Source: Pseudomonas sp. SJZ079
GTDB taxonomy: Bacteria; Pseudomonadota; Gammaproteobacteria; Pseudomonadales; Pseudomonadaceae
DNA: 64,000 bases
Assembly (NCBI RefSeq): GCF_007993865.1
Contig: NZ_VIUH01000008.1
Coordinates: 1 to 64,000 of the forward strand
Direction of reading: 5' to 3'
In this document: piece by piece, positions 1 through 64,000 of the stretch
Numbering within the stretch: position 1 is the stretch's first letter
Layout of the letters: the number at the start of each line of letters is the position of its first letter
Made by a program: the position numbers and the translations under genes
Notes under the pieces: model-generated
What the model saw: only the letters and a program-made list of their open reading frames with translations
What the model was told of the DNA's origin: nothing
The model's database searches: none

Positions 1-137
1 GCCCTTCGGGTTGCGCGGGAAATGGCCCCCGCTGTTGTTGCAGGACTTGGCAAGGGAATGACCATTACCTGCGTCCTGCGCCTAATCGGGGGCCAGTTCT
101 CGCGGCAACGCGGCTCGCAATGAAACGGCAACAGACC
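1..137 (-). repeat. CTAG-flanked MITE, copy 1 (partial)
   Basis: The element is cut by the window start. Its right edge shows the 19-bp terminal repeat AATGAAACGGCAACAGACC followed by CTAG at 138-141. The visible part is the reverse complement of the left half of the full copies at 36180 and 47290, including the inner GGGGGCCA arm, with about one base difference in the aligned arm. It carries no gene. It ends about 20 bp beyond the stop of the redoxin gene, so it may supply or replace that gene's 3' end signals. Confidence 0.85.
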
Positions 138-158
138 CTAGCGCAAGGCCTTGGCCAA

Positions 159-644
159 TCAGGCTTGCTCTGCGGCCTCGGCGATCAACAGGGCGATTTC
201 CGCACCCAGTGCCAGGTCGCTGACTTTGCCGAAGTAGTGCTGACGGATGCAGCCCTCGGCATCGAGCAGAATCAGCGTGGGCGTACCGCGCATCGAGTAA
301 TCCCGCATGGTGCGTGGGGTCGAGCCCTGCGGGTCGGGCAAGTCGACGGCGACCGGGAAATGGATGCGGTACTCGTGCAGGAAGGCTTCCAGGGAAACCG
401 GCGTCATCGCCTGGTGGTGTTCGAAGACCGTGTGCAGGCCGATAACCGCCACCTGATCGGGTGAGAAGGTGGCGTGCACCCGCTGCGCCTGGGGCAAGCC
501 CTCGCTCACGCAGCCGGGACAGAGCATCTGAAAGGCTTCCAGGACCACTACCTTGCCGCGCAGGCTGGCCAGGCTCAGCGGTTGCTGAGTGTTGAACCAG
601 CGCTCTACCTGCCACTCGGGTGCCGCTGTGCGTGAGCGTGTCAT
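159..644 (-). CDS. Redoxin-domain (TlpA/AhpC-like) protein
   Basis: A 161-aa thioredoxin-fold protein. The segment KVVVLEAFQMLCPGC places a CxxC pair at Cys42 and Cys45, and the later GTPTLILLD is the usual cis-proline strand. This pattern fits the TlpA/redoxin group, which reduces disulfides or peroxides. There is no signal peptide in the chosen start, so a cytoplasmic role is likely. The ATG at 644 has an AGGAG-type ribosome site nearby. No operon partner is visible. The substrate cannot be told from sequence. Confidence 0.8.
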   Translation of the reverse strand: MTRSRTAAPEWQVERWFNTQQPLSLASLRGKVVVLEAFQMLCPGCVSEGLPQAQRVHATFSPDQVAVIGLHTVFEHHQAMTPVSLEAFLHEYRIHFPVAVDLPDPQGSTPRTMRDYSMRGTPTLILLDAEGCIRQHYFGKVSDLALGAEIALLIAEAAEQA

Positions 645-836
645 GTCGGGCTCCTGTACAACCCTCTATTGCGACTTGCGCTTGGGCCGTTGCTTGGGCT
701 ACTGGCCAACCTGCAGCCACTGCCAGCAGGGGCATGACCGGTAATCAGCAGCGCAGGTGGTTCTGCTCAGCATAATCGCAACTTCATGCCAGCGCCGGGG
801 GGCGGCGCGGTACCTGTTGCGGTTTATCCACTGTCC

Positions 837-1733
837 TCAGCGGCTCGCCGTGCAGATCTCCCGCACGAGACCGCGCAGCCATCGATGGGCCGGATCGGCG
901 TGCATCCGCGGATGCCAGAGCAAGGAAATCGTGATTTCCGGTAGCGGCAGCGGAAGGGGGAAGCTATGCATGCCGGCACGCAGATTCCCGGTATGGCGTT
1001 CGGGAACGCTGGCGATCAGATCGGAGGCCCGGGCCAGGGCCAGCGCGGCGGAAAAGCCGCCGACGATGGTGACGATCTGCCGTTCCAGGCCAAGCGGACT
1101 CAAGGCTTCATCGATCAGTCCCTTGTCGAGACCTCGCCGCGAGAAGCTGATGTGCCGGCCGGCCGCATAACGGGCGGGGGTGATCTCGCCCTGGCTCAGT
1201 GGGTGCCCGCTGCGCACCACGCCAATGAAGCGGTCGCGGAACAACGCCTGCGCCCGCACTTCCGGGCCCATGCTGGTCCCCACCACACCGGTTTCCAGGT
1301 CGACGCTCCCGTCGCGCAGTTGGGCGCTGTCCTTATCCAGCTTCTGCACGAAGCGCAGCCGCACGCCGGGGGCTTGTTCGGCGATGCGGGCGATAAGGTC
1401 CGGGCCGAAGTTTTCCACAAAGCCCTCGCGGGTGCGCAGCGTGAAGGTGCGCACCAGCCGTTTGAGGTCGGGCGTCTCAGCGGGGCGTAGCACCGCTTCG
1501 GCGTCCTGCACGAGTTGGCTGACCCGTTCGCGCAGTTCCAGCGCTCGGGGCGTCGGCACCAGACCGCGTCCGGCCCTGACCAGCAGCGGGTCGCCCGTCG
1601 TTTCACGCAACCGCGCCAGCGCCCGGCTCATGGCCGACGGGCTCAGCCGCAAGCGCTGGGCGGCGCGCGCGACGCTGCCTTCGGCGAGCAGTACATCCAA
1701 GGTGATAAGTAAGTTGAGATCGGGCATCGACAT
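837..1733 (-). CDS. LysR-family transcriptional regulator
   Basis: A 298-aa protein with an N-terminal winged helix-turn-helix (LLAEGSVARAAQRLRLSPSAMSR, roughly residues 14-36) and a C-terminal substrate-binding-like domain, the usual LysR size. It is divergent from the MFS exporter at 1864 with about 130 bp between them, the classic arrangement in which the LysR protein controls the neighbouring transporter. The inducer is unknown. Confidence 0.88.
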   Translation of the reverse strand: MSMPDLNLLITLDVLLAEGSVARAAQRLRLSPSAMSRALARLRETTGDPLLVRAGRGLVPTPRALELRERVSQLVQDAEAVLRPAETPDLKRLVRTFTLRTREGFVENFGPDLIARIAEQAPGVRLRFVQKLDKDSAQLRDGSVDLETGVVGTSMGPEVRAQALFRDRFIGVVRSGHPLSQGEITPARYAAGRHISFSRRGLDKGLIDEALSPLGLERQIVTIVGGFSAALALARASDLIASVPERHTGNLRAGMHSFPLPLPLPEITISLLWHPRMHADPAHRWLRGLVREICTASR

Positions 1734-1863
1734 GCCTCAACCATAGCAATATCTGGCTGTGACATGGCGTTTGCTGCACGAATAAATTGCAAACAGTGCG
1801 TCTTCCGCCGCATCAGGCGCAGGCATACGATCCTGACACTCACTAGTGTCTGAGGTCGAAGCA

Positions 1864-3354
1864 ATGAAGTTCATGTCAGAGCCAAGCGCTGCAACAGCAG
1901 AGCAGGCAGTCGCTGAGAGTGCGCAACGGACCCCTTCGGTTCGCTGGGTGCTCGGCAGCCTGGCGCTGCCCATGCTGCTGTCCTCGCTCGGCATCAGCAT
2001 CGCCAATGTCGGCTTGCCAACCCTGGCGCAGGCGTTCGGGGCCTCCTTCCAGGCAGTCCAGTGGGTGGTGCTCGCCTACCTGCTTGCCATCACCGCCCTG
2101 ATCGTCAGCGTCGGACGGCTCGGTGACCTCATCGGCCGCCGCCGACTGCTGCTGGCCGGCATCTTCATATTCACTGTGGCATCAAGCCTATGCGCCGTCG
2201 CACCCACGCTCTGGCTGCTGATTGCCGCCCGGGCGCTGCAGGGACTCGGTGCGGCCAGCATGATGGCCCTGACCATGGCGTTGGTCGGTGAGGCGGTTGC
2301 AAAAGAAAAGACCGGCAGCGCCATGGGGCTGCTCGGCACCATGTCGGCGATTGGTACCGCGCTCGGTCCATCGCTCGGTGGCGTGTTGATCGCCGGCTTC
2401 GGTTGGCAAGCCATCTTCCTCATCGCTGTACCGCTGGGCATCCTGGCGCTACTGCTGGCGTATCGCTGCCTGCCCGCTGATCGCCGGGTTACGCAGGCCC
2501 AGCGGCCTGGCTTCGACCTTGTGGGTACGCTGCTGCTGACCCTGACGCTCGCGGCCTATGCGCTCGCCATGACGACCGGGCGCGGCAGTTTCGCTGCGCT
2601 CAACCTGGCGTTGCTGTTTGCTGCCGTCTGCGGCGCCGGCCTGTTCGTGTTCGCCGAGGCGAGAGCAGCCTCACCTTTGGTGCGCCTGGCGATGTTGCGC
2701 GATCCGCTACTGAGCGCGGGCTTCGCCATGAGCGCCCTGGTCGCGAGCGTGGTGATGGCGACCCTGGTGGTTGGGCCGTTCTACCTCACCGGCGCGCTTG
2801 CGCTCGACGCAGCCCGGGTCGGGCTGGTCATGTCGTGCGGTCCGCTGGTCGCCGCGGTGATGGGCGTGCCGGCCGGGCGCCTCGTCGACCGCTATGGCGC
2901 GCAGCGCATGAGCAGCGTCGGGCTCAGCGGCATGGCGGTCGGCGCATCCATCCTGCCCATGCTGCCGACGAGCTTCGGCGTACCGGGTTACATCGTCCCG
3001 CTGGTTGTCATTACCGCCGGCTATGCGCTGTTCCAGGTGGCCAACAACACGGCGGTCATGACCAATATTCGAGCGGAGCAGCGCGGCGTCATCTCCGGCC
3101 TGCTCAGCCTGTCGCGCAATCTCGGGCTGATCACCGGCGCATCCGTGATGGGTAGCGTGTTCGCCTTCGGCGCGGCGACCACCGACATTACCAGCGCGCA
3201 ACCTGAGGCTGTGGCGGCCGGCATGCGGATCACCTTCGCCGTCGCCGCGCTGCTCGTGGTCATCGCCCTCGCCATCGCCTTTGCCAGCCAGGCTCTTGCG
3301 CGGCGCGCCGAGCATCCAACGCCTGAGCCGGAGGCTGGGCGTGACCCGGCATAA
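1864..3354 (+). CDS. MFS drug exporter, DHA2 (14-TM) type
   Basis: About 496 aa with many hydrophobic helices. Motif A of the family is visible as GRLGDLIGRRRLLL, and LGPSLGGVLI matches the antiporter motif C. Length and pattern fit the EmrB/QacA-type proton-driven exporters of the inner membrane. I chose ATG 1864, which has GAGG 8 bases upstream, rather than the in-frame GTG at 1846. The gene is divergent from a LysR regulator that probably controls it. The substrate is not predictable. Confidence 0.88.
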   Translation: MKFMSEPSAATAEQAVAESAQRTPSVRWVLGSLALPMLLSSLGISIANVGLPTLAQAFGASFQAVQWVVLAYLLAITALIVSVGRLGDLIGRRRLLLAGIFIFTVASSLCAVAPTLWLLIAARALQGLGAASMMALTMALVGEAVAKEKTGSAMGLLGTMSAIGTALGPSLGGVLIAGFGWQAIFLIAVPLGILALLLAYRCLPADRRVTQAQRPGFDLVGTLLLTLTLAAYALAMTTGRGSFAALNLALLFAAVCGAGLFVFAEARAASPLVRLAMLRDPLLSAGFAMSALVASVVMATLVVGPFYLTGALALDAARVGLVMSCGPLVAAVMGVPAGRLVDRYGAQRMSSVGLSGMAVGASILPMLPTSFGVPGYIVPLVVITAGYALFQVANNTAVMTNIRAEQRGVISGLLSLSRNLGLITGASVMGSVFAFGAATTDITSAQPEAVAAGMRITFAVAALLVVIALAIAFASQALARRAEHPTPEPEAGRDPA

Positions 3355-3460
3355 GCGCTGCGCCATCTGCGTAACTGTGCTGGGCCTGCTGGTCTGGGCC
3401 AGTCAGGCCTGGGCTCAAGCCACGGCGCCGAGCCCCGCCGGTGAGGGCCACCTCGATTAG
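3341..3460 (+). pseudogene. Short ORF with export signal, probably a truncated gene
   Basis: A GTG at 3341 lies inside the end of the MFS gene, with GGAGG 6 bases upstream. It opens 39 codons: MTRHKRCAICVTVLGLLVWA..., a textbook signal peptide with a basic start, a hydrophobic core and an AWA cleavage site, then a short tail and TAG. The placement suggests a translationally coupled second gene of the exporter operon, for example an outer-membrane or periplasmic partner, lost after its first codons. A genuine tiny secreted peptide is possible. Its identity is unknown. Confidence 0.5.
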
Positions 3461-3483
3461 CTGCGGCTGGCGTCGAAGAGGGG

Positions 3484-4140
3484 CTAGGAGTCGCTGCCGG
3501 CCACGGCGTCTCGCTTGGGTCGGTGGACGGCTCTCAGCTTGCCGCTGCCACCGCCGCCGCAGAAGAACCGCTCGGCGCCATCGGACTCCAGTCCCGACAC
3601 GCCGACGCCGGGCGGCATCTCGAGGCTCTCCAGGACCGCTCCGGTGCGCGGGTCAAGCCGCCGCAACTCGCTCTCGTCGCCTTCCCAGGTGCCGTGCCAG
3701 AGTTCTCCGTCGATCCAGGTGACCCCGGTGACGAAACGGTTGGACTCGATGGTGCGAAGAATCGCCCCGGTTTGCGGATCGACTTGATGGATCTTCCGGT
3801 CCCGATACTGCCCCACCCAGAGCGTCCCTTCGGCCCACGCGAGCCCCGAGTTGCCGCTGCCGGGCGCCGGGATCGTGGCGAGTACCTGGCCGGTCTGCGG
3901 GTCGATCTTCTGGATGCGGTCCTCGGCGATCTGAAACAGGTGCTGACCGTCGAAGGCCGTGCCGGCATGCGCGGCGACATCGATCGAGCGCAGCGTCTTG
4001 CCGCTCGCCGGATCGAGTGCGTTCAGCTTGTCTCCGCTGGCAAACCAGACGTGGTGGCCGTCATAGGTGACGCCATGCACGCCGTCGACACCCGCAAAGG
4101 GCCCGTACTCACGGATGATGTTGGCTGTTGATCGCTTCAT
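3484..4140 (-). CDS. Beta-propeller protein, glutamine cyclotransferase-like
   Basis: A 218-aa protein built of repeated short sheets such as KIDPQTGQVLATI, QVDPQTGAILRTI and RLDPRTGAVLESL, typical of the propeller fold of bacterial and plant-type glutaminyl-peptide cyclotransferases and related lactonase-like proteins. No signal peptide is seen, so the enzyme activity is uncertain. The ATG at 4140 has AGGAGG upstream. It follows the TPR/HTH gene at 4176 by 35 bp on the same strand, so the two are probably co-transcribed. Confidence 0.65.
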   Translation of the reverse strand: MKRSTANIIREYGPFAGVDGVHGVTYDGHHVWFASGDKLNALDPASGKTLRSIDVAAHAGTAFDGQHLFQIAEDRIQKIDPQTGQVLATIPAPGSGNSGLAWAEGTLWVGQYRDRKIHQVDPQTGAILRTIESNRFVTGVTWIDGELWHGTWEGDESELRRLDPRTGAVLESLEMPPGVGVSGLESDGAERFFCGGGGSGKLRAVHRPKRDAVAGSDS

Positions 4141-4175
4141 GTTGCCCTCCTGATCACTCGGTAGTGAAGCGCATC

Positions 4176-5396
4176 CTAGTCACTGGGCAGTGGCGCGGGG
4201 AGTAACAAGGTCGTCGTGAATCCCGGCATGGGCGGGGTCAGCCAACGCCGTGCTCGTCCGCGCCCAAACGCCTGCACCTTGCCGGCGGCCGCCAGCGCCT
4301 CGAGCGCCCGCTGCACGCTGCGCTGGCTGGCGCCCAACGCAAGCGCCAGGGCCGAACTCGACCACGACTCACCGTCGGCGAGGAAGGCGAGCACCGCCGC
4401 ATGCCGCTCTTCGACGGGCCGCGCCAGCACCACCACCGCGCCGGCGCCGAGTGGGGCCAGGGCAAAGCCGCGCTTCGTCGCGGTCACCTCAGCCAGCGTG
4501 CGCAGCACCGCGCGCAGTCGTCCGATTTCGACGCGTAACCGCACCCGATGGGTTTCATCGGCGAACTGGGTGCGAAATGCCTGCAAGATCAGCGTGTGCC
4601 TCGGCACGTCGGCGGGCCAGGCTTCGCCCAGCGCGCGGGCAAGGGCGAACAACACCGGACGCCGGGCGAGTGACACCTGGATGGCCGCGTCGAACACGGC
4701 GTGACGGCAGGCGTCCACCACGAGCGCCCCGGACAGCCGTAGTGCCTCAACCTCTTCGAGCAGCAGGAGTCGCTCTTCGCCCCGCGCGATCAGGCGCGCC
4801 GCGGGCATGTCCAGGACGCGGGAGGCACTGTCGACTTCCGCCGCCAGCGCCGGGATGCCGGCGTCGCGCGCGGCGCGCCCGGCCCGCGCCAGCGCAGCGC
4901 GCGCCGTCTGGGTCTGCAGGCGGCGCATCGCGATCCCCGCGACGACCAGCTCAAAGGCGGCCCTGGAGGCGGGTGGGAGGGGCGCGGGGTCGAGTTCGGC
5001 GAGCCGCTGCTCGGCCTCGTCGAGGCGCCCGAGCAGCAGCAGGCGGCGGACCTCGAGTAACCGCGCATGCGCGGCGTTGACCCGGTCGCCGTGCGCTTCG
5101 AGCGTCGTCCGCGCGGCGTCGAGCGCCTTCGCAGGCCAGCCCAGGTCGCGCGAGACGAACGCGATCTCGGCCTCGGCGACTACACACCTGGCACGGGCCA
5201 CCGCCTCTTTCGTGCCGAAGGCACGCGCCGCACGTCGCACCAGCGCCTTCGCCCGCACAAACTCGCCGAGCTGCGCCATCGCGATGCCCCGCAGCGCGAG
5301 CGCAGGCGCGTCGTCGCGCAAGGCGACCCGGTTCAGTGCGCCGAGGGGGTCACCCGTCGCCAGCGCACGCGCCGCTGCGGTGATCAGCGAGTCCAT
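4176..5396 (-). CDS. TPR-like / C-terminal HTH regulator
   Basis: A 406-aa protein with Ala/Arg/Leu-rich helical repeats over roughly residues 1-200 (for example RLLLLGRLDEAEQRLAELD), resembling TPR repeats. A C-terminal winged-helix segment follows near 340-385 (SSSALALALGASQRSVQRAL). The middle is Arg-rich and could also bind DNA. I infer a transcriptional regulator of the adjoining propeller gene or the divergent DUF899 gene. GC content looks even higher than the neighbours. No named family is recognised with certainty. Confidence 0.6.
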   Translation of the reverse strand: MDSLITAAARALATGDPLGALNRVALRDDAPALALRGIAMAQLGEFVRAKALVRRAARAFGTKEAVARARCVVAEAEIAFVSRDLGWPAKALDAARTTLEAHGDRVNAAHARLLEVRRLLLLGRLDEAEQRLAELDPAPLPPASRAAFELVVAGIAMRRLQTQTARAALARAGRAARDAGIPALAAEVDSASRVLDMPAARLIARGEERLLLLEEVEALRLSGALVVDACRHAVFDAAIQVSLARRPVLFALARALGEAWPADVPRHTLILQAFRTQFADETHRVRLRVEIGRLRAVLRTLAEVTATKRGFALAPLGAGAVVVLARPVEERHAAVLAFLADGESWSSSALALALGASQRSVQRALEALAAAGKVQAFGRGRARRWLTPPMPGFTTTLLLPAPLPSD

Positions 5397-5524
5397 CTGA
5401 ATCCCGCCACAGTTGTCACTCCCACCGTTCGCTGCCCGCTGCCTAGTCTATCTCACGACCAGCAACCAGCCCGGCGTATCGCGAACGCAGCGAACCACGC
5501 CGGGCACTCACCGGGAGAAGAACA

Positions 5525-6301
5525 ATGCCCCAGCACCTGACCGCGACACGTGAACAGTGGTTGGCAACTCGGCTCGAGTTGCTCGAGGCGGAGAAGGAAC
5601 TGACGCGGCGCAGCGACGAGCTGGCGCGGCGCCGCCAGGAACTGCCCTGGGTCCGCGTCGACAAGGCGTACCGATTCGCGACCGATGAGGGTAGCGCCTC
5701 GCTGGCAGACCTGTTCCGAGGGCGCTCGCAGCTCCTCGTCTATCACTTCATGTTCGGCCCCGACTACCAGGCCGGGTGCCCATCCTGCTCGGCGATTGCG
5801 GACGGGTTCGACGGGGTCGCCGTCCACCTGGCGCACCACGACGTCACGCTTGCGGCGGTGTCGCGGGCGCCGCTCGCCAAGCTGCAGGCGTACAAGCGGC
5901 GAATGGGCTGGAGCTTTCCCTGGGCGTCCTCGCTCCGCGGCGACTTCAATTTCGACTTCAGCGTTTCATTCAGCGAGGAGCAACAGCGCGAGACGGGCAT
6001 CGATTACAACTACCGGCGCGAAGCGGCATTCGAGTGGCGCGGCGGGCAGGAGGCTGGCAGCAAGGAGGCGGAGGCCGCGTTCGTGGCGCTGAACGGAGCC
6101 GACCCGGCCACCTACCAACGCGATAGGCCGGGCATGAGCGCGTTCGTACTCGAGGACGGCGTCGTCTACCACAGCTATTCCACCTATGCGCGCGGCCTGG
6201 ACGGCCTCTGGGCCATGTACCAGTGGCTCGACCGCGCCCCCAGAGGACGCAACGAGACGGGCGTCTGGTGGCGCCGTCACGACGAATACGCCAAGCGCTG
6301 A
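5525..6301 (+). CDS. DUF899 thioredoxin-like protein
   Basis: A 258-aa protein. LLVYHFMFGPDYQAGCPSCSAIADGFDG is the hallmark of the DUF899 family, which has a thioredoxin fold with a CPSC pair here. The C-terminal half, GLDGLWAMYQWLDRAPRGRNE, also matches the family. Members are soluble and of unknown chemistry, often near stress regulators. The start at 5525 has GGAGAAG upstream. It is divergent from the TPR/HTH regulator at 5396, which suggests control by that protein. Confidence 0.85.
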   Translation: MPQHLTATREQWLATRLELLEAEKELTRRSDELARRRQELPWVRVDKAYRFATDEGSASLADLFRGRSQLLVYHFMFGPDYQAGCPSCSAIADGFDGVAVHLAHHDVTLAAVSRAPLAKLQAYKRRMGWSFPWASSLRGDFNFDFSVSFSEEQQRETGIDYNYRREAAFEWRGGQEAGSKEAEAAFVALNGADPATYQRDRPGMSAFVLEDGVVYHSYSTYARGLDGLWAMYQWLDRAPRGRNETGVWWRRHDEYAKR

Positions 6302-6496
6302 GCCAGTCAGGGCGGTGCTTGGCACAACCGAAGGACGGCCCCTCGCACAACGCCTGGCTTGCCCGCGAGCGTCCCGGCGAGCCTTGTTTGGCGTGGCGCT
6401 GGTCTTGGGCGCTAGCGCCGCGCCGACGATCGTTTACGCTGCGTCCAGGTCGGCATTGGGTGGCGGCGCTATCTACCAAGTTGGCAGCGCGCTACC

Positions 6497-7075
6497 TCAA
6501 CTTTTGAGTACGCCGGAGGCCTTGGCGGTGTGCGTGGCGATGGCGTCCATCAGGTCGGGCGACAGGCAGTCATAGGGTTCCAGGCCGAGTTCCCTCAGCC
6601 GGGCGCGCACCGCGCCCATCGCCTGTGGATCGGCGCCCGACTCGATGATCGAGGAGACAAAGGCTGCGAATTTCGGCTCGGACCATCCCCTGTCTGCCGA
6701 CAGTTCGGTGTGAATGAAGTCGAGCCCGTAGAGGGGGTGCCCGCTATTTTCGATGCGGCCGTACATATGCACGCCGCACTGGCTGCAGGCGTGCCGCTGG
6801 ATGGTAGCTTTGGGATCAACCACTGCCAGCTTCTCCGCATGCTCGGTGACCTTCAGCTTGTCACGCGGCACCACCGCCACCAGGGAGAACAGCGCGCCCT
6901 TGGGCTTCCAGCACTTGGTGCAGCCGCAGGCATGGTTGTGCGCCGATTGTGAGTCGACCTTCACTCGCACGGGGTCCTTGGCGCAGTGACAGGCGAGGGT
7001 GCCGCCGGTAAAGCTGCTTGAACCCGCCTGGATACCGCCGTCGATCAATGGGTGAAGCGAAAATGTGCGAGTCAT
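6497..7075 (-). CDS. gfa: S-(hydroxymethyl)glutathione synthase (Gfa)
   Basis: A 192-aa protein that matches glutathione-dependent formaldehyde-activating enzyme, which condenses formaldehyde with glutathione at the start of glutathione-linked formaldehyde detoxification. Zinc-binding cysteines are visible in the family spacing: Cys29/Cys31 (CHC), Cys50/Cys52/Cys55 (CGCTKC) and Cys97/Cys100 (CSQC). Length is normal. No formaldehyde dehydrogenase gene is adjacent, so it stands alone here. Confidence 0.9.
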
Positions 7076-7651
7076 TGCCGATCTCCTGAGTAGTCAAAAC
7101 GACGAGTGCACCTGGGTTAAATCTCAACCTGCATTTGATCTTTTTCTGCCGGGTAAAGTTCAGCTCTCGCGTTGCTGGCGCTGGGCAGATCGGGGCGATC
7201 GGCGGCTTGCCGGGTGAGGTGAGCGGGGAGGGGAACAAGAGGTGAGCAGGAGCGGCCCCTTGGCCTTCGCGCCGATTAGCTCAAGCGCAGCGGCAGGCAG
7301 TTGCACTGCGTCAGTCACAAATGTCGCCGCCGCCGAGTCTAAAGAGTTAACAGCCGCCAGACCGGGCGGTTCAGACGAGGACTTTGCTATGCCCGTTTCC
7401 CTTGACCCGCGCGGTGCAGCTGCGCAGACCTGGCCGTGGGGCGTACGGCGCGCTTCGCTGCGGCGAACCTTGCGCTATCAGTGCGCCGCTAATCGCAGAC
7501 TTCCCGGTTCGCCGGGCACGGGGTATACCTTGATGGAGCTGCAGAACCGGATGGCGCACGAGCTGGAGCATGCGACCCCGGGCGTTGATTACCGGACGGA
7601 GCATTTGCAGCGCCTGATGCGCTGGGACAACAGCCGAGGAGTTTGCCGCCT
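7076..7651. other. 576-bp gap before the sigma factor gene, weak ORF only
   Basis: An open frame starts at ATG 7389 and ends at 7655, 88 codons, overlapping the sigma gene by a few bases. Its middle is Arg-rich and low-complexity, and the matching DNA is rich in GCGC-type inverted stretches, so I do not think it is a real gene. The last 40 codons (MELQNRMAHELEHATPGVDY...) look slightly more protein-like. Otherwise the gap should hold the promoters of gfa (leftward) and the sigma gene (rightward), which I could not place. Confidence 0.35.
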
Positions 7652-8485
7652 ATGAGATTGCCCGAGATCGATCATGCCTGGGTGCAGCGCGCTCAGCAGG
7701 GCGAGCTGGCGGCGCTGGATCGCCTGCTGCTGGTGATTCAGCCGGCGGTCTACAACCTGGCCATGCGCATGCTCAATCAGCGCGAGGATGCCCAGGACGC
7801 GACTCAGGAAATCCTCCTGCGCATCACCACCCATCTCGCCAGCTTTCGTGGCGACAGCCGCTTCGCCACCTGGATGTTCCGCATCGCCAGCAATTACCTG
7901 CTCAGCGCGCGCTCGCGGGCCAAGGAGTCGCCGGCGCTGTCGCTGGAGGGCCTGGAGCAGAAGCTCGGCCTCGGAGTGCAGCTGGCCGAACGGGCGCAGG
8001 CGGAGGGCCAAGCGCGCCAGCTTGGCCCCGAGGATAAGTTGAGCGCGCAACGCATGGCGTTGGCCTGTACCCAGGGCATGCTGATGTGCCTGGATCGCGA
8101 GCATCGCGCCGCCTATGTCCTGGACCTGACGTTCGGCCTCGACTCGGCAACGGCGGCCGAAGTGCTGGAGATAAGCCCCGAGGCCTACCGCAAGCGGTTG
8201 TCGCGTGCCCGCCAGCGCCTGGGTGAGTTCATGCAGCGCCAGTGCGGGTTGGTCAACGCCTGCGCCAGCTGCACCTGCGACAAGCAGCTGCTGGCCGTCG
8301 AGCAGGCGCAGCGGCTGGGGTTGGCCAAGCCCCCGAGCCGCGCGCCGGAGGCCGAACTGATCGCCCTCACCGAACTGGGTGACGCCGCTGCGGTGTTCCG
8401 CGCTCACCCCGACTACCGGGTGCCGCAGCGGGTCATCGAGACCGTGCGCGCGGTGCTCAAATTGCACACTGGAGGTTGGCAATGA
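7652..8485 (+). CDS. ECF-type RNA polymerase sigma factor with Cys-rich C-terminus
   Basis: About 277 aa. Region 2 is visible as AMRMLNQREDAQDATQEILLRI...FATWMFRIASNYL and region 4 as LDSATAAEVLEISPEAYRKRLSRARQRL. It is longer than a typical 180-aa ECF factor because of a large linker and a C-terminal tail with CASCTC near residue 205, which may bind metal or sense redox state. ATG 7652 is preferred, with GAGGAG 10 bases upstream. Its stop overlaps the next start codon (ATGA at 8482), implying coupled translation. No anti-sigma gene is seen. Confidence 0.8.
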   Translation: MRLPEIDHAWVQRAQQGELAALDRLLLVIQPAVYNLAMRMLNQREDAQDATQEILLRITTHLASFRGDSRFATWMFRIASNYLLSARSRAKESPALSLEGLEQKLGLGVQLAERAQAEGQARQLGPEDKLSAQRMALACTQGMLMCLDREHRAAYVLDLTFGLDSATAAEVLEISPEAYRKRLSRARQRLGEFMQRQCGLVNACASCTCDKQLLAVEQAQRLGLAKPPSRAPEAELIALTELGDAAAVFRAHPDYRVPQRVIETVRAVLKLHTGGWQ

Positions 8486-8665
8486 GTGGTGGTCGAGTGA
8501 TCGCCTTGACCACCGCCGACCGCTTCAGTTTGGCGGCCTATGGCAATGCGCCGAGTCGTGTGGATCGGCCACAGCGGTTTCTTTCGTCGCCAGTTCGCCG
8601 ACAGCCTGTGGCCGCACGCCCTGGCCATCCTGGACAACATGAGCAGCAAGAGGCAGCCCACATGA
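8482..8665 (+). pseudogene. Small gene between sigma factor and thioesterase, frameshifted
   Basis: ATG 8482 overlaps the sigma stop and has GGAGG 6 bases upstream. It begins MSGGRVIALTTADRFSLAAYGNA. From about 8546 the plausible protein continues in the next frame (RRVVWIGHSGFFRRQFADSL... ending SSKRQPT) and stops at 8663-8665, overlapping the thioesterase ATG. The span is 184 bases, one more than a multiple of three, so a single-base insertion fits. Without the shift the product would be about 60 aa. A sequencing error is possible. As written, the first frame runs on into the thioesterase. Confidence 0.5.
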
Positions 8666-9078
8666 CCGATATCACTATCCCCGAAGGCTTTATCCCGCTG
8701 CCCCGCAGCAGCCCGCTACTCGACCTGCTCGGCCCGGTCTATTGCCGGGGCAGCGGCTTGCAACTGGAGATCGGCCTGCGTGCCGAACCCCGCCACGCCA
8801 ATGGTCGTGGCACCTTGCACGGTGGCGTGCTGGCGACCCTGGCGGATGTCGGCATGGGCTACGCCATGGCCTTTTCCAGCGAGCCGCCGCTGCCGCTGGT
8901 GACGGCCAGCATGACCCTGGACTATCTCGGCACGGTGCAGGTCGGCGAGTGGGTCGTGGTCCATCTGGAGCACTCCAAGCGCGGTCGGCAAATGGCCTTT
9001 GCCACGGCCAGTCTACGGGTGGGCGAGCGGGCGGTGGCGCGTGCCAGTGCGGTTTTTTCCGTACCGCTGGAAGCTTGA
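8662..9078 (+). CDS. PaaI-family hotdog thioesterase
   Basis: About 138 aa from ATG 8662. The hotdog signature HANGRGTLHGGVLATLADVGMGYA sits near residues 46-69, with the HGG-D catalytic pattern of PaaI/YdiI-like acyl-CoA thioesterases. The start is coupled to the preceding small frame through an ATGA overlap and has AAGAGG upstream. An extended read from 8482 gives a fusion protein that I think is an artefact of the upstream frameshift. The acyl-CoA substrate is unknown. Confidence 0.82.
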   Translation: MTDITIPEGFIPLPRSSPLLDLLGPVYCRGSGLQLEIGLRAEPRHANGRGTLHGGVLATLADVGMGYAMAFSSEPPLPLVTASMTLDYLGTVQVGEWVVVHLEHSKRGRQMAFATASLRVGERAVARASAVFSVPLEA

Positions 9079-9230
9079 ATAGATGGGCTTGGCGCCTGGG
9101 CGGCGGCGCTGGGTTTTGCGCTGCTGATGCTCCGCTGCGGGCCAAGGCTGGTTAAAATCCAGGAGGCCGGAATGATGAGTGCATCACCCCGGCTTCTTTG
9201 GCTAGCAACCGCAAAAGGGAGGAGGGCGCA

Positions 9231-9422
9231 ATGAGCGCACAGGACCAATCGGAACCGGCCACCGATGCTGAGGTATTCGCCTATATGCAGCGTCAGTTGA
9301 GGTCCGGGCGGGTCAAGCCGGCCGTGCTGGTGGACCTGACGCAGAAGGCCTTTCCGGAGGTCTCGCGTGAGCGGATCGTCCACTGCTTCGGCGAGCTGGA
9401 CTCGTCGTTGCTCAAACGATGA
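9231..9422 (+). CDS. Small conserved-looking hypothetical protein
   Basis: A 63-aa acidic, helical protein (MSAQDQSEPATDAEVFAYMQRQL...). The ATG at 9231 follows an excellent GGAGGAGGG ribosome site, so I trust this start over upstream frames. It has no membrane segment or Cys motif. It converges with the pirin gene, whose stop lies 18 bp away. I do not recognise the family. Confidence 0.65.
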   Translation: MSAQDQSEPATDAEVFAYMQRQLRSGRVKPAVLVDLTQKAFPEVSRERIVHCFGELDSSLLKR

Positions 9423-9440
9423 ACGTCCGCTGGCCCTGCG

Positions 9441-10355
9441 CTATTCGGGCAGGGGGATGAACTCGTCCTCGTCGCCTGGCACCTTGGGGAAACGGCCGGC
9501 CTGCCAGTCCTGCTTGGCTTGCTCGATGCGTTCCTTGCGGCTGGACACGAAGTTCCACTCGATATAGCGGCGGCCCATTTTTTCGCCGCCGATAATCGCA
9601 ATCCGCGACTCCTCCACTGCTTCCAGAATGATCCCCGGCTCCTGGGCGAAGACCGCCATCGAATGCTCGGGAATCAGCGTGTCGCGCGCCTTCAGCGAAC
9701 CTTGGGCGACATACACCGCGCGTTCTTCCTCATCCGGCAAGATCAGCGTCTGCCCCGCCTGCATATGCGCTTCCACGTACAGCGTCTCGGCAAACTCCTT
9801 GACCGGCGAGGTAACGCCATAGGCCGCGCCGATCAGCACCCGCAGCGGAACCCCGGCGACCGTGACGGCGGGCAGGTCGGCCGCCGGGTAGTGATAGAAC
9901 GCCGCCTGCATTTCCTCGTCGGTTTCCGGCAGAGCCAGCCACAGTTGCAGGCCGTGCAGCCGGTGCGCCACGTCGCGTACTTCCGGGCGCTCGCGTTCCG
10001 AGTGGACGATGCCGCTGCCGGCGACCATCAGGTTGAGGTCGCCGGGGCGAATCGCCTGCAGGCTGCCCAACGAGTCGCGGTGCAGAATTTCGCCTTCGAA
10101 CAGGTAGGTCACGGTGGCGATATTCACGTGCGGGTGCGGGCGGACATTGATGCCCTGGCCGGGCGCAAATTCCGCCGGACCCATGTGATCGAAGAAGGCC
10201 CAGGGACCGACCATCTTGCGGCCGATAGTGGGCAGCGTGCGGCGTACCGAAAAGCCGCCGAGGTCCTTGTCCCGTGGCCGAATGATCAGCTCCACGGCGT
10301 CACAGCCCTGGGCGATGTCACATTCCTGTTCCGGGTTTTTCGTCAGGTTGCTCAT
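9441..10355 (-). CDS. Pirin family protein
   Basis: About 304 aa with the bicupin pirin pattern. The N-terminal cupin metal site is visible as NVRPHPHVNIATVTYLFEGEILHRDS, and IVHSERERPE gives the last ligands; MVGPWAFFDHMGPAEF is also typical. Pirins bind Fe or Ni and some act as quercetinases, but the role here is not assigned. ATG 10355 has AAGAGGAA upstream and is chosen over an upstream in-frame extension. Confidence 0.88.
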   Translation of the reverse strand: MSNLTKNPEQECDIAQGCDAVELIIRPRDKDLGGFSVRRTLPTIGRKMVGPWAFFDHMGPAEFAPGQGINVRPHPHVNIATVTYLFEGEILHRDSLGSLQAIRPGDLNLMVAGSGIVHSERERPEVRDVAHRLHGLQLWLALPETDEEMQAAFYHYPAADLPAVTVAGVPLRVLIGAAYGVTSPVKEFAETLYVEAHMQAGQTLILPDEEERAVYVAQGSLKARDTLIPEHSMAVFAQEPGIILEAVEESRIAIIGGEKMGRRYIEWNFVSSRKERIEQAKQDWQAGRFPKVPGDEDEFIPLPE

Positions 10356-10562
10356 GCTCAGTTCCTCTTGATTTGGCCAGTGGCTGTTCTCGGCCTGGAC
10401 GGACGACGCGCCCGCGTGGCCCACACATCTGCGGTGGAAGATTAATCAGATTAGGTAAGTATCCGTTCTGGCGTATGACCGTCAATCGTGCGGGGGGCCG
10501 AGCTTGGCGCTTTGGGAGTCCGCTAGCGTCTGGCCAATTGCGTTTCTGAGTTGGGCCGCTAG

Positions 10563-10610
10563 GGTCTGTTGCCGTTTCATTCGCGGCCGCGAATGAAACG
10601 GCAACAGACC
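10563..10610. repeat. 48-bp perfect palindrome, minimal MITE copy
   Basis: The 19-bp repeat GGTCTGTTGCCGTTTCATT, the 10-bp palindrome CGCGGCCGCG, then the exact reverse complement of the repeat. CTAG flanks both sides (10559-10562 and 10611-10614). The centre equals the sequence next to the right end of the full elements, so this copy looks like two right ends joined head to head. It lies between the pirin gene and a LysR gene. The DNA could form a cruciform, and transcripts of either strand a long hairpin. Confidence 0.9.
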
Positions 10611-10626
10611 CTAGGCGTACAGACCG

Positions 10627-11511
10627 CTAGCTCGCGGCTTGCTGGATAAGCCAGTCCTTGAAGGCTTGCACCGCGGGGCGCAGTTTGGCCTGGCGTTGAT
10701 GAACCAGATAAAACCCCTTGCCCAGCGGCAGGCGTTGGCTAAAAGGCTCGATCAAGCTGCCTTCGGCCATCTCCTCCTCGGTGAGCAGCGCACTGGTCAA
10801 TACCACCCCTTGCCCGCGCTTGGCGGCGTCGATGGTCATCAGCGACTGGTCGAAGTGCAGGGCAGGCAGCGCGGCAATTTGTGCCGTCGGCATGCCGCTG
10901 AAACGTGCCAGCCACTGATCCCAATGGGGATGCAGCGTGTTGTGCAGCAGGGTGGCTCTGGCCAGGTCGCTCGGCTGCTGCAAGTTCAGTTGTTGGGCAT
11001 AGGCGGGCGTGCAGTAAACCCGGGCCTCATCGCTGAAGAGCAGGTGCACGTCGAGCTGCGGGTCGTTGCCGTCGAAATAGCGAATCGCCAGGTCAACCGG
11101 TTCGCCGGCGAAGTCCACCATGACGGTCGAGGTGCTGAGGTGGAGGGCGACACTGGGGTGGCTCGAGACGAAGGACGACATTCTCCGCGCAAACCACTTG
11201 GCTGCCAGGCTCGGCGGCATGGTCACCCAGATACCCGCGCTCCGGCTGGCGCGCAATGCCTGGCTGGCGTTGATGATTTGCGCCAGCGCCGGCTGGATGC
11301 GCCCCCAGTACGAGGTCCCTTCGGGGGTCGGTTCGATCTGCCGTACCTGACGGATGAACAGGCTGACACCCAGCCAGTCTTCGAGCTTGCGGATCTGTTG
11401 GCTGACGGCCCCGGGGGTGACGTTCAGTTCCTCTGCTGCGAGAGAAAAACTACGCAGCTGCATGGCTGAGTCGAAGTACGTCAGTGCCTTCATCGGTGGT
11501 AGCGGTTTCAT
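10627..11511 (-). CDS. LysR-family regulator (GcvA-like)
   Basis: A 294-aa protein. The HTH lies near residues 20-45 (RSFSLAAEELNVTPGAVSQQIRKLEDWLG) and is followed by LF and PTPEG, as in GcvA/AmpR-type members. It is divergent from the EamA exporter at 11611 with 99 bp between the starts and probably controls it. The palindromic element lies 16 bp past its stop and could act as a terminator. The ligand is unknown. Confidence 0.87.
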   Translation of the reverse strand: MKPLPPMKALTYFDSAMQLRSFSLAAEELNVTPGAVSQQIRKLEDWLGVSLFIRQVRQIEPTPEGTSYWGRIQPALAQIINASQALRASRSAGIWVTMPPSLAAKWFARRMSSFVSSHPSVALHLSTSTVMVDFAGEPVDLAIRYFDGNDPQLDVHLLFSDEARVYCTPAYAQQLNLQQPSDLARATLLHNTLHPHWDQWLARFSGMPTAQIAALPALHFDQSLMTIDAAKRGQGVVLTSALLTEEEMAEGSLIEPFSQRLPLGKGFYLVHQRQAKLRPAVQAFKDWLIQQAAS

Positions 11512-11610
11512 GGAGTAGTTTTTCTATCTCAAGAGACAAGCATTATGGTTTGTAGCGCTTAGTGGGGGCAGACACAATCGTTCGACACTTGAATCACCTT
11601 GGGCCCGGTC

Positions 11611-12528
11611 ATGAAACATACCGCTTATTTCGCTTTTGGCCTGCTCGGTCTGATCTGGGGCAGCAACTTCATCTTCATGAAGTGGGCGGCGGACTTGATC
11701 ACGCCGGGCCAGATCGTGTTCTTGCGGGTGCTCTTCGGCTTTCTGCCGATTCTGTTGTTCGCCGTGTTGAGCCGCTCGCTGCGCTGGAGTCACCTGCGTT
11801 ATGCCCAGCACTTTCTGGTGATGGCTCTGCTCGCGACGGCGATCTATTACTACGCGTTCGCCAAGGGCACATCGCTGCTGCTGTCCAGCGTGGCTGGGAT
11901 GTTGAGCGGCGCGATTCCGCTGTTCACCTTTGTCTGTTCCTTGCTGTTCCTACGTCAGGAACCGCTCAACGGCAGAACCAGCCTGGGGGTGCTCTTTGGC
12001 TTTCTCGGCGTGCTGTTGATCGCTCGGCCCTGGGAGGCGGCAGCCGCGGGGATTAACCTGGAGGGCGTGCTGTACATGGTCATGGGTTCGCTCAGCGTGG
12101 GCTGCTCGTTCGTCTATGCCAAGCGCTTCCTGACCGGGTTGGCGATGTCGCCCTTGGCGCTGTGCACCTATCAGATCGGCTTTGCCTTGGTCGTCATCGC
12201 CGCGGTGACCGACCTGCAGGGCATCGAGCGAATTGCCGAGGATGCGCGTGCCTTCGCCGGCGTCTCCCTGGGGCTCGGCCTGCTGGGCACCGGCCTGGCT
12301 TACATTCTTTACTACTTCATCGTGCAGCGACTCGGTGCCCTGGCCGCTTCAGCCGTGACCTACATCCCGCCGATGGTCGCCTTGTTGATCGGCTACTTCC
12401 TCGTGCACGAACCGGTCAGCGCGGTGGATCTAGTGGCGGTGGTGGCAATCATAGGCGGGGTGTACATCCTGCAGACGGGCAAGCGTCAGGCACCAGCCAA
12501 CAGCGCGCCCGCCGCTGCGGTGGAGTAA
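11611..12528 (+). CDS. EamA/DMT-family transporter
   Basis: About 305 aa with ten predicted helices in two EamA repeats. GLIWGSNFIFMKWAADLITPGQIVFLRVLFG opens the first repeat and YILYYFIVQRLGALAASAVTYIPPMVALLIGY closes the second. Such inner-membrane proteins export metabolites or amino acids. It is divergent from a LysR gene, a common regulator/exporter pair. The ATG at 11611 lacks a strong ribosome site. Confidence 0.87.
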   Translation: MKHTAYFAFGLLGLIWGSNFIFMKWAADLITPGQIVFLRVLFGFLPILLFAVLSRSLRWSHLRYAQHFLVMALLATAIYYYAFAKGTSLLLSSVAGMLSGAIPLFTFVCSLLFLRQEPLNGRTSLGVLFGFLGVLLIARPWEAAAAGINLEGVLYMVMGSLSVGCSFVYAKRFLTGLAMSPLALCTYQIGFALVVIAAVTDLQGIERIAEDARAFAGVSLGLGLLGTGLAYILYYFIVQRLGALAASAVTYIPPMVALLIGYFLVHEPVSAVDLVAVVAIIGGVYILQTGKRQAPANSAPAAAVE

Positions 12529-12716
12529 GCGAGCGGGGCTATCGACGAGGGCGGAGTGACTGGTTTTTGATCGCTCCGTTCCCTTGATTCGGCCCCTTTT
12601 ATGTGTGCTTAACGCGCCTCGTCCGAGTCGCCCCCCACCCACAAAACCCGCAACTTTATGCAAGCGCCGTCGGCAGGCGCAGCGCAGACTTCAGGGCATC
12701 TACCGGGAGTCACCTG

Positions 12717-13616
12717 ATGAACCTGTCGCTGTACTTGCTCACCGTCCTGATCTGGGGCACCACCTGGATCGCCATCAAACTGCAGATGGGCGAGGTGGCG
12801 ATCGCCGCCTCGATTGCCTACCGCTTCGCCCTGGCCGCCGCGGTGCTGTTCGCCGTGCTGCTGCTCAGCGGCCGCCTGCAAACGCTCGACCGCCGTGGCC
12901 AGTTGATCTGCCTGGCCCAGGGGGGGTGCCTGTTCTGCCTGAATTTTCTGTGTTTCTACACTGCCAGCCAGTGGATACCCAGTGGTCTGGTGGCGGTGAT
13001 TTTTTCCACCGCGACGCTGTGGAATGCCTTGAACGCGCGGCTGTTCTTCAAACAACGGGTCGCGGCCAACGTACTGGCCGGCGGCGCCTTGGGGTTGCTG
13101 GGCCTGGCTCTGCTGTTCTGGCCGGAACTGGCCGGGCATGCGGCCAGTCGGGAAACCCTGCTGGGCATCGGCCTGGCACTGCTCGGCACGCTGTTTTTCT
13201 CCGCCGGCAACATGCTCTCCAGCCTGCAGCAGAAGGCCGGCCTCAAGCCGCTGACCAGCAATGCCTGGGGCATGCTGTATGGCGCCCTGATGCTGGTGGC
13301 GATCTGTCTGGTCAGCGGCACGCCGTTCGGCTTCGAGTGGAACGGCCGCTATGTCGGTTCGCTGCTGTACCTGGCGATTCCCGGCTCGGTGATCGGTTTC
13401 ACCGCCTACCTGACCCTGGTCGGACGCATGGGGCCGGAGCGGGCGGCCTACTGCACCGTGTTATTTCCGGTGGTGGCGCTGAATATTTCGGTGTTTCTCG
13501 AGGGCTATCAATGGACGCCACCGGCGTTGCTCGGTCTGCTGCTGGTGATGCTCGGCAACGTGCTGGTGTTCCGCAAAGCGAAACCCGCGCCGCGCCTGGA
13601 TGGTGCGGCCGCCTAG
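12717..13616 (+). CDS. EamA/DMT-family transporter
   Basis: A 299-aa protein with ten hydrophobic segments and the EamA start LYLLTVLIWGTTWIAIKLQMGEV. ATG 12717 follows GGGAG by 8 bases and is better than the longer upstream frame. It lies 188 bp after another EamA gene but resembles it only at family level, so a recent tandem duplication is unlikely. It converges with the GAF/EAL gene. Confidence 0.87.
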   Translation: MNLSLYLLTVLIWGTTWIAIKLQMGEVAIAASIAYRFALAAAVLFAVLLLSGRLQTLDRRGQLICLAQGGCLFCLNFLCFYTASQWIPSGLVAVIFSTATLWNALNARLFFKQRVAANVLAGGALGLLGLALLFWPELAGHAASRETLLGIGLALLGTLFFSAGNMLSSLQQKAGLKPLTSNAWGMLYGALMLVAICLVSGTPFGFEWNGRYVGSLLYLAIPGSVIGFTAYLTLVGRMGPERAAYCTVLFPVVALNISVFLEGYQWTPPALLGLLLVMLGNVLVFRKAKPAPRLDGAAA

Positions 13617-13659
13617 CCAGCGCGGTCGCGGATTTGCCGCAGGCGGCGGGTGTTTCTGC

Positions 13660-16080
13660 TCAATGCCAGGTCGACAGTGCCTCCCAGGAGCGGAACTGGT
13701 CGCCGGGAATGGGCCGGCTGATGGAGTAGCCCTGGGCGATGTCGCAGCCGAAGTGGCCCAGGCGGGTCAGGGTCTCGCGATTCTCGACGCCTTCGGCGAC
13801 GACCGTGAGGTCCAGGTTGTGTGCCAGTTCGACGATGGAGCGCACGATCTTCGCCGAATCATCGTCGTCCGTGAGCATACGGGTGACGAAGGACTGGTCG
13901 ATCTTCAGGGAGTCCACCGGCAATTTCTGCAGGTAGGCCAGCGAGGAGTAGCCGGTGCCGAAGTCGTCGATGCTCAGGTGGGTGTCGAGGTTCTTCAGCT
14001 GCCTCAGGGTGTCCAGTGCGGCCGCGGGATCTTCCATCAATGCGCTTTCGGTCAGCTCGAATTCGATCCAGTTCGGTTGGGCGCCCCAGGTGGCGAAGGC
14101 GCCGCGGATGCGCTCGAGCAGCTTGGGATCGCGCAGGTCGCGGGCCGACAGGTTGACCGAGATCGGCCGCTCGTCGCCCTCCTCATGCCAGGCGTAGCAC
14201 TGGCCCAGCGCGGCATCCAGTACCCAGTAGGTGAGTGGCGTGATCAGCCCGGTGTTCTCGGCCAGCTTGATGAAGTCGTCGGGCGGCAGCAGGCCGTGCT
14301 GCGGGTGCTGCCAGCGCACCAGGGCCTCGGTGCCGCAGACGGTGTTGGTGGCAATCTGCAGTTTCGGCTGGTAATGCAGCAGCAGCTCGTTGTGATCAAT
14401 GGCCCGGCGCAAGTCGCCCATCAGCATCAGGTGCTGAGCGCACTGCTGATCCAGGCTGCTCTGGAACAGCGCATAGCCGCTGCTGGTGGCCTTGGCCTGA
14501 TCGCGGGCGCTGCTGGCGCGGCGGATCAGGCCATCCGGGTCGGTGTCGTGACCGGGGTAGAGGGCGATGCCGATGCTCGCCCGCGCATCGAGGCGCAACC
14601 CGGACAGCTCGATCGGCTCATACAGCGCCACGAGGATCTTCTGCGCCAGTTGGGTGGCCTGTTCGGCGCCGCCGCTGGGCATCAATACGGCGAATTCGTA
14701 TTCGCCCATGCGCGCGACCGTATGGTTCGCCCCTACGGTTTGCACCAGGCGAGTGGCAATGGCCTGTTGCAGGCGGTCGCTCTCGCGGTAGCCGAGGGTT
14801 TCGTTGATCTCCTGATTGCGCCCGACCTCCAGTTGCAGCAGGCCCAGCGCCCGGCGTTCCTGCTTGGCGGTGGCGATCGCCTGTTCCAGTTGTTCGCGCA
14901 GGCGTACCCGGTTGGACAGGCCGGTGAGGGTGTCGGTAAAGGCCATGCGTCTGATGGTGGCTTCCGCTTCGACGGCCCTGGCGCGGGTGCGCAGGGTGGC
15001 GATGCCGAAGCCGAGGTCGTTGGCGGTGGCCAGCAACAGTTCGACCTCCTTGTCATCGAAGGCCTCGGCTTCAGCCGACATGATGCTCAGCATGCCGATC
15101 AGCGCCCCTTCGACTCGCAACGGCAGTACCAGGGCCGCTGCATAGCCGCGTTCGCGGGCTTCTTCGCGCAGCGGGGCCTCGGGGTCGTTGAGTATGTCGC
15201 GCATCACCATCGGTTGGCCGCTCGCGAGTGGATCTTCGAGCTTGTGGATAAAGGCCGTGCCCTCGGCACTCGCTCCCCAGGTCACACCGAGCGCCAGAAA
15301 GCCTTCGTCGAAGCCTTCGTGGGCCATCGGCTGGTAGAGCTGGGGCAGATCATCCTGGCGATAACCGACCCAGGCCAGGCGATAGCCGCAATCCTTCACC
15401 AGCACCCGGCAGATCTCCTCAAGCAGGGCGGTTTCGTGCGTGGCATGGATCAGCGCATGGTTGACCGCTACCCGGGTCGACAGGGCGCGGTTGAGGCGCT
15501 GGATTTCCTGTTCCGCCTGCGCGCGGCGGGCCTTGGTGCGCAGTGCCTGGATGCCGAAGGCCAGGTCCTCGGCGGCCTCGGTCAGCAGGTCCAGTTCCTG
15601 GGGGCCGAAGGCATCGGGTTCCGGGGCACCGATGCCGAGGGCGCCGAATATCTGCCCTTCGACCCGCAGCGGCAACGACAGTACCGAGGCGATGCGGTGG
15701 GCGATGGCGCCTTCGCGCCAGGGCGCGGTATTCGGGTCGGTCAGCAGGTTGCGTGACAGGCTCTGCTGGCCGGTACGAATGGCCGTGCCGCTGGGGCCGT
15801 GGCCGCGCTCATTGTCCGCCCAGCTGATGCCGAGCGAGTCGACGTAGGCTCGATCGACCCCGGCATGCGCCACGGGCGTGACGGTCTTGGCCGCGTCGTG
15901 TTCGGCGCGGCCGACCCAGGCCAGGCTGTAACCGCCTTCTTCGACGATCACCCGACAGATTTCCTGGAACAGCACGGCTTCGTTTTCGGCGCGCAGCAAC
16001 GCGCGGTTGCAGCCACTGAGGGTGCGCAGTGCCCGATGAAGGCATTCCACTCTTTGAGCGACGGCCGATTGCGCGGGCAT
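13660..16080 (-). CDS. GAF-GAF-GGDEF-EAL c-di-GMP phosphodiesterase
   Basis: An 806-aa cytoplasmic protein with two GAF domains (about residues 20-165 and 205-360), a GGDEF domain (about 375-535) and an EAL domain (about 545-795). The GGDEF motif is degenerate (GEYEF, 459-463), so cyclase activity is unlikely. The EAL domain keeps TEALVRW, the DDFGTGYSSL loop and VAEGVE, so it should hydrolyse c-di-GMP. Because c-di-GMP activates alginate polymerisation through Alg44, this nearby gene could oppose alginate output. ATG 16080 has GGAGG 6 bases upstream. Confidence 0.88.
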   Translation of the reverse strand: MPAQSAVAQRVECLHRALRTLSGCNRALLRAENEAVLFQEICRVIVEEGGYSLAWVGRAEHDAAKTVTPVAHAGVDRAYVDSLGISWADNERGHGPSGTAIRTGQQSLSRNLLTDPNTAPWREGAIAHRIASVLSLPLRVEGQIFGALGIGAPEPDAFGPQELDLLTEAAEDLAFGIQALRTKARRAQAEQEIQRLNRALSTRVAVNHALIHATHETALLEEICRVLVKDCGYRLAWVGYRQDDLPQLYQPMAHEGFDEGFLALGVTWGASAEGTAFIHKLEDPLASGQPMVMRDILNDPEAPLREEARERGYAAALVLPLRVEGALIGMLSIMSAEAEAFDDKEVELLLATANDLGFGIATLRTRARAVEAEATIRRMAFTDTLTGLSNRVRLREQLEQAIATAKQERRALGLLQLEVGRNQEINETLGYRESDRLQQAIATRLVQTVGANHTVARMGEYEFAVLMPSGGAEQATQLAQKILVALYEPIELSGLRLDARASIGIALYPGHDTDPDGLIRRASSARDQAKATSSGYALFQSSLDQQCAQHLMLMGDLRRAIDHNELLLHYQPKLQIATNTVCGTEALVRWQHPQHGLLPPDDFIKLAENTGLITPLTYWVLDAALGQCYAWHEEGDERPISVNLSARDLRDPKLLERIRGAFATWGAQPNWIEFELTESALMEDPAAALDTLRQLKNLDTHLSIDDFGTGYSSLAYLQKLPVDSLKIDQSFVTRMLTDDDDSAKIVRSIVELAHNLDLTVVAEGVENRETLTRLGHFGCDIAQGYSISRPIPGDQFRSWEALSTWH

Positions 16081-16328
16081 GGCTGGCCTCCAGCAGATGT
16101 TGACCATTGCTCAGTATAGGCCTTGTTGCCTGCTGCGACGCGCCCCTGGTCGCGGCAGGCGTTGGCCGTGCAGTGCTCGGAGAGGCGAGCCGATGAGTCA
16201 GCCGCGCCGGTGAACCGATCCGGGGAATGCTTGGCGTGCTGGCGAATGTGGCTTGTTGCCGGTGATGCTCGGTTAGGTGTTGGTATCGTGGGCGTTGGCT
16301 ATTGGTGCCGCATTAGCGCCCGAGACGC

Positions 16329-16727
16329 TCAAGTCGGTTTCTTGAACCGGCCTGTCCAGCGCGGCGATAGGCTTACCGCGAGCAGCAGTGGATAGCTCAA
16401 ATAGTGGGCGAAGAACAGCAATTGCCCAGGCAGGCCGGGCTCGTCCTTTAACAGCATCAGGGCAAACAAGCCGAGATAGAGGACGCCCAGCAGACCGCCA
16501 TAGATAAGCACCAGGGTCAGCCGCTCGCCCCGTTCGGGCAAACGTCGTTGCCGCCAGCGGAACATCAGCACCAGCCCAAGTGCCACGCTGCTCGCCACCA
16601 GCAGGGTGGCAGGCAAACCGCCCAGTTTGAGGGCCGAGCGGACTACCAGGTTGAGCACTATGACTGCGCCTACCCCCCACAAGGCATAGCGATGCATCAC
16701 CGCCCGAGGTGGAGCCAGAGCCCTCAT
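16329..16727 (-). CDS. Small integral membrane protein
   Basis: About 132 aa with four hydrophobic segments (for example YALWGVGAVIVLNLVV and LTLVLIYGGLLGVLYLGLFALMLL) and a basic C-terminus. The ATG overlaps the stop of the SDR gene as ATGA, so translation is coupled. The family is not recognised. Pairing with an SDR suggests a role in the same process, perhaps lipid-related, but this is a guess. Confidence 0.7.
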   Translation of the reverse strand: MRALAPPRAVMHRYALWGVGAVIVLNLVVRSALKLGGLPATLLVASSVALGLVLMFRWRQRRLPERGERLTLVLIYGGLLGVLYLGLFALMLLKDEPGLPGQLLFFAHYLSYPLLLAVSLSPRWTGRFKKPT

Positions 16728-17557
16728 GACAGCTGCCGATGCAGGCCGAAGCGCTTCTTCAGCGACCACTCCAGCAGGGCTTTCGGCACCAGCGCGGCGA
16801 TCAGCGGCAGGGTGCGGCTGCCGTTGCCCAGGCGCAGCAGGCGCGGGCGTTTAGCGCTCTGTACGGCGTGCAGCAGGCTGCGGGCGAAGTGATTGGCGGG
16901 GGTGGGGTGATCCTGCGAGGCGTTGGCGCGGGCGCGGATGCCCTCGCGGATCGGCCACCAGGGCGAGCCTTCATCGATCAGTTGTTCGGCCTCGCGACTG
17001 GCGTTGGCGCCGAAGCTGGAGGCAATGGCGCCGGGCTGTACCTCCATCACCTCGATGGCGAAGGGCGCCAGTTCCAGGCGTAGCGCATCGGACAAGGCAT
17101 GCACCGCGGCTTTCGAGGCGCAGTAGGCGCCGGCGAACGGGGTCACCAGCACCCCGGAGACGCTGCCGATGTTGACCACCAGGCCCTTGCTGCGCCGCAA
17201 CAAGGGGAACAGCGCCCGGGTGATGCCGACGATGGCGAACACGTTGGTTTCGAATTGCCGGCGCATGGCCTCGACGCCACCATCGAGCAGTGGGCCCATG
17301 GCGCCGTAGCCGGCGTTGTTGATCAGCACATCGAGGCCGCCGACCTCTTGGTTCAGGCGCGTCGCTAGTCGTTCGGCGGCGGCACCATCATTGACGTCCA
17401 GCGGCACGGCGATGAAGCCGGCGGCGCTCAGCTCGGCGAGGTCCTCGGCTTTGCGGGCGCAGGCCCAGACCTGGTAACCGGCGGCCTGGAACACCTCGGC
17501 GAGAGCGCGGCCGATACCGCTGGAGCATCCGGTGATCAGGGCGGTGGGCTGGGTCAT
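16724..17557 (-). CDS. Short-chain dehydrogenase/reductase
   Basis: A 277-aa classical SDR. The cofactor motif TGCSSGIG lies at residues 9-16, NNAG near 87 and the catalytic YCASK near 153, after the serine of NIGSVSG. Lack of an acidic residue soon after strand 2 (WACARKAEDL) suggests NADP(H). Substrate unknown. Co-translated with the small membrane protein downstream. Confidence 0.88.
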   Translation of the reverse strand: MTQPTALITGCSSGIGRALAEVFQAAGYQVWACARKAEDLAELSAAGFIAVPLDVNDGAAAERLATRLNQEVGGLDVLINNAGYGAMGPLLDGGVEAMRRQFETNVFAIVGITRALFPLLRRSKGLVVNIGSVSGVLVTPFAGAYCASKAAVHALSDALRLELAPFAIEVMEVQPGAIASSFGANASREAEQLIDEGSPWWPIREGIRARANASQDHPTPANHFARSLLHAVQSAKRPRLLRLGNGSRTLPLIAALVPKALLEWSLKKRFGLHRQLS

Positions 17558-17617
17558 GTGGGCTTCCTTGTAGGGATTATCGGAGCAAGGTTGAGCGGCG
17601 TAGGTTGGACCTGCGTG

Positions 17618-18082
17618 CTAGTCGGCGAAGGTGCCTTGCAGGCGTTCGACACGAAATTCCAGGGTGCTGGCGCGGTAGCCGCTACGCAGGGTAGGCAGCG
17701 GCAGGCAGTCCTGCCAGGTGGCGCCGGGCAGCAGTTTGCCGGGGCCGCGGTAACGCGGCGATTCATAGGTGTATTCGACCAGGTTGACGCTGTCGCCGGG
17801 GCGGTAGGCGGCAATCTGCCAGCGCAGGGTCAGCAGGCTGGCATCGCTGGCGTTCTGTAACACCAGCCCCAGCGGGCGGTTGGCCGGGCAGCGCTGCGGC
17901 GCGTAATCGAGGCGTAGCTGTATGCGGGCCAGTTGCTGGGTTTCTCGGCTTTGCTGCCAGATCACCCAGCTGGCGACCAGCAGCAGGCCGAAAAAAGCCG
18001 CGGCGGACAGCGGCAGGGCTTTGCCTGGGTAGCGGACAAGCAGGACCAGCCAGGTGAGGACCAGCAGTGCGCCGATCAGCAT
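17618..18082 (-). CDS. Hypothetical membrane-anchored protein
   Basis: A 154-aa protein with two N-terminal transmembrane helices (MLIGALLVLTWLVLLV and AAAFFGLLLVASWVIW), then a soluble domain of about 110 residues with two Cys. ATG 18082 follows AGGAG closely and is preferred over a longer frame. The soluble part has beta-rich character. Family not recognised. It lies between the SDR gene and the alginate operon terminator. Confidence 0.6.
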   Translation of the reverse strand: MLIGALLVLTWLVLLVRYPGKALPLSAAAFFGLLLVASWVIWQQSRETQQLARIQLRLDYAPQRCPANRPLGLVLQNASDASLLTLRWQIAAYRPGDSVNLVEYTYESPRYRGPGKLLPGATWQDCLPLPTLRSGYRASTLEFRVERLQGTFAD

Positions 18083-18226
18083 GGGTGAACTCCTGTCGGA
18101 ATGCGGCTGCAGGGCATGATAGGTCATCGATCAGGGAGGATGAATTATCCTACAGGATCGTGCCCGGCTTGGGCGGCGAGCTGTGAGCGAGGTGTCTTGC
18201 TGACCGTTGCCTGCGGTTTGTCCAGC

Positions 18227-18258
18227 AAAAACGCCCGCCCTCGGGGGAGGGCGGGCGT
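18227..18258 (-). terminator. Rho-independent terminator of the alginate operon
   Basis: A 12-bp perfect stem (ACGCCCGCCCTC / GAGGGCGGGCGT) with a four-base loop, followed on the minus strand by a run of T. It begins about 25 bp after the algA stop. It should end the long transcript started at algD. Confidence 0.9.
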
Positions 18259-18283
18259 CGGCTACAACCAGGTTGGCGCGGGG

Positions 18284-19738
18284 TTAGCCGGCCAGGCGCA
18301 GTTTGTCCGGCTGCTGTTCCTTGGTCCGGCCGTAGACGTCTTCCAGACGCTCGATGTCATCCTCGCCGAGGTAGCTGCCCGATTGCACCTCGATGATCTC
18401 CAGCGGGATCTTGCCGGGGTTGGCCAGGCGGTGCACCGCGGTGATCGGGATGTAGGTGGACTGGTTTTCCGTGAGCAGGAAGGTCTTGTCGTTGCAGGTC
18501 ACCTCGGCGGTGCCGGACACCACGATCCAGTGCTCGGCGCGGTGGTGGTGCATCTGCAGGGACAACTGGGCACCCGGCTTGACCGTGATGTGCTTGACCT
18601 GAAAACGCCCGCCCATGTCCACCGAGTCGTAGGAGCCCCAGGGCCGGAACACTTCGCAGTGGCTCTGGGTTTCCTGGCGACCCTGTTCGTTGAGGGAGTT
18701 GACCAGGGTTTTGACTTCCTGCACGCGGTCCTTGGGCGCAATCATCAGGGCGTCCTTGGTTTCCACCACGACGATATTGTCCATGCCCAGCACGGTGACC
18801 AGCTTGTCGTTGTTGGCGTGGACCATGCAGTTGTGGCTGTCGTGCATCACCACGTCGCCCTTGAGCACGTTGTGGTTTTCGTCCTTGTCGTTGACCTCCC
18901 ACAGCGAGGCCCAGCAGCCGACGTCGCTCCAGCCAGCGGATAGCGGCACCACGCAGGCCTGTGCGGTTTTTTCCATCACCGCGTAGTCGATCGAGTTGTC
19001 CGGGCAGCAGGCGAAGGTGTCGGCGTCGATCAGCAGGTGGTCGCCGTCGACCTGGCTGCGCTCCAGCGCCAGCAGGCAGGTGTCGTAGATATCCGGGTCG
19101 TGCTTCTTCAATTCTTCGAGGAAGCGACTGGCGCGGAACAGGAACATCCCGCTGTTCCAGAAGTAATCGCCGGATTCGACGAAGGCACGGGCGCGCTGCT
19201 GGTCCGGTTTCTCGACGAATTGCAGCACCCGGTTGATCCCGTCGGGCAGGCTGCTGCGGTCCTGCAGGTCGCAGCGGATATAGCCGTAGCCGGTTTCCGG
19301 GGCGGTGGCCGGCACGCCGAACAACACCATCTCGCCACTCTCCGCGGCGACGGTGGCCATGGCCAGGACGCGCTGGAAGGCGCGTTGATCCTTGATCACA
19401 TGATCGGCAGGCAGCACCAGCATCAGTTCATCGCGGCCTTCGGCCTGCAGCTTCAGGGCGGCGATGGCGACTGCCGGGGCGGTGTTGCGGCCGAAGGGCT
19501 CCATGATCAGGCCGTCGACTTCCAGCTGGCAGGCGGCGAGCTGTTCCTGAACGATAAAGCGATGGCCTTCGTTGCACACCACCAGTGGTTTCTGCATGCC
19601 TTCGACCGCAAGGCGCTGCAGGGTCTGTTGAAACAGGCTGTGCTGGCCGGTGAGGGCCAGGAACTGCTTGGGAAATTGCTTGCGCGAAAGCGGCCAGAGT
19701 CGTGAGCCGCTACCACCTGACAAAATTACCGGAATCAT
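18284..19738 (-). CDS. algA: Mannose-6-P isomerase / mannose-1-P guanylyltransferase
   Basis: A 484-aa bifunctional enzyme, the last gene of the alginate operon. The guanylyltransferase signature GGSGSRLWPLSRKQFPKQF is at residues 8-26. The C-terminal cupin isomerase domain has QMHHHRAEHWIVVSGTAEV. It makes mannose-6-phosphate from fructose-6-phosphate and then GDP-mannose, the precursor used by AlgD. Full length and typical. It follows algF after 97 bp. Confidence 0.96.
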   Translation of the reverse strand: MIPVILSGGSGSRLWPLSRKQFPKQFLALTGQHSLFQQTLQRLAVEGMQKPLVVCNEGHRFIVQEQLAACQLEVDGLIMEPFGRNTAPAVAIAALKLQAEGRDELMLVLPADHVIKDQRAFQRVLAMATVAAESGEMVLFGVPATAPETGYGYIRCDLQDRSSLPDGINRVLQFVEKPDQQRARAFVESGDYFWNSGMFLFRASRFLEELKKHDPDIYDTCLLALERSQVDGDHLLIDADTFACCPDNSIDYAVMEKTAQACVVPLSAGWSDVGCWASLWEVNDKDENHNVLKGDVVMHDSHNCMVHANNDKLVTVLGMDNIVVVETKDALMIAPKDRVQEVKTLVNSLNEQGRQETQSHCEVFRPWGSYDSVDMGGRFQVKHITVKPGAQLSLQMHHHRAEHWIVVSGTAEVTCNDKTFLLTENQSTYIPITAVHRLANPGKIPLEIIEVQSGSYLGEDDIERLEDVYGRTKEQQPDKLRLAG

Positions 19739-19835
19739 GCTGTCTCTCCTTGAACGATCGGAAGGTATGCCACTTTGTGTGCTTTTTTTATGCGCTCACG
19801 CCGTAGGGCCTGGGCGCTGGTTATCCGTTGCCGGG

Positions 19836-20483
19836 TCATTCCGCGTCTGGGCGCTTGACCCAGACCGGGGCCAGGTTGTCGCCGCTGCCGGTGATGAACA
19901 GGCTGACGATTTCCCCGCGGGGCAGGCTGACCGGTTTCAGGTCGCTGACTTTGCGCGAGCCGTCGAACAGCGCCAGGCTGACCTTGACCGGGTTGATCTC
20001 GCGATCACCACGGCCCGCGGGTGCGACGCGCTCGACCACATCGGTCTTGCCGTCGGCGGTCTTCAGGGTCAGCGCCTTGTCGCTGAGGTTGTGCACGCGG
20101 ATCAGCGCCTTCTGCTTGCTTTTGAACACCGGCTCCTCGACCAGCTTGGGGGCGCCGCTGGGCAGGTTGACCAGGGTGTAGTACTGGTCGCCGGCGAGTT
20201 TGACCGGCAGGTTCTGGGCGCCGACCTGGGCGCTGTAGTCGCCCTTGGCCAGGTAGCTGAACGCGCTGCTGCCGAGTGGCGCGACAGCGTCGATTCTGGC
20301 GCTGCCGAGCGAGGCGCTGACCTCCTGGTTGTCGGCGTTGTAGAGCCGCACGAAGGCCGAGCCTTTCGGTGCGATTGGCGCGTAGAGTGCGGCGTCCCCG
20401 GCCTGGCTGGTGTTGAGCGCCAGCAGGCCGGCGAGCAGGGCGCCGGTGTGGACGAAACGACGGGACAGGGTTGGGCGATTCAT
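19836..20483 (-). CDS. algF: Alginate O-acetylation protein AlgF
   Basis: A 215-aa periplasmic protein with a signal peptide ending ALNTSQA. It works with AlgI and AlgJ to acetylate mannuronate residues of alginate. Sequence features such as APKGSAFVRLYNAD and VWVKRPDAE fit the family. The ATG overlaps the algJ stop by four bases (ATGA), so the two are translationally coupled. Confidence 0.93.
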   Translation of the reverse strand: MNRPTLSRRFVHTGALLAGLLALNTSQAGDAALYAPIAPKGSAFVRLYNADNQEVSASLGSARIDAVAPLGSSAFSYLAKGDYSAQVGAQNLPVKLAGDQYYTLVNLPSGAPKLVEEPVFKSKQKALIRVHNLSDKALTLKTADGKTDVVERVAPAGRGDREINPVKVSLALFDGSRKVSDLKPVSLPRGEIVSLFITGSGDNLAPVWVKRPDAE

Positions 20484-21715
20484 CGGGTAAGTCTCCATTG
20501 ACGTGGTTGACGCTCTCTGGTGATGAGCCCGGACGGGCGTGAGGGGGTGGCTGATGCGTTGTCGGATGGGCGGCTCAGGCTGGCCACGCGTTCGCCGCGC
20601 CGGGCGGACTGCTTGAGCTGGCTGATCCAGGCCGAATCGAAGCTGCTGAGGTCGTTGCGCATCGGCAGGTAGCGCTCGGGGAACTCCCAGATCACCCATT
20701 GCGGCGGGGCGCTCTCGAGTTCCTCGCTTTGCAGGTACTTGAGCATCGGCAGGATCGGCCCGCGACCGTCCTCGGCGTAGTTCAGCAGGTCGCTGCCGAG
20801 TGCCTGGCGCAGGGCGCCGGCGAAGTTCCAGTTGGGATTGGCGCTGTAGCTGGTGCCGACCAGCGCGACCGGCACCTGGCTGTCGCCGAACAGGGCGTCG
20901 TCCCCGGCAGCGGCGGTGGGTTCGGCCGGTCGGGTCTTGCGCGACTGCAGGCGGTCGGGCGCCGGCAGCAGCTCGGCGAACAACGGGTCCAGCGGCAGGA
21001 AGCGGGTCAGGTCGCCGGTGTAGGCCTTGCTGGCCTCCGTTTCGGTGACGAAGGCCTGGGGTTCGCCTTGCAACGGCGCTGCGCGGCGCATGCTGCGGCT
21101 CAGCTGCTGCGCCACCACCTCGGCGCCGCGTGGGGTCCAGTGGGTGTCGCCGCGCAGGAACACCGCGCCCTGCTGTTTGGCCTGTTGCAGCGCTTGCAGC
21201 AGGTCCGGGGCGAGCAACTTGGCCTGGTGCGCGCGGGCCTGGAAGCGCTGGTACAGGTCGCTGTGCAGGCTGGCCGGCTTGCTTTCGCCGATGTATTCGG
21301 GATACAGGCGGGCTTTGGCCGGCACTATGGCCAGGATCAGTTGCACGTTGCGTTCGGCCAGGTGGTGGCGCACGCCCTGGATCAATTCCCAGTTGTCCTG
21401 GATATTGCCCTGGGCGTTGGCCACCGGCTTGAACTCTTCATCGCTGTACAGCCAGTCTTCGCGACCCAGCACCACGCCCGGGCGACCCTGGTTGAACAGG
21501 CTGTAGTCCAGCGCGGCCCAGAGGTTGGTGCCCAGGCGCTTGATGGGGAATTGCTCGTCGTAAAAGCCTTCGAAGGCCTTGCTCCATTGGCCGCGCAGCA
21601 GCTCGGCATCGGCCGGCGCGTCGAACTCGCCGACACTGCGCAGCGACCAGGCGCCGAGGCCGACCAGCAGGCCGATGAACAGGCCGATATACAGGCGTCT
21701 CAAGGTAAGCGACAT
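20480..21715 (-). CDS. algJ: Alginate O-acetyltransferase AlgJ
   Basis: About 411 aa, anchored by one N-terminal helix (LYIGLFIGLLVGLGAWSL), with an SGNH-like periplasmic domain. The catalytic Asp-His pair is visible in RGDTHWTPRGAE and the Ser in LVGTSYSANPNW. It is about 20 residues longer than I expect for P. aeruginosa AlgJ: the C-terminal tail after QLKQSARRGE is basic, low-complexity and ends inside algF, perhaps by loss of the original stop. I prefer ATG 21715 to the GTG at 21727. Confidence 0.93.
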   Translation of the reverse strand: MSLTLRRLYIGLFIGLLVGLGAWSLRSVGEFDAPADAELLRGQWSKAFEGFYDEQFPIKRLGTNLWAALDYSLFNQGRPGVVLGREDWLYSDEEFKPVANAQGNIQDNWELIQGVRHHLAERNVQLILAIVPAKARLYPEYIGESKPASLHSDLYQRFQARAHQAKLLAPDLLQALQQAKQQGAVFLRGDTHWTPRGAEVVAQQLSRSMRRAAPLQGEPQAFVTETEASKAYTGDLTRFLPLDPLFAELLPAPDRLQSRKTRPAEPTAAAGDDALFGDSQVPVALVGTSYSANPNWNFAGALRQALGSDLLNYAEDGRGPILPMLKYLQSEELESAPPQWVIWEFPERYLPMRNDLSSFDSAWISQLKQSARRGERVASLSRPSDNASATPSRPSGLITRERQPRQWRLTR

Positions 21716-21727
21716 GCCGGTTCTCAC

Positions 21728-23212
21728 TTAAAACTGGAAATACAGGAAGGGTGAGTAGCTCTGCGCCGACAGCTTCAGGATCGACAGGCAGAACAGCAGC
21801 AGGATCAGGCTGCGCAGCAGGTAACGCGGCAGCGCGGCGCTCCAGCCGGGCTGCGCAACCAGCACGCCCGCGGGGCTGACGCCGACGCTGGGACCGCCGG
21901 CCTGCCGCTCTGCTGGTGGCCTGTTGCGGTAGAACTCACGCAGGCCACAGAACGCCAGGCACAGGTAGGCGATGACCAGGGTGACGACCTGCAGGTCGCT
22001 GACGCTGGCGCGGCCCAGCTCCGAGAGCTGCCAGCCGTCGAAGCGGAACATCGCCTCATACAGACGCCAGGCCACGCCGAGGTTTTCCGCACGGAAGATC
22101 ACCCAGCCGAGCATCACCAGGAGGAAGGTCGCGGCCCACTTCAACGGGTTGAAGGTTCTCGCGGCGGTGTTCAACCCCAGCGCGCGTTCGATCGCCAGCC
22201 AGGTGCCATGCCAGGCGCCCCAGATCAGGAAGGTCCAGTTGGCGCCATGCCAGAAACCGCCGAGCAGCATGGTCAGGAACAGGTTGCGGTAGGTGTTGAG
22301 GGTGCCGTGACGGTTGCCGCCCAGCGGCACGTAGAGGTAGTCGCGCAGCCAGGTCGACAGGCTGATGTGCCAGCGCCGCCAGAACTCTGTGATCGACTGG
22401 CTGATGTAGGGCTGGTTGAAGTTCTCCATGAAGCGGAAACCCATCATCAGGCCGAGGCCGATGGCCATGTCGCTGTAGCCGGAGAAGTCGAAGTACAGCT
22501 GCGCGGTGTAGGCGAGCATGCCCAACCAGGCATCGCCGCTGCTGGGGTTGGCCAGGCCGAACAGGTGATCGACCAGCGGCGCCAGGCTGTCGGCGATGAA
22601 CACCTTCTTGATGAAGCCCTGCATGAAGCGCGTGGCGCCTGCGGAGAACTTGTCGAGGCTGTGGCTGCGCGCGGTGAACTGGTCCGCCAGGTCCTTGTAG
22701 CGCAACACCGGGCCGGCGATCAGCTGGGGGAACAGGGCGATGAAGGCGGCGAAATTGATCAGGTTACGGGTCGGTTCGGTGTCGCCCCGGTAGACGTCGA
22801 TCAGGTAGCTGAGCGACTGGAAGATATAGAAGGAAATACCAATCGGCAGGATCACCTGGGTCAGCAGGAAGGGCTCCAAGCCCGCCGCTTCCATCAGGCT
22901 ATTGAGGTTGGCCATGCCGAAGTTGGCGTACTTGAAGTAGCCCAGGGTCGCCAGGTTGCCCATTACGCCCCAGGTCACCCATCTGCGGGCGGCTTGGCTG
23001 CCAACCCCGGCGCGATGAATACGCAGGCCGAAGCCGTAGTTCCACAGGGTGACTGCGACGAATAGCAGGAGAAAATCCACCCGCCACCAGGCGTAGAACA
23101 GATAGCTGCCGATCAGAATCAGCAGGTTGCGATAGCGGTTGCTGCTCAAGTAGTACAGGCCGAGAAAAATCGGCAGGAACAAGAACAGGAACACGTTGGA
23201 TGAAAACACCAT
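21728..23212 (-). CDS. algI: Alginate O-acetyltransferase AlgI (MBOAT)
   Basis: A 494-aa polytopic inner-membrane protein that passes acetyl groups across the membrane to AlgJ/AlgX. The start MVFSSNVFLFLFLP and the MBOAT histidine His322 in GGFWHGANWTF are both present. ATG 23212 follows GGAGAG. Unusually for this tight operon, 161 bp separate it from algL, and that gap carries repeated GTGTTGC-type units near 23334-23370. Confidence 0.95.
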   Translation of the reverse strand: MVFSSNVFLFLFLPIFLGLYYLSSNRYRNLLILIGSYLFYAWWRVDFLLLFVAVTLWNYGFGLRIHRAGVGSQAARRWVTWGVMGNLATLGYFKYANFGMANLNSLMEAAGLEPFLLTQVILPIGISFYIFQSLSYLIDVYRGDTEPTRNLINFAAFIALFPQLIAGPVLRYKDLADQFTARSHSLDKFSAGATRFMQGFIKKVFIADSLAPLVDHLFGLANPSSGDAWLGMLAYTAQLYFDFSGYSDMAIGLGLMMGFRFMENFNQPYISQSITEFWRRWHISLSTWLRDYLYVPLGGNRHGTLNTYRNLFLTMLLGGFWHGANWTFLIWGAWHGTWLAIERALGLNTAARTFNPLKWAATFLLVMLGWVIFRAENLGVAWRLYEAMFRFDGWQLSELGRASVSDLQVVTLVIAYLCLAFCGLREFYRNRPPAERQAGGPSVGVSPAGVLVAQPGWSAALPRYLLRSLILLLFCLSILKLSAQSYSPFLYFQF

Positions 23213-23373
23213 CCGTCTCTCTCCGTTGAATGGCAACTCGTCTGGGGCTCACAGCCCCCCCTTTCCCCCCGCACCGCGGGAGGGTGTTGCGCCGTCCATG
23301 GACGGGTTTGCTATGGGCCGAGGTGCGCCGCACAGGTGTTGCCGGTGTTGCTTGTGTTGCCGGTGTCGGCCGC

Positions 23374-24480
23374 TCAGCTATCGTCCTTGGCCCGTGGGGT
23401 GAACACCTGGCTCACGTCGCCGCCGAGGCGGAAGGTGCGGAACGGGCCCATCTCCTGCTGGCGTTGGCGCGCTGCTGCCGAACAGGTGTAGAGCGTGCAG
23501 TAGGGCGCCAGCCAGGCGAACTTGGCCGGCTTGCGCAGGTCTTGCATGTCCTGCTGGTGATCGGTCTGCTCCTCGAAGCCGTCCTGCTTCTCGACCCCGG
23601 CCATGACCCGTTCGGCCAGGCGCTGCAGGGCGCCGTGGTTCTCTTCGCGCAGGTCGAGTGAATTGGCCTGGGCGAAGGCGGCGATCATGCTCAGCGGCGG
23701 CAGGCTGTAGTTGTGGTAGGCCAGGGCGCGTTGCCGGCGTTTCAGTTCGTTGGGCAGGTAGCCCTGCTCATCGACCTGGCCGGCGGCGACCCGGAACTGG
23801 GCGACGGACCAGTCGAACAGGTCGCGGCGGTTACTGATCACAGCGGCGGCCATCACCGACCAGGCGGCCCAGTAGCTGTGGTTGTTGATCTTCTCCAGCG
23901 GTAGGTCGCTCCAGTCGACCACGGTCTGCTCGGCCAGGCGGACAAACCAGGCCTCGATCCGTTGCGTCTGCTCGGGGTAGCGCGCCAACGGCTGCGAGCT
24001 GGAGAACTTCAGGCGCAGGTAGGCGCCGGCCATGCTGCCCAGGGCCCATTTGCGCATCGACTTGCCGGTATGGGTGTACTCGGTGGAGAGCAGTGCATCG
24101 GCCTCGGCCCAGCTGTTCAGCCAGCCCAGGGCGCAGCTCAGGTGTTGCGGGCGGCCATCGCGCATGTAACGCATGACTTGCTGGCTGACCCCGCGCTCCA
24201 GCTCGGTGATGCTCGCGGTCTGCTCGCGAAAGGCCTGCTCGGCCTCAGGATTGAGGGTGGTTCTGGCCTGGTCCGAGCCCTCGTATTTGCTGCGAAACAG
24301 CAATGTGCCGGTATAGGGCGTAGGCGTGCTCGGGCAGGCGTCGGCCTGGTCCTGTTTCTGCTGCTGCGGTACCGGCGCGTAGTAGCCCGACGGCGGGCTC
24401 AGCGGGGCCGCGGCCTCGACGGTCAGGCCGCACAGGCTCAGGCTGAACAGGCAGGGGGCGATGAAGCGAGCGATGCGCAT
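23374..24480 (-). CDS. algL: Alginate lyase AlgL
   Basis: A 368-aa periplasmic polysaccharide lyase (family 5) with a signal peptide and the catalytic NNHSYWAAW motif at about residues 199-207. In the alginate machine it degrades polymer that leaks into the periplasm. [19 protein letters not shown] and [17 protein letters not shown] match the family well. The start ATG 24480 lies four bases after the algX stop. Confidence 0.95.
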
Positions 24481-24484
24481 AGTC

Positions 24485-25963
24485 TCAGCCCTCACTCTTG
24501 GCCGTCAGCTTGCCGCCGCTGGCAAAGTGGCTGCGTTTGCACAGCTTGGCGTCCACCGTGAGCGCCTGGCTGCCGGCGGCAGGCCCCTGGATATCCAGCG
24601 CCAGCAGGTTCTGCTCGGCCCAGTCCTGCTGGTCGCGCAGCTCGAAGGCGAAGCGCCCATTGGTCTCGACGGTGTCGGTTTTTTCCAGCTTGAGTTTTTC
24701 CCGGCGGCCGTTCATGTACCACAGGGTGGCCTCGAGGATTTTTACCGAGGGGTCGCTGAAGCGGATGTCCAGCTGGTAGCCGTCGCTGCGCAGGGCCAGC
24801 AGCTGTTGCTGACCATTGACCAGCACCTCGTTGCGCCCGGGGCGCAGCCGGGTCTTGTTGGCCAGCACGGCTGGCTTGTCTTCGCAGCCGTTATCCAGCA
24901 GGGCCATCATCTGCCGATAGACCTTGTCCTGGTCCAGGCTGTACAGCGGGGAAAATTCCCAGATCAGCACCTTCGGCGGACTCTGCTGAAACTCGTCGCT
25001 GGCCAGGTACTCGAGCATGGCGCCTTCCAGGCCGCCGCCGGGGGCCGCGACGTTGAGCACGTCGGCGCCGATGTACTGCTGCAGAAAGCCCTCGAAATTG
25101 TAGTTCTTGCCACTGTGGCTGGTGCCGACCAGGGTGATCTGCGGGGTGCTGGCGTCGCCGAACAAGGCGTCGCCGCTAGCCTCGTCCTTCGGCTCGGTGC
25201 TGAAGTGGTCGGTGTACTGGGTGGCGTAGCTGCTGCCGCACAGTTGCCCGGCGACGTTATGCAGGGTGCCGGTCTTGCCCATGATGCCTTCCTTGCGGGT
25301 GACGAACTCGCGTCGCGGCACCTCGGCAAAGGCCGGGATACGCTTGACCTCTTTGGCCACCAGGCGCGCGGTGCGTTGCGCGCCATAGGGGCTCCAGTGC
25401 TGGTCGCCGCGGAAATAGAACGGCTGCTCATGCTGCTCGTCGGTCAGCGGCGTCAGGTCGGGCACCCACAGGCCCAGCTGCTGGAATTTATGCAGGGTGG
25501 CGCGGTAGCTCTGCAGGGCTTTGGCGTAGTCGAAGCGCGCGTAGTCTTGCGGGTTCAATTTGCGGCGATTGACCAGGCCCCGAGTCGGTTGATAGACCAC
25601 CAGCAGCTCGACCCCTTTGCTCTTGAAGGCATCGCGCAGCTCTTTGAGCATGCGATAGCCGGCGGCCGTGGTGCCGAACTCGGTGCGCAGGTCTTCCTGA
25701 GTGCGGAACAGCCAGTCCTCCTGAGCTTGCACCAGGGTCAGGAAGTTCTGCTGATAGCGGGTGGTGTAGCGGCTGGCGTCGTGGGCCGCCGGGCACAGGC
25801 TGTCGATGGGCTCGGCGCTGAAGCTCGGGCCCGCAGCCGGCACCCCGGCCGGGGTCGCTGGTGCCGCCTGCAGGCCGCCGGCGATGGCGCCGATCGCGAT
25901 GCCGAGGGTGCCGAGCACGATGCGTTGCGTCAGGGCTGTGCGTTTCAGGTTTGCAGCTTGCAT
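24485..25963 (-). CDS. algX: Alginate acetyltransferase AlgX
   Basis: A 492-aa periplasmic protein with an N-terminal signal, an SGNH-like domain and a C-terminal carbohydrate-binding module. The catalytic residues appear in [11 protein letters not shown] (Asp, His) and [15 protein letters not shown] (Ser). It adds the terminal acetyl group to alginate and is part of the export complex with AlgK and AlgG. The Ala/Pro-rich stretch after the signal makes it slightly longer than usual. Confidence 0.94.
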
Positions 25964-25972
25964 GGGGCTTCC

Positions 25973-27613
25973 TCAGTCCTGGAGTTCGACTTGGCGTTCG
26001 ACGGGGTCGATCAGCACGGCTTTCTGTTGGCGCACCAACAGGTCGAGGATTTCTTCCTGGCGCTCGCCGAGGACCCCGTTGAAGCTGATGCCGGTCGATT
26101 TGCTCGGGGCCATCAGGTCGACTCGATACAGCTCGACGCTCAGCGGCGAGTCGATCGACAGCGGGCCGGAGCCGTTGCCGGCCAGACGGCCGCCGACCAC
26201 CAACATCGACACTTGGGTGTCGAAGGGGTCGAGGGCGATGTTGCGGTCGGTGTCGCTGAGATCCTTGATGTGCCCGTAGATGCCGGTCAGGCCGTTGCTG
26301 ATCGACAGGTTTTCGTACAGGCGCACGTTGACGCTGTTGCGCACGCGGATGCCGTGGCGCCGGTTGCCGATGATGCGGTTGCCCCACAGCAGGTTATCCG
26401 GGCTCTCGTACACCGTGATGCCGTCGGAGTGGTTGCGGTAGATCTGGTTGTAGGCGACCAGGTTGTTGACGCTGTTGCGGTCGATCACCAGGCCGGAGAG
26501 CTGGTTGTCGTAGACCCGGTTATTGAAGATCCAGCTGTCATTGACCTCGCGGGAAATGATGATGCCGTGCTTCTTCTGGGTACCGAATACGCTGTTGTCG
26601 GCGATGATCAGGCCGTGTGAGCGGTCATGCGGGTCGATGCCGTAGACCACGTTGTCGCGGTAGGTGTTGCCCTTGATCACCACGTCGCGGGCTTCGTAGC
26701 AGTAGAAGCCGTAGTACATGTCGACGAAGTTGGAGTCGATCAGCCAGCCGGTGGGCTTGGCGCGCTGCATGCGCTTGTGCATGTTCGGCGTGTACTGGGA
26801 AATACTCACGCCGTAGGACTTGCTGGTCTGGTAGCCGAAGCTGGTCAGGGTGCTGTTGACTATGTAGGTCTCGGTGCCGCCCCAGGCCAGCAGGAAGGGG
26901 CGGAATTCACTGGCTTTACGGAAGGTCGCCGGGCCGTTGTCGGCCTCGCGCCAGGCGCTGATCTTGCTGTCGGTGACGAACAGCTGGCCATCGTTGACCA
27001 GGAAGGCGCCGCGCTCCTGGGACAGGCGCAGTTCCTCGGTCTGCTTGTCGATGTGCAGGGTCGCGCCTGCCGCCACCACTATCGGCAGGCGCGCCAGGTA
27101 GACCCCTGGCGCGCTGCTGCTGAAGTACTGTTTCGGCAGCTGGCTGGCCAATTGGCGGAGGTTGACGTAGCCGCCTTCGATGAAGATCGCCTGGGGAATG
27201 CCGTGTTGCCGCTTGACCCATTCGGCCATGCGGTTGTCGCCGCCGATAAAGTCTTTCAGCGCGGTTTGCTGCAGCATGCGCCGCAGCGTGACGCGGCCGC
27301 CCGGCTTGCGCACGATCTTCGCCTGCACCGCCGCCGCGGTGTAGCCACTGAGGTCCGGCAGTTGCGGCGTGTCGATGTTCAGCGGTTCGACCGGCGGACT
27401 GGTCACGGTGTAGGTCTTGGCCGTGTGCAGTTCCTGGGTGGTCTGCGGCGCCCGTGACTCATGTCGTGACTGATCCCGTTGATCGGTCTGTGACTCAGTC
27501 CGTAATTCGGTCCGTGACTCGGCCAGGGTCCAGCCGCTGACCAGCAGCAGGGCGCCGGCCAGCCAGGGCAGGGCGCGTGCGCGCGTCTGGGGCATGCGGT
27601 ACTTGAGTTTCAT
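25973..27613 (-). CDS. algG: Mannuronan C5-epimerase AlgG
   Basis: A 546-aa periplasmic right-handed beta-helix enzyme that converts D-mannuronate to L-guluronate in the polymer. The catalytic DPHD motif is at residues 327-330, followed by RSHG, and many beta-helix turns such as NNLVAYNQIYRNHSDG follow. After the signal peptide (ending TLAES) there is an odd hydrophilic stretch of Arg/Glu/Thr/Gln-rich near-repeats, about residues 31-55, not expected in the family. Start ATG 27613 lies 23 bp after algE; an internal ATG at 27595 is also possible. Confidence 0.94.
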   Translation of the reverse strand: MKLKYRMPQTRARALPWLAGALLLVSGWTLAESRTELRTESQTDQRDQSRHESRAPQTTQELHTAKTYTVTSPPVEPLNIDTPQLPDLSGYTAAAVQAKIVRKPGGRVTLRRMLQQTALKDFIGGDNRMAEWVKRQHGIPQAIFIEGGYVNLRQLASQLPKQYFSSSAPGVYLARLPIVVAAGATLHIDKQTEELRLSQERGAFLVNDGQLFVTDSKISAWREADNGPATFRKASEFRPFLLAWGGTETYIVNSTLTSFGYQTSKSYGVSISQYTPNMHKRMQRAKPTGWLIDSNFVDMYYGFYCYEARDVVIKGNTYRDNVVYGIDPHDRSHGLIIADNSVFGTQKKHGIIISREVNDSWIFNNRVYDNQLSGLVIDRNSVNNLVAYNQIYRNHSDGITVYESPDNLLWGNRIIGNRRHGIRVRNSVNVRLYENLSISNGLTGIYGHIKDLSDTDRNIALDPFDTQVSMLVVGGRLAGNGSGPLSIDSPLSVELYRVDLMAPSKSTGISFNGVLGERQEEILDLLVRQQKAVLIDPVERQVELQD

Positions 27614-27636
27614 AGGTCGTGCATTCCCGGTTTGCA

Positions 27637-29088
27637 TCAGTAGCGCCAGATGACGTCGACGAAGGCGCGGTGCATCAGCGAGTCGGCCTCGCTGCCGTAG
27701 GCGTCGCCCGGTTTGAAGGCGCCACCGCGAAAGCGCAGCAGCGCCGAGGGCTCGTCGATCGTCTGGCTCAGCGAGGCCGGTAGCAGGCCCTGCTTGAAGT
27801 ACTTGGTGACCACCAGGTCGACCTCCTGACCGAGGTCTTTGTCGCCATTGACCAGGCTGGCATTGATGCCGCTGTCGCCGATCGGCTGCTCGCCGTCGAC
27901 CCGCCACAAGCGGTGGTACACCAGGCTGGCGTCGTAGTCCTCGCGTACCTGCCAGGAACCGAACAGGGTGGCGGCCTGCAGGTTGCTCAGCTCGCCGCGA
28001 AAGGCCTCGCCGAAGCGATGCACGCGCGAGCGGGTGCCGGTGAAGCTGGAGCGGTTACTCTGCAGCCCGGTCTGTTGATAGTTGCTCGAACCGTCGTCGC
28101 CACCGCCGCCGCTGCCCCGGGCGTAGGCCGCACCGACTTGCCAGCTGGGGTCCAGACGCAGGCGGATGCCCAGGTCGCTGCCCCAGGCGTTGACGTCGCC
28201 GCTCTGTTTGCCGACGGCAATGCGCTGATCGCCGCTACCGGTGGTGCTCAGGCGTTCGCGATCACCGCTCAGCCAGGCGAGGCTGGCCCAGTAATTGACT
28301 GGGTTCTGGTTGCGGAAGTTGTAGGCATCGCTGTTGGCGGAGAGACCCAGCCAGGTGAGGTCGCCGGTGCTTCGCTTGTCCAGCTCGTCGACCGCTTCAC
28401 CGGGGCTGCGCAACTGGCCATCGCCGCGGCTGTGGTGGGCGTTCACCCCGAACCAATGGCCGGGGGTCCATTGCGTGGCCGCATCGGCGAACAGGTGCAG
28501 GCGATCCTCGTCTTCGGCGGCCAGCTCGTCGAGGTCGGTGCGGTATTCGCTGAAGCGCTCGGCCACGCCGAGGTTGGCCCGCAGCAGGGTGGTGTCGAAG
28601 GTCCAGTTCAGCGCCTCGATGTTAGTGTCGCGCCACTGGCTGTCGTCGTTGCGCAGGCGCTGGCGACCGAAACGCAGTTGCTCGCCGGGGTAGGCGGTGA
28701 GGCCGGAGTAGCCGAGCCAGAATTCGCGCAGGGCCAGGTAGCTCTTGTCGGGTTGCCGGCCGTCGTCGCTGCTGGCGGAATCGCCGTCGAGGGTATTGGG
28801 CTGCAGGGTGTCGGTTTCGATGATGTCGCTGGCGCTCACGGCCTGGCCCATGGCATAGGCGCTCCAGTTGCCGCGTTGGCCATAGACCCAGGGGCGCAGG
28901 TCGAGACCGAGGCCCTCGACGTCGCCGCCATCACGGGTGCCGAGGTCGCGGTCATCCTCCGATTGCGCGGTGATCTTCACGTCGAGGCCGAAGTGCTTTT
29001 CGTTACTCGGCGCGGCCCAGACTATCTGGCTGGAGAGCAGGGTGGCGCTCAGGCCGAGACTGGCGTTCATCCAGTGCTTGAGTTTCAT
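27637..29088 (-). CDS. algE: Outer-membrane alginate export porin AlgE
   Basis: A 483-aa beta-barrel with a signal peptide ending SSQIVWA and a C-terminal aromatic residue (VDVIWRY) used by the barrel-assembly machine. Conserved blocks include [15 protein letters not shown] and [25 protein letters not shown]. It forms the anion-selective channel through which alginate leaves. Its ATG overlaps the algK stop (ATGA). Confidence 0.95.
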
Positions 29089-30482
29089 GGCGTGTCCTCT
29101 CCTGTTTGTCTGAGCCCGGCTTGGCGGGCGAGTGCGTCCTGCTGGAATGTGCCGCGCAGTTGCTGTTCTTCGCCTAACAGGCGTTGCGCTTCGGCGCGCG
29201 CGGCGGCGGATAACTGCGCTTCGATTTCCGCGGCCAGCAGCGGCGCTTCGGGTTTTTCGCGGAGCACGGCCAGCTGGCTGAACACATAGGCGTTGACCAG
29301 GTTGGGTTTGATCCCGCGACCTTGGCTGAACAGCTGGGCGAGGGCGAAATCGGCGCTGTTCTGGCCGCCGCGCGCGGCAGTGAGCAGGTGTTGCAGGGCT
29401 TGCTCGGGGTCGACATGGCCGAGGTAGCCGCGGCGATACAGCTGGCCGAGGTAATAGTGGGCGCTGACTTCGCTGGCGGCCGCCTTGAGCAGGTGTTGCT
29501 CGGCTTTTTGCGGGTCCCTCGGCAGTAACTTGCCCTCGTAATACAGCTTGCCCAGCAGCAGTTCCGCACGCGGCAGTGCGGCATTGCGACCCTGTTCGAG
29601 GTAGCCGAGCAGTTGCTCGATGTCACCCAGAGCGGGGAAGTCGTAGAGCAGCTGGGCCAGGCTGACCCAGGCGGCGGGGTAGCTCGGAGCTATCTGCTCG
29701 AGCAGCTGTTGCGCGGTTTTATGGTCCGGCGTACCCAGCGCCGGGTCGGCCAGTACCAGGGCCACGTCGTCGACCCGCTGGGCCGGTACCGCGCCGCTGC
29801 GATAGGCGCTTTGCAATTGCTCCAACAACGCGGCCTGCCGCTCGCCCTGGCCGCGCTTCTGGTACACGGTGGCCAGTTCCACGTAGCACGCATCCGCGCT
29901 GCTCAGCGCCTGTTTGCAGATGCGCTCGACATCCTCCAGATGCTGGTCGTAGTTGCCCTGGGCGCGATAGAGCATCAGCTGGGCCAGCTCTGCTTGCGGG
30001 TAGCCGGCGGCACGCCACTGGTTAATCCGCTGCTGCACGCTGACCGAGGGGAAGCTCTGGGGGTACTGCAGGTAGAGCATGGTCAGGGCCAGCAAGGCAC
30101 TGTCTTGACCACCGCTGAGGGCCTGCTCGAGCAACCGCTCGGCCTCCTGACGTTGGCTATCGCTGGCGTTGGCTTTCTGCACCAGCAACTTGCCCAGTCG
30201 CGCGGCGGCGCGCGGCGAGCTATCCGCCGCCTGCCGGTAGGTGGCTTCGGCCTGGCGCAGCAACTCGGGGTCGCCACTGCTCTGCTGGATATCGGCCAGG
30301 CCGACTTGCGCATCGGCGTAGCCCAGCGCGGCGAGTTGCCGATAGTTCTGTTCGGCCGTCGCAGTATCGCCGTTCTGCAGGGCCTGATTGGCCAGGCGTT
30401 GATCGGGCAGACCGGCGCAGCCTGCCAGGCTCAGCGCAGCGACCAGCAGCAGGTGTTGCGGTTGAGTGTGAGCCACGCGCAT
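29085..30482 (-). CDS. algK: Alginate export lipoprotein AlgK (TPR/Sel1)
   Basis: A 465-aa outer-membrane lipoprotein. The lipobox LAGC puts the acylated Cys at residue 22, and TPR/Sel1 helical repeats follow (for example [32 protein letters not shown]). It scaffolds AlgE and AlgX. The chosen ATG 30482 has GGAGGAC in the 7-base gap after alg44. Confidence 0.94.
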
Positions 30483-30489
30483 GTCCTCC

Positions 30490-31653
30490 TCAGAGCCCCG
30501 CGGCCGTGGCTTTGTCGAGCAGCCAGTCGAGCGAGGGGCCGCGATCGCTGCTGACTTCCACCGGGCGGCCGGCGAGGGCGCTGTCCAGCGCCTGGTCCGG
30601 CTGGATCTGCACGCGAATGTCGGACGACAGGTTGTCGCCGTCACTCAGGCGGCTGCTGATGATCTTGCCGCGGCGCAACTCAGTCTCGCCGGCGACCTGG
30701 AAGCTGACCCGCAGGCCGGGTTTGATTTCGTTGAACTTGCTGTAGGGGAAGCGCGCCTCGATGGTTGCCTGGCTGTCACGCGGCACCAGCTGGAAGATCG
30801 CCTGGCCCTTGCTGGCGAACTGGCCGTCGGCCACCAGCTGGCTGGCCACGCTGCAATCGCAGGGGCTGGTCAGGGTGCCTTTCATCTGCTTGCCGAACAG
30901 GCTTTCGACGTTGGCCGGGTTGATCTGCTCCTGGTCCAGATGGCCCTTGAGCATCTCCAGCATGGACGCACTGAAGGTGGCGATGGGCGCGCCCTTGTCG
31001 ATCCGGCCGTCGGCCCCGACCAGGCTCTGCACCGTGCCTTCACGGGGCATGGTGACCTGCATGGCGGGCACGCTGACCATGCCGGACTGGGCATGGGTGA
31101 CGAAGTACAGGGCGTACACCGACTTGAAGATAAAGCCGAAGGCGGCCAGGCCGACCAGGAACAGCGCCAGGCTGAACGTCACCGCGCGCAGACGCCGCAA
31201 AGCGCCCATGCCGGCCGCGCCGGTTTTGTCCTTGCGCGCCTTGGTGAAGTTGTCCCGCTGCAAGGTGGTCAGCAGTTCGCCGACGCTGACCAGCTCGCCA
31301 CTCAGGTGGGCGGTGATCAGGTGGCGCAGGGTGGTGATCTCGCGCGGTTTCATGTTGTGAAACTGGCAACCGACCCGGCCGTTGTCGACCGAACGCAGCT
31401 GAAACTCGACGTCGATGGCCAGGCTGAGGTTGTCGATGACAAACAGCAGTTTGCCTTTATGGTGATCACCGACCTGCACCGGGATCTTGCTGGCGTCATA
31501 GCTGAAGCCGCCGGCCGAGATATCCAGCAGGTTCTGTTCGACTACTTCACGGTTTTTGCCGATAAAGCGGATCTTGGCTGGGAGCTTGACCCGCGCATGC
31601 TGGCGCTGGGCTTCCGACTCATGCACCACATTGAGGTTGACGGCGGTATTCAT
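30490..31653 (-). CDS. alg44: Alginate c-di-GMP receptor Alg44
   Basis: A 387-aa protein with an N-terminal PilZ domain, one transmembrane helix (TFSLALFLVGLAAFGFIF) and a periplasmic membrane-fusion-like part. The c-di-GMP motif is intact: RQHAR near residues 17-21 and LDISAGG near 43-49. Binding of c-di-GMP turns on the Alg8 polymerase. Start ATG 31653 matches the known MNTAVN-type N-terminus. Confidence 0.95.
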   Translation of the reverse strand: MNTAVNLNVVHESEAQRQHARVKLPAKIRFIGKNREVVEQNLLDISAGGFSYDASKIPVQVGDHHKGKLLFVIDNLSLAIDVEFQLRSVDNGRVGCQFHNMKPREITTLRHLITAHLSGELVSVGELLTTLQRDNFTKARKDKTGAAGMGALRRLRAVTFSLALFLVGLAAFGFIFKSVYALYFVTHAQSGMVSVPAMQVTMPREGTVQSLVGADGRIDKGAPIATFSASMLEMLKGHLDQEQINPANVESLFGKQMKGTLTSPCDCSVASQLVADGQFASKGQAIFQLVPRDSQATIEARFPYSKFNEIKPGLRVSFQVAGETELRRGKIISSRLSDGDNLSSDIRVQIQPDQALDSALAGRPVEVSSDRGPSLDWLLDKATAAGL

Positions 31654-31697
31654 GGCGATATTCCTACTCAAAAGTCACTAATTCCATTCATGTCCGC

Positions 31698-33191
31698 TCA
31701 CACCACCAGCAGCAGCGCGGCAATGAATACGCTGGCGGCGGAGAAGGTCATGGTTCGGGACGACCAGGTGTTGAACCAGCGCTGAAAGCTGGCCAGGTCA
31801 CGGTTCAGTTTGGTCGGCTGACGGGTCCAGGATTGCTGGTCGAGGCGGAAGAACACGTAGATCTTCACCAGTGCCCCGACGATCTGGTTGTAATACAGAA
31901 TCACCGGGTAAGCCGGGCCGATGCGGTGCCCGCTGACCGACAACAACAGGGTCAGGATCAGCCGCGTGGTGCCGATCCACAGCAGGTAGATCAGCAGGAA
32001 GGCGATGCTGTATTTGATGCTGGCGATGATCGCCACGGCGAGGCCGAGCAGGCAGGTCCACATCGACACACGCTGGTCGAACAGCACCAGACTGGTGAAC
32101 AGGCCCAGGCGCTTGCTGCCCAGCTTCATGGCCCGCGAGTTCTGCCGCAGGTTGTTGCCATACCAGCGGAACATCAGTTTGCGACTGGCCTTGATGAAGC
32201 TCTTTTCCGGCGGGTGCTCGACCGTGTGGATCGCCGTGTCCGGCACGTAAAAGGTGTCGTAGCCCAGACGCATCAAGCTGTACCAACTGGACTTGTCATC
32301 GCCGGTGAGGAACTTGAAACGGCCGAGGCGCCAATGGTCCAGCGAGTCGCTTTCGACGTCGGCGATGAACTCCGGGTCGGTGATCACCTGGGCGCGGAAC
32401 ACCGACATCCGTCCGGTCAGGGTCAGCACGCGCTTGGACAGGCCCATCGAGCACATGTTGAGGTGGCGCTGGGCGAAGCGCAGCTTGTGCCACTCACTCA
32501 TGATGTAGCTGCCACGAACCTCGCAGAACTCGTTGGTGGTCAGCCCGCCAACGTTGGCGAACAGCTTGAAGTAGGGCGCGGTGGCCCGGACGATACCGGG
32601 CTGCAGGACACTGTCGCCGTCGATCACCGCGACCACCGCGTCCTGGTCCGGCAGGTGCCGGGAGATCGCGCGGAAGCCGTGGGCCAGGCCATCGCGCTTG
32701 CCGGTGCCGGCAATCCGTACGAAGTCCAGGGTGACATGCGCCGGCGGGTTGTATTTCTCCCACAGGCTCTTGACCAGGAACTCATCGGACAACTCGACGA
32801 TCGAGCAGACCACGGTGGTCGGGTAGCCGCAGGCGATGGCTTCGAGGATCACCGATTGATACACCTGCGCGGTGGTCAAGGCGTCGATGCGGAAACTGGT
32901 GACCATCAGGAACACGTGCGACGGATCGGCCGCCTGACCCAGTTGTTTGGCTTTACGCCGGTGGCGTGGAAACACCACGTAGAGGAACAGGATGCCGCGC
33001 AAGAAATGCATGGCCCCCATCGAATAGCGCCAGATACCCACGGCACCGATCAGGAACAGGAAGTCCTTCGACTCCGGGTCGAAGACTGTTCTGGGCAACG
33101 CCAGGGCAATCCCCATCAATAAGCTGAGGTAGAACAGCCAGCCGGCGGCTTCAGCGAGACCCTGCTTGAGCCTATCCATCTGTGTATTCAT
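31698..33191 (-). CDS. alg8: Mannuronan synthase Alg8
   Basis: A 497-aa inner-membrane family-2 glycosyltransferase that polymerises GDP-mannuronate. Visible motifs are VIDGDS (UDP/GDP-sugar binding Asp), DVESDS, and [11 protein letters not shown], the QxxRW-like site. Membrane helices flank the catalytic domain. Two close in-frame starts exist (33191 and 33179); neither has a strong ribosome site. Confidence 0.95.
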
Positions 33192-33344
33192 CCTGTGTTT
33201 CGGGCATGCCTACGGCGGGTGGGCGCGGTTGTCCGCGCCCACCCGCGAGACGCAGGCCGCAGTGGGTTGAGGCTGGTGGGTGAGCGGCTACTGGGAGTGA
33301 CTGGCACATGGCGGCATGGACCTAATCGTCAGCAGCGCGAGTCG

Positions 33345-34655
33345 TTACCAGCAGATGCCTTCGCTGGCGCCACTGCTGGCGTGGGCCATGAAGCCCACCA
33401 GATCGACCACCCGCTTGCCCTCGGGGGCCTGCTGGGCCAAGACTCTGAACTGCTCATCACGGTTGCCCAGGACGATGATCTCGGAGTTGGCGATCACCTG
33501 CGCCAGGTCGCTGTTGAGCAGCGACGACACATGCGGAATCTTCGACTCGATGTAGTCCTTGTTGGCCCCGTAGACCCGCGCATATTCGACGTTGCTGTCG
33601 TAGATGCTCAGGTCGAAGCCCTTGCCGATCAGCATCTCGGCCAGTTCGACCAGGGGGCTTTCACGCAGGTCGTCGGTGCCGGCCTTGAAGCTCAGGCCGA
33701 GCAAGGCGACCTTGCGCTTGTCGTGGCTGGCGATGATGTTGAAGGCGTTCTGCACCTGCGCCACGTTGCTGCGCATGATCGAGCCGAGCATCGGGTGTTC
33801 CACGTCCAGCTGGCTGGCGCGGTAGGTGAGGGCGCGCACGTCCTTGGGCAGGCAGGAACCGCCGAAGGCGAAGCCGGGGCGCATGTAGTACTGCGACAGG
33901 TTCAGGGTCTTGTCCTGGCAGACCACGTCCATCACCTCGCGACCATCGACGCCGACCGCCTTGGCGATGTTGCCGATCTCGTTGGCGAAGGTCACCTTGG
34001 CCGCATGCCAGACGTTGCAGGTGTACTTGATCATCTCGGCGACTTCGATGTCCTTGCGGATGATCGGTGCGTCGAGTTCACGGTAGAGCTCTTCGAGAAT
34101 ATCGCCGGACTGAGTGTCCAGCTGACCGATCACGGTCATCGGCGGCTGATCGTAGTCCTTGATCGCGGTGCTTTCGCGGAGGAACTCGGGGTTGACCGCC
34201 ACGCCGAAGTCGACCCCGGCTTTTTTCCCGGAGCAGTCTTCGAGGAGCGGAATCACCACGTTTTTCACCGTGCCCGGCAGTACCGTGCTGCGCACCACGA
34301 TGGTATGGCGTTCAGTCTTGTCGCGCAGGACGCGACCGATTTCGCGGCACACCGATTCGATATAGTTGAGTTCAAGATCGCCGTTCTTCTTGCTCGGCGT
34401 ACCGACGCAGATGAACGACATTTCGCTGTCGCGCACCGCGTCGGCAAAGTCGGTGGTGCCGCGCAGCAGGCCGGAGTTAATCCCCTTCTTTAGCAACGCC
34501 TCTAAGCCGGGTTCGACGATAGGCGATTTGCCCTTATTAATTAGGTCGATCTTGGCGGCGGAGATGTCCACGCCAATTACTTCATGACCGCGGGAAGATA
34601 AGCAGCCGGCACAGACTGCACCCACGTAACCCAAACCAAAAATGCTGATGCGCAT
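33345..34655 (-). CDS. algD: GDP-mannose 6-dehydrogenase AlgD
   Basis: A 436-aa enzyme that oxidises GDP-mannose to GDP-mannuronate with NAD, the committed step. The Rossmann motif GLGYVGAVCAG starts at residue 7 and the catalytic Cys268 sits in GGSCLPKD. First gene of the operon. The 153-bp gap to alg8 has no gene. The upstream 708 bp is the expected site of envelope-stress control. Confidence 0.97.
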   Translation of the reverse strand: MRISIFGLGYVGAVCAGCLSSRGHEVIGVDISAAKIDLINKGKSPIVEPGLEALLKKGINSGLLRGTTDFADAVRDSEMSFICVGTPSKKNGDLELNYIESVCREIGRVLRDKTERHTIVVRSTVLPGTVKNVVIPLLEDCSGKKAGVDFGVAVNPEFLRESTAIKDYDQPPMTVIGQLDTQSGDILEELYRELDAPIIRKDIEVAEMIKYTCNVWHAAKVTFANEIGNIAKAVGVDGREVMDVVCQDKTLNLSQYYMRPGFAFGGSCLPKDVRALTYRASQLDVEHPMLGSIMRSNVAQVQNAFNIIASHDKRKVALLGLSFKAGTDDLRESPLVELAEMLIGKGFDLSIYDSNVEYARVYGANKDYIESKIPHVSSLLNSDLAQVIANSEIIVLGNRDEQFRVLAQQAPEGKRVVDLVGFMAHASSGASEGICW

Positions 34656-35363
34656 CGCACTTACCTCGTCCGTTTATTGCGAAATTAACAGTGGCCAAGT
34701 TGGCCATGTCCATGGGTTAAACTTGCGTTGATGACGCGTTTTAATTAATTCAGGCACAAGCAGTACATGACTCCGGTTAGTGGAGCCTGAACGGGGCTTT
34801 AGAGATATGGCGCGCCCTCTAGGTCTTGAGCAGAGTGCCATTAGGCGCTGGCTCGTTAGTCTTAACCGGTCATGTAAGTGCTGAGGTGTCTCCTTTCATC
34901 TCGCCGCAACTTTATTGCGATTAAAACCTCCGTCGGCGCATGCCAGTTGAGGTTGAAAGTTTCAGTCTTGATCACGTGGAAAGTTACGTGGCCAGATGTG
35001 TTACGAGGGTAAGAGCATGACTCTCTGCGGATAGTTCCTACCACTCATCCTGTTTTTTTCAGGTTATGAGTTTCGGTCGGTTCTGCAGTGATTGCACTGT
35101 GATGGCAACTCGAAGTTGGGTATTGCAAAATGCAATGAAACTTAAAAGTTCAATGTATTTAACGTTTAATGAGTGGCGGAGTTGCGCTGGCTAATGGCCG
35201 GCACGGTAAGTTGATTAACTCAGCTGCGGATGGCGAAGAACGGCAAGTTGCCATCAACGGCTCAGGCGCCGAGACTGACTAATCGAACTGGCCATGCAGG
35301 GTGCTGGCAGCGCAGCCGAACGGGAACGGGCCAGGGCGGCCCGTGCGCGCGAGGGAGGGGGAG
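34656..35363 (-). promoter_or_regulatory. algD upstream regulatory region
   Basis: The 708 bp between yaaA and algD hold no convincing gene and are AT-richer than the flanks. A GAACTT (minus strand, 35146-35151) matches the AlgU/sigma-22 -35 element; the best -10 nearby, TGCAA at 18-bp spacing, is only fair. Two AlgR-like boxes on the same strand match recalled CCGTTCGTC at 8 of 9 bases each: 35235-35243 (CCGTTCTTC) and 35315-35323 (CCGTTCGGC). The implied leader is close to 460 bases, long as in P. aeruginosa algD. Confidence 0.45.
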
Positions 35364-36143
35364 TCAGTCTTGTGGCTGGTCGCGCAGGAACACCAGCTTG
35401 TCGGCCTTGGACTGCTCGGCCGAATAACGGTAGCCCTGGTAGTTGAAGTCCTTGAGGCCTTCGGGGTTGCTCAGGCGTTCCTTGATCACGTAACGACTCA
35501 TCAGGCCACGGGCCTTCTTGGCGTAGAAGCTGATGATCTTGTATTGGCCGTTTTTCAGGTCCCTGAATTCGGTGTCGATGATCCGCCCGTTCAGGGCTTT
35601 GCGCTTCACCGCGCCGAAATACTCAGTGGAGGCGAGATTGAGCAGCACCTCGTCGCCCTGAGCGGCCAGTGCCTGGTTGAGCCAGTCGCTGATGCGCTCG
35701 CCCCAGAAGGCATATAGGTCCTTGCCGCGTGGGTTGGCCAGTTTGCTGCCCATTTCCAGGCGGTAGGGTTGCATCAGGTCCAGCGGGCGCAGCACGCCGT
35801 ACAGGCCGGAGAGCATGCGCAGGTGCTGCTGGGCGAAGGTGAAGTCGTCTTCGCTGAAGTCTTCGGCGTTCAGGCCGGTATACACATCGCCCTTGAAGGC
35901 CAGCAGCGCCTGCTTGGCATTGTCCGGGGTGAAGGTCGGGGTCCAGCTGCCGAAACGCGCCGCATTGAGCCCGGCGAGCTTGTCCGAGAGGTGCATCAGC
36001 TCGGCGATCTGCGCCGGGCTGAAGTCGCGCAGCAGGGCGATCAGGTCCTGGGCGTGATCGAGGTGTTCGGGCAGGGTGAAGCGTTGGGTCACCGGCGCGG
36101 TCTGGTAATCGAGGGTCTTGGCCGGGGAAATCACCATCAACAT
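35364..36143 (-). CDS. yaaA: Peroxide stress protein YaaA
   Basis: A 259-aa YaaA/DUF328 protein. [37 protein letters not shown] and [12 protein letters not shown] are family hallmarks. In E. coli the protein lowers free iron under peroxide stress. The start has AGGAG upstream. A MITE copy lies only 36 bp upstream of the ATG, so the native promoter may be displaced or lie inside the element. Confidence 0.93.
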
Positions 36144-36179
36144 ACAGCGTTGCTCCTAAAAGTCTGGGCGTGATTCTAG

Positions 36180-36443
36180 GGTCTGTTGCCGTTTCATTGC
36201 GAGCCGCGTTGCCGTGAGAAATGGCCCCCGATTAGGCGCAGGACGCAGGTAATGGTCATTCCCTTGCCAAGTCCTGCAACAACAGCGGGGGCCATTTCCC
36301 GCGCAACCCGAAGGGCCGGGCCTGTTTTTTGCGCGATGCGGCGTTTCTCGTCGCTCATTTGGAACAACCAAACCGCGCTCCTCGTGCCTTGCCTCGCGCA
36401 AAAACAAGCTACGGCGCGGCCGCGAATGAAACGGCAACAGACC
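36180..36443 (+). repeat. CTAG-flanked MITE, copy 2 (264 bp)
   Basis: Perfect 19-bp terminal inverted repeats (GGTCTGTTGCCGTTTCATT and its complement) lie inside direct CTAG copies at 36176-36179 and 36444-36447. Inside are two further inverted pairs: GAAATGGCCCCCG with CGGGGGCCATTTC, and TGTTTTTTGCGCGA with TCGCGCAAAAACA. There is no transposase. YTAR-type target duplication and GG ends fit IS5-family mobilisation. It is nearly identical to the copy at 47290. Confidence 0.9.
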
Positions 36444-36548
36444 CTAGGCCGAGTGGCGGTCGTGGCTCTACCTATTAAGGCTATGGGTTGACCTGGGTGC
36501 TGCCCTGGGGTTGTAGTCTACCCGGGTCGAATCCTTCAAGGAGCCGTC

Positions 36549-37511
36549 ATGAGCCCCTGCAATCACTCCCGCTGGGAGCCCTCCCACGATTACCGGCCAC
36601 TGGAAAGCACCGCCGAACGTCAGGCCTGGCGGGTGGCTGCCCTGACCGGCGCGACCATGCTGGTGGAGATCGCCGCGGGTTATGCCTTCAATTCCATGGC
36701 CCTGCTCGCCGATGGCTGGCACATGGCCTCGCACATGCTCGCCATCGGTCTGACGGCCTTGGCCTACCTGCTGGCGCGGCGCTATGCCGATGACCGGCGT
36801 TTCGCCTTTGGCACCTGGAAGGTGGAGGTGCTCGCCGGTTTCGCCAGCGCGATCCTGCTGTGGGTGGTGATCATCATGCTGGCGCTCGAGTCGCTCTGGC
36901 GCCTGTGGCAACCGCAGGTGATCGCCTTCGATCTGGCCTTGGCGGTGGCGGTGATTGGTCTGCTGGTCAACCTGGCGTCGGCCTGGCTGCTGCGCGATCA
37001 GCACCAGCACAGCCATGGCCACGCTCACGAACACGACCACGACCACAAGCATGCTGCAGCGGGACGTGACCTCAACCGACATGCGGCCTTCCTGCATGTG
37101 CTGGCCGATGCGTTGACCTCGGTGGCGGCGATTATCGCGCTGCTCGGTGGCCTGCTGTACGGCTGGAGCTGGTTGGACCCGCTGATGGGTGTGGTGGGTG
37201 CGCTGATCATCGCGCTATGGGCCAAGGGCTTGCTGATCGAGACCGCCAAGGTGTTGCTCGATCGCGAGATGGACAGCCCGGTGGTGGCGCGCGTGCGTGC
37301 GGCCTTGGCCCAGGAACCGGATACCGAATTGGCGGACCTGCACCTATGGCGTGTCGGCCGGGCGCAATTTGCCTGCATCGTCAGTGTGGTGACCCATGGG
37401 GGCAGTTCGGCCGATCGCTATAAGGCCCGCTTGACCGGGATTCGCGAGCTGGTGCATGTGACCGTGGAGGTCAATCGCTGCGGCCAGGCCGGGCCGCTGC
37501 AGGCAGGCTAG
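36549..37511 (+). CDS. dmeF: Cation diffusion facilitator, DmeF-like
   Basis: A 320-aa CDF exporter with six membrane helices. The metal site HxxxD appears as LLADGWHMASHM and again as HVLADALTSVAAI, and a His-rich loop (HQHSHGHAHEHDHDHKH) lies between helices 4 and 5. Sequence pattern is that of DmeF, which exports Co and Ni using the proton gradient. Usually a RcnR-type regulator is near DmeF; none is seen here. Start ATG 36549 follows GGAG. Confidence 0.8.
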   Translation: MSPCNHSRWEPSHDYRPLESTAERQAWRVAALTGATMLVEIAAGYAFNSMALLADGWHMASHMLAIGLTALAYLLARRYADDRRFAFGTWKVEVLAGFASAILLWVVIIMLALESLWRLWQPQVIAFDLALAVAVIGLLVNLASAWLLRDQHQHSHGHAHEHDHDHKHAAAGRDLNRHAAFLHVLADALTSVAAIIALLGGLLYGWSWLDPLMGVVGALIIALWAKGLLIETAKVLLDREMDSPVVARVRAALAQEPDTELADLHLWRVGRAQFACIVSVVTHGGSSADRYKARLTGIRELVHVTVEVNRCGQAGPLQAG

Positions 37512-37812
37512 ACGCGGAAATTCTGCGGCAACGTCGCCGATAGAACTTTTGACTTTAGCGGGGCATTGGCGAGGTGCCAAGGGCTATTCGTCCAAGTGAA
37601 AAATAAAGGTCAAAAATCTGAAAAACTCGTTTGCCTGTCACCGGTTTTGGAGTATCTAAAAGACAGACCGCCGAATCCTGCAGACAGGTGGCGTCAATTT
37701 GCTATCACCTGTTTTGCACCTTCTCAGCTGCGTTTGAGAGTTCGACGGTTCCCCGCGGCGGAGCGCTGTTCTGGCATTCCGTCGCTTGGCTCCTACCAGA
37801 AGGTGACCGAGT
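37512..37812. other. 301-bp gap before phoH
   Basis: No convincing gene. It should hold the promoter of the PIN-PhoH gene. A GAACTT occurs at about 37543-37548 but no matching -10 is seen at normal spacing. No hairpin terminator for dmeF was identified. Confidence 0.4.
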
Positions 37813-39204
37813 ATGGATGACCACGGACGCTCAAAGCCCACCGCTCCAACCCTCTACGCCCTCGACACCAACGTCCTGATCCACGATCCAAACGCATTGC
37901 TGAATTTCCAGGAACACCACGTCGCCATCCCCATGACCGTGCTGGAGGAACTGGACAAGCTGAAAACCGGTAAGCAAGGTGTGGCCGCCGAATGCCGTCA
38001 GGCCATTCGCCTGATCGACAAGATCCTTGGTGGCGCAACACCCGAGGAAGTGGAACTGGGTGTACCGATTCAACGCGAGAAGAGCGGGCCTTGTGGTTTC
38101 CTGTCGATCCTCATGAGCAAAAGTGCTTCACCGATTACCTGGCTGCCGGAAGACCTCAACGACAACAAGATCATCAACCAGCTGGTCGAGCTGAAATCGC
38201 GTCGACCGGGCATGTCCGTGGTTCTGGTGACCAAGGACATCAACATGCGCCTCAAGGCGCGCGCCTGTGGTATCGACTCGGAGGACTACCACACCGACCA
38301 GCTGGTCGATGACGTGTCGCTGCTGTCGCAGGGTTATCACAACATGGCTGGCTCGTTCTGGGACCGGGTGAGCACCGTCGAGACCCGTCAGGAGCATGCT
38401 CGCACCTGGCACCGGGTGCAGCTCACCGACAATCTGCCGGCGGTGCACGTCAATGAGTTCATCATCGACGAACAGGGCTTCGTCGGCTGGATCAAGGGCA
38501 TCGAGCAGGGCCAGCTGCTGATCCTCGACCTGCACCAGGAGCCGCTGCTGCACCAGGAGGCCTGGGGCCTGCGGCCACGGGATATCTACCAGGCCCTGGC
38601 GCTGTACGCCTTGCTCGACCCGGACATCCACCTGGTCAACCTGTCCGGCGCGGCCGGTTCGGGCAAGACCATCCTGGCCCTGGCCGCGGCCATCGAGCAG
38701 ACCATGGTCAGCAAGCGCTACCGGCGCATCATCGCCACCCGCAGCGTGCAGGGCCTGGACCAGGAGATCGGTTTCCTGCCCGGTACCGAGGCGGAGAAGA
38801 TGGAACCCTGGCTCGGCGCCATCACCGACAACCTCGAAGCACTGCACATGGATGACGAGAACACCCACGGCAGCGTCGACTACATCCTGCAGAAGGTGCC
38901 GTTGCAGTTCAAATCGCTGAACTACATCCGCGGACGCAGTTTCCAGCAGAGCCTGATCCTCATCGACGAGTGCCAGAACCTCACCCCGCACCAGATGAAG
39001 ACCATCATCACCCGTGCCGGCAGCGGCTCCAAGGTGGTTTGTCTGGGTAACCTGGCGCAGATTGATACGCCCTACCTGTCGGCGCCCAGCTCGGGCCTGA
39101 CCTACTTGACGGAGCGCTTCAAGGATTTCTCCCACGGCGTGCATATCACCCTGCAAGGTGTACCGCGCTCGATCCTGGCGGAATACGCCGAAAGCCATAT
39201 GTAA
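37813..39204 (+). CDS. PIN-PhoH ATPase/RNase
   Basis: A 463-aa fusion. The N-terminal PIN domain (LYALDTNVLIHDP with Asp18, VLEELDKL, and LVTKDINMR) carries the acidic RNase site. The C-terminal PhoH domain has Walker A GAAGSGKT at residues 279-286 and ILIDECQNLTPHQMK as Walker B. This is the PhoH2-type RNA helicase/nuclease seen throughout Pseudomonas, cytoplasmic. No antitoxin-like gene precedes it. AAGG lies upstream of the ATG. Confidence 0.9.
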   Translation: MDDHGRSKPTAPTLYALDTNVLIHDPNALLNFQEHHVAIPMTVLEELDKLKTGKQGVAAECRQAIRLIDKILGGATPEEVELGVPIQREKSGPCGFLSILMSKSASPITWLPEDLNDNKIINQLVELKSRRPGMSVVLVTKDINMRLKARACGIDSEDYHTDQLVDDVSLLSQGYHNMAGSFWDRVSTVETRQEHARTWHRVQLTDNLPAVHVNEFIIDEQGFVGWIKGIEQGQLLILDLHQEPLLHQEAWGLRPRDIYQALALYALLDPDIHLVNLSGAAGSGKTILALAAAIEQTMVSKRYRRIIATRSVQGLDQEIGFLPGTEAEKMEPWLGAITDNLEALHMDDENTHGSVDYILQKVPLQFKSLNYIRGRSFQQSLILIDECQNLTPHQMKTIITRAGSGSKVVCLGNLAQIDTPYLSAPSSGLTYLTERFKDFSHGVHITLQGVPRSILAEYAESHM

Positions 39205-39410
39205 CTCCTCTCTCGACCACCGTCCTCCAAGTCTTCAGCCTGGAGGACGGGACGGTCCATCATGCGTCGGGCGTTCGCTGGCTCGGCAGCTCTCTGCTTG
39301 GGTCGCGCGGCGCTTATCCATACTCAAGCGGATAACTGAGCAGGCATTCACGGGTGCCGGAAACTGACTCGCGGGTTTACAATCGGCCGATACCCGCCTG
39401 GAGCTAGCCC

Positions 39411-39902
39411 GTGTTAACCCATCTCGATTCCCAAGGTCGCGCCAATATGGTCGATGTCAGTGATAAAGCCCTGACCGTCCGTGAAGCCGTGGCCGAAGCA
39501 CTGGTGCGCATGCGCCCGCAAACCTTGCAGATGATCGTCGAGGGCGATCACCCCAAGGGCGACGTATTCGCCGTGGCGCGCATCGCCGGTATTCAGGCGG
39601 CGAAGAAAACCGCCGACCTGATCCCGCTCTGTCATCCGCTGATGCTGTCCAGCATCAAGGTCGAGCTGCAAGCCTGTGGCAGCGACGCGGTGCGCATTCA
39701 AGCGCGCTGCAAACTGAGCGGTCAGACCGGGGTGGAAATGGAGGCACTGACCGCCGCCAGCATCGCCGCGTTGACTATCTACGACATGTGCAAGGCGGTG
39801 GATCGCGGCATGGTCATCGAGAACGTGCGCCTGCTGGAGAAAGTCGGCGGCAAGAGTGGCCATTTCAAGGTGGAAGAACCCACTGTCGAGGATGCACCAT
39901 GA
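39411..39902 (+). CDS. moaC: Cyclic pyranopterin monophosphate synthase MoaC
   Basis: A 163-aa enzyme for the second half of the first step of molybdenum cofactor synthesis. [41 protein letters not shown] and KVGGKSG are diagnostic. It starts with GTG at 39411, which has GGAG about 8 bases upstream. The stop overlaps the moaD start (ATGA). Confidence 0.96.
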
Positions 39903-40147
39903 TTCGCGTGCAGTATTTCGCCCGTTACCGCGAGGCCCTGGGCCTGGACGGCGAGCAGCTGAGCGACAGCCAGGGCTTCGCCACGCTTGACGACCTGCGC
40001 CAACACCTGCTGGCCCGTGGCGGGGTGTGGCAGGTGCTGGCCGAGCAGAACCTGATGTGCGCGCGCAATCAGGAGTTGTGCAGCCTCGATGAGCCGTTGA
40101 GCGAAGGCGACGAAGTGGCCTTCTTCCCCACCGTGACCGGAGGCTGA
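39899..40147 (+). CDS. moaD: Molybdopterin synthase sulfur carrier MoaD
   Basis: An 82-aa ubiquitin-fold protein ending in the required Gly-Gly (FFPTVTGG), where the thiocarboxylate forms. It starts within the moaC stop codon and is followed after two bases by moaE, so the three are one translational unit. Confidence 0.95.
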
Positions 40148-40149
40148 AG

Positions 40150-40602
40150 ATGAGCATTCGCGTTCAGCCAGAACCCTTCGATCCCGGGGTCGAAACCAAT
40201 GCCCTGCATGCGGCGAACGTCGGGGTCGGCGCGGTGGTCAGCTTCGTCGGCTATGTCCGCGACTTCAACGACGGGCGCGAAGTCGGTGGCATGTTCCTCG
40301 AACACTTCCCCGGCATGACCGAGAAGGCCCTGGGCAAGATTGCCCAGGAGGCCGGGCAACGCTGGCCGCTGCTGAATATCCAGATCATCCACCGCATCGG
40401 CCGCCTGGAGCCGGGCGAGCCCATTGTCTTCGTCGGCACCGCCAGCGCCCATCGCCAGGCCGCATTCGACGCCTGCGCCTTCGTCATGGACTACCTGAAA
40501 ACCCGCGCACCGTTCTGGAAGAAGGAAGACACCGCCGAGGGCCCGCGCTGGGTCGAAGGCCGCAGCAGCGATCAGAGCGCCGCCGAGCGTTGGCACAAGT
40601 AA
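40150..40602 (+). CDS. moaE: Molybdopterin synthase catalytic subunit MoaE
   Basis: A 150-aa subunit that binds MoaD and converts precursor Z to molybdopterin. VSFVGYVRDFNDGREV and LKTRAPFWKKE (the catalytic lysines) are present. Full length. No moaA, moaB or moeA is nearby in this window. Confidence 0.96.
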   Translation: MSIRVQPEPFDPGVETNALHAANVGVGAVVSFVGYVRDFNDGREVGGMFLEHFPGMTEKALGKIAQEAGQRWPLLNIQIIHRIGRLEPGEPIVFVGTASAHRQAAFDACAFVMDYLKTRAPFWKKEDTAEGPRWVEGRSSDQSAAERWHK

Positions 40603-40694
40603 GTGCAGCAAGGCCCGCGCGATGTTCCGCTCCTCGGCTGCGTCGCACGGCCTACGACAATCGGTTGCACATGGCCTGTTGACGATGTGTACAT

Positions 40695-40721
40695 ATAAGT
40701 CCAGTATGGACTTTAAAGTAT
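40695..40721 (+). promoter_or_regulatory. Candidate DauR operator, site A
   Basis: A perfect 7-3-7 inverted repeat AAGTCCA-GTA-TGGACTT (40697-40713) followed by TAAAGTAT. Over 27 bases it matches the site before dauB (59967-59993) at 21 positions, with the block TATGGACTTT then AAGTAT shared. It lies 174 bp before the binding-protein gene. Confidence 0.6.
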
Positions 40722-40779
40722 AAGTCGAGACCGGCAAATGACCTGTCCTCATGCGTTACCCCGCGACAACTTTTCGCTC

Positions 40780-40800
40780 AGGCGCAGACCTGATGCGCCT
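40780..40800 (+). terminator. Hairpin in the binding-protein leader
   Basis: A 7-bp stem AGGCGCA / TGCGCCT with a 7-base loop, followed by TTCTTCT. It stands between the proposed operator and the start at 40896, so it may be a weak attenuator, or a leftover terminator of the moa operon. Confidence 0.4.
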
Positions 40801-40895
40801 TTCTTCTGTCTTGCAGTAACCCCCAGTACCTTGTTCGTCCGCGGCGTCTTGCCGGGGGCGTGGGGTACGTCACTCACTCAGCAGGAATCATCACA

Positions 40896-41672
40896 ATGAA
40901 GAAACTCGCCATATTGGGCGGCCTTGCCCTGAGCTTGATTGCCGCCAATCTGTTTGCCGCCGAAAGGCCGCTGCGTCTGGGTATCGAGGCGGCCTATCCG
41001 CCCTTCGCGTTCAAGACCGCCGACGGTCAGATCGACGGCTTCGACCACGACATCGGTATCGCCCTGTGCGCCGAGATGAAGGTCGAGTGCACCTGGGTCG
41101 AGCAGGAGTTCGACGGCCTGATCCCCTCGCTGAAAGTGAAGAAGGTCGACGCCATCCTGTCGTCCATGACCATCACCGCCGAGCGCCGCAATTCGGTCGA
41201 CTTCACCAACAAGTATTACTACAGCCCGGCGCGTCTGGTGATGAAGGCCGGCAGCGAGGTCGATGCCGACTTCAGTAACCTCAAGGGCAAGCGCATCGGC
41301 GTTCAGCGCTCGAGCACCACCGACCGTTTCGCCAGCGCGGTACTGGCGGCCAAGGGCGTGGAAGTGGTGCGCTACAGCTCGCAGAACGAAATCTACCTGG
41401 ACCTGATTTCCGGCCGCCTGGATGGCACCCTGGCCGATGCCATCCCGGTGAATGAGGGCTTCCTGAAAACCGATAACGGCAAGGGCTTCGCCTTCGTCGG
41501 CCCGTCCTTCACCGATCCCAAGTACTTCGGTGAAGGCGCCGGCATCGCCGTGCGCAAGGGCGACAGCGAGCTGCTGGGCAAGTTTAATGCGGCGATCAAG
41601 GCGATCCGTGACAACGGTGAGTACCAGAAGATTCAGGCCAAATACTTCGACTTCGATATCTACGGCGACTGA
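40896..41672 (+). CDS. Basic amino acid ABC transporter substrate-binding protein
   Basis: A 258-aa periplasmic protein of the HisJ/ArgT family with a signal peptide ending NLFAA. RLGIEAAYPPFAFKTADGQIDGFDHDIGIALCAEM is the ligand cleft. No permease or ATPase genes are adjacent, so it must share membrane components encoded elsewhere. The operator-like site upstream resembles that of dauB, and as I recall P. aeruginosa has such a gene (PA3865) next to dauBAR, so D-arginine/lysine uptake is likely. Confidence 0.88.
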   Translation: MKKLAILGGLALSLIAANLFAAERPLRLGIEAAYPPFAFKTADGQIDGFDHDIGIALCAEMKVECTWVEQEFDGLIPSLKVKKVDAILSSMTITAERRNSVDFTNKYYYSPARLVMKAGSEVDADFSNLKGKRIGVQRSSTTDRFASAVLAAKGVEVVRYSSQNEIYLDLISGRLDGTLADAIPVNEGFLKTDNGKGFAFVGPSFTDPKYFGEGAGIAVRKGDSELLGKFNAAIKAIRDNGEYQKIQAKYFDFDIYGD

Positions 41673-41690
41673 CGGCGCCGGGCACGCATA

Positions 41691-41714
41691 AAGCCGCGCA
41701 CTGCGCGGCTTTTT
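41691..41714 (+). terminator. Rho-independent terminator
   Basis: Stem AAGCCGCGC / GCGCGGCTT with a three-base loop and a TTTT run, 19 bp after the binding-protein stop. It marks the left edge of the accessory block. Confidence 0.85.
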
Positions 41715-41840
41715 GCGTTTGGCGTGGAAGTGCTGCAGTTAGTGGCGACTGGCTGAAGGCTATTGGTTGTAACCGCTCAGGCTGCAGCAACAAGCCTGCC
41801 CCTTTTGCTCCAGGCCGACTCGCGTGGTCTGGCGCCCGGT

Positions 41841-42653
41841 TCAACGCCGGCTGATGACCACTTCGAGGTATTCACTCGGCACCACCAGCGATCCTGCACC
41901 CGCCCGATTCATGCGGTTCAGCAGTTCTGTCAGGTCGCGCTCCAGGGCCCCGGCGCCGTCGGCGGGCAGGGCGGCGAACGCCTTGTGAATCGGTCCGTAC
42001 CAGGTGCGGAAGACCTCGATGAAGTGCGCAGCCGAGCGGTAGCGGAAGTTGAACAGTCGTCGCGTAACCGCGATCGCAGTGGCGCGCTTGCCGAAGAGTG
42101 TCTGCAGGTGCGCTTCGACGCCCCACAGCGAAGGCGGTTGCGCGCCCGCCGCTGGTGGCAAATGGCGGCCCAGCGTCTTGAACAGCTGGCCGATAAAGCC
42201 TTCGGGAGTCCAGTTGGCTAGACCGATTCGCCCCCCAGGGCGGCACACCCGCGCCAGTTCGTCGGCCGCCTTTGCCTGGTCGGGGGTGAACATTACGCCA
42301 AAGGTGGAAAGCACGGCATCGAAGCTGGCGTCCACGAAGGGCAGTGCCTCGGCGTCGGCCACCTGAAAACTCGCTTCGAGGCGCTCTGCCCGCGCGCGCT
42401 CTTTACCGCGTTCGAGCAGGTCGGCCACGTAGTCGGTCGAGGTCACTCGGCATCCTCGGCGCGCGGCGGCGAGCGTGGCATTGCCGTTGCCGGCGGCCAC
42501 GTCGAGTACGCGTTCATCGCAACGCAGGTCGCATGCCTCGGCCACGAGTTCTCCAACGAGCTGCAAGGTGGTGCCGATCACGGCATAGTCGCCGCTGGCC
42601 CACGAAGCCATTTGGCGGTTTTTCAGGGCGCTGAAATCGATGGGGTTGTTCAT
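41841..42653 (-). CDS. Class I SAM-dependent methyltransferase
   Basis: A 270-aa protein. Motif I VLDVAAGNGNATLAAARRG (about 49-67), STDYVADLLERG and DAEALPFVDASFDAVLSTFGVMF show a Rossmann methyltransferase of the UbiE/Methyltransf_11 type. Substrate is unknown. It follows the DUF4242 gene by about 100 bp on the same strand. Confidence 0.85.
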   Translation of the reverse strand: MNNPIDFSALKNRQMASWASGDYAVIGTTLQLVGELVAEACDLRCDERVLDVAAGNGNATLAAARRGCRVTSTDYVADLLERGKERARAERLEASFQVADAEALPFVDASFDAVLSTFGVMFTPDQAKAADELARVCRPGGRIGLANWTPEGFIGQLFKTLGRHLPPAAGAQPPSLWGVEAHLQTLFGKRATAIAVTRRLFNFRYRSAAHFIEVFRTWYGPIHKAFAALPADGAGALERDLTELLNRMNRAGAGSLVVPSEYLEVVISRR

Positions 42654-42752
42654 GCTGCCTGACTCCTGGTGTGCTGCAATCGGTGTCCGGTATACGCGGA
42701 CAAACTGGCTGTCCAGGCCGGTGGCCGCCGATCGACCGTCGGCCCGGGCGGA

Positions 42753-43025
42753 CTACTCCGCAGTGGTCGGATCGATGATGGCGGTGACCTGGGAAACGCG
42801 GTTTGCCGGAAAGCCGCCGAGCTTGGCGTGCTCCCTGATAAGTTCCTCGCTCGGGGCGATATACACGCAGTAGATCTTGTCGCCGGTGACATAGCTTTGC
42901 AGCCACTGCACCTGTGACCCTAACTCGCCGAGCGCCCGACAGGACTTTTGCGAGATCGCTTTCAGGTCCCGCTCTGAAAGCTTTCCAGCGTCTGGAATCT
43001 CACGCTCAATGATGAACTTCGGCAT
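42753..43025 (-). CDS. DUF4242 domain protein
   Basis: A 90-aa protein (MPKFIIEREIPDAGKLSERDL...) with IYCVYIAPSEELIREHAKLGGFPANRV, typical of DUF4242 ferredoxin-like small proteins. ATG 43025 follows GGAGG. Function unknown. Divergent from the AraC gene and probably co-transcribed with the methyltransferase. Confidence 0.8.
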   Translation of the reverse strand: MPKFIIEREIPDAGKLSERDLKAISQKSCRALGELGSQVQWLQSYVTGDKIYCVYIAPSEELIREHAKLGGFPANRVSQVTAIIDPTTAE

Positions 43026-43406
43026 GGCAACCTCCATTTTGTGGATGACGGAAACACGCAATACTCAGTGGGGGGCATGGGCTGCGTGCCGCACAACTAT
43101 CGCGCTCAGAGGCGTCGGCGTCCTGTCCGCGCGTCGGCCATGCCTGTCCAATCGTCCGCCGCTGGTCGGTTGTCGCCCGCGCCTGCGGCTGAACGTGGGT
43201 AGCGGCTGCCCATTCATCCGGCCAACTGGCATCGGACCCGCGCACCCCTAGGCGCGGTGCCCAGACACGCTCAAAATCAGAGGCATCCAGCCGGCGTGGG
43301 GAGCAAGCATGGCAACAGCAGACATTGCGGCGTCGATGCTAGGGCGGCGTCCTCAGACCTGCATTCACGGCGCCGTAGCGGCCACGGCGCGCTGCGACGG
43401 CGGCTG
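43026..43406. other. 381-bp intergenic region
   Basis: It lies between the divergent DUF4242 and AraC genes and should hold both promoters. An open frame continues upstream of the AraC start to 43257, but its composition (Arg/His-rich, no ribosome site) argues against an extension. No clear operator was recognised. Confidence 0.4.
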
Positions 43407-44378
43407 ATGGACGCCTTGTCGGAGACCCTGCGCGTGGTGCGCATGGTCGGTGCGATTTTCATCAATGCCCGCTTCACTGCGCCCTGGTGCTATCAGTCAC
43501 CGCGCGCCGACTCGGTGGCGGCGCTACTGGAGCCAGGTGCCGAGCGCGTGGTGATCTTCCACCTGATCACCGATGGCGAGTGTTACGTCGAACTCGACAA
43601 TGAGCCGCCGCTGCGTCTGGTGGCAGGCGACGTGGTGCTTTTTCCGCAGGGCGACGCGCATCGCATGAGCTCTCAACCCGGGCTTGCACCCGCCTCAGGC
43701 GCGCGTCTGGATGCAGTACTGTCGCGCCGACCGCGCCAGCTGTCCTACGGCGGTGGCGGCCCGAGCACGCGCCTGGTGTGTGGCTACCTGGCGTGCGATG
43801 CGCGCCTGGCGGGGATGTTGCTGGCGGGATTGCCTGCGCTGGTCAGGGTCAACGTGCGCGGATCGAGCGCCGGTATCTGGCTGGAAACCTCGGTGCGCTA
43901 CGCGCTGACCGAGGCGCGCTCACCGCGACCCGGCGGCGCCGGCGTGCTGGCGAAACTGGCCGAGGTGCTGTTCATCGAGGTCCTGCGCCTGTACATGAAT
44001 GAGCAGGGCGAGGGGCGTACCGGTTGGCTGGCGGGGGTGGGCGACCGGGTCGTCGGCGCGGCGTTGAACGCGCTGCACAAGCGCCCCGCCCATGGCTGGA
44101 CCCTGGAGGAACTGGCGCGTACGGCGGGCACCTCGAGGTCGGTGCTGGCCGAGCGCTTCCAACAGCTGGTCGGGAGCTCGCCGATGCAGTACCTGACGCA
44201 ATGGCGCATGCTGCTTGCCGCCAGTCTGTTGCGGCGCAGCAATGCCCCGTTGGCGCACATCGCCGAGGAGGTCGGTTACCAGACTGATACGGCGTTCAGC
44301 CGGGCCTTTCGCCGCGAGTTCGGTTCACCGCCGGCGGCCTGGCGCCGCAGGCAGTCGACGCGCGAGCCGCTGCGATGA
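43407..44378 (+). CDS. AraC-family regulator with cupin domain
   Basis: A 323-aa protein. The N-terminal cupin_6-like domain (VIFHLITDGECYVELDNEPPLRLVAGDVVLFPQGDAHRM) precedes two helix-turn-helix units, WTLEELARTAGTSRSVLAERFQQLVG and LAHIAEEVGYQTDTAFSRAFRREFG. Such proteins commonly control neighbouring oxidoreductases or methyltransferases; here the divergent DUF4242/methyltransferase pair is the likely target. Confidence 0.88.
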   Translation: MDALSETLRVVRMVGAIFINARFTAPWCYQSPRADSVAALLEPGAERVVIFHLITDGECYVELDNEPPLRLVAGDVVLFPQGDAHRMSSQPGLAPASGARLDAVLSRRPRQLSYGGGGPSTRLVCGYLACDARLAGMLLAGLPALVRVNVRGSSAGIWLETSVRYALTEARSPRPGGAGVLAKLAEVLFIEVLRLYMNEQGEGRTGWLAGVGDRVVGAALNALHKRPAHGWTLEELARTAGTSRSVLAERFQQLVGSSPMQYLTQWRMLLAASLLRRSNAPLAHIAEEVGYQTDTAFSRAFRREFGSPPAAWRRRQSTREPLR

Positions 44379-44444
44379 GCGCCTTTTGCCATGCAATTGG
44401 TTCGCCGTAGCACTGACCGCATGCGCTTCCCGCCTCCGCCCCGC

Positions 44445-44610
44445 GCTCAACCCTCGCCCTGATCTGTTTGAGGTGCTTGTGCACCGTCGGCCGACCCATG
44501 TTCAGCACGTTGGCCACATGGTTGGCGGCGTTCTTGCCCTTGAATGCGTCTTCGGCGTGCAGCGCTGCGCCCCGTTCGAGCTTGTGCTCGCGGGTCAGCA
44601 CATGGAGGCC
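44445..44610 (-). pseudogene. Decayed 3' fragment of a dauR-like gene
   Basis: The DNA aligns closely with the 3' end of dauR (57099-57266), with scattered substitutions and one deleted base near the end, and similarity stops abruptly at about 44610. The readable peptide is LTREHKLERGAALHAEDAFKGKNAANHVANVLNMGRPTVHKHLKQI, the DauR helix-turn-helix. There is no N-terminal half, so it cannot function. Confidence 0.85.
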
Positions 44611-44658
44611 AGTCAGGCCGCAGTTGCCGAGCTGCGGACAGCTTGCAGATAAGCTTCA

Positions 44659-44694
44659 AGTTCGTTTGTCAGTTCGTTTGTCAGTTCATTAGTC
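44659..44694. repeat. Three tandem 12-bp repeats
   Basis: AGTTCGTTTGTC occurs twice in a row, then a variant AGTTCATTAGTC, followed by AGTCAA. It lies just beyond the dauR-like fragment. The rest of the region to 45007 has only a 44-codon frame from 44710 and no recognised gene. Confidence 0.8.
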
Positions 44695-45007
44695 AGTCAA
44701 CGGGTCGTCATGGCGGCAGCGCTATCGCCCGCGCATACGCGACGACGGTTGGAGGAGTTGCGCGGCCGTATCGGCACGCTGTTCATAGCCATAGGCTCCA
44801 GGCCATCGAGGCCCAGGGCGGTGAAGATGGTCAAGACCCGCTAACCAGTGGATCGCCATGCCGCTTCGCTTAAGTGAACAGCATGGCGTGGCTGTTTGCG
44901 TCTGGAGTGCAGGCGCTTCAGCCCGTGGTGATGCGTAGGCCGCGCCTGAACGTATCGCGAGCGCCCGTTTGACCACGGTCGCCTGTGCCGAGCTTGGCTC
45001 GATTGCT

Positions 45008-45886
45008 CTACAGTCGCTCTCGAATAAAGTCCACGAACGCCCGAGTCCGCGCAGAGCGGCGCCGGTCCTGGCTGAACACTGCGCTTACCGGGAGTGCGGC
45101 GGGTTGATATTCGGCAAGGAGGGTGGTCACCGCCCCGTGACCCACATCGGCGGCGAACAACCACTCGGGGGAAAGGGAAATCCCTAGACCGGCGAGGACC
45201 ATTTCTCGGATGGCCTCGCTGCTATTGCTGGTGACGTTGCCCTTGATGCTGACGCTGTGTGCCTCGCCGTCACGGTTCAAGCGCCAAACATCGTAGTGTT
45301 CCAGCAGGGTGAAACCAAGGCAGTTGTGGTGCACGAGGTCAGTGGGTTTGCCAGGCGTACCATGGCGGCGCAGGTAGGCTGGCGCGGCATACAGTCGGCG
45401 CTGGCTAGTGCCGAGGGGCACCGCCACCAAGCCTTCGCTCTTGACCACGCCAATGCGAATGGCGAGATCAATGCTTTCCCTGAGCAGGTCTTCATTCTGA
45501 TCGCTCAGTCTCAGGTCCAGCTGAACGTGCGGATGACGTTCTAGAAACGCACCAACCAACGGCGCGATGCACAACCGTCCGTAGCTTACCGGCGCCGCCA
45601 CGCGCAGGGGGCCGGCGATCTGTTCCTGCCCGCTGGCGAAACTGAGCGTGGCTGCTTCCAGGCTGGCGAGAATGCTCCTGCAGTCGGCATAGAAGCGCTG
45701 CCCCTGATCGGTCAGGGCAAGATGTCGAGTGCTGCGTGCGAAGAGCGCGCCGCCGAGATGCTGCTCCAAAGCACGGATCTGCTTGCTCACCGCTGGCTGG
45801 CCCAGGTTCAACTCCCTGGCGACGGCCGAAAACGAACCGCGTTCGACCACTCGCATGAAAATGCGCATGCTCTCGAAGAGCTCCAT
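45008..45886 (-). CDS. LysR-family transcriptional regulator
   Basis: A 292-aa protein from ATG 45886 (MELFESMRIFMRVVERGSFSAVARELNLGQPAVSKQIRALEQHLG). HTH and substrate domain are complete. It is divergent from the oxidoreductase at 45996 and typical of the LysR proteins that repress or activate a neighbouring quinone reductase. Confidence 0.88.
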   Translation of the reverse strand: MELFESMRIFMRVVERGSFSAVARELNLGQPAVSKQIRALEQHLGGALFARSTRHLALTDQGQRFYADCRSILASLEAATLSFASGQEQIAGPLRVAAPVSYGRLCIAPLVGAFLERHPHVQLDLRLSDQNEDLLRESIDLAIRIGVVKSEGLVAVPLGTSQRRLYAAPAYLRRHGTPGKPTDLVHHNCLGFTLLEHYDVWRLNRDGEAHSVSIKGNVTSNSSEAIREMVLAGLGISLSPEWLFAADVGHGAVTTLLAEYQPAALPVSAVFSQDRRRSARTRAFVDFIRERL

Positions 45887-45995
45887 TGAGCTATTTGTCC
45901 TCTCTATGGAATAAATATTATCCATTTTTACTTTCTTATCGGAATACCACGGCAGCGGCAAGATGAACCCATCCACTGACCGGAGGTTTACCACC

Positions 45996-47006
45996 ATGAA
46001 TCACACCATGCTCGCCGCCATCGTCGAAAGCGCCCAGGCTCCGCTTGCAGTGCGCACCATTGCCCGCCCCGTTCCGAGCACCGGACAAGTGTTAGTCAAG
46101 GTCCACGCCGCGGCCGTCAATCCCCTTGATACGAAGATCGCCGCGGGGCAGGGGGCTCATGCCCGGCAACCACTGCCGGCGGTGCTGGGGATGGACTTGG
46201 CCGGTACGGTCGCTGAATTGGGCACGGGCGTAGCGGGTTTCGCTCCTGGCGATGAGGTCTTCGGCATGGCGGGAGGCATCGGCGGCGCCCAGGGTGCTCT
46301 GGCCGAATACATCGTCGTGGATGCGCGCCTGATCGCGGCGAAACCTCGATCGTTGAGCATGCGTGAAGCGGCGGCATTGCCGCTGGTGTTCATTACCGCC
46401 TGGGAGGGTCTGGTGGATCGCGCCAACGTTCGGGCCGGCCAACAGGTGCTGATCCAGGGCGGCGCTGGCGGCGTCGGCCATGTGGCTGTGCAGATCGCCA
46501 AGGCTCGCGGGGCTGGCGTTTATGCCACAGGTTCGGCGGCTAGCCGGGATTTGATTCGGGCGTTGGGGGCGACCCCGATCGACTATCGGACCCAGGGCGT
46601 GGAGGACTGCCTCAACCGCTATACCGGGGGCGAGGGCTTCGACATCGTCTATGACACCGTGGGGGGTGCCACCCTGGATGCTTCGTTCAACGCCGTGAAG
46701 GTCTACACCGGGCATGTGCTCAGCTGCCTGGGCTGGGGGCAGCACAGCTTGGCGCCCCTGTCGTTCCGTGGGGCGAGCTATTCCGGGGTTTTCACCCTGA
46801 TGCCATTGCTCACTGGCAAGGGACGGGAGCACCACGGCATGATCCTGCGCGAAGCGGCGGCCTTGGTCGATGCCGGACTATTACGGGTCAATGTGGATCA
46901 ACGCCACTACGGTCTTGCCGACGTCAATGAAGCCTTTCGGCAGGTGGCTGAAGGCCGCGGCCAAGGGAAAACGGTAATCGAGCTACCGATTGATCCCCTT
47001 GGCTGA
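45996..47006 (+). CDS. Zinc-independent alcohol dehydrogenase / quinone oxidoreductase
   Basis: A 336-aa MDR-superfamily enzyme. The NADP-binding motif GGAGGVGHVAVQIAKARGAGV lies near residue 155, and the structural and catalytic zinc cysteines of true alcohol dehydrogenases are absent. It most resembles NADPH:quinone reductases. GGAGG lies before ATG 45996. Probably controlled by the divergent LysR. Confidence 0.85.
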   Translation: MNHTMLAAIVESAQAPLAVRTIARPVPSTGQVLVKVHAAAVNPLDTKIAAGQGAHARQPLPAVLGMDLAGTVAELGTGVAGFAPGDEVFGMAGGIGGAQGALAEYIVVDARLIAAKPRSLSMREAAALPLVFITAWEGLVDRANVRAGQQVLIQGGAGGVGHVAVQIAKARGAGVYATGSAASRDLIRALGATPIDYRTQGVEDCLNRYTGGEGFDIVYDTVGGATLDASFNAVKVYTGHVLSCLGWGQHSLAPLSFRGASYSGVFTLMPLLTGKGREHHGMILREAAALVDAGLLRVNVDQRHYGLADVNEAFRQVAEGRGQGKTVIELPIDPLG

Positions 47007-47074
47007 GCAAATCCCAGCGCCGGATAACGCTCGCATCGGGCAGAAAAGCAAAAGGCAAATCCTCCGTCTCGCTT

Positions 47075-47282
47075 AGCTAGACTCCTATAGGTGCAAGTCC
47101 ATAGCCAGGGTCGCTTTCTGCCGCTCGTCACCGGCGGTTGTGGGGAGCGAGCCGTCAGTCACGAACGGCAGGAGCCAACCCGAAGCGGCCGGCGCCCGCT
47201 GGCAGGGATCGGCCAGATGCATAGGCCTGGGAAACCTAGGGTAGCGGGGCTAGTCCACCGCGCCCCGAGCGATCGAGGCTCA
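47075..47282. other. Possible structured-RNA or group II intron remnant
   Basis: Within the 783-bp gap 47007-47789, this stretch contains AGGTGCAAGTCC and long internal complementarity: CTGCCGCTCGTCAC with GTCACGAACGGCAG, and a GGCCGGCGCC core. The pattern recalls domain I of group II introns, but there is no reverse transcriptase and no clear 5' GUGYG boundary. The MITE copy at 47290 directly follows. From 47557 to 47789 nothing is recognised. Confidence 0.25.
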
Positions 47283-47289
47283 TTCCTAG

Positions 47290-47552
47290 GGTCTGTTGCC
47301 GTTTCATTGCGAGCCGCGTTGCCGCGAGAAATGGCCCCCGATTAGGCGCAGGACGCAGGTAATGGTCATTCCCTTGCCAAGTCCTGCAACAACAGCTGGG
47401 GCCATTTCCCGCGCCACCCGAAGGGCCGGGCCTGTTTTTGCGCGATGCGGCGTTTCTCGTCGCTCATTTGGAACAACCAAATCGCGCTCCTCGTGCCTTG
47501 CCTCGCGCAAAAACAAGCTACGGCGCGGCCGCGAATGAAACGGCAACAGACC
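47290..47552 (+). repeat. CTAG-flanked MITE, copy 3 (263 bp)
   Basis: Same orientation and structure as copy 2, with about five substitutions and one fewer T in the T-run. CTAG lies at 47286-47289 and 47553-47556. No gene inside. Confidence 0.9.
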
Positions 47553-47789
47553 CTAGGGGCAGGGGGCTGTTTAGCTTATTCAGTAGCGAAGTGCTACCAA
47601 CGCACCGCTATAGGTTTGCACTAGGGTGTGCAAGCCGAAAGACGCGAGGGGTTGAGTCGACTCCGGTTGGTCGTGGCCAGAGCGCGGCTCGTTCCCCGTT
47701 GGCGCGCAGCAACAAACGAACTGGCGGCGGCGTAGCCTCGCAATCAGCAGACTGAAGGCGCGTCTCCGTGCGGAACGCCTCACGCGGTA

Positions 47790-48596
47790 TCAGGGGATCA
47801 GCAGCTCGCGGCGACCGTCGGCGTGCTCGATCTGCGTGCCGGGCAGGCGCAGGCGCCGGTCGCCGAGGTAGTCGTAGTCGCGGCGTGCGGCCTGCAGCAG
47901 GCCGAGATCCAGCTCGATGGCGTGTTGGCACTCCTCGCGCCCGGCCTCGAACAGCAGCCGGCCGAACGGATCGACCGCCGCACTGCCGCCGGCAAAAATC
48001 AGGTCGCCATCGCCCTGGCCGACGCGATTGACCATCACCGCGAACGCCTGGTTTTCTTGCGCGCGCGCCATGATCGCGGTGCGATGGACGGGGCCATAGG
48101 GGTCCATGTTGCCGTTGCTGACCAGGATCAGTTCGGCGCCGAGCTGGGCCAGGGCACGGGCGCTTTCCGGAAACTCGATGTCGTAACAGATCAGCAGGCC
48201 AACGCGGATACCCTTCCAGAGCACCGTGCTGAAACGGTCGCCGGGTTCGACCAGGCCGCGTTCCGAGGGCCACAGGTGGGTCTTGCGGTAGCTCAGGGCG
48301 ACGCCTTCGGGGGTCACCAACACCGAGGTGTTGTAGAAGGTTCCCGCGTCGTTTTCCACCAGGCCGACGACCACCGCGACATCGCGCTCGCGCGCCGCGC
48401 GCTGGACGGCCTGCAGGCTGGGCCCGTGCAACGCCTCGGCGAGCCGGCGGGCATCGGCGAAGCCGGTCAACTGGGTTTCCGGGAACAGCAGCAGGTCGGT
48501 GTCGGGCGCACAGCTGGCGATGGCCTGCAGGGTGCGCTCGAGGTTATAGGTGGTGTCGCCATCGCGACCGGCCAGTTGCACGAGTTCAAGCTTCAT
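47790..48596 (-). CDS. Carbon-nitrogen hydrolase (amidase, nitrilase superfamily)
   Basis: A 268-aa enzyme with the complete triad: Glu40 (LLLFPETQLTGF), Lys105 (YRKTHLW) and Cys137 (LLICYDIEFPE). Length and motifs resemble Pseudomonas amide hydrolases such as R-stereoselective amidase RamA, which I recall lies near a beta-alanyl dipeptidase gene, as here. The substrate could be amino acid or peptide amides. Divergent from a LuxR-type regulator. Confidence 0.82.
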   Translation of the reverse strand: MKLELVQLAGRDGDTTYNLERTLQAIASCAPDTDLLLFPETQLTGFADARRLAEALHGPSLQAVQRAARERDVAVVVGLVENDAGTFYNTSVLVTPEGVALSYRKTHLWPSERGLVEPGDRFSTVLWKGIRVGLLICYDIEFPESARALAQLGAELILVSNGNMDPYGPVHRTAIMARAQENQAFAVMVNRVGQGDGDLIFAGGSAAVDPFGRLLFEAGREECQHAIELDLGLLQAARRDYDYLGDRRLRLPGTQIEHADGRRELLIP

Positions 48597-48705
48597 GGGT
48601 GTTCCTTGTACTTGTCAGTAGGCTCACAGCGGTCAGAATGACCGCCACCCGCCAGGGGTGAGGCAGAGTATGGGCCGCGGCGCTGGCGCGAGTAATTACG
48701 TCGAA

Positions 48706-48724
48706 GGGGTAACCCCATAGGGGT
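48706..48724 (+). promoter_or_regulatory. GGGGTA-type operator/hairpin before LuxR gene 1
   Basis: Palindrome GGGGTAACCCC (48706-48716), then ATA and GGGGTAG, which doubles as the ribosome site of the gene at 48731. The ACCCC could pair either with the upstream GGGGT or with the ribosome site. A matching arrangement precedes the second LuxR gene. Confidence 0.55.
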
Positions 48725-48730
48725 AGCAGC

Positions 48731-49513
48731 ATGAGCCTGACATTGCAGGATCTGGCCTGGCATCAAGCGCTTGGCAAGTTGATCGAAACGCTGGACCGGC
48801 CCACTTTCTGGACGGCGCTGACGCGTCTGCTCGGGCAGTACATGGAGCTGGACAGCTGGGTGGCGCTGCTGTTCAGCGATGGCAGGCCCCGGGTATTCGC
48901 CGAATGCCCTGGCGAGGACGGTGGGCCTGATCCGCTGTTCCAGGATTACCTCAAGGGTCTGTATCTGCTCGATCCCTTCTACATCGCCAGCCGCGAAATG
49001 CCGCAGAGCGGGTTGTTGCGCCTGAGCGACGTGGCGCCGGAGTGCTTCGAGCAGACCAATTACTACCAGCGTTATTTCCGCTTCAACGTGGTCGCCGATG
49101 AAGTGCAGATCAACGTGCAGCTCGACGGCGAACGCACCCTGTGCCTGTCGCTGGGCAGCGAGGTGCCGTTCAGCCCCGAGCAGATCACCCTGCTCGGCCT
49201 GCTGCAGCCCTGGGTCGCCGGACTGATGCGCCAGCGCATGGCCTTCGAACGGGAAGCCCTAGAGCGTGCGCTTCCTGCGCCGCGTTGGCAGAGCCAGCTG
49301 GAAGCCACAGTGCAGCAGATGGAGGCGCCGCTCACCGCCCGCGAGCTGGAAGTCAGCCGGCTGATGCTCAGCGGCTACTCGAGCAAGGAGATCGCCCGAC
49401 GCCTGGCGATCTCGGCCGAGACCGTGAAGGTCCACCGCAAGCACCTGTACGGCAAACTCGGGATCAAGTCGCAGTCGGAGTTGTTCTCGCTGTTTCTCCA
49501 GGCGCAAGGCTGA
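48731..49513 (+). CDS. LuxR-type HTH regulator (1)
   Basis: A 260-aa protein with an unrecognised N-terminal sensory domain and a C-terminal LuxR/FixJ helix-turn-helix (LTARELEVSRLMLSGYSSKEIARRLAISAETVKVHRKHLYGKLGIKSQSEL). It is a paralogue of the regulator at 50335: both have a YYxxYFR segment and similar length. No LuxI synthase is near, so it is a solo regulator. It probably controls the amidase and LysE genes around it. Confidence 0.87.
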   Translation: MSLTLQDLAWHQALGKLIETLDRPTFWTALTRLLGQYMELDSWVALLFSDGRPRVFAECPGEDGGPDPLFQDYLKGLYLLDPFYIASREMPQSGLLRLSDVAPECFEQTNYYQRYFRFNVVADEVQINVQLDGERTLCLSLGSEVPFSPEQITLLGLLQPWVAGLMRQRMAFEREALERALPAPRWQSQLEATVQQMEAPLTARELEVSRLMLSGYSSKEIARRLAISAETVKVHRKHLYGKLGIKSQSELFSLFLQAQG

Positions 49514-49527
49514 CCGTTCGCCATCGC

Positions 49528-50157
49528 TCAGCGCAGATCGCTGCGCCGGTACAGGCTCAGGCCCAGCGCCAGCAGCGCGAGCATGCCGGCGCAGCTGCGA
49601 TTGACCCACGCCATCACCCGGGCGGAAAAACTGCGCATCGCGTGGCGCCCGCCGAAGGCGTAGAGGGCCATCATCACGCAGTCGATCGCCGCGCTGGTCA
49701 GCGCCAGCACCAGGTATTGCTGGGCGACCGGCTCGCCGGGGCGGATGAACTGCGGCAGGAACGCCGAGAAGAACAGCAGGCCCTTGGGGTTCGACAGCCC
49801 GACCAGCAGCGCGCGCAGGAAGGCGGCTCGACCGCTGGCCGTGGCTGCGCCGGTCGTGCGCTGCAATGCCTGCGTCGGCGCCCGCCAGAGGGCCCAGGCC
49901 AGATACAGCAGATAGCCCGCCCCCAGCCACTTGACCAGGCTGAACAGCTGCTCGGAGGCCTGTAGCAATGCCCCCAGGCCGCAGCCCACCGCGCCAATCA
50001 GGATCAGGTCCGAGAGGGCCGCACCGGCCATGCCGAACGCCGCCACGCGCATGCCGTGCGTGGCGCCGTTGTTGAGCGCCAACAGCATGGATGGGCCGGG
50101 GACCATCATCACCGCGCTGACCGCGACGACGTAAAGCAGCAGGGTCGATATCTCCAT
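49528..50157 (-). CDS. LysE/RhtB-family amino acid exporter
   Basis: A 209-aa inner-membrane protein with about six helices. The family start MVPGPSMLLALNNGATHGMRVA and GLSNPKGLLFFSAFLPQFI are clear. It probably exports an amino acid released by the neighbouring amidase and peptidase. It lies between the two LuxR-type genes. Confidence 0.87.
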   Translation of the reverse strand: MEISTLLLYVVAVSAVMMVPGPSMLLALNNGATHGMRVAAFGMAGAALSDLILIGAVGCGLGALLQASEQLFSLVKWLGAGYLLYLAWALWRAPTQALQRTTGAATASGRAAFLRALLVGLSNPKGLLFFSAFLPQFIRPGEPVAQQYLVLALTSAAIDCVMMALYAFGGRHAMRSFSARVMAWVNRSCAGMLALLALGLSLYRRSDLR

Positions 50158-50334
50158 CGAAAAACTCTCCAGCTCCGGTACAGAGGACAGATCACGTCTC
50201 GCCGTAATGCTGCATGACGCCAGGCAGAACAACAACCTCATGGCAGTGTGTCGATTCGCTGCTTGGTGTGGCCCGTGTGCTGCCCACAGCCACTGGGTCG
50301 CGGGTCGCTCGACGCGCCCAAACGACCTGGCCGT

Positions 50335-51108
50335 TCACCGCGGCTGCAGCAACAGGGCGAACAGCTCGGCGTGGCCGCTGACGTTGAGCTTGTGATAGAG
50401 GTTGCGCCGGTGCACCTTCACCGTTTCCGGGGAGATGCCCAGGCGCTGGGCGATCGCCTTGCTGGAGAAACCCTGCAGAATCAGCTGCGCGGTTTCGCCC
50501 TCGCGCTCGGTCAGACGCGCGCCCAGTCCTTCCAGCATCAGGGTGAAATCGCCAGCCGCGGGCTGGGCGGCGGGCACCTCCAGCGCGCAGAGTTGCAGGT
50601 GGCGGCGCATGGCGGCCAACACCCAGTCGCGCACGCACAGCAGCCGACCGAACTCGGCATGGCTGAAGGACGTCTGCCGCCCCAGGGACAGGCCGAGCAC
50701 GGCCCCCGCATGGTTGATCAGGAATTGCAGCTCGCCACCGCCGACCACCGGGCGGAAATAGCTCAGGTAGTACTCACTCTGCTGGAACTGGTCCGGCGCC
50801 ACCGACTCCAGGCTGTGCAGGCCATCGGCGATACCGGCGCAGGCGGCCTGATAGAAGGGGTCGAGCAGGTACATACCGGCGCAGTAGTCGGCCAGGTCCT
50901 CACCCTCACCGGTCACGGCGCGGAACTCGAAATCGGCCAACAGGCTGGGTACCCGCCCCGCCTGCATCAGGGCCACCAGGGCATTGTCCAGCGGCACCAG
51001 CAGACGCAGGCAGTCCACCAGGCTGCGCCAGAAACTGTCCTGGCCCAGGCTGGCGAACAGCCGCGCCAGCCCTTGGTGCACGGGTAGCTCCTTCAGCAAG
51101 GCGTCCAC
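50335..51108 (-). CDS. LuxR-type HTH regulator (2)
   Basis: A 257-aa paralogue of the regulator at 48731, with GTG start at 51108. The C-terminal HTH is LTEREGETAQLILQGFSSKAIAQRLGISPETVKVHRRNLYHKLNVSGHAEL. It is divergent from the polyamine-type binding protein at 51220 and likely controls it and the P1 peptidase. Confidence 0.87.
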   Translation of the reverse strand: MDALLKELPVHQGLARLFASLGQDSFWRSLVDCLRLLVPLDNALVALMQAGRVPSLLADFEFRAVTGEGEDLADYCAGMYLLDPFYQAACAGIADGLHSLESVAPDQFQQSEYYLSYFRPVVGGGELQFLINHAGAVLGLSLGRQTSFSHAEFGRLLCVRDWVLAAMRRHLQLCALEVPAAQPAAGDFTLMLEGLGARLTEREGETAQLILQGFSSKAIAQRLGISPETVKVHRRNLYHKLNVSGHAELFALLLQPR

Positions 51109-51111
51109 GCT

Positions 51112-51132
51112 CTACCCCCTTTTGGGTAACCC
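51112..51132 (-). promoter_or_regulatory. GGGGTA-type operator/hairpin before LuxR gene 2
   Basis: On the minus strand GGGTTACCC (51124-51132) is followed by AAAA and GGGGGTAG, the ribosome site of the GTG at 51108. This is the same order as before the gene at 48731. The divergent gene at 51220 shares this intergenic space. Confidence 0.55.
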
Positions 51133-51219
51133 ATGGTGGGAATTGGTCTGCCCCTGGCGCAGTACTAGCCTGAGGTCTCCTGAATCAACGGGTCTGTAAC
51201 AGGCCAGGAGTGCCGCATC

Positions 51220-52332
51220 ATGCGTCGTCATCGCAGCTATCTCAATACCGGACTGGGAGTCTGTCTGTCAGCCTGGCTATCTGTCGCCGCCGCCGCTAGC
51301 GACGAGGGCCCCAGGGTGCATGTGTACAACTGGTACGACTACATCGGCCCGACCACCCTGGCCGACTTCAAGCGCGAGAAGGGCATCACCCCGATCTACG
51401 ACACCTTCGACAGCGCCGAAGTCCTGGAGAACAAGCTGCTCACCGGCGGTAGCGGTTACGACGTGGTGGTGGCCAGCAACTTCAGCCTGCCGACCCTGAT
51501 CAAGGCCGGCGTCCTCGAACCTTTGGACCCGAGCAAACTGTCGAACCTCAAGCACCTGGACCCCGACCTACTGGCCAAACTGGCCGGTAACGATCCGGGC
51601 AACCGCTATGCCGTGCCTTATATGTGGGGCACCAACGGTATCGGCTACAACGTCGACAAAGTCCGCGCCGCCCTCGGCGAGCAGGCTCCGGTGGATTCCT
51701 GGGACCTGCTGTTCAAGGAGGAGAACCTGGCCAAGCTCAGCCAGTGCGGCGTAGCCCTGCTCGACTCGCCTGCCGAGATACTGCCCATCGTCCTGCACTA
51801 CCTGGGCTTGCCACCCAACAGTCGCAACCCCGACGACTACCGCAAGGCCGAGGCGCTGCTGCTCAAGCTGCGTCCGCATATCGCCTACTTCAATTCGTCC
51901 AAGTTCATCAGCGACCTGGCCAACGGCGATATCTGCGTGGCGGTGGGCTGGGCCGGCGGCATGTTGGACGCCAAGGCCAGCGCCGAGCAGGCCGGTAACG
52001 GCGTGCACATCGAATACAGCCTGCCGAAGGAAGGTGCGCCATTGTGGTTCGACACCCTGGTGCTGCTCAAACAGGCGCCTCATCCGACCCAGGGCCTGGC
52101 GTTTATCGACTACCTGATGCGCCCGGAAGTTGTCGCGCCGATTACCGACTACCTGCGCTACCCCAACGGCAACCGCAGCGCCACAGCCCTGGTCAGCGCC
52201 ACCACCCGCAACAACCCGGCCGTTTATCCATCGGCAGAGACCATGGCCAGGCTGTTCACCCTGGCGCCCCTGCCCTTGAAGACCGAGCGCATCCGCACTC
52301 GCGTCTGGAGCACGGTGAAGAGCGGTCAGTGA
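51220..52332 (+). CDS. PotF/SpuD-like substrate-binding protein
   Basis: A 370-aa periplasmic protein with a signal peptide ending SVAAAA. VHVYNWYDYIGPTTLADFKREKG and NRYAVPYMWGTNGIGYNVDKV match putrescine/spermidine-binding proteins. No permease or ATPase genes follow; instead a P1 peptidase lies 33 bp downstream. It may bind a beta-amino or polyamine-like peptide rather than putrescine itself. Confidence 0.88.
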   Translation: MRRHRSYLNTGLGVCLSAWLSVAAAASDEGPRVHVYNWYDYIGPTTLADFKREKGITPIYDTFDSAEVLENKLLTGGSGYDVVVASNFSLPTLIKAGVLEPLDPSKLSNLKHLDPDLLAKLAGNDPGNRYAVPYMWGTNGIGYNVDKVRAALGEQAPVDSWDLLFKEENLAKLSQCGVALLDSPAEILPIVLHYLGLPPNSRNPDDYRKAEALLLKLRPHIAYFNSSKFISDLANGDICVAVGWAGGMLDAKASAEQAGNGVHIEYSLPKEGAPLWFDTLVLLKQAPHPTQGLAFIDYLMRPEVVAPITDYLRYPNGNRSATALVSATTRNNPAVYPSAETMARLFTLAPLPLKTERIRTRVWSTVKSGQ

Positions 52333-52365
52333 CTCCCCCCGAATATTTCCTGAAGTAACCTAGCC

Positions 52366-53502
52366 ATGAGAGAAACCATGAAACCACGTGCCCGTGATCT
52401 GCAAATCCAGTTCGGCCAACTGCAACCCGGTCCCCTCAACGCCATCACCGATGTGCCCGGCGTGCGCGTCGGCCATAGCGACGTGCGCGGGCGTAGCGCC
52501 AGCGGTCGCGACATCAACACCGGGGTCACCCTGATCGAACCGCGCGCGGGCTCCACCACCCAGCAGCCGTGCTTCGCCGGCGTGCACATCCTCAACGGCA
52601 ATGGCGACGCCACCGGCCTGGAGTGGATTCGCGAGGCCGGCCTGCTGACCAGCCCGATCGCCTTCACCAATACCCACAGCCTCGGTGTGGTGCGCGATGC
52701 GCTGATCGCCCTGGACCGCCAAAACCAGCCCGCCGACGGGCGCCTGTACTGGAACATGCCGGTGGTGCTGGAAACCTTCGACGGCCTGCTCAACGACATC
52801 AACGGCTTCCACGTGCGGCCTGAACATGTCGCCGAAGCCCTGGACCGCGCCAAGGGCGGTCCGGTGGCCGAAGGCGCGGTCGGCGGCGGCAGCGGCATGA
52901 TCTGTCACGAGTACAAGGGCGGCATCGGCACCGCCTCGCGGCGCCTGAGTGCGGCGCAGGGCGGCTGGACCGTGGGCGCCATCGTCCAGGCCAACCACGG
53001 CACGCGCCGCGAGCTGCGCGTGGATGGTTACCCGGTGGGGCGCTATCTGGAAAAAGCCACCTCGCCATTCCTCCGCGCCGAGCTGCCGCATCCGGGCATG
53101 GGCTCGATCGTCGTCTGCCTGGCCACCGATGCGCCGCTGCTGCCGCACCAGTGCACCCGCCTGGCCCAGCGCGCCAGCATCGGCATCGCCCGCACCGGCG
53201 GCGGCAATGAGGACTGCAGCGGCGACATCTTCGTCGCCTTCGCCACCGGCAACCAGATGCCGGCGGCGGACTACAGCCTCAAGGGCGCCTTCACCTGTGA
53301 CGGGCTGCGCATGGTCAGCAACGACCATATCGGCGATTTGTTCCTCGCCGCCAGCGAAGCAGTGGAAGAAGCCATAGTCAACGCGCTGTTGGCCGCCGTC
53401 ACCACCGAAGTGAATGGTCATACGGTGCCTGGGCTGGACGCCGCCACACTGCTGAAGGCCTTGCACCAGGCAGGCTGGCCTGGAGCCGAACAGGCAAGCT
53501 AA
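52366..53502 (+). CDS. P1-family aminopeptidase (DmpA/BapA type)
   Basis: A 378-aa Ntn hydrolase of the DmpA/BapA family. Self-cleavage is expected between Gly246 and Ser247 (HPGMGSIVVCLATDAPLLPHQ), Ser247 becoming the nucleophile. Such enzymes release N-terminal D- or beta-amino acids, for example beta-alanyl dipeptides. An internal ATG at 52378 is another possible start. Context with an amidase, LysE exporter and binding protein suggests use of unusual amino acid derivatives. Confidence 0.87.
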   Translation: MRETMKPRARDLQIQFGQLQPGPLNAITDVPGVRVGHSDVRGRSASGRDINTGVTLIEPRAGSTTQQPCFAGVHILNGNGDATGLEWIREAGLLTSPIAFTNTHSLGVVRDALIALDRQNQPADGRLYWNMPVVLETFDGLLNDINGFHVRPEHVAEALDRAKGGPVAEGAVGGGSGMICHEYKGGIGTASRRLSAAQGGWTVGAIVQANHGTRRELRVDGYPVGRYLEKATSPFLRAELPHPGMGSIVVCLATDAPLLPHQCTRLAQRASIGIARTGGGNEDCSGDIFVAFATGNQMPAADYSLKGAFTCDGLRMVSNDHIGDLFLAASEAVEEAIVNALLAAVTTEVNGHTVPGLDAATLLKALHQAGWPGAEQAS

Positions 53503-53761
53503 GGCTGTAGATCCGCACTGGGAATCCTCGGCAACGGAGGAGCGCCACCTGGCTGTGCTGAAGGTGGCGCTCCCCGGCGACTCGAGGCTGCCCTGTATCG
53601 GTGGGTCAGTTTCGCCCTTGGGGCTCTCAGCTTGCTGGTGTTTTCCGCTTTCGAGGATCGAGCATATTGGCTCGAATACTGGTCACGAATGCCCCCCGAA
53701 ACTCCACGTAGGGTGGAATACCGCCAAGCGTTTTCCAGCCATGGTCACCCAGGCTACCTCG

Positions 53762-54385
53762 CTACGCCGCACTCACGCGGGTTCGGTCCACATGATTGAT
53801 CACCCGCCAGATCTGTCGGGGCGTGGCCAGGGCGGCCGACATGGTCCAACGCTGGTCCGCGTCGCTGCCGATGCGCACCATGCCTGTGTGTTCGCTGTCG
53901 TTGGCGTCGATCAGCGGCTCGGGATCGTAGAAGCCAAGGGCATAGCGCAATTGCTCGATATCGGCGGGGTCGCCGGTGAGGAACTGCCAGCCAGGTCCAA
54001 TGCCATGCAGCTCGGCGTAGGCCTTGAGAATCTCCGGGCTATCCAGCAGCGGCTGCAGGCTGATCGAGTACATAAACACGTCGCGGCCCACACGGTCGCC
54101 TAACAGCTTCTGCACCTGCCTCAGGTTGGCCGTGGCGGTCGGGCAGATGCCGGCACAGCTGACATACATCATGTTGATGGTGACTACCTTGCCACGCACC
54201 AGATCGTCGTAGAACCTGACCGCCTTGCCCTCGTGCGTGTACAGCGGTGTATTGGGAATGCGTTGCTCGTGGGTCGTGCCGGTGTCCGTCAATTGCGGTT
54301 GGGCCAGGCTGGGCCAAGCGTGCAGACCCAGCGCGACGGTACCCAGGGTACCCATGCCGAACATTAGTTCTCTGCGTGTGTTCAT
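53762..54385 (-). CDS. SCO1/SenC-family copper protein
   Basis: A 207-aa thioredoxin-fold protein with an N-terminal export segment containing RRELMFGMGTLGTVALGL. The copper site CAGIC (VSCAGICPT) and a distal His in DSEHTG fit SCO/SenC. It follows the multicopper oxidase gene by 20 bp, so it probably delivers copper to it or assists its assembly. Confidence 0.82.
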   Translation of the reverse strand: MNTRRELMFGMGTLGTVALGLHAWPSLAQPQLTDTGTTHEQRIPNTPLYTHEGKAVRFYDDLVRGKVVTINMMYVSCAGICPTATANLRQVQKLLGDRVGRDVFMYSISLQPLLDSPEILKAYAELHGIGPGWQFLTGDPADIEQLRYALGFYDPEPLIDANDSEHTGMVRIGSDADQRWTMSAALATPRQIWRVINHVDRTRVSAA

Positions 54386-54405
54386 GGGATATCCACCTCT
54401 GCTGA

Positions 54406-56388
54406 TCAAGTGGGTGTATCTACGATATTCAAGCGCACCATCATCTCGTGGTCTTCGTGGATCACGTTGTGACAGTGCATGACGTACTTGCCGGTGAAGT
54501 CGCGAAAGCGCACGAGCACCCGGATGGTCATGCTCCCCTCGAGCAAGAAGATGTCTTTGCGCCCTTGCTCGTGAGGCGGTACGGGCAGCTGCCTGCCATC
54601 CGAGCTCTTGCTGAGCATGCGGCCCTCCTCCAGATGAATATGGATGGGGTGGTCCCAGCCACCCTTGCCCGACAGTTCCCAGACTTCGGCGGCACCCAGC
54701 GGTATCACGTTGCTCTTGTCATCATCGGCGTCGAACAGTTTGCCGTTAATCGTCCACATGCCGTTCTTGCGGTCAAACTCCCAGCGGCGTTTCGGTAGCC
54801 CGGCGAGCTCCTGCGCCGTCGGTAGCTCGCGTATTTCGCGCAACTGGTTGGGTACCTGGCTGAGGTCTTGTTTATCTGGATAACGATCGACAATGATCTT
54901 CAGCACTCGGCTGCCTGGCCCTCGCACATCCTTGGCCTTGCGGGTACTGTCCTGACGCAGGCGGTTGACCAGGTAGAGCTCGGTGCCGATAGGGTACTGG
55001 GAAAAGTCCACCACTATGTCGGCGCGCTCGGCCACAGCGAGGTGCACCCGGGTCTGATCGCGCAGCGTTTCGGGCAGCAAATTGCCGTCGTTGGCGATGT
55101 AGTCGAAGCGCTGTTCCTTGCCTGCGGCATCTACTAGATAGAATTCGTAGAACCGGCTGGGGCCGGTGTTGAGCAGGCGCAGACGGTACTTGCGGGCATC
55201 CACCGGCAACACCGGTTCGATCTTGCCGTTGACCGTGACCTTGTCGCCCAGCACGCCTTCCGGATCGAATTGGTTCCAGAACAGCATGCCGTTCGCGTCG
55301 AAGCGCTTGTCGCCAAAGGCCAGTGGGTAGTCATAGGCGCCGCTGGGCAGGCGCAAGGCTTTAGGGTTTGGATCGAGCTCGTTGCCCGAGTCGAATTCAT
55401 CGAATAGCAGGTAAAAGCCGGCCAACCCGAGGTAGGTGTTCGGTGCGGTGAAATCCTTAGTGTGGTCGTGAAACCACAGCGTACCCAAGCCCTCGCGATA
55501 ATCGCCGATTGGCTGACCATTAGCGGAATAGCCGGTGAACGGGCCGGGATTTTCCAGGTTCTCCAAGTAGCCCGCATAAAGGTTGTGATAGAGGTGATCT
55601 TTGAATTCACCGGGGGTGATCTGCGAAGCATCGCGCAGTTCTGCCGCGCTATAGAAGTCGGCCGGGAAGCCATCGCATCCGGAGGACGCGTGCAGATTGT
55701 GTAGATGGGTGGAGATCTCCGGGCTGCCAACCCTCGGACGGGCGAAGCCCTGTTCAACCAGTTTCTCCGTCGAGCCGGCCAGTTGGCTGTGGAAGCGGCA
55801 AATAGCCGGTCGACCGTAGCGGGCGAGGATTGTGGTGGGGAAGGTCGGCTTCGGGTCTGCTGACTGATCGATGCCTTGGTAAGTCCAGATGATCTGCTTG
55901 GTTTTGGGGTAGTCGTGATGGAATTGCCAAGGAAGCGCTTGGGCATTTATTTCATACAGGTCCGCTCCGCCCAGCCTGTTCAGGATTTCGAAATGCTGGT
56001 GCGGAGGACGCCCGGCTTCGCGTTTCAGCGGATCTGGATCTTGGCTCTTGGGTTCCAATTCGGAAACTGGAAACAGCGCGTCCACCTTATTCAGCGCGAC
56101 TATCTTTCTCGGCAGTACATCCAGCCACGGCGTGGTGGCCGGGCTGCTGGAGTTGCCTTGCTTACCTGAGGACTCCGGTTGCGAGCCCTTGTCACCACCG
56201 TTCTTGGCTGCACTGTCACGCCCACTCAGCAGCAGAAGCGGCGCCGCCATTGCCGTGGTGGATAACTTGAGGAAGGTGCGGCGTGCGCCGTCCTCGGGTA
56301 AACCTTGGGGTGGCATGGGTTTCCGGCTACTCGCTGGAATGGGTTTTTCACCGCTAGCGGCGGACAGTTTGCTTTTCCATAAGAGCAT
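54406..56388 (-). CDS. Multicopper oxidase, CotA/bilirubin oxidase-like
   Basis: A 660-aa protein with a Tat-type leader (RRTFLKLSTTAMAAPLLLLSG). Copper motifs are seen in order: WQFHHD, LWFHDHTKDF, HPIHIHLEEG and YVMHCHNVIHEDHEMM. The pattern is that of CotA-like laccases rather than CopA. It should oxidise phenols, Mn(II) or Cu(I) in the periplasm. An alternative start is Met24. Partnered with a SCO-like protein. Confidence 0.87.
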   Translation of the reverse strand: MLLWKSKLSAASGEKPIPASSRKPMPPQGLPEDGARRTFLKLSTTAMAAPLLLLSGRDSAAKNGGDKGSQPESSGKQGNSSSPATTPWLDVLPRKIVALNKVDALFPVSELEPKSQDPDPLKREAGRPPHQHFEILNRLGGADLYEINAQALPWQFHHDYPKTKQIIWTYQGIDQSADPKPTFPTTILARYGRPAICRFHSQLAGSTEKLVEQGFARPRVGSPEISTHLHNLHASSGCDGFPADFYSAAELRDASQITPGEFKDHLYHNLYAGYLENLENPGPFTGYSANGQPIGDYREGLGTLWFHDHTKDFTAPNTYLGLAGFYLLFDEFDSGNELDPNPKALRLPSGAYDYPLAFGDKRFDANGMLFWNQFDPEGVLGDKVTVNGKIEPVLPVDARKYRLRLLNTGPSRFYEFYLVDAAGKEQRFDYIANDGNLLPETLRDQTRVHLAVAERADIVVDFSQYPIGTELYLVNRLRQDSTRKAKDVRGPGSRVLKIIVDRYPDKQDLSQVPNQLREIRELPTAQELAGLPKRRWEFDRKNGMWTINGKLFDADDDKSNVIPLGAAEVWELSGKGGWDHPIHIHLEEGRMLSKSSDGRQLPVPPHEQGRKDIFLLEGSMTIRVLVRFRDFTGKYVMHCHNVIHEDHEMMVRLNIVDTPT

Positions 56389-57100
56389 GGCGGCTGTTCT
56401 CCTCGTTGCGTGGTTGTTGAAAACTCATCAATAGAGGTTGCGCACATCCATAGCTCACCGCCGCTCAACACCCTTGCGGGTATAAGCGCAGAAGCCTGAA
56501 TGAAAGCTAACTAGGTGAATGCCACCTGCTGAGCGCAGCTGAATGGCTGGCGCTTACTCAGTGGTCAAGGAGGGGCGGTTACGCCTGCGATGACCGCGCC
56601 AGGGGGTGGCGCTGCTGGTCATGGGAATGGAGGGCCATGCAGGAGCGGCCAGGCATGCTCGTGCGGGGGAAACACAAGTCCCGTGCGGCGGAGTGTTGAA
56701 TTGTCCACATTAAGGCTCCCGGCGCTTGAAGCTACCCCCTGAGCCGCATGAGTCGCCTACTGTCGAATACACGATAACCGGACTTCACTCCTATGTTGTT
56801 ATCGGACTAAAGTCTGGCTGGATACTTAAGGGTTAAGTATCTTTTACAGCCGTTGTCAATGTGCCATCAGTACTATTTTGAAGTCCGTCCTGAATGTCGC
56901 TATCGTCGGCAAATTCCAGGGAAATCAGGCGTAGCCAGGAGCAAAAATACATCTAACGGAAACAAAGATTTTGCGCAGCGGCGTCTGCGAAAGGGCGGGC
57001 GGATTTATTTTTCCGTTCTAAGCGTCTGTAACTGGCCGCTTGTTGCCTGTCGTCAAGGTTCCTTCAGGTTCGCTTCCTGTTATCTATCCGCGTGCAGCGC
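56389..57100. other. 712-bp non-coding gap between oxidase and dauR
   Basis: No gene is supported. It contains a perfect palindrome at 56821-56841 (arms GATACTTAA and TTAAGTATC around GGG), just after a smaller inverted repeat GACT-AA-AGTC. The arm TTAAGTAT also occurs in the candidate DauR operator before dauB. The multicopper oxidase promoter should lie near 56400-56500. Confidence 0.5.
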
Positions 57101-57733
57101 TCAACCCTCGCCTTTGATCTCTTTCAGGTGCTTGTACACCGTCGCTCGGCCCATGTTCAGCACGTTGGCTACATAGTTGGCGGCGCTCTTGCCCTTGAAC
57201 GCGCCTTCGGCGTGCAGCGCTTCGACCAGTTCGCGCTTGTGCTCGCGGGTCAGCACATTGAGGCCGAGCTGGCGTTGGCGCAGCCAGTTGTGCAGGAAGG
57301 TGTTGATGCGTTCCTGCCAGTCGTCGCGAAACAGGGCGTCCGGCTGCGGGATCAGTTTGCTCGGCGAGAGGAACAGTTCCAGCGCCTGCTTGGCGCTCTC
57401 GAACAGCGAGATATTCAGGTTGATGCACAGCACGGCGATCGGCACGCCCTGGGCGTCGCGCACCACGCTGCTGACCGAGCGAATCTTCTGACCGTCCCAG
57501 TTGAGTTTCTCGTAGGGGCCGATAGTGCGTTCGTCGACGTCGCCGCTGAGCAGGTCTTCCAGGGCCGCCTCGTCGCCGATCTCGCGCTTGGAAATGTTGT
57601 TGGCGATGTAGTCGATCTTCTGCGTGCGCAGGTCGTGCAGCACCACTTCGGCGTGGGGGAAGAACAGTGTGGCGATGGCGTCGGCGACGGCCCGGTAATT
57701 ATCCAGGGCGGGGGCGGGATGGGGCGGCGTCAT
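57101..57733 (-). CDS. dauR: Transcriptional regulator DauR (YheO-like PAS + HTH)
   Basis: A 210-aa protein with an N-terminal YheO-type PAS domain (TLFFPHAEVVLHDLRTQKIDYIANN) and a C-terminal HTH_22-type helix-turn-helix (FKGKSAANYVANVLNMGRATVYKHLKEIKGEG). Third gene of the dauB-dauA-dauR operon. In P. aeruginosa DauR represses this operon and responds to arginine. A decayed copy of its 3' end is at 44445. Confidence 0.88.
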   Translation of the reverse strand: MTPPHPAPALDNYRAVADAIATLFFPHAEVVLHDLRTQKIDYIANNISKREIGDEAALEDLLSGDVDERTIGPYEKLNWDGQKIRSVSSVVRDAQGVPIAVLCINLNISLFESAKQALELFLSPSKLIPQPDALFRDDWQERINTFLHNWLRQRQLGLNVLTREHKRELVEALHAEGAFKGKSAANYVANVLNMGRATVYKHLKEIKGEG

Positions 57734-57841
57734 GGCGGAAAGCTCGTTGAGGGTGATCCCCGGGGGTATTCGGGTGGCGCGGTGAGTGTGCCGCAAAGCC
57801 GCCGAAGCGTCACCTGTACGACGCCTCGACGGCCCTGGCAC

Positions 57842-59939
<2,098 letters not shown>

Positions 59940-59966
59940 GGGGACGCTCCGACTGAATGTGAACTT

Positions 59967-59993
59967 AATAATCTATTATGGACTTTTAAGTAT
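59967..59993 (-). promoter_or_regulatory. Candidate DauR operator, site B (dauB promoter)
   Basis: On the plus strand the site contains TATGGACTTT and AAGTAT, shared with site A at 40695. It lies 28-54 bp before the dauB start, where a repressor would block the promoter. Confidence 0.6.
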
Positions 59994-60077
59994 GCATTTG
60001 CAGCTGTCGGAGCGCCAACTTAATACGTGAGCGCGACCTGTGCTCATCCTGGGACGTAGCCGAAGAGCCGCCAGGCC

Positions 60078-61118
60078 TTAGCGACGCAAGGCCGGCAGGT
60101 GGTTCAACCAGCGCGCGGGCAACAGGCGGCGCACATGGCGGCTCAGATCATCCTGATGTTTCTGGTAGAACAGGCCGAGCCCTATTACAGCCAGGCCCAG
60201 CAGGCTGAGGATGACCGGGAACAGCAGCGAGTCCTGGAACACCCGCTCGGCCAGATAGCCCAGATAGCCGGCCACGCCGAGGGCGCCGAAGACCATGAAG
60301 ACGGGGCGGCGCAGCAAGACGGCGAGAGCGATCAAGCCGAGGTTGATCAGGCAGTAGAGTGCCTTGCCCAGTTCACTGCCACTGTCCATCAGGCTCAGCC
60401 CGCCCCAGAAGGCCAGGAGGCCGGCCAGATAGCCCCAGAAGGCGAAATCCTGTTTGCTGCGGCCATCGATCCACAGGCTGACGAGCAACAGCAGCAGGCC
60501 AAACCACAGCGAGACCCAGCGCCGCTCAGCCCAATCGAAACCTTCACCGTAGGCCAGTTCAGTCAGGTCCATCGACATGAACCACAGAGCCAAAGCAATC
60601 GGCATGACGATGAACGGGAAGGGCAGCAGGCGTAGCATCAGTGCGCCGACTATCACCGTGGCCAGCTCCATGGCCAGCCAGCCGCCTTGCACGTAGACGT
60701 AATAGTCGCGGTAAGCGCCTTGCTCGTCATCCAGCGGCCACAAGCCCAGCATGCGTTGTGCGGCGAACACCAGCAGCGGGGTCAGGCTGACCGCCACCGC
60801 GCCCAGCAACCCACCGGGAATCGGCTGACCGCGCTGCCACAGCTTGTGACCGCAGAGGGTGAACAGCAGCAGGTAGCTGGCGCTGATGGATAACAGTGCC
60901 CAGTCGCCGACGCGCATCCAGGCTTCCGTGAGCAGCCAGCCCATGGCGCCGATGATCAGCAGTGCACCGAAGTAGTAGGCGACGTGCGCCAGTTGCAAGC
61001 TGGCGCGGGTTTGCGGTTGTTGGCGCAGAAAGGCCAGCAGCGCCTGGTCCTGGCCGGGTTGCAATACCCCTGCCTGGACGGCGCGGGTGAGGTCGGCGGC
61101 ATCGAGCTTGAGGGTCAT
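60078..61118 (-). CDS. DUF2157-type membrane protein
   Basis: A 346-aa protein with a short cytoplasmic N-terminus and about ten transmembrane helices (for example LAHVAYYFGALLIIGAMGWLL and PVFMVFGALGVAGYLGYLAE). The arrangement matches DUF2157 proteins of unknown function. ATG 61118 is chosen as the first start in the conserved part. It lies just upstream of the dau operon on the same strand, 138 bp away. Confidence 0.7.
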   Translation of the reverse strand: MTLKLDAADLTRAVQAGVLQPGQDQALLAFLRQQPQTRASLQLAHVAYYFGALLIIGAMGWLLTEAWMRVGDWALLSISASYLLLFTLCGHKLWQRGQPIPGGLLGAVAVSLTPLLVFAAQRMLGLWPLDDEQGAYRDYYVYVQGGWLAMELATVIVGALMLRLLPFPFIVMPIALALWFMSMDLTELAYGEGFDWAERRWVSLWFGLLLLLVSLWIDGRSKQDFAFWGYLAGLLAFWGGLSLMDSGSELGKALYCLINLGLIALAVLLRRPVFMVFGALGVAGYLGYLAERVFQDSLLFPVILSLLGLAVIGLGLFYQKHQDDLSRHVRRLLPARWLNHLPALRR

Positions 61119-61194
61119 GTGCAGGGCTCCGTTTCCTAGTGGACTGCGGGTCATCCTGCACGAGTCACAGTCGCCGCACCGAGTGAACGGGCAC

Positions 61195-61223
61195 AAAAAA
61201 GGCGAAGCCGGCTGGCTTCGCCT
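61195..61223 (-). terminator. Rho-independent terminator of rhlB
   Basis: Stem AGGCGAAGCC / GGCTTCGCCT with a 4-base loop, followed on the minus strand by six T. It begins 17 bp after the rhlB stop. Confidence 0.9.
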
Positions 61224-61239
61224 CATTCCAGCGCAAACC

Positions 61240-62727
61240 TTAGTGCTTGCGCGGAACCGCTTTGAGCAGCTCGTCCGGCGGCATCTCGCAGTTGATCTTG
61301 CGCCCCAGCAACGCTTCGATACCCGGTAGGGCGTAGGCGTCGTCTTCGCTGGCGAAGCTGATCGAGGTTCCGCTGGTGCCGGCGCGGCCGGTACGGCCGA
61401 TGCGGTGTACGTAATCGTCCGGCTCTTCCGGCAGGGTGTAGTTGATCACGTGACTGATGGCGTCGACGTGGATACCGCGACCGGCGACGTCGGTGGCGAC
61501 CATGACGCGGATCTTGCCTTCGCGGAAGCCTTCCAGGGCGCGGATGCGCTTGTGCTGCGGCACGTCACCGGACATTTGCACAGCGCTGATGCCGTCACGG
61601 GTCAGACGTTCTTCGATGCGCCGCACCTCATCCTTGCGGTTGGCGAAGACCATCACGCGGATCCAGTCGTTCTGCGCAATCAGGTTGTACAGCAGCTTGT
61701 ACTTATCGCTGGAGGCGACCATGTAGACGTGCTGCTCGATGGTGTCGCCGGCGACGTTTTCCGGCTCGATCTCGACGATGGCCGGGTCGACCGTCCACTG
61801 CTTGGACAGGTTCATCACGTCGTCGGTGAAGGTCGCGGAGAACAGCAGCGTCTGGCGTTCGCCCTTCATCGGGGTCTGGCGGATGATCTGCCGCACTTGC
61901 GGGATAAAGCCCATGTCGAGCATGCGATCGGCTTCATCGAGCACCATCACTTCGACCATGTCCAGGTGCACTTCGCCGCGCTGGTTGAAGTCCAGCAGGC
62001 GGCCGGGAGTGGCCACCAGAATGTCGCAGAAGCGCGATTCGAGCCGCTTCAGCTGTTTGTCGAAGTCCATGCCGCCGACGAAGCTCATGACGTTGAGCCC
62101 GGTGTATTTGGTCAGGTCCGCGGCGTCCTTGGCGATCTGCACCACCAGCTCGCGGGTTGGCGCGATGATCAATGCGCGCGGCTCGCCCATGTAGCGGTCT
62201 TTCGGCGGCGGGGTCTGCTGCAGCTGGGTGATGATCGAGATCAGGAAGGCCGCAGTCTTGCCGGTGCCGGTCTGGGCGCGGCCGATGGCGTCCTGGCCTT
62301 TCAGGGTGAAGCCAAGCACCTGGGCCTGGATCGGCGTGCAGTAGGGGAAGCCGAGGTCGTGGATGGCATGCATCAACTCGGGGGAAAGCTTGAAATCATG
62401 GAAACGCGTCTTGCCTTCCGCGGGTTCGACTGCGAAGTCTTCCAGCTTCCAGTTGTCCACGGGCTTGCGCGCGCGTTCGCGGCGAGGCTTGGCGGCCTTG
62501 GTTTTGTCGTCGCGGGGTGGCTGGGCCGGATTGCTGGCGGCGCTGACTTCACTTTCAGCTACGGACGGTTCATGGGCGGCGCGGGCTGGCGTGGCAGTGT
62601 GGCTGCGTTTTTCGCGGCTGGCGGCGCTGGCGTCAGGTGCTGTTGGGGTGACGGGTTGGCTGGCTGGGTTGAGCTGCTGGCCCTCGGCTTTGCCGAACAT
62701 CTTCTTGAGTGCTTTGAGCACGGTCAT
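61240..62727 (-). CDS. rhlB: DEAD-box RNA helicase RhlB
   Basis: A 495-aa helicase with a disordered Ala/Arg-rich N-terminus (about 1-95) and a DEAD core. Visible are AQTGTGKT (151-158), PTREL (190-194), DEAD (264-267), and [10 protein letters not shown] near the C-terminal core. RhlB works with RNase E in the degradosome. Its presence beside dauBAR matches the P. aeruginosa gene order I recall. Confidence 0.93.
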
Positions 62728-62903
62728 CTCATTAAGTGGTTAAGGAATGAACGGCTGCCAGTGTAAAGCAAGAAGCCGGCGCGGCGAAGTACCGTGGCCA
62801 GAGGGCGCTACCAGACAGGCGCATGGCCCTGCTCAGGCAGGCCATGGCTGTTGTCGGATGGCGCTAATGTTTCCGGCAAGCGGCGGAACAGGCGCCGCAG
62901 GAT

Positions 62904-63842
62904 TCAGCTGCAGAGGCGGTTGCGACCCTGGCGTTTGGCCTTATAGAGCGCGCTGTCGGCCTTGGCGATCAGATTCTGCAGGCTGTCTTTCGGCTGCATC
63001 AGGGCCAGGCCGATGGAGACGGTCACGCCCGGTAAGGTGCCTAGCGGCGAATAGAAGGAGGTGACCTGCTGCAGGCCCTGGCGCAGCCGCTCACCAATAC
63101 TTCGGCCGTCGTCTTCGCCCATTTCCGGCAACAGAATGACAAACTCCTCGCCCCCGTAGCGGGCCAGGCTGTCCTTGGGGCGCAGCTGGGCACGCAAGGT
63201 GTGTGCAACCAGGCGCAGAGCGTAGTCGCCGGCGAGATGGCCATGTTGGTCGTTGTAGGCTTTGAAGTGGTCGACATCCAGCATAAGCATGCACAGCGGT
63301 TGTTTATTGAACGCGCAGCGGGTGCTTTCGCGCTCGAATACATGTTTTAGCCAGCGGCGGTTGAAGGTGCCGGTCAGGGTGTCGATATTGGCGTTTTGTT
63401 CGCTGTCGAGAAGCACCCGATTGCCTTGGCGCACTCGCTTGCACAGCAGTTCCAGCAGGTTCTGCATCAGCTGCGGCGACTGCTGGAACAGATTGAGCAA
63501 AGACTCGCGGTGCAGACGCAGCGCACTGCCGGGTTCGCTGGCAACCACGTACGCCGAGGGGTGTTGGTTGTCGATGAAACTGATCTCACCAACACAATCG
63601 CCGACAGTGAGGGTGCTGACCGGCTGATTCTCCAGCGAACCTAGATAGACCTGGCACTGCCCCTTGAGCAGCAAGTAGAGGTACTGATTACGGTTGAACG
63701 GTGAGAGGAGGATTTCGCCAGCCTCCAAGTCGCAGGCACGGAACTCCTTTAACAGTTGATCGATACTGTCGCTGGCGACGTTGTTGAACAGTCGCAGTTG
63801 CCGGATTTGCTGCAGGTCGGCCTGCCAATGGGCGATTTTCAT
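62904..63842 (-). CDS. Cyclic-nucleotide-binding domain + GGDEF diguanylate cyclase
   Basis: A 312-aa protein with an N-terminal CNB-type domain (about 15-130; LLKGQCQVYLGSL and VGEISFIDNQHPSAYVVA) and a GGDEF domain with an intact GGEEF at 230-234, so it should make c-di-GMP. ATG 63842 overlaps a 14-codon leader frame as ATGA. A longer GTG start at 63914 is possible but less likely, because the only strong ribosome site belongs to the leader. Confidence 0.85.
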   Translation of the reverse strand: MKIAHWQADLQQIRQLRLFNNVASDSIDQLLKEFRACDLEAGEILLSPFNRNQYLYLLLKGQCQVYLGSLENQPVSTLTVGDCVGEISFIDNQHPSAYVVASEPGSALRLHRESLLNLFQQSPQLMQNLLELLCKRVRQGNRVLLDSEQNANIDTLTGTFNRRWLKHVFERESTRCAFNKQPLCMLMLDVDHFKAYNDQHGHLAGDYALRLVAHTLRAQLRPKDSLARYGGEEFVILLPEMGEDDGRSIGERLRQGLQQVTSFYSPLGTLPGVTVSIGLALMQPKDSLQNLIAKADSALYKAKRQGRNRLCS

Positions 63843-63883
63843 CGCAATCGCAGGCGGCACTGTCTGCGCGAAATGGGCGGCAT
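63839..63883 (-). CDS. 14-codon leader peptide upstream of the GGDEF gene
   Basis: ATG 63883 has a perfect AAGGAG 8 bases upstream and encodes MPPISRRQCRLRLR, five Arg in 14 residues, ending in TGA that overlaps the next ATG. The GGDEF gene itself lacks a ribosome site, so it probably depends on translation of this leader. Confidence 0.5.
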   Translation of the reverse strand: MPPISRRQCRLRLR

Positions 63884-64000
63884 TGCGAACACTCCTTGTC
63901 GTATCACCAAACACCTGATGCGACAGTATTCCTGCCGGATGGGGCTGGCAATCCTAAGCCCAGGACCACTGACCGGTGGTCGGATCGAAGTGAATACCCC

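Follow-up and report, generated by a model that had tools for sequence, protein, structure and literature searches.

Two promoters in the window, a 64,000-nucleotide stretch of the Pseudomonas sp. SJZ079 genome (contig NZ_VIUH01000008.1), carry the same operator of about 31 bp across the likely -10 region. One is the promoter of dauB and the other that of a gene for a basic amino acid binding protein. This palindromic site, common to the dauBAR and binding-protein promoters, is very probably the operator read by DauR, and comparison across related genomes strongly supports a predicted two-promoter DauR regulon made up of dauBAR and the binding-protein gene. The features concerned are as follows.

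40679-40684, + strand: likely -35 of the binding-protein promoter, TTGACG, 17 bp before the likely -10
40690-40720, + strand: operator of the binding-protein promoter, TACATATAAGTCCAGTATGGACTTTAAAGTA, with a perfect 7-3-7 core at 40697-40713 (matrix and sequence model)
40702-40707, + strand: likely -10 of the binding-protein promoter, CAGTAT, on the operator dyad axis
40896-41672, + strand: solute-binding protein, family 3, lysine/arginine/ornithine type, 258 aa (PF00497, 1.8e-40; PDB 5owf, 6.5e-72)
44443-44611, - strand: decayed copy of the dauR 3' end, 169 bp, 89% identical to 57096-57265
57101-57733, - strand: dauR, YheO-like regulator with PAS_6 and HTH_22 domains (domain search)
57842-58966, - strand: dauA, FAD-dependent D-arginine dehydrogenase (PF01266; PDB 3nyc, DauA, 7.2e-184)
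58977-59939, - strand: dauB, ornithine cyclodeaminase/mu-crystallin family (PF02423, 3.6e-34; synteny in relatives)
59962-59992, - strand: operator of the dauB promoter, TACTTAAAAGTCCATAATAGATTATTAAGTT (matrix and sequence model)
59975-59980, - strand: likely -10 of the dauB promoter, CATAAT, on the operator dyad axis

The genes dauR, dauA and dauB are adjacent on one strand (57101-59939), with the gene order and domains of dauBAR in Pseudomonas aeruginosa (PA3862-PA3864). The orthology of DauA is indicated by its match to the solved enzyme (PDB 3nyc/6p9d, E about 1e-183). The dauB product, for which no NCBIfam model scored above its cut-off, is likely an L-arginine dehydrogenase; DauB is described, in the portion of the literature concerned, as converting 2-ketoarginine to L-arginine. 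An HTH_22 search of the genome found dauR as the only intact gene, the other match being the dauR remnant, and a sequence search found no solved structural relative of DauR (HTH_22). In P. aeruginosa, the work of Li and Lu in 2009 and of Li, Yao and Lu in 2010 reportedly includes the repressor role of DauR and gel-shift experiments.

On the + strand, 40695-40721 (ATAAGTCCAGTATGGACTTTAAAGTAT) and 59967-59993 are identical at 21 of 27 bases. This recount returned the figure given in the sequence-only reading from which the analysis started, and the perfect 7-3-7 palindrome claimed there was located at 40697-40713 (AAGTCCA-GTA-TGGACTT). The match between the two sites thus stands, but the earlier alignment set them in opposite orientations relative to transcription; aligned in the direction of transcription, 40690-40720 (+) and 59962-59992 (-) share 22 of 31 bases. 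Both relative orientations work because the site is near-palindromic, with 11 of 15 dyad pairs in each of the two 31-bp window sites. In the 5.02-Mb genome there are exactly two perfect matches to the 17-mer TATGGACTTTNAAGTAT and one further match, with 2 mismatches, on contig C4, which is missing from the operator model's results. A weight matrix built from 46 sites of other genomes, the window excluded, scored the two window operators at 52.9 and 47.4, and the other scores above 2 in the window were all reverse readings of these same two operators. A third match in the window, at 47094 with one mismatch, was rejected, the matrix giving it no support.

Conservation of the motif upstream of dauB and of orthologous binding-protein genes, which the regulon proposal predicts, was found at nearly all promoters compared. 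Counting the window, the operator pattern, written after the promoters had been inspected and fixing most of the invariant core (TCCA, T18, GA), matches the binding-protein promoter in 28 of 29 cases and the dauB promoter in 20 of 22, and the three misses (L046; dauB of L042 and L043) are, by eye, one-mismatch versions. Two further positions of the 31-bp operator, A2 and T30, show no variation across 42 sites although the pattern leaves them unfixed, and they lie outside the promoter hexamers. These 42 of the 48 sites found form the model alignment; the sites left out as near-duplicates are the binding-protein sites of L036, L038, L039 and L050 and the dauB sites of L036 and L046, and the three one-mismatch sites are absent from the matrix. 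The operator is kept where the binding-protein gene and dauR are on different contigs (L037, L041, L050 and L051). Among 52 promoters of paralogous binding proteins (500 bp each), 51 were without the operator, with a best matrix score of at most -4.8; the exception, L095, scored 27.1, and its genome has DauR.

For genome-wide searches, we used a sequence-only operator model built from the 42 sites, two of which are the window's own and some of whose source genomes recur in the genus sample of 149 genomes (own genome included). The window sites scored E 6.5e-7 and 1.2e-5, and no third strong operator was found in the 5.02-Mb genome, the next distinct place having E 1.31 (150 of 536 first-look candidates scored). 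In the genus search, whose stricter filters may miss weak sites, 74 of 149 genomes were matched at E <= 0.01. DauR was matched at E <= 0.001 in 104 of 149 genomes, with 75 at 77% identity or more followed by a gap down to 68%. The operator was present in 74 of the 75 genomes with such a close DauR and in 0 of the 74 others, so that 74 genomes have neither and 1 has DauR alone; the group without a close DauR includes 29 genomes that have weaker relatives, with identities of 57-68% in 11. The corresponding Fisher value of 1.6e-42 is overstated because the genomes are related and the 77% line was set after the list was seen. In the single miss, G123, the 5' end of dauB lies beyond the contig, and the model gives only a partial match, with E 0.378. 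A set of 27 chosen genomes gave the same picture at E <= 0.01: the operator was found in 19 of 20 with a close DauR, G123 being the miss, and in 0 of 7 without.

Judged by eye, the model matches lie within about 6 kb of DauR except in the window's own genome and eight others (G046, G135, G067, G107, G058, G038, G129 and G060), where the distant site is upstream of the binding-protein gene; in G046, assembled as one contig, it is 2.4 Mb from DauR. Relatives usually have one or two operator places, eight genomes showing a single row at this threshold. In G160, whose contig coordinates are those of G107, the model also gives a weaker third site (E 0.078), at the binding protein of L095/L232. This operator-like site (L095 9929-9959, L232 2046-2076) belongs to a 65%-identical binding-protein paralogue, in a genome with DauR, and the paralogue is a possible third member of the regulon. 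Two simpler genus searches were set aside. The 17-mer with up to 2 mismatches was uninformative: it hit 52 of 149 genomes, and the controls with reversed patterns looked similar. A looser 29-bp pattern with up to 1 mismatch hit at least 117 of 149 genomes, with many unrelated one-mismatch matches, and was superseded by the model search; the no-mismatch matches listed for this pattern include one, in G100 at 2763736, that lies well away from DauR and seems to be a chance match.

Promoter conservation and the co-occurrence of 74 of 75 against 0 of 74 support the D-arginine/basic amino acid regulon under DauR that had been predicted from the window, with the proviso that co-occurrence cannot fully separate a site read by DauR from one that travels with the dau genes. 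Because operator and dau genes travel together, the co-occurrence by itself leaves the reader unnamed, and another regulator of arginine genes, for example ArgR, might read the palindrome at both promoters while DauR reads something else. The genome does have an AraC-type, argR-like gene, in its aot-like operon. We nevertheless consider such a reader very unlikely, given that the 74 genomes lacking a close DauR are all without the operator (E <= 0.01) and that DauR-like proteins beside other gene sets have variants of the core in several loci. The ArgR box is TGTCGC-N8-AA, and an informal comparison shows no such box in the operator. Still less probable, indeed close to negligible, is that the likeness comes from a sigma-70 promoter common to both genes or from recent duplication of a promoter, with no operator involved. 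Promoter-like hexamers do coincide with the motif at both promoters. Against this reading, both sites have dyad symmetry at 11 of 15 pairs, and A2 and T30, which lie outside the hexamers, do not vary in 42 sites; the flanking sequence differs between the two promoters by eye, and the operator is kept at both in many species.

The case for DauR as the reader draws on its relatives as well. We compared 12 loci with DauR-like regulators (57-68% identical), several of which have variant TCYANNRTRGA sites nearby. In 9 of the 12, no more than 3 of 50 control blocks equalled the best matrix match; L095, having a site itself, was excluded from the controls, and one block, L086, had a matrix score of 10.9. 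Five of the nine sites are within 110 bp of the ends of the regulator gene's match, and the variant site of L215 is 20 bp upstream of the first cluster gene. The match at L224 is unlike the operator core, and at L219, L221 and L223 (3 of 12) the matrix search gave nothing beyond controls. The MGRAT.YK residues of the HTH are invariant in the 29 aligned regulators. The L215 cluster (5184-10231) comprises AstE-like, binding-protein, OCD-like and aminotransferase genes together with the DauR-like regulator and is headed by the variant operator at 10201-10231.

The reading we favour is that DauR represses both promoters. In the work of Li and Lu, DauR reportedly represses dauBAR and responds to D-Arg/D-Lys or 2-ketoarginine. 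Since the operator is centred on the likely -10 at both promoters, bound DauR would block RNA polymerase at either. When D-arginine/D-lysine, or 2-ketoarginine made by DauA from D-arginine, accumulates, DauR would be released, so that the racemizing enzymes and the substrate binding protein would be made together. What the sequences show directly is a conserved operator shared by two promoters, where it lies relative to promoter-like hexamers, the synteny and the co-occurrence with DauR; DauR binding, the sign of repression, the inducer at the second promoter and the permease partner are what we infer.

The -35 elements differ between the two promoters. In 27 of 28 binding-protein promoters, the best match to a TTGACA-like -35 falls at one offset, 17 bp from the presumed -10; three bases of that -10 (C, A and the last T) are set by the search pattern, and the constant distance is the informative part. 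Of 20 dauB promoters, 8 have their best -35 match at the binding-protein offset and 7 have it one base away, and the dauB boxes are weak and variable in position. The window dauB -35 is among the weakest: the promoter is without a good -35, the best guess by eye being CTGCAA, 3 of 6. Given the better -35 at the binding-protein promoter, the two promoters could differ, with DauR reading both sites and activating, or also activating, the binding-protein gene. This is unlikely in our estimation, as the operator covers the likely -10 at both promoters, which fits a repressor.

The sequence-only reading had also placed the binding-protein gene 19 kb from dauBAR. That separation proved secondary: in the 22 relatives with dauR on the same locus, dauR and the binding-protein gene converge and are 33 bp to 6.4 kb apart, counting to the ends of the BLAST matches, against 15.4 kb in the window. 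The promoters of L035 and L036 are identical, and these two loci could represent a single species. Among related loci (80 kept of 578 confirmed), the binding-protein gene is beside moaE and/or dauBAR in 28 and not in 52. The gap in the window contains the dauR remnant, in which the recognition region is altered; all nine relatives compared are closer to the intact dauR than to the remnant. The remnant marks a past rearrangement between the binding-protein gene and dauR. At the same junction, blastn finds no match in the window for about 13 kb of DNA in the close relative G060. With the remnant and this G060 DNA, the junction looks like a place of DNA gain. The binding-protein gene and the dau genes were ancestrally adjacent and convergent, and later insertions between the binding-protein gene and dauR drove them apart here.

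The product of the binding-protein gene scores 279.6 bits with TIGR01096, above the curated cut-off of 256.35. Its earlier description as solitary is right insofar as no permease gene adjoins: no permease or ATPase genes are beside it, the neighbours being moaE and a methyltransferase gene. It shares the basic amino acid binding fold, with R77 and D161, with LAO/HisJ-type proteins and AotJ, and differs from them in having no adjacent permease and instead a predicted DauR operator. The dau-linked binding proteins keep the LAO-type R77 and D161. At LAO position 122 (pocket positions being those we take from work on LAO), 34 of 35 dau-linked proteins have Thr, whereas 51 of 55 others have His or Tyr and LAO has Gln, which hints at a different ligand. 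Another contig encodes a binding protein of 66% identity, followed by two permease genes, a 370-aa gene and genes for an ABC ATPase and an AraC-type regulator, a set that we regard as an aotJQMOP-argR-like operon and a plausible permease donor. The solitary protein probably docks on the permease of another system, most likely AotQMP. More tentatively, and with doubt prevailing, it could be a dedicated D-arginine/D-lysine receptor that gives AotQMP D-specificity, with the TCYANNRTRGA code of the DauR family spread to other operons, such as that of L215.

The binding-protein gene as a new regulon member is well supported, and it extends a known system without constituting a new kind. The window differs from P. 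aeruginosa in the 15.4 kb that separate dauBAR from the binding-protein gene and in the second operator assigned here. In P. aeruginosa, PA3865 has the next locus number to dauR; by its position it is the putative orthologue of the window binding protein. Our literature searches found no paper on the DauR operator or on the co-regulation, and we do not claim that these are unpublished. In the table concerned, DauR is given as the dauBAR operon regulator (PMC7789669). The relevant part of one source lists PA3865 as an arginine/ornithine binding protein among mutants, and in the portion of Table 2 covered there is no entry for it between PA3761 and PA4910 (PMC2542419); a passage of another calls it a probable amino acid binding protein (PMC8959810), and in a passage of a third the label PA3865 is used for a tRNase pyocin (PMC9369656). 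The present analysis provides an explicit predicted DNA site for DauR, an HTH_22 regulator, and names a candidate D-amino-acid binding protein. The predicted two-promoter regulon would tie D-arginine catabolism to an uptake receptor, and its shared operator outlives the break-up of the gene cluster.

The leader of the binding-protein gene has features of its own. A 53-codon ORF (40738-40899, +) ends with a stop that overlaps the binding-protein start codon (ATGA). Counting the window, 17 of 20 long leaders have a first ATG whose frame ends at that start; the overlapping TGA is supplied for free by ATGA. A coding-selection test of this ORF found no third-position excess in three clades, and its amino-acid conservation was rejected on that account. 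An Rfam search at gathering thresholds gave no match in the window. A leader element, TTTCTTCTGTCTTGC (40800-40814, +), is unique in the genome at up to 1 mismatch and recognisable in 22 of 28 leaders by two hand-written patterns, at varying distance; it is perhaps an RNA element. In the leaders of L075, L078 and L093, a CAACAACAA stretch directly before the binding-protein start resembles the Crc/Hfq target, which we take to be AANAANAA.
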